Source of the DNA: a candidate division SR1 bacterium
Lineage (GTDB): Bacteria; Patescibacteriota; Gracilibacteria; Absconditabacterales; Absconditicoccaceae
Direction of reading: 5' to 3'
Length of the DNA stretch: 10,656 nucleotides
Assembly (NCBI GenBank): GCA_002746475.1
Contig: PDOX01000045.1
Span: 1-10,656, forward strand
Shown here: piece by piece, positions 1 through 10,656 of the stretch
Layout of the letters: each line of letters starts with the position of its first letter
How positions within the stretch are numbered: the first letter of the stretch is position 1
The notes under the pieces: model-generated
The model's database searches: none
Seen by the model: only the letters and a program-made list of their open reading frames with translations
What the model was told of the DNA's origin: nothing
Made by a program: the position numbers and the translations under genes

Positions 1-284
1 GGGTCTTCATAGCATACTTCGTTTACTAATTGAGGGAATGTTGTTGGCTTATATCAATAATTTTTATTTGTTCCAAAATGATTTTTATCTTCAAAAGTAT
101 ATAGTTTTGCATTAAGTTTTTTTATATTTACTAATCAATTTTCATAACTTATTTCATGATCATCTTTTGAATGAAACATAACAAAATCAGTGCAATTCTT
201 TTTTATCTTTTCATAATTATATCATTTTTCATCATAAAATCCTCCTATCTTATGACTTTCTTTTTTGGGAGTTCCATCTTGTTT
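1..284 (-). pseudogene. C-terminal part of second RBBP9/YdeN-like hydrolase domain, frameshifted from the upstream fusion gene, cut by window edge
   Basis: This frame is open from the TAG at 285-287 to the window edge: 94 codons with UGA read as Gly at three places. It reads as the C-terminal half of an RBBP9/YdeN serine hydrolase. A GGFYDEKGYNYEKIKKN segment matches the family's usual F-Y-D/N ... F-E-K-I-K-K-N region. FVMFHSKDDHEISYENG holds the probable catalytic Asp, and FEDKNHFG the probable catalytic His. It lies one base out of phase (+1) with the fusion gene ending at 250, which supplies the nucleophile half (GQSRGG). The two frames overlap only at 250-287, so the break lies there. It may be a true frameshift mutation, a consensus error or recoding; the sequence alone cannot decide. 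No independent start is evident, so I treat it as the displaced 3' end of the upstream gene. The real C-terminus is outside the window. Confidence 0.7.
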
Positions 285-1518
285 CTAACCAACGAAGAAT
301 TGCCATACCTCATCTTGATTGTCCAATTATTATTGTATTTTCATCTGGTTGTAATTTATCTATTTCTTCAAGTCGCTCATTTATTTGAGGATTATCTGCA
401 TTTGGTAAGTCAGGAATAGTAATATTATATCATAGATTTTCTAGCTGTTCTTTTACTCGTGGATAGTATTTCATTTTAGAATGATCATACTTCCCATGAA
501 GGAGAATAATTCTTGGTTTATCTGCTAATGCATCGGCTTGTGTGATGGGAATGTTTTTATCTTTGGGATCGTAGATTACGATTGATTCTTCTTGCAGATT
601 TCAGAGGATTTTTTCTTGATTGAAATTAAAATCAAAACTTTGGAAATATTCTCTCTCCATTGTTAGATTATTAGTGAGAAATCCTGCCACAGCGATATAT
701 TGTTTGATTTTGGTATCAAGTTTTTGTAAAGTATTCAACCCAATAATACTCCCCAAACTATGCCCAAGTATGATTGTATTTTCATCAAAACTGTAGTTGT
801 CCAGTACATATTGCGTTTGCTCTGGAATGCTTGGATTATTAGTGTTTGGGAGATTGAGAACTGTGGTTTTGATTCAGAGTTTTTCTGTTTTTTGTTTGAG
901 GTTTTTGAAGAAATTATGTTCTTCTGAACTGTTGTAGCCGTGAAGGATGAGGAGATTTGGTTTAATATCATCAAATCCCTCTTTTACTTCTCCCTTTATC
1001 AAGGGAGATACTCCCTCGTGAGCTTCCCCCTTGTTAAAGGGGGACTGAGGGGGATTTGTTTGCGAAGAAGATGCTTCTATTTTTTTCCCCACTGTCTTGA
1101 TAATATTTTCTTTGAGTTGCATTCCTCTTCCTGATTTTTGGTCAGGATTGGTTACTACTCCCACGACATCAAATCTTTTATCATTATGTAATTCTTCCAA
1201 AAAAGGGACTCCGATTGGAGCTGATGAGAAAAATACAACTTTGTAATATTCTGGGTCATATTTTATATGATGGGATGGGGTACAACTGGTAATTCTGTTC
1301 ATAACTTTTCCTATTCAATGGATAAAACCGTATCTTTTGAGCGTTCTGACGCTATATTCACTACAATGAGGATAATGTGCACAGACTGTTCATTTCAGTA
1401 CGGATGAGAAGATCCCTTTGTCAGGAGAGATGGTGTATTGGTAGATCTTGATAAAAAAAATACTGATGTTGGCGAGGAAGATATCAAGATATTTGAGAAG
1501 TGTTTTTATGTGGTGCAT
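250..1518 (-). CDS. yidD: Fusion protein: YidD + truncated formyltransferase-like N-terminal domain + tandem RBBP9/YdeN-like serine hydrolases
   Basis: The 422-residue frame has UGA-Gly at residues 43, 68, 215, 306, 363 and 403. Residues 1-92 are YidD, the small membrane-associated factor that helps YidC insert proteins: IYQYTISP, the Cys-bearing CAHYPHCSEYSVRTLKRYG and SCTPSHHIKYDPEYY follow the family pattern. Residues 93-147 resemble the start of methionyl-tRNA formyltransferase (VVFFSSAPIGVPFLEEL, VVGVVTNPD, GRGM), but the catalytic Asn/His/Asp half and the C-terminal domain are missing. Residues 154-183 are encoded by a palindromic repeat. Residues 187-334 form an RBBP9/YdeN alpha/beta hydrolase with LLILHGYNS and nucleophile GHSLG (Ser254), but no recognisable C-terminal His segment. 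A second hydrolase starts at PRIILLHGKYD (335), has nucleophile GQSRGG (Ser401), then hits TAA; its C-terminal half continues in the +1 frame. The start is ATG at 1518 after an in-frame TAA, with no Shine-Dalgarno. Domain calls are firm; the fusion's biological role is unknown. Confidence 0.75.
973..1057 (-). repeat. Palindromic repeat, family A, inside the fusion gene
   Basis: This 85-bp element has outer inverted ends (AAATCCC...GGGATTT) enclosing two hairpins: CCCCCTTTAACAAGGGGG and TCTCCCTTGATAAAGGGAGA on the minus strand. The second hairpin is identical over 20 bp to one at 4953-4972, so the two are copies of one family in opposite orientation. Here the element is read as protein (about residues 154-183 of the fusion gene; the frame reads NPPQSPFNKGE and VSPLIKGEVKEG). 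It lies exactly between the formyltransferase-like segment and the first hydrolase domain. Confidence 0.8.
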
Positions 1519-1586
1519 GGGAGGTGATGGTTAATTGTTAATGTTGAATGATTAATTATACAGATGCATCATCCTATTCATAATAT

Positions 1587-1678
1587 AGACCCCTCACCCC
1601 GACAAGTCGGGGAGCTCCCCTCCAAGGGGAGCCTTTTTGCTTCGGTCCCCCCTTGGAGGGGGGATTAAAGGGGGGTCT
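1587..1678. repeat. Palindromic repeat, family B, intergenic
   Basis: This 92-bp GC-rich element in otherwise AT-rich DNA begins AGACCCCTC and ends GGGGGGTCT as outer inverted ends. Inside are the stem-loops CCCCGACAAGTCGGGG, GCTCCCCTCCAAGGGGAGC and CCCCCCTTGGAGGGGGG. The central stem and the outer ends are shared with the element inside the ABC-F gene (5291-5401), so both belong to one family. It sits between ruvA and the fusion gene. After it (1679-1763) is a further G-rich stretch with short inverted motifs (CCGAACCCCGC, GCGAGAGGCGG) up to the ruvA stop, which I cannot assign. The hairpins could also act as an RNA end or stabiliser for the ruvA transcript. Confidence 0.8.
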
Positions 1679-1763
1679 CGGAGGAGAAATGCCGAACCCC
1701 GCAAAACGGAGCGAGAGGCGGAGAGGTCTTATACAGGGGGAGGAATGGAAAGAGGACATTTTT

Positions 1764-2342
1764 TTACATATCTTTTATAATCTTTCTAATAACTTCATCT
1801 CTGTTTTCTTTTGTGATTTTTTCTGGGTAGCTATCAAGTTTTTCTCTAATAAGGTCTTTATCATAGCCAAGGGCTTTGAGGGCAGTAATGATTTGTTTGT
1901 AGAGTTTCTCATTGATATCAAGTTTCTGATATTCCTCTATTTTGATATTCCCTTTCATTTCAAAGAGTATCTTTTTTGCAGATTTTGGTCAGATTCATTT
2001 TATGGCTTCAAAGACTTTGTAGTCAAGGTTTTTGATTGCATCTTGCAAGGTGCTTAATTCCAGATGAGCGATTTGAAATGCGGTTTTAGGGCCAACTCCT
2101 GAAATTTTGAGCGCAGACTGGAACATCACTTTCTGTTCTGGGGTATCAAAGGCGAAATATTTTATCGTTTTACTGGTATCGTCCAAATAGGGATAGAGAA
2201 AAAATGTTTGTTCTTGATTATCTTTTTCTCACTTTTTTCAAGAAATATTTCAGAGATACTCTACTTGGATACCAAACATAGCATTTTGGATATATTTTTC
2301 GGTGTTGTAGTGTTGAAGTGTTCAGGTGATGAGGTGGAGCAT
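1764..2342 (-). CDS. ruvA: Holliday junction DNA helicase subunit RuvA
   Basis: The protein has 192 residues, the normal length for RuvA, once six UGA codons are read as Gly (residues 7, 31, 35, 38, 116, 118). RuvA tetramers bind four-way DNA junctions and load the RuvB motor for branch migration. Domain I (about 1-64) is the OB fold, beginning MLHLITGTL. The YFAFDTPEQKVMFQSALKIS segment leads into domain II with two helix-hairpin-helix motifs, SGVGPKTA (81-88) and KGIGPKSA (115-122); both UGA glycines of the second hairpin are invariant family positions. Domain III (about 145-192, ITALKALGYDKDLIREKL) is the RuvB-contacting bundle. I chose ATG 2342 because it gives the standard RuvA N-terminus; no Shine-Dalgarno precedes it. 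It lies downstream of the MscS pair on the same strand with a 121-bp gap. No ruvB or ruvC is in the window. Confidence 0.93.
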
Positions 2343-2401
2343 AGAAATTAACTAAGATAACTAAAAAAATATTCTTACTCCAAAATGTAGTGAAAATTGG
2401 T

Positions 2402-2430
2402 AAAATTACAAGAGAAAGGGGGACTTGTAA
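2402..2430 (-). terminator. Possible weak terminator downstream of the first MscS gene
   Basis: On the minus strand TTACAAG and CTTGTAA form a 7-bp stem around an 11-base C-rich loop, followed by TTTTA. It lies 34 bp after the stop of the MscS gene ending at 2464 and 60 bp before the ruvA start. The stem is short and AT-rich and the U-tract is only four bases, so this is a suggestion only. I see nothing else in the gap 2343-2463. Confidence 0.3.
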
Positions 2431-2463
2431 AAAATTTTTATAAATATATACACACTCAATTAC

Positions 2464-3312
2464 TTACTCTATATCCAGTGTCATATGAAAATATGGGACT
2501 TTTATTCAATATACTGTAAAAATCTCTTGGATAGCTTTTCTCAATGCGGTTTTCGTAGAAAATCCTGTTGATGAAATTTTTGGATCTACCAAGAAAAATA
2601 TTTTTAATACGATTCCTTTTTGGTCAAATTTACTCACAATTACACTCGTAAATTCTTTTCTCACAATATTTTCATTTTTATTTATTGTGGTAATAAGTAA
2701 TTGCTTTACCTGGTCAAGATGTACATGACGAGGAACAGAAATTTCCATCTCTCCCCTAATATATTTTTCAGATTTTATTGTTTTAAATGGACTTTTTGCT
2801 AACTCTGTATTAGGAATTATCGTCCTCCTCCTATCAAAGGTTTTTATCACGGTGTATCTCAGGGTGATATCTTCTACGACTCCAACTATTTGGATCGATC
2901 CTTGTATTTCTATCAGGTCTCCAATAGTAAATTTTTTATTACTAATGATGACTAGTCCTGAAATCATATTTGCTATGATATTTTCTAAGGAAAATGCAAA
3001 TCATAACCCAATTCCTCACATGAGAATTGCAACATCAATCCCCAAAATTTGGAGCATAATCAAAAAATTGAATATCATCAGCAAACTATAAACAATACTT
3101 GCAATGAGATTACTCACTTTTTGAATATCATTATGATTCCCTAAATTATTTTGTTCTATTTTTTTCTTTGACCATGCGACTACTCTTCTAATTACGAGAT
3201 AGACTAATACAAAGACAAAAATTGCAATTACAATTTTTTTTACGATCACAAGTCCGTTATTTGATAATTGCTGTATCATATAGAGTTGGAGATTTTCCCA
3301 TAGTGTATGCAT
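2464..3312 (-). CDS. MscS-family small-conductance mechanosensitive channel (copy 1)
   Basis: The protein has 282 residues with UGA-Gly at 99, 104 and 269. MscS channels open under membrane tension and release solutes during hypo-osmotic shock. There are hydrophobic spans at about 22-42 and 66-98, then the pore helix MGGIGLGFAFSLENIIANMI (98-117), in which two glycines are UGA. The beta domain follows with SNKKFTIGDLIEIQG and the RRRTIIPNTELAKSPFKT segment (typical I-P-N), then the alpha/beta cytoplasmic domain. The frame does not end at the TGA at 2506: reading through adds IKVPYFHMTLDIE, which matches the family's usual I-P-F/Y-P-type tail, before TAA. The start ATG 3312 follows an in-frame TAG closely. 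It lies 26 bp downstream of a second MscS gene, so the pair is probably one operon. Confidence 0.92.
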
Positions 3313-3338
3313 TGAGATTGCTATCTAGTAAAATAAAA

Positions 3339-4262
3339 TTAACTACTAGGATTAGTGGTCTGTGTGAATGCTGTTTGTAATTTTTTCTTGCTCTGTTCAT
3401 CTTCAAAGGTAATTGTTGTCTGATTATAGGGTATTTCTATTCCATGCTGATTAAATACTTCAAAGATTTTTTCCTGGATGGTTCAAATTGCCATTTCTCC
3501 TACAATTCCGCATTTTGGATCAAAAAAGAACAGACATTTTAATTCAATTGCACTATCTGCTAGGTTCAGTACATATGCTTTTGTACTTGTTTTTTCTTTT
3601 ACAAAATCAAAACTATTGATCGTTGCTACGACCAATTCGATAGCTTTTGCTACATCAGATTTATAATGAATACCAATGATCGTATCCAATCTCACCAAAT
3701 CTTCTGAACTAAATGTCTTGATCGGAACCGTGATGAGTGTAATATTAGGGATAATAACTTGTCTGAGATCTAATGTCCTGATAACAGTATATCTAATACT
3801 AATCTCTTCAATTCTTCCAAAATAGGTTTTATCCATCTTGATCTCGATAATATCTCAGATTCTAAACTCTTTGGTATACAAAATCATGATTCCAGCAAAC
3901 ATATTTCCTAGTAATTCTTTGAAAGCCAATCATAATCAGAAAGATACTCATCATACGAGCAATCATAAATTTATTCCCATAACATCAAAACCGACAAAGA
4001 CAGCAACCAACAGCATAATATAAAATACCACACTAGAAATGAGATTTGCTATCTTTTTTGTACTTTCACGATTATTATCATTAGCATTTCTCATCATTGC
4101 TTTTTTTACAAGGGTAGCGATAATTTTTGCAAAGATAAAAAACAAGATCATCACTGCTATTCATCATACAATTTTTATAGCCCATGCAATATATGGGTTA
4201 TCAACGATAGTATTAGCCCATGATGTCGCTGTTTCCATTCCATCAGTTGTTGTTGGATTCAT
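3339..4262 (-). CDS. MscS-family mechanosensitive channel (copy 2)
   Basis: The protein has 307 residues with nine UGA-Gly codons (33, 34, 100, 104, 105, 109, 111, 136, 260). The N-terminal tail is hydrophilic. Hydrophobic segments lie at about 24-52 and 72-98, followed by the glycine-rich pore helix (about 97-124, GLLVGGVSFGLGLAFKELLG), where five glycines are UGA-encoded. The beta domain contains FRIGDIIEI, an RYTVIRTLDLRQVIIPN segment and the family's I-P-N motif. The C-terminal domain ends with HGIEIPYNQTTITFEDE, the usual MscS tail, plus about 20 extra polar residues. The start ATG 4262 is the only reasonable one and has no Shine-Dalgarno. The first gene of the pair, it lies 26 bp ahead of copy 1. 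The two proteins are clearly diverged from each other, so this is an old duplication rather than a recent one. Confidence 0.92.
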
Positions 4263-4306
4263 AATATAATGCTAATAGGATAAAAGTAAGAAAATATCTG
4301 TCTATA

Positions 4307-4334
4307 AGTATACTCAATATTTTTTTAAATGCAA
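4307..4334 (-). promoter_or_regulatory. Candidate promoter for the MscS pair
   Basis: On the minus strand a TTGCAT box (4329-4334) is followed after 16 bases by TATACT (4307-4312), a good -10 match. The -10 lies about 45 bp ahead of the ATG at 4262 and directly after the terminator of the preceding gene, where a new promoter is expected. The -35 matches only three of six bases, and AT-rich DNA gives such matches by chance. Confidence 0.35.
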
Positions 4335-4345
4335 AAAATAGAGCA

Positions 4346-4380
4346 TAAAAAAATCGCTATGTAGTAATTACCACATAACG
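4346..4380 (-). terminator. Rho-independent terminator of the small membrane protein gene
   Basis: Bases 4355-4380 form a 26-bp near-palindrome. As minus-strand RNA all thirteen positions can pair, two of them as G-U wobbles; on the plus strand these become C/A mismatches, so the structure is selected on the minus strand. A T-run (complement of 4347-4353) follows at once. A second short inverted repeat just upstream (4381-4403, AATAAACAGA/TCTGTTTTATT) could extend it. It lies about 65 bp after the stop at 4444 and separates this gene from the MscS operon. Confidence 0.75.
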
Positions 4381-4443
4381 AATAAACAGAAATCTGTTTT
4401 ATTTGTGAGTCATTTTACTATTTGGCTGACTCGTTCTCCTTTT

Positions 4444-4677
4444 TTAGTCATCTTTTTTAGATGAACTAGATGATGATTTAATCAATAATTGAGACATCAT
4501 CAACAATCCCCAAGCTTGCCAGAATGTAATCGTCGTCAAATTGAATATTATTGGCATTAACCAATTCCAAAGTAATTGTATTGGCCAAGCTAATATCAAT
4601 GATGAAACAAACACCATCACGATTACAACTATGATTGTGCCAACAACTATAACAAGCTTTTCAAAAAAATTACTCAT
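4444..4677 (-). CDS. Small two-helix membrane protein with FWQAWGLL motif, function unknown
   Basis: The protein has 77 residues. A strongly hydrophobic helix (about 8-33) is followed by LLWNWLMPIIFNLTTITFWQAWGLLMMSQLL, a second hydrophobic segment, and a tail of six serines and KKDD. The W-N-W-L-M-P ... ITFWQAxGLL pattern recurs, as far as I recall, in small uncharacterised membrane proteins of many bacteria, so the gene is very likely real even though its job is unknown. I start at ATG 4677 (MSNFFEKLVIV). The frame stays open upstream to a TTG at 4806, but that part looks unrelated to the family pattern. No UGA codon occurs in it. It is followed by a clear terminator and is transcribed divergently from the ABC-F gene. 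Confidence 0.75.
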   Translation of the reverse strand: MSNFFEKLVIVVGTIIVVIVMVFVSSLILAWPIQLLWNWLMPIIFNLTTITFWQAWGLLMMSQLLIKSSSSSSKKDD

Positions 4678-4850
4678 AATACTTTGCCCATGCCCTTGGG
4701 ACTTATTTTGGCATCTAGCACACCTATTGACATATTTTTTATTTCTCTTCCATAAACTTATTTTATATGGAATTGCTCCTAATATAATCAATATATATAA
4801 TGTCAAGTGAAAATTGTTTTATTTTGTGTTTTTTTGTTTGTCTGTGACTC

Positions 4851-4894
4851 AAACCCCTCTTCACCCTGTCTACTGATAGGCAGGATCTCCCCTG
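4851..4894 (+). repeat. Degenerate or partial family B palindromic repeat
   Basis: It begins AAACCCCTC, like the element at 5302-5310, followed by a different hairpin (CCTGTC...GGCAGG) and then TCTCCCCTG in place of GCTCCCCTCC. The right half of the element is missing and a T-run follows. I read it as the left end of a family B copy, broken where the adjacent family A copy begins. Confidence 0.5.
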
Positions 4895-4901
4895 TTTTTT
4901 C

Positions 4902-4985
4902 AAATCTCCCCCTAACCCCCTCTTTCTCAAGAGGGGGAATATCCAGCAAAAGTCTCCCTTGATAAAGGGAGATTTAGAGGGATTT
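4902..4985 (+). repeat. Palindromic repeat, family A, intergenic
   Basis: This 84-bp element has outer ends AAATCTCCCCC and TAGAGGGATTT. Internal hairpins are CCCCCTCTTTCTCAAGAGGGGG and TCTCCCTTGATAAAGGGAGA. The latter 20 bp are identical to the copy inside the fusion gene (973-1057), which is the same size within one base but in the opposite orientation. The first hairpin differs in sequence but keeps its pairing, so structure seems better conserved than sequence. Confidence 0.8.
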
Positions 4986-5117
4986 GTACAATAAAAGCTG
5001 GGAGTAGGTTGTTTTATAAATAGAAATATTTTTTTAATCCCTAGATTTACAAAACTAAATCCCTATTATTACATTACTATAAAGATTTTAAGCATATATT
5101 AGAATAAAAAAAACACT

Positions 5118-7121
5118 ATGATAGATTTTGAAAAATATAGCAAAGAGATTGTCGCACTTCATCCTGAATTTACGGAAGAAGAAATTTTTGAGCTTTGTGA
5201 AGAATATGTGAGTAAATTTAATAGAAAAACAAAAGAGGAGAGTAAGATTAGAAGTTTAGAGAAGTGGTTGAAGAAAGAGTTTATGTGGAACACCTCACCC
5301 CAAACCCCTCAGTCCCGCAAAGCGGGACAGCTCCCCTCCAAGGGGAGCCCTGTTCCCCCCTCGGAGGGGGGATACCCGAGCGAAGCGAGGGAGGGGGGTC
5401 TAAGTAAAATTCCAAAAAAATACTTCCAAGGAAATGGGAAGCATCGTGTTGGTGATTGGATTTTGCGTATTCCAGAACTCGATAAGCAACTCGGGAAGAC
5501 GATACTTTTTGAAGGGACGGAATTACATATCAAGGCAGGGGAAAAGATTGCTTTGATTGGGAAAAATGGGGCTGGGAAGTCCACCTTATTGAAAATTATT
5601 ATTGGGAAAGAAGAATTGCCAATTGGAGAAATTACGCTGGCAAAAAATACGAAGATCGGGTTTTTATCACAAGATTTATTTTGGGAGTCTAGACATCGTA
5701 AGGTATGGGAAGAGATGCTCACTACCCTCCCCCAAGTGACCGCTACCCACAATAGATTACTCGAAATTGATAGCTTACTGACAAATAAAAATACTACCAC
5801 ACAGGCTAAAAACACCCCAGAAGATGCCGTTGCACTTGTTGAGGAACAAGCTGAGCTGATTGAATGGATGGTACATAATGATGGGTATCAAAAATATGCT
5901 TTGCAAGTAGAGATTTTGAAATATTTTGGATTTAGCAAAGAGCAGGAACAGTTTGAAGTTGGACAGCTTTCTGGATGAGAACAGACCAAACTCCAAATCG
6001 CGAAATTTTTGCTCCAAGAGGTGGATTTTTTGATTCTTGATGAGCCGACCAATCACCTAGATATTGAGGGGATTATGTTTTTAGAACAGTTTTGTAAACT
6101 CTGGGGAAAGACGCTGATTTGTATCAGTCATGATAAAACGTTTTTGAATAAAGTCTTTGATCAAGTACTGGAAATTAGCAATAAGAAATTAGTGAAATAT
6201 CAGGGGAATTATGATGCTTTTGTAGAGCAAAAAATCAAAAACTATGAGCTTCAACACAAAAATTATGTCGCACAACAGAAATATCTCAAACAGCAAAACA
6301 GATTTATTGAAAGATTTAGATACAAAGATAGTAAGGCAAAACAAGTGCAAAGCAGAATAAAATTATTAGATAAACTAGAAAAAATTGAAGAACCAGAAAT
6401 GCTGGCAACAGAACACAAGATTCATTTCAGTTTGGATGAAAGATTGCCAAATTTGGTGATGAAATATAGTGATTTGTCGATCGGGTATGAGCAAGGCAAT
6501 CCGCTGATTGTCTGTCCGAAAACGATTGAGATCACCAAAGATATGAAGATCGGGATTGTGGGAAGAAATGGAATTGGGAAAACCACACTTGTGAATACGA
6601 TTTTATGAGATCTGGAAGCATTGGCTGGGGAAATTTTTATCCATCCTAATATGAAAATTGGATCCTATTCGCAGACGGCTGATGAACTTGATCGTGAAAA
6701 AAGCATTATTGATGAGATTGTTGGACCAAATATTTCGCATAAAGATGCAAGGACTTTGCTTGGAAGTTTGTTGATCAGTAATGAAAAAATGGATCAAAAA
6801 ATTGGAACGCTGTCAGGAGGAGAAAGAGCAAAAGTTGCACTAACCAAGATGTTGCTCAGTAAACCACATATCATCGTGATGGACGAACCGACCAACCACC
6901 TTGATATTGACTCAAAAGAGGTGATTAAATTAATGTTGGAAGAATTTAACGGGGTGAGTATTATCGTTTCCCACGATAGGGATTTCTTAGCCAGTGTTTC
7001 AAATAGATTATGGGTATTACATAACAAACAGCTAGAAATTTTTCATAATACAGAAAAAGGTTTTGATATGCTAGAAAAAATGCTTGGGAAGGAGAAAAGT
7101 GAGAGTGTATTTGAGAGGTAA
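5118..7121 (+). CDS. ABC-F family ATPase (ribosome-associated, duplicated ABC domains) with in-frame repeat insertion
   Basis: The protein has 667 residues with UGA-Gly at 287 and 497. ABC-F proteins are soluble twin ATPases that act on the ribosome in translation factor or antibiotic-protection roles; they have no membrane domain, and none is seen here. Residues 1-57 are a charged helical extension. Residues 58-95 are encoded by a palindromic repeat. ABC1 has Walker A GKNGAGKST (148-156), signature LSGGEQ (284-289, second Gly is UGA) and Walker B LILDEPTNHLD (Asp308, Glu309). A charged linker of about 80 residues follows (KNYVAQQKYLKQQNRFIERF). ABC2 has Walker A GRNGIGKTT (482-490), signature LSGGER (565-570, ordinary Gly codons), Walker B VMDEPTNHLD (Asp589, Glu590) and the switch SHDRDF. 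The start ATG 5118 has no Shine-Dalgarno. It is the only plus-strand gene and converges on the lipoprotein gene 6 bp away. The subfamily (Uup, EttA, resistance type) cannot be settled by eye. Confidence 0.95.
5291..5401 (+). repeat. Palindromic repeat, family B, inserted in frame in the ABC-F gene
   Basis: This GC-rich element of 111 bp (exactly 37 codons) contains stems GTCCCGCAAAGCGGGAC, GCTCCCCTCCAAGGGGAGC and CCCCCCTCGGAGGGGGG, and ends GGAGGGGGGTCT like the intergenic copy at 1587-1678. It has no stop in the gene's frame and adds a Pro/Ser/Gly-rich segment (TPQSRKAGQLPSKGS, YPSEAREGG) between the N-terminal helix and ABC1. Confidence 0.85.
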
Positions 7122-7127
7122 AATTTT

Positions 7128-8132
7128 TTATTGAACTGTAACTTTTGTTCCTAGTATTTTTTTATAAATATTCCCTGTAAATGTTTGTTCCTGTTGTCCA
7201 GTTTCTGTATATATTGTTGCAGAAAATTCACCATTACCAAAATCCATATCTATGGTTTTAAATTTAATATGATATAAAAGACATCACATTCCTGTCTCTT
7301 CAATTATATTTTTTCAAAATTTCTTTATTGCATTTTCTTCTATTTGTTTTTTAATTATTTCACTATTTTTAAATCCTGTAATAAATAGACTTGGTTTATC
7401 TACTCACTGACCTATCTCTTCTCAAAATATTGATAATGGACTAAGCTTTTGCTGATTTTTATCAAAAAGATAATAATTTTCTTGATTTCCACAATATTTC
7501 CCTTCATAAGGAAGTCCTGATAATACGATATACTTCTCATTGGCATCAACTACATTAGCACCACATCCCATATTATAAATATATCCATTATTTTTATCTC
7601 TTAGCTTTTGCGTATCATTATCTCCATTAAATATTTCCTCTAATATCATATTATCTTTACATGAATAAGAAAAAATACTCCAACCTGTAAATAATATAGA
7701 ATCCATACACCTTGCTTCAATATTTGGGTAATATTGTGTATAAAATATAGTATTATTTTTTTTAATGTATTCTTTGATTGAAGGATATTCTATTTCACCT
7801 TTCCTATCTCTTTTATTTTTACAAATTTCTGTAAATTTATTTTGAAGTTCTGGATTTATTGAAATAATATTTCTCTTTTCTACATTATTTTCTGGGATTT
7901 CTATTTTTTCTCGTCTCTCTTCTAATTCTTCTAATTTGTTTTCTAATTTATTTTCTAATTCTTCTGTTTTATTTTCTAACTCCTTTACTTTACCCTCTAA
8001 CTTATTTTCTAATTTCACCTCTAATTTACTCTCCCATTCTTCTGTATTATTTTTTTGAATATTACAAGCTGAGAGAAAAAACAGACTTATTCATAATATA
8101 AATAAAGCTGTTAGTCATTTTACCTTACTCAT
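7128..8132 (-). CDS. Coiled-coil lipoprotein, function unknown
   Basis: The protein has 334 residues and six UGA-Gly codons, including both glycines of the signal peptide (6 and 14). It begins MSKVKGLTALFILG and has lipobox LSAC with Cys23, so it should be exported and lipid-anchored. Residues about 33-75 are a charged heptad-like coiled coil built from near-repeats of KLENK and ELEN/ELEE. The rest is a globular Cys-containing domain (CMDSILFTGW, SYSCKDN, YNMGCGANVVDANEKYIVLSG, YCGNQENYYLFD) that I do not recognise; the Cys residues suggest disulphides outside the membrane. The C-terminus (about 235-334) continues past the TGA at 7422 to the TAA at 7128. The start ATG 8132 gives a clean signal peptide. 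It follows the methyltransferase gene by 30 bp on the same strand and could share its transcript. It converges with ABC-F with almost no gap and no visible terminator. Confidence 0.85.
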
Positions 8133-8162
8133 TATTTTTGAAGAGAAAAATATAAAATATTC

Positions 8163-8777
8163 CTACTTATCCAGCAAAATAATCCAACCAAGTAAGTTTC
8201 CTTTTTCTATTACATCAATTTTATGAAATTTGAAAAAAGCTTGATCTGCAAATTTTTCAAGATCTTCTATTCTATAGTTATATTGTTGAATTTTAAATCT
8301 TTCAGCATCCTTTTCTCGTAAAAATTCTCTTCTCTGGATAAAATGCCCAATGATCCATCTCCCTCAAGGTTTGAGAATTCTATAGCATTCATTGAACAAG
8401 TCCTGAATATTTTCGATATGTTCTAAGACAAAAAAACTCGTGATGACATCGATCTCTTCATCAGCAAAAGGAAGTTCCTCCTCTAAATCACAGAGAATTT
8501 TCTCTGCATTATTGGGATGTAATTGCAAAAGTGATTTTGCGATATCACAGGCGATATATCTAGAAAATGGGATATTTTGCAGTTGCTTGAAAATTCTTCC
8601 ATCTCCTGCTCCAAGGTCTAAAAAGGTTGCTGTTGGATCTTTTGGAACAAAACGGGCAAGGTCAATATCTTCGTAAAATCCATCAAGGTGATTATGATAT
8701 TTCCCGTATTCTGTCGCAATACGATTGTATCCCTCTTCTGGAGAAATTATTTTGGTGTGTTTTTGGTTGTAGGACAT
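8163..8777 (-). CDS. Class I SAM-dependent methyltransferase
   Basis: The protein has 204 residues with one UGA-Gly (138). Motif I FLDLGAGDGR (52-61) binds SAM, ACDIAKSLL (76-84) follows with the acidic ribose-binding residue, LCDLEEELPFADEEIDVI (95-112) and SFFVLEHIEN are the next motifs, and LKPGGRWIIG (135-144) closes the core; its first Gly in PGG is UGA. The pattern is that of the Methyltransf_11/UbiE-BioC-like small-molecule enzymes, but the acceptor cannot be read from the sequence. It ends in TAG, the only TAG stop among the annotated genes. It starts 9 bp after the SDR gene on the same strand, so co-transcription with the dehydratase and SDR genes is likely, and it may act on their product. 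Confidence 0.9.
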
Positions 8778-8786
8778 GAGTAGATA

Positions 8787-9596
8787 TTAATATAAATTTT
8801 TGTTGCATGGAATTAACGCATCTTTCTCTTTATCATAAAAAAGAAAATCATCATTAATTATTTCAGGATTATTTTTCATAAGAATTCCACCATCTAATAA
8901 AACAAATTTCCCTTTTGTTCCTTGGGGGTCCTCTAATATTTTTGTTACTACATTGTTAATATTTCACAGAGAAGGTTGTCCATCTTCCATATTTTTTGAA
9001 ATAAATTCATTAAATGAATCTTCTCATTTTTCTTCTTTGAATAAAGATTCCATAGTAGTCCCTTTCACTAGAGATAAACAAAGAATTGTAGGATTCCGAT
9101 GATCATCATTAATAATCAATTCACTAACTAATTTCTTCATATATGCATAATCTTCGTATCATTCTTTAGAATCAAAAATTTGAATTGATGCATTATAAAT
9201 AACTTTTGTATTATTATCTATAATCCCAGCCATACTAAGACGTTCTAAAAGAATAATATTATTAAAATGTAGATTTACTTGATAATCTTTATCATTTATT
9301 TTTTTTATTACATTATGACGACCTAAAGATTTTCACTTATTCATAAATCAACTATTCAAAAATACAGAATTTAATTTTTGTTTTCCATATTTTTCTAAAT
9401 AATTATCAATAAATTTTTTTATAGAATCAATATTTAGAATATCTAAATTCATAAATTCATGAGATTTCTGATGAGATGTTGTTATTAACTTACCATGAAG
9501 TTTATCTTGTTCAGCTAATACTGATGCTATTGACTGTGCTATTTTACTGTTACCAACTCATACTACAAGATCATTTCTATCTATTCTCTCTATCAT
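8787..9596 (-). CDS. Short-chain dehydrogenase/reductase (SDR), visible only with UGA = Gly
   Basis: The protein has 269 residues with six UGA-Gly codons (13, 83, 88, 146, 191, 211). Under the standard code no frame of notable length exists here. The SDR signs are in the classical positions. A cofactor loop VVGVGNSKIAQSIA (11-24) corresponds to TGxxxGIG but lacks the last glycine. LDILNID (52-58) matches the usual N-L-D-V-T. LNSG (80-83) stands for NNAG. NASIQ gives Ser137, and YAYMK gives Tyr150 and Lys154, the standard catalytic spacing. GKFVLLDGG (229-237) is the usual C-terminal strand. It is therefore likely an active NAD(P)H-dependent oxidoreductase; the changed cofactor loop leaves some doubt. 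The gene begins 2 bp after the prephenate dehydratase-type gene and ends 9 bp before the methyltransferase gene. Substrate unknown; the context suggests a product of the neighbouring enzyme. Confidence 0.88.
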
Positions 9597-9598
9597 AA

Positions 9599-10174
9599 TT
9601 AAATTGATATATAATTAAAATTACTTAATACAAGGAATGTTGTTCTGTTAAAAGAACTATCTTCTATATTTTTAAACATAATAGGAATATTATATATTTT
9701 AGCAGCAACATGGGAACAAATTGCTGCAGAATTTTTATCTTTGAGAGACATTTTTGCAGCTATTGATGTTGATGTTGTTGGAACAAAATTCAATCATGAA
9801 AATAGATTCTTATCTAAAAATCTTTTACATTGTTCATAAGCACTAGGATGAGAATAAATACTTTTTATATTTTCAATATTTTTTACCTTAGATACAAAAC
9901 AATGATGTATATTCATATCTATTTCAGTGACAATATTTAGATTGTATTTATCCAGACAATCATGTGTGATCTTTATAGGACCTACAATTTCATTTTCACT
10001 TGGAACAACACCAAAGTCTGCTTCTTTATTGTTTAAAGTTTTAAAAACATCTTCAATTGAATTTAAAGATAAATAAAGAAAATTAATAGAATCAAAATGA
10101 TTTTTTACTACTTGATGAGTATAACTCCCTTCAGGCCCCAAAAAAGCTACCTTTTTTTTAATATTTTTCTCCAT
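9599..10174 (-). CDS. pheA: Prephenate dehydratase-domain protein without ACT domain
   Basis: The protein has 191 residues with one UGA-Gly (127). Prephenate dehydratase converts prephenate to phenylpyruvate in phenylalanine synthesis. The whole catalytic domain is present: VAFLGPEGSYTHQ (9-21), FGVVPSENEIVGPI (54-67), IHHCFVS (89-95), YSHPSAYEQC (107-116), VPTTSTSIAAK (131-141) and AAICSHVAAKIY (150-161). The catalytic TRF motif reads T178-T179-F180 (NRTTF), so the essential Thr is kept but the usual Arg is Thr. There is no chorismate mutase domain and no C-terminal ACT domain, so Phe feedback control is not expected. It starts at ATG 10174, which gives the family's normal beginning, and ends 2 bp before the SDR gene. 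The family is firm. The reaction is less so: bacilysin-type prephenate decarboxylases (BacA) are homologous and also lie next to SDR genes. Confidence 0.88.
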
Positions 10175-10235
10175 TTGATACTATCTATAATAAATATTTA
10201 GTATTATCAAAAACAGATACATAAACAATGACACT

Positions 10236-10631
10236 TTAAAAGAAACTTTTCTCTTCCTCCTGAGGTTGGACGTATTTTTCCATTTTTTCATGAATACGTT
10301 CATCTGGAGAGGAAAGTAGACTATTCAACTCGTTAGATTTTTCTGAAGCTCTTTTGATATGAATATAGTATTTACTCAATTCTGCGACAACGGTTGCCAG
10401 ATCATCATTTTTTTCTAGCAATTCTGTTGTTTTTTCTTTTAAAATAACATTTTGTTGGGTATATTCTTCAAGTTCATTATTGAGATAATCTATTTCTTCA
10501 TTTGCTAATTTGAGGTTTTTTCTCAATTCATCAATGATTTTTGTCGCTCCATATCTGAGATAAAAGAAAAAATATCCCAATGCAACTCCTCCACCAAAGG
10601 CAACTATTAGTGTATATCGCTCCATTCCCAT
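10236..10631 (-). CDS. Membrane-anchored coiled-coil protein, function unknown
   Basis: The protein has 131 residues. One N-terminal transmembrane helix (about 5-26, YTLIVAFGGGVALGYFFFYL) is followed by a long charged coiled coil (about 30-100: IIDELRKNLKLANEEIDYLNNELEEY and onward) and a polar tail ending EEEKSFF. The arrangement resembles the N-terminal anchors of RNase Y-like or division-associated proteins, but no catalytic domain follows and I cannot assign it. The start could be ATG 10631 or ATG 10625 (MERYTL); a TTG also lies just upstream. No UGA codon is used. It lies 61 bp upstream of the dehydratase gene on the same strand, a looser spacing than within the next three genes, so shared transcription is possible but uncertain. 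Confidence 0.78.
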   Translation of the reverse strand: MGMERYTLIVAFGGGVALGYFFFYLRYGATKIIDELRKNLKLANEEIDYLNNELEEYTQQNVILKEKTTELLEKNDDLATVVAELSKYYIHIKRASEKSNELNSLLSSPDERIHEKMEKYVQPQEEEKSFF

Positions 10632-10656
10632 CAAAAAAATATTAGTAATAAATAGT

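Follow-up and report, generated by a model that had tools for sequence, protein, structure and literature searches.

Palindromic elements of Rickettsia lie in frame inside conserved protein genes, and in a tested case the host enzyme was still active (PMC2229807). In CPR bacteria, rRNA insertions with homing endonucleases have been described (PMC11270868). More generally, domain insertions, in which one domain interrupts another, are known (PMC13114784). That an aminoacyl-tRNA synthetase can carry an additional small enzyme has been noticed already, since the NCBIfam model NF040702 (ileS_w_GNAT) takes its name from an IleRS that also has an acetyltransferase domain.

Here we analyze a gene in which a YidD domain, the start of a methionyl-tRNA formyltransferase (Fmt) and RBBP9/YdeN-type hydrolases are on one chain. 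Fmt formylates the initiator tRNA, and YidD helps in membrane insertion. Both the Fmt (TIGR00460) and the YidD (TIGR00278) domains are recognised, and relatives of the gene have a complete Fmt with its Asn-His-Asp set. What differs from the known Fmt and YidD is that the two share a chain and that one Fmt loop is broken by whole domains. The hydrolase inserts match the profiles of the RBBP9/YdeN family (PF06821; structures 1uxo and 2qs9), most of them with Ser-Asp-His, and differ from the known members in being lodged within other enzymes. In our literature searches, with subscription papers largely outside their reach, neither a fusion of YidD with Fmt nor a hydrolase lodged in the Fmt or LeuRS of these bacteria was the topic of any title or abstract, and the words formyl, YidD, fusion and fused are absent from the Vampirococcus lugosii paper (PMC8080830).

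Results

The frame in the window

The term window denotes all of the DNA that was analyzed, a complete contig of 10,656 nucleotides from a source genome of 561 kb in 102 contigs that is 65.6% complete. By source family we mean the family of this genome (candidate division SR1 / Absconditicoccaceae lineage). With code 25, in which TGA is glycine, the minus strand from 1518 to 250 is a single open frame containing six TGA codons, and with table 11 the same frame falls apart. The preliminary description had joined YidD, an Fmt start and RBBP9/YdeN hydrolases in one frame, and the 422-residue translation and its Pfam and TIGR matches bear this out (Table 1). The parts had been named correctly, and a repeat is present at the junction.

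Table 1. Parts of the open frame and of the second hydrolase in the window
Feature	Position	Strand	Evidence
Entire code-25 open frame (422 residues) with YidD, Fmt start, repeat peptide, w1 and first part of w2	250..1518	-	translation
YidD domain, residues 17-89	1252..1470	-	Pfam PF01809 59.4 bits; TIGR00278 58.1 bits
Methionyl-tRNA formyltransferase (Fmt) start, residues 93-146, ending at the loop that takes inserts	1081..1242	-	TIGR00460 29.5 bits; relatives align over YidD and Fmt start
Peptide read in frame from palindromic repeats, about residues 152-184, first insert in the loop	967..1065	-	repeat families D3, D5, I9; bounds by eye
Hydrolase w1 of RBBP9/YdeN type (residues 185-335), with Ser and Asp, without the His-bearing end	514..966	-	PF06821 at 189-333; profile A1 179.3 bits
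Hydrolase w2, first part, main frame, with Ser motif	280..519	-	profile A1 94.7 bits; tblastn P0002 60.5% identity over 513-256
Frame change and gap within w2	242..256	-	22 residues of P0002 face 13 bases
w2 remainder, other frame (-2), reaching the contig end	3..242	-	tblastn P0002 62.5% identity; translation

The YidD scores exceed their cut-offs of 27 bits (PF01809) and 40 bits (TIGR00278). The Fmt start is weak in Pfam (12.3 bits) and is matched by TIGR00460 with an E value of 3.9e-7, at a score below the whole-protein cut-off of 201.5 bits; over YidD and this Fmt start, genomes of the source family are 36-61% identical to the window. Hydrolase unit w1 scores 30.6 bits against PF06821 (cut-off 22), and a second unit of this family, w2, begins near residue 334. 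Although the frame stops at 250, w2 does not end there; it continues in another frame with a stretch that resembles residues 261-340 of the database relative P0002. Between the two w2 stretches, residues 239-260 of P0002 stand opposite only 13 window bases, so that w2 contains a frame change and a gap.

Past the position that matches the contig end of the window, P0002 returns to Fmt sequence within a few residues, and in the window allele this return is expected just beyond base 1. Since w2 reaches the contig end, the contig stops exactly where the presence of a catalytic half would show. Of Fmt, the window protein contains no more than the start; the catalytic core with Asn-His-Asp is absent from it, the contig ending before that core. 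Whether Fmt is "without its catalytic half", as had been claimed, is thus unreadable from a contig that ends inside the second hydrolase; loss of this half as a design feature is rejected, given the contig end and the resumption of Fmt in relatives. A complete fmt elsewhere in the source genome, which the preliminary description had proposed to look for, did not turn up, as the full-length Fmt query matched the window locus only in this 65.6% complete assembly. Most likely the missing half is just beyond the contig end or the copy has decayed, the latter being possible because no second half was found in the genome.

A complete Ser-Asp-His set is likewise absent from the main frame of the window, since w1 is without its His-bearing end and w2 has only the Ser part. 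The two hydrolases appear damaged, and w2 may either follow w1 or be nested in it. In the window we are probably dealing with a copy, damaged or truncated by the contig end, of a structure that recurs. Elsewhere in the window we noticed, by eye, two adjacent minus-strand ORFs (2464-3312 and 3339-4262) that resemble small mechanosensitive channels, and a prephenate dehydratase-like ORF (9599-10174, minus strand) that is unexpected if the organism makes few amino acids.

The fusion in the source family

Among 279 genomes searched in the wider class, 49 are from the source family, and the YidD-Fmt query matches 45 of these, the source genome included, with four giving no match. In 33 a single code-25 frame spans YidD and Fmt and there is no large insert (one of these, G023, starts within YidD at a contig end); eight have a large insert and four are partial or weak. 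For the 41 genomes that cover the site, window included, the split is therefore 33 without a large insert and eight with one. YidD fused to a full-length Fmt is the usual state in the source family. The preliminary description had recommended a search for its domain order in related genomes, and the architecture does recur in the family and in database relatives. It had also raised the prospect of separate yidD, fmt and hydrolase genes in relatives; here the outcome is mixed, yidD and fmt being fused in the family and most members lacking the hydrolase. A joining of YidD to Fmt through repeats is rejected because the two are fused across the family even where there is no large insert.

The database relatives are labeled as candidate division SR1 or Absconditabacterales; Ca. 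Absconditicoccus praedator (P0054) and Ca. Vampirococcus lugosii (P0031) are among them. Outside the source family, the matches listed begin at fusion residue 64 or later, near the Fmt start. The exceptions among them are three genomes (G210, G258, G124) in which the match extends back to residue 32 across stop codons; this suggests neighboring genes, and the arrangement is probably one of adjacent yidD and fmt, possibly a forerunner of the fusion. A contig scan for YidD gave four distant matches. Several of the database proteins are named solely YidD or solely formyltransferase. This matters for annotation, as does the recoding of TGA, which conceals such proteins.

One loop of Fmt as the insertion site

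We aligned the 120 listed database proteins (of 154 hits, a set biased towards hydrolase carriers), the window and seven genome loci to an uninserted reference. All internal inserts of at least 20 residues are at reference positions 144-149, with P0040 as the sole exception (20 residues, at 335). The loop lies past ..ENIIKxxAKK and ahead of ..IxTPxKLNPEK. The window (P0001) and G001 are without a second Fmt half, so the aligner placed their hydrolases against Fmt columns; their loops were read by eye and are not among the aligned insert positions. In the 103 uninserted rows, block 141-150 has 2.69 bits per column, and of all ten-column blocks only 361-370 and 371-380 exceed it in variability.

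Large inserts (about 100 residues or more) occupy this loop in eight of the 41 source-family genomes that cover it. Besides the window, these hold a hydrolase (G007, G042, G057, G063), a hydrolase cut by the contig end (G001), a DUF559 domain (G013) or a domain of about 110 residues that has no assigned family (G048). Fmt resumes in the same frame past the insert in all six that have both sides present. In the database set, 18 of the 120 proteins have a large loop insert: 13 hydrolases, four nuclease-like DUF559 domains (PF04480) and one unassigned. The inserts of P0040 and G048 gave no Pfam match at E 0.01 and, scanned alone, none above chance. The architecture recurs on long contigs of other assemblies (G013, 291,858 bases; P0019, 288,401; P0004, 136,072; P0008, 117,354; G042, 108,461; G057, 93,116), and a one-off chimera confined to the source genome is therefore rejected. 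Inspection by eye of six inserts and the window revealed no terminal repeats, target duplications or mobility gene, and a transposon signature at the junctions was discarded. Because the loop repeatedly takes whole unrelated enzymes, the window gene is one allele of a rapidly changing insertion hot spot and not a one-off fusion. The frame first reported is real and unusual; the recurring structure is the more interesting finding.

Palindromic repeats at the loop

In the window, a peptide of the repeat families D3, D5 and I9 lies between Fmt and w1. Related peptides are at the same Fmt loop in P0006, P0011, P0028 and P0025, where the repeat peptide is the loop's only insert, and none was seen by eye at the hydrolase inserts of G007, G042, G057 and G063. 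A palindrome related to the loop repeat has 18 exact sites in the source genome and, at up to three mismatches, 83 hits against three for a control, both strands of the near-palindrome being counted. The palindrome CTCCCCTCCAAGGGGAG is exact at window positions 5331-5347 and 1615-1631. An ABC-F-like ORF (5118-7121, plus strand, by eye) has a repeat-like in-frame peptide at about 5290-5400, where the first of these two sites lies. Only the loop repeat peptide is a short, interspersed palindromic repeat read in frame; the enzyme inserts are not. Repeat-driven joining, which had been suggested for the whole gene, falls for YidD and Fmt and is possible for the insertion of the hydrolase here, because the repeat peptide sits between Fmt and w1 and occurs alone in some relatives.

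State of hosts and inserts

The catalytic Asn-His-Asp set, at positions that we take from E. coli Fmt, is kept in all 22 inserted Fmt rows. Five inserted Fmt proteins were scanned: PF00551 is above its cut-off in each of them and PF02911 in four, the exception being P0016 (18.1 against 21.1). For TIGR00460, P0052 exceeds the cut-off and P0012 is slightly under it (194.9 against 201.5). On the insert side, all of the 18 hydrolases in Fmt retain Ser-Asp-His except two, w1 and w2 of the window, which leaves 16 with the full set. The 38 inserts in other hosts all keep Ser and His, and 31 keep Asp; the seven in which the Asp column is not Asp may be misaligned. Hosts and passengers thus look functional. 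An AlphaFold2 model of the inserted relative P0012 has a mean pLDDT of 87.8 and a pTM of 0.76. Its 11 top PDB matches are methionyl-tRNA formyltransferases, and no serine hydrolase structure is among the 50 matches listed. The assignment of the inserts to the YdeN/RBBP9 fold rests on sequence profiles (YdeN 1uxo, 112.8 bits; RBBP9 2qs9, 80.3 bits).

Turnover and origins of the inserts

Insert presence is scattered over an Fmt tree that was built without the loop and has 120 rows, 22 of them insert carriers. Left out of it were the window, G001, G013 (the same as P0052) and rows with fewer than 250 filled columns except P0003. On this tree, 20 changes are needed for the 22 carriers, compared with a mean of 20.6 for shuffled labels, and the well supported branches alone force at least 13. 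A first tree that included the window and G001 (122 rows, 24 carriers) had 21 changes; the two were misaligned, which makes their places in it meaningless, and the tree was rebuilt without them. The Fmt and first-version trees are quick ones that carry long-branch warnings.

Comparison of close pairs, with W and G treated as equal since some database translations give TGA as Trp, shows that insert content changes fast between near-identical Fmts. P0013, with a hydrolase, and P0090, with no insert, have Fmts that are 95% identical, and so do P0012, with a hydrolase, and P0066, with DUF559. Between P0002 and P0003 the inserts (79%) are more alike than the hosts (63%), and P0019 compared with P0012 and G042 has hosts at 84% and inserts at 43%. 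In the main hydrolase clade, host and insert identities covary (Mantel r 0.68, p 0.0025, 11 rows). This correlation, which is compatible both with long co-residence plus losses and with exchange, speaks against a pure cassette model: much of the pattern must come from inserts that stay with their hosts and are at times lost, or from alleles that are exchanged whole.

A tree of 89 hydrolase domains splits the Fmt inserts into four groups. Two are clades, one of 11 rows (support 92) and one of five rows that includes w2 (support 99); P0016 groups with a UvrB insert and two free-standing proteins; and w1 is within a set of 25 rows (support 99). This set consists entirely of inserts (18 in LeuRS, four in UvrA, one each in SecA and UvrC, and w1). 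A database search found two free-standing-looking relatives of it (P0123 and P0124, 50-51% identity), so we dropped the strong form of the claim that this clade exists solely as inserts. Free-standing relatives of the hydrolases, about 190 residues long, are frequent in these genomes as well.

The same hydrolase family in other core genes

Hydrolases of this family lie in frame in UvrA (G008, G017, G050, G051), in both UvrB and UvrC of G031, in SecA of G048, in IleRS of G168 and in LeuRS of many Patescibacteria. Family models confirmed UvrA, UvrB, UvrC, SecA, IleRS and the nine LeuRS scanned; the other LeuRS were identified by BLAST. A hydrolase search of the phylum matched 206 of 379 genomes. 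Frames of at least 860 residues account for 36 of the best 150 rows, one of them inflated by a masked stretch, and the 20 of these 36 that were read (including G066) are all LeuRS, the commonest host among the long-frame rows read. An apparent giant gene in G585 was rejected because its frame of 24,995 residues passes through a masked stretch (L151).

Across 29 LeuRS rows, selected for carrying a hydrolase, large inserts are at about reference positions 232-266, 394 and 465. The insert at 394 is NUDIX in five scanned rows (L138, L139, L142, L143, L152) and also in L159, whereas L161 has HAD there and L084 a hydrolase. Inserts in the region 232-266 are hydrolases, except for PD-(D/E)XK in L084 and an unassigned domain in L121. 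Each of the LeuRS rows just named has at least two inserted domains. In UvrB of G031 (L079) a histidine phosphatase adjoins the hydrolase, and IleRS of G168 (L126) has these two domains at separate sites. A control search outside Patescibacteria matched 66 of 369 genomes. Only five rows exceeded 60 bits, in frames of 195-329 residues, and three weaker ones (27-30 bits) were in frames of 623, 961 and 7013 residues; with so few strong rows, the control says little on insertion beyond Patescibacteria.

The Pfam tables of 18 scanned proteins contained no Hint (self-splicing) domain and, inside the inserts, no LAGLIDADG, HNH or other homing family. The GIY-YIG match in L078 is UvrC's own domain and not an insert. 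An intein reading was rejected since these 18 proteins have no splicing domain.

Discussion

We suggest, with a probability of about 0.7, that the YidD-Fmt fusion of this family has one hypervariable loop that acts as a hot spot, where whole domains enter in frame and are exchanged between alleles. The sequences establish that YidD and Fmt are fused, that diverse inserts share one site, that Fmt is intact on both sides in relatives, that active-site residues are kept and that turnover is rapid. Most likely the inserts are self-folding passenger enzymes that are swapped between alleles by recombination in the conserved flanks. The inserted domains would fold separately and leave Fmt working. 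New inserts would arrive by rare illegitimate recombination, sometimes near palindromic repeats and perhaps aided by them, and inserted and uninserted alleles would then spread or be erased by recombination in the flanks, e.g., after DNA uptake. Lodging in an important core gene may shield the passenger from loss. As a tentative extension, which we hold at well below even odds, Patescibacteria could have a class of mobile in-frame modules: small complete enzymes, unspliced, in permissive loops, that are swapped like cassettes and kept since their loss would break a needed gene. Its modules would be the RBBP9-like hydrolase, NUDIX, HAD, histidine phosphatase, DUF559 and PD-(D/E)XK, and its hosts Fmt, LeuRS, IleRS, UvrA/B/C and SecA.

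An old insertion, inherited with its host and lost many times with no exchange between alleles, would account for the correlated identities in the main clade (Mantel r 0.68), and the change counts on the trees cannot separate gain from loss. We nevertheless regard it as unlikely. This is because four hydrolase lineages and DUF559 share a single site, the hosts of P0012 and P0066 are 95% alike and carry unrelated inserts, the P0002-P0003 inserts are closer than their hosts and those of P0019 and P0012/G042 far less alike (43%) than theirs (84%); many precise losses would also need a mechanism of their own. A joining of unrelated pieces by repeats during assembly or binning could be suspected from a contig that stops within w2, the frame change and gap in w2, a w1 without an end and a window palindrome with 18 exact genome sites. 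It may apply to the last 250-500 bases of the window; as an account of the architecture it is improbable, given the recurrence on long contigs of other assemblies.

A functional role for the hydrolase has also to be weighed. Human RBBP9 is an aminopeptidase that requires a free alpha-amine and probably cuts amide, ester or thioester bonds to hydrophobic residues (PMC8866121). Because it frees single amino acids from free-amine substrates (PMC8866121), a hydrolase that sits in LeuRS, IleRS or Fmt could remove the amino acid from mischarged or excess aminoacyl-tRNA right next to the enzyme dealing with that tRNA. LeuRS being the commonest host read and the catalytic residues being kept in 16 of 18 Fmt inserts agree with such a partnership. 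We consider it quite unlikely, since UvrA, UvrB, UvrC and SecA, which carry the same family, do not fit it, DUF559 and unassigned domains occupy the same Fmt site, near-identical Fmts lack the hydrolase, and the Asp column is not Asp in seven of the 38 inserts of other hosts, where misalignment could contribute. The preliminary description had imagined a membrane-tethered hydrolase, anchored by YidD and acting where proteins insert. Apart from the presence of YidD and hydrolases on one chain, the evidence points away from this: the fusion is without a large insert in 33 of 41 genomes, the insert is replaced by unrelated domains at the same site, and the same hydrolase family is found in hosts that have no YidD (LeuRS, UvrA, SecA). 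We judge it highly improbable.

The exchange of passenger domains at a hot spot, which we favor, is natural domain insertion caught in the act, with alleles that are empty, have one enzyme or have another in hosts that are 95% identical. Thus, the origin of domain insertions, their cost and the question of selfishness or usefulness become testable.

The Rickettsia palindromic elements are similar in that selfish-looking sequence is translated within conserved genes. They are repeats of 105-146 bases, whereas here whole enzymes of 100-200 residues are inserted and a repeat peptide is present only sometimes (PMC2229807). The rRNA insertions of CPR bacteria occur in the same wider bacterial group, in essential genes and at set sites; they are introns, spread by LAGLIDADG enzymes and removed from the RNA, whereas the inserts here are protein-coding and kept in the product, with no LAGLIDADG seen (PMC11270868). 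Inteins share the in-frame insert, the essential protein and the set site, but the insert here is an ordinary enzyme, with no splicing domain in the Pfam tables. Finally, the domain insertions described (PMC13114784; NF040702) are stable family architectures, whereas in the present case even hosts that are almost identical differ in which of several unrelated inserts they carry.
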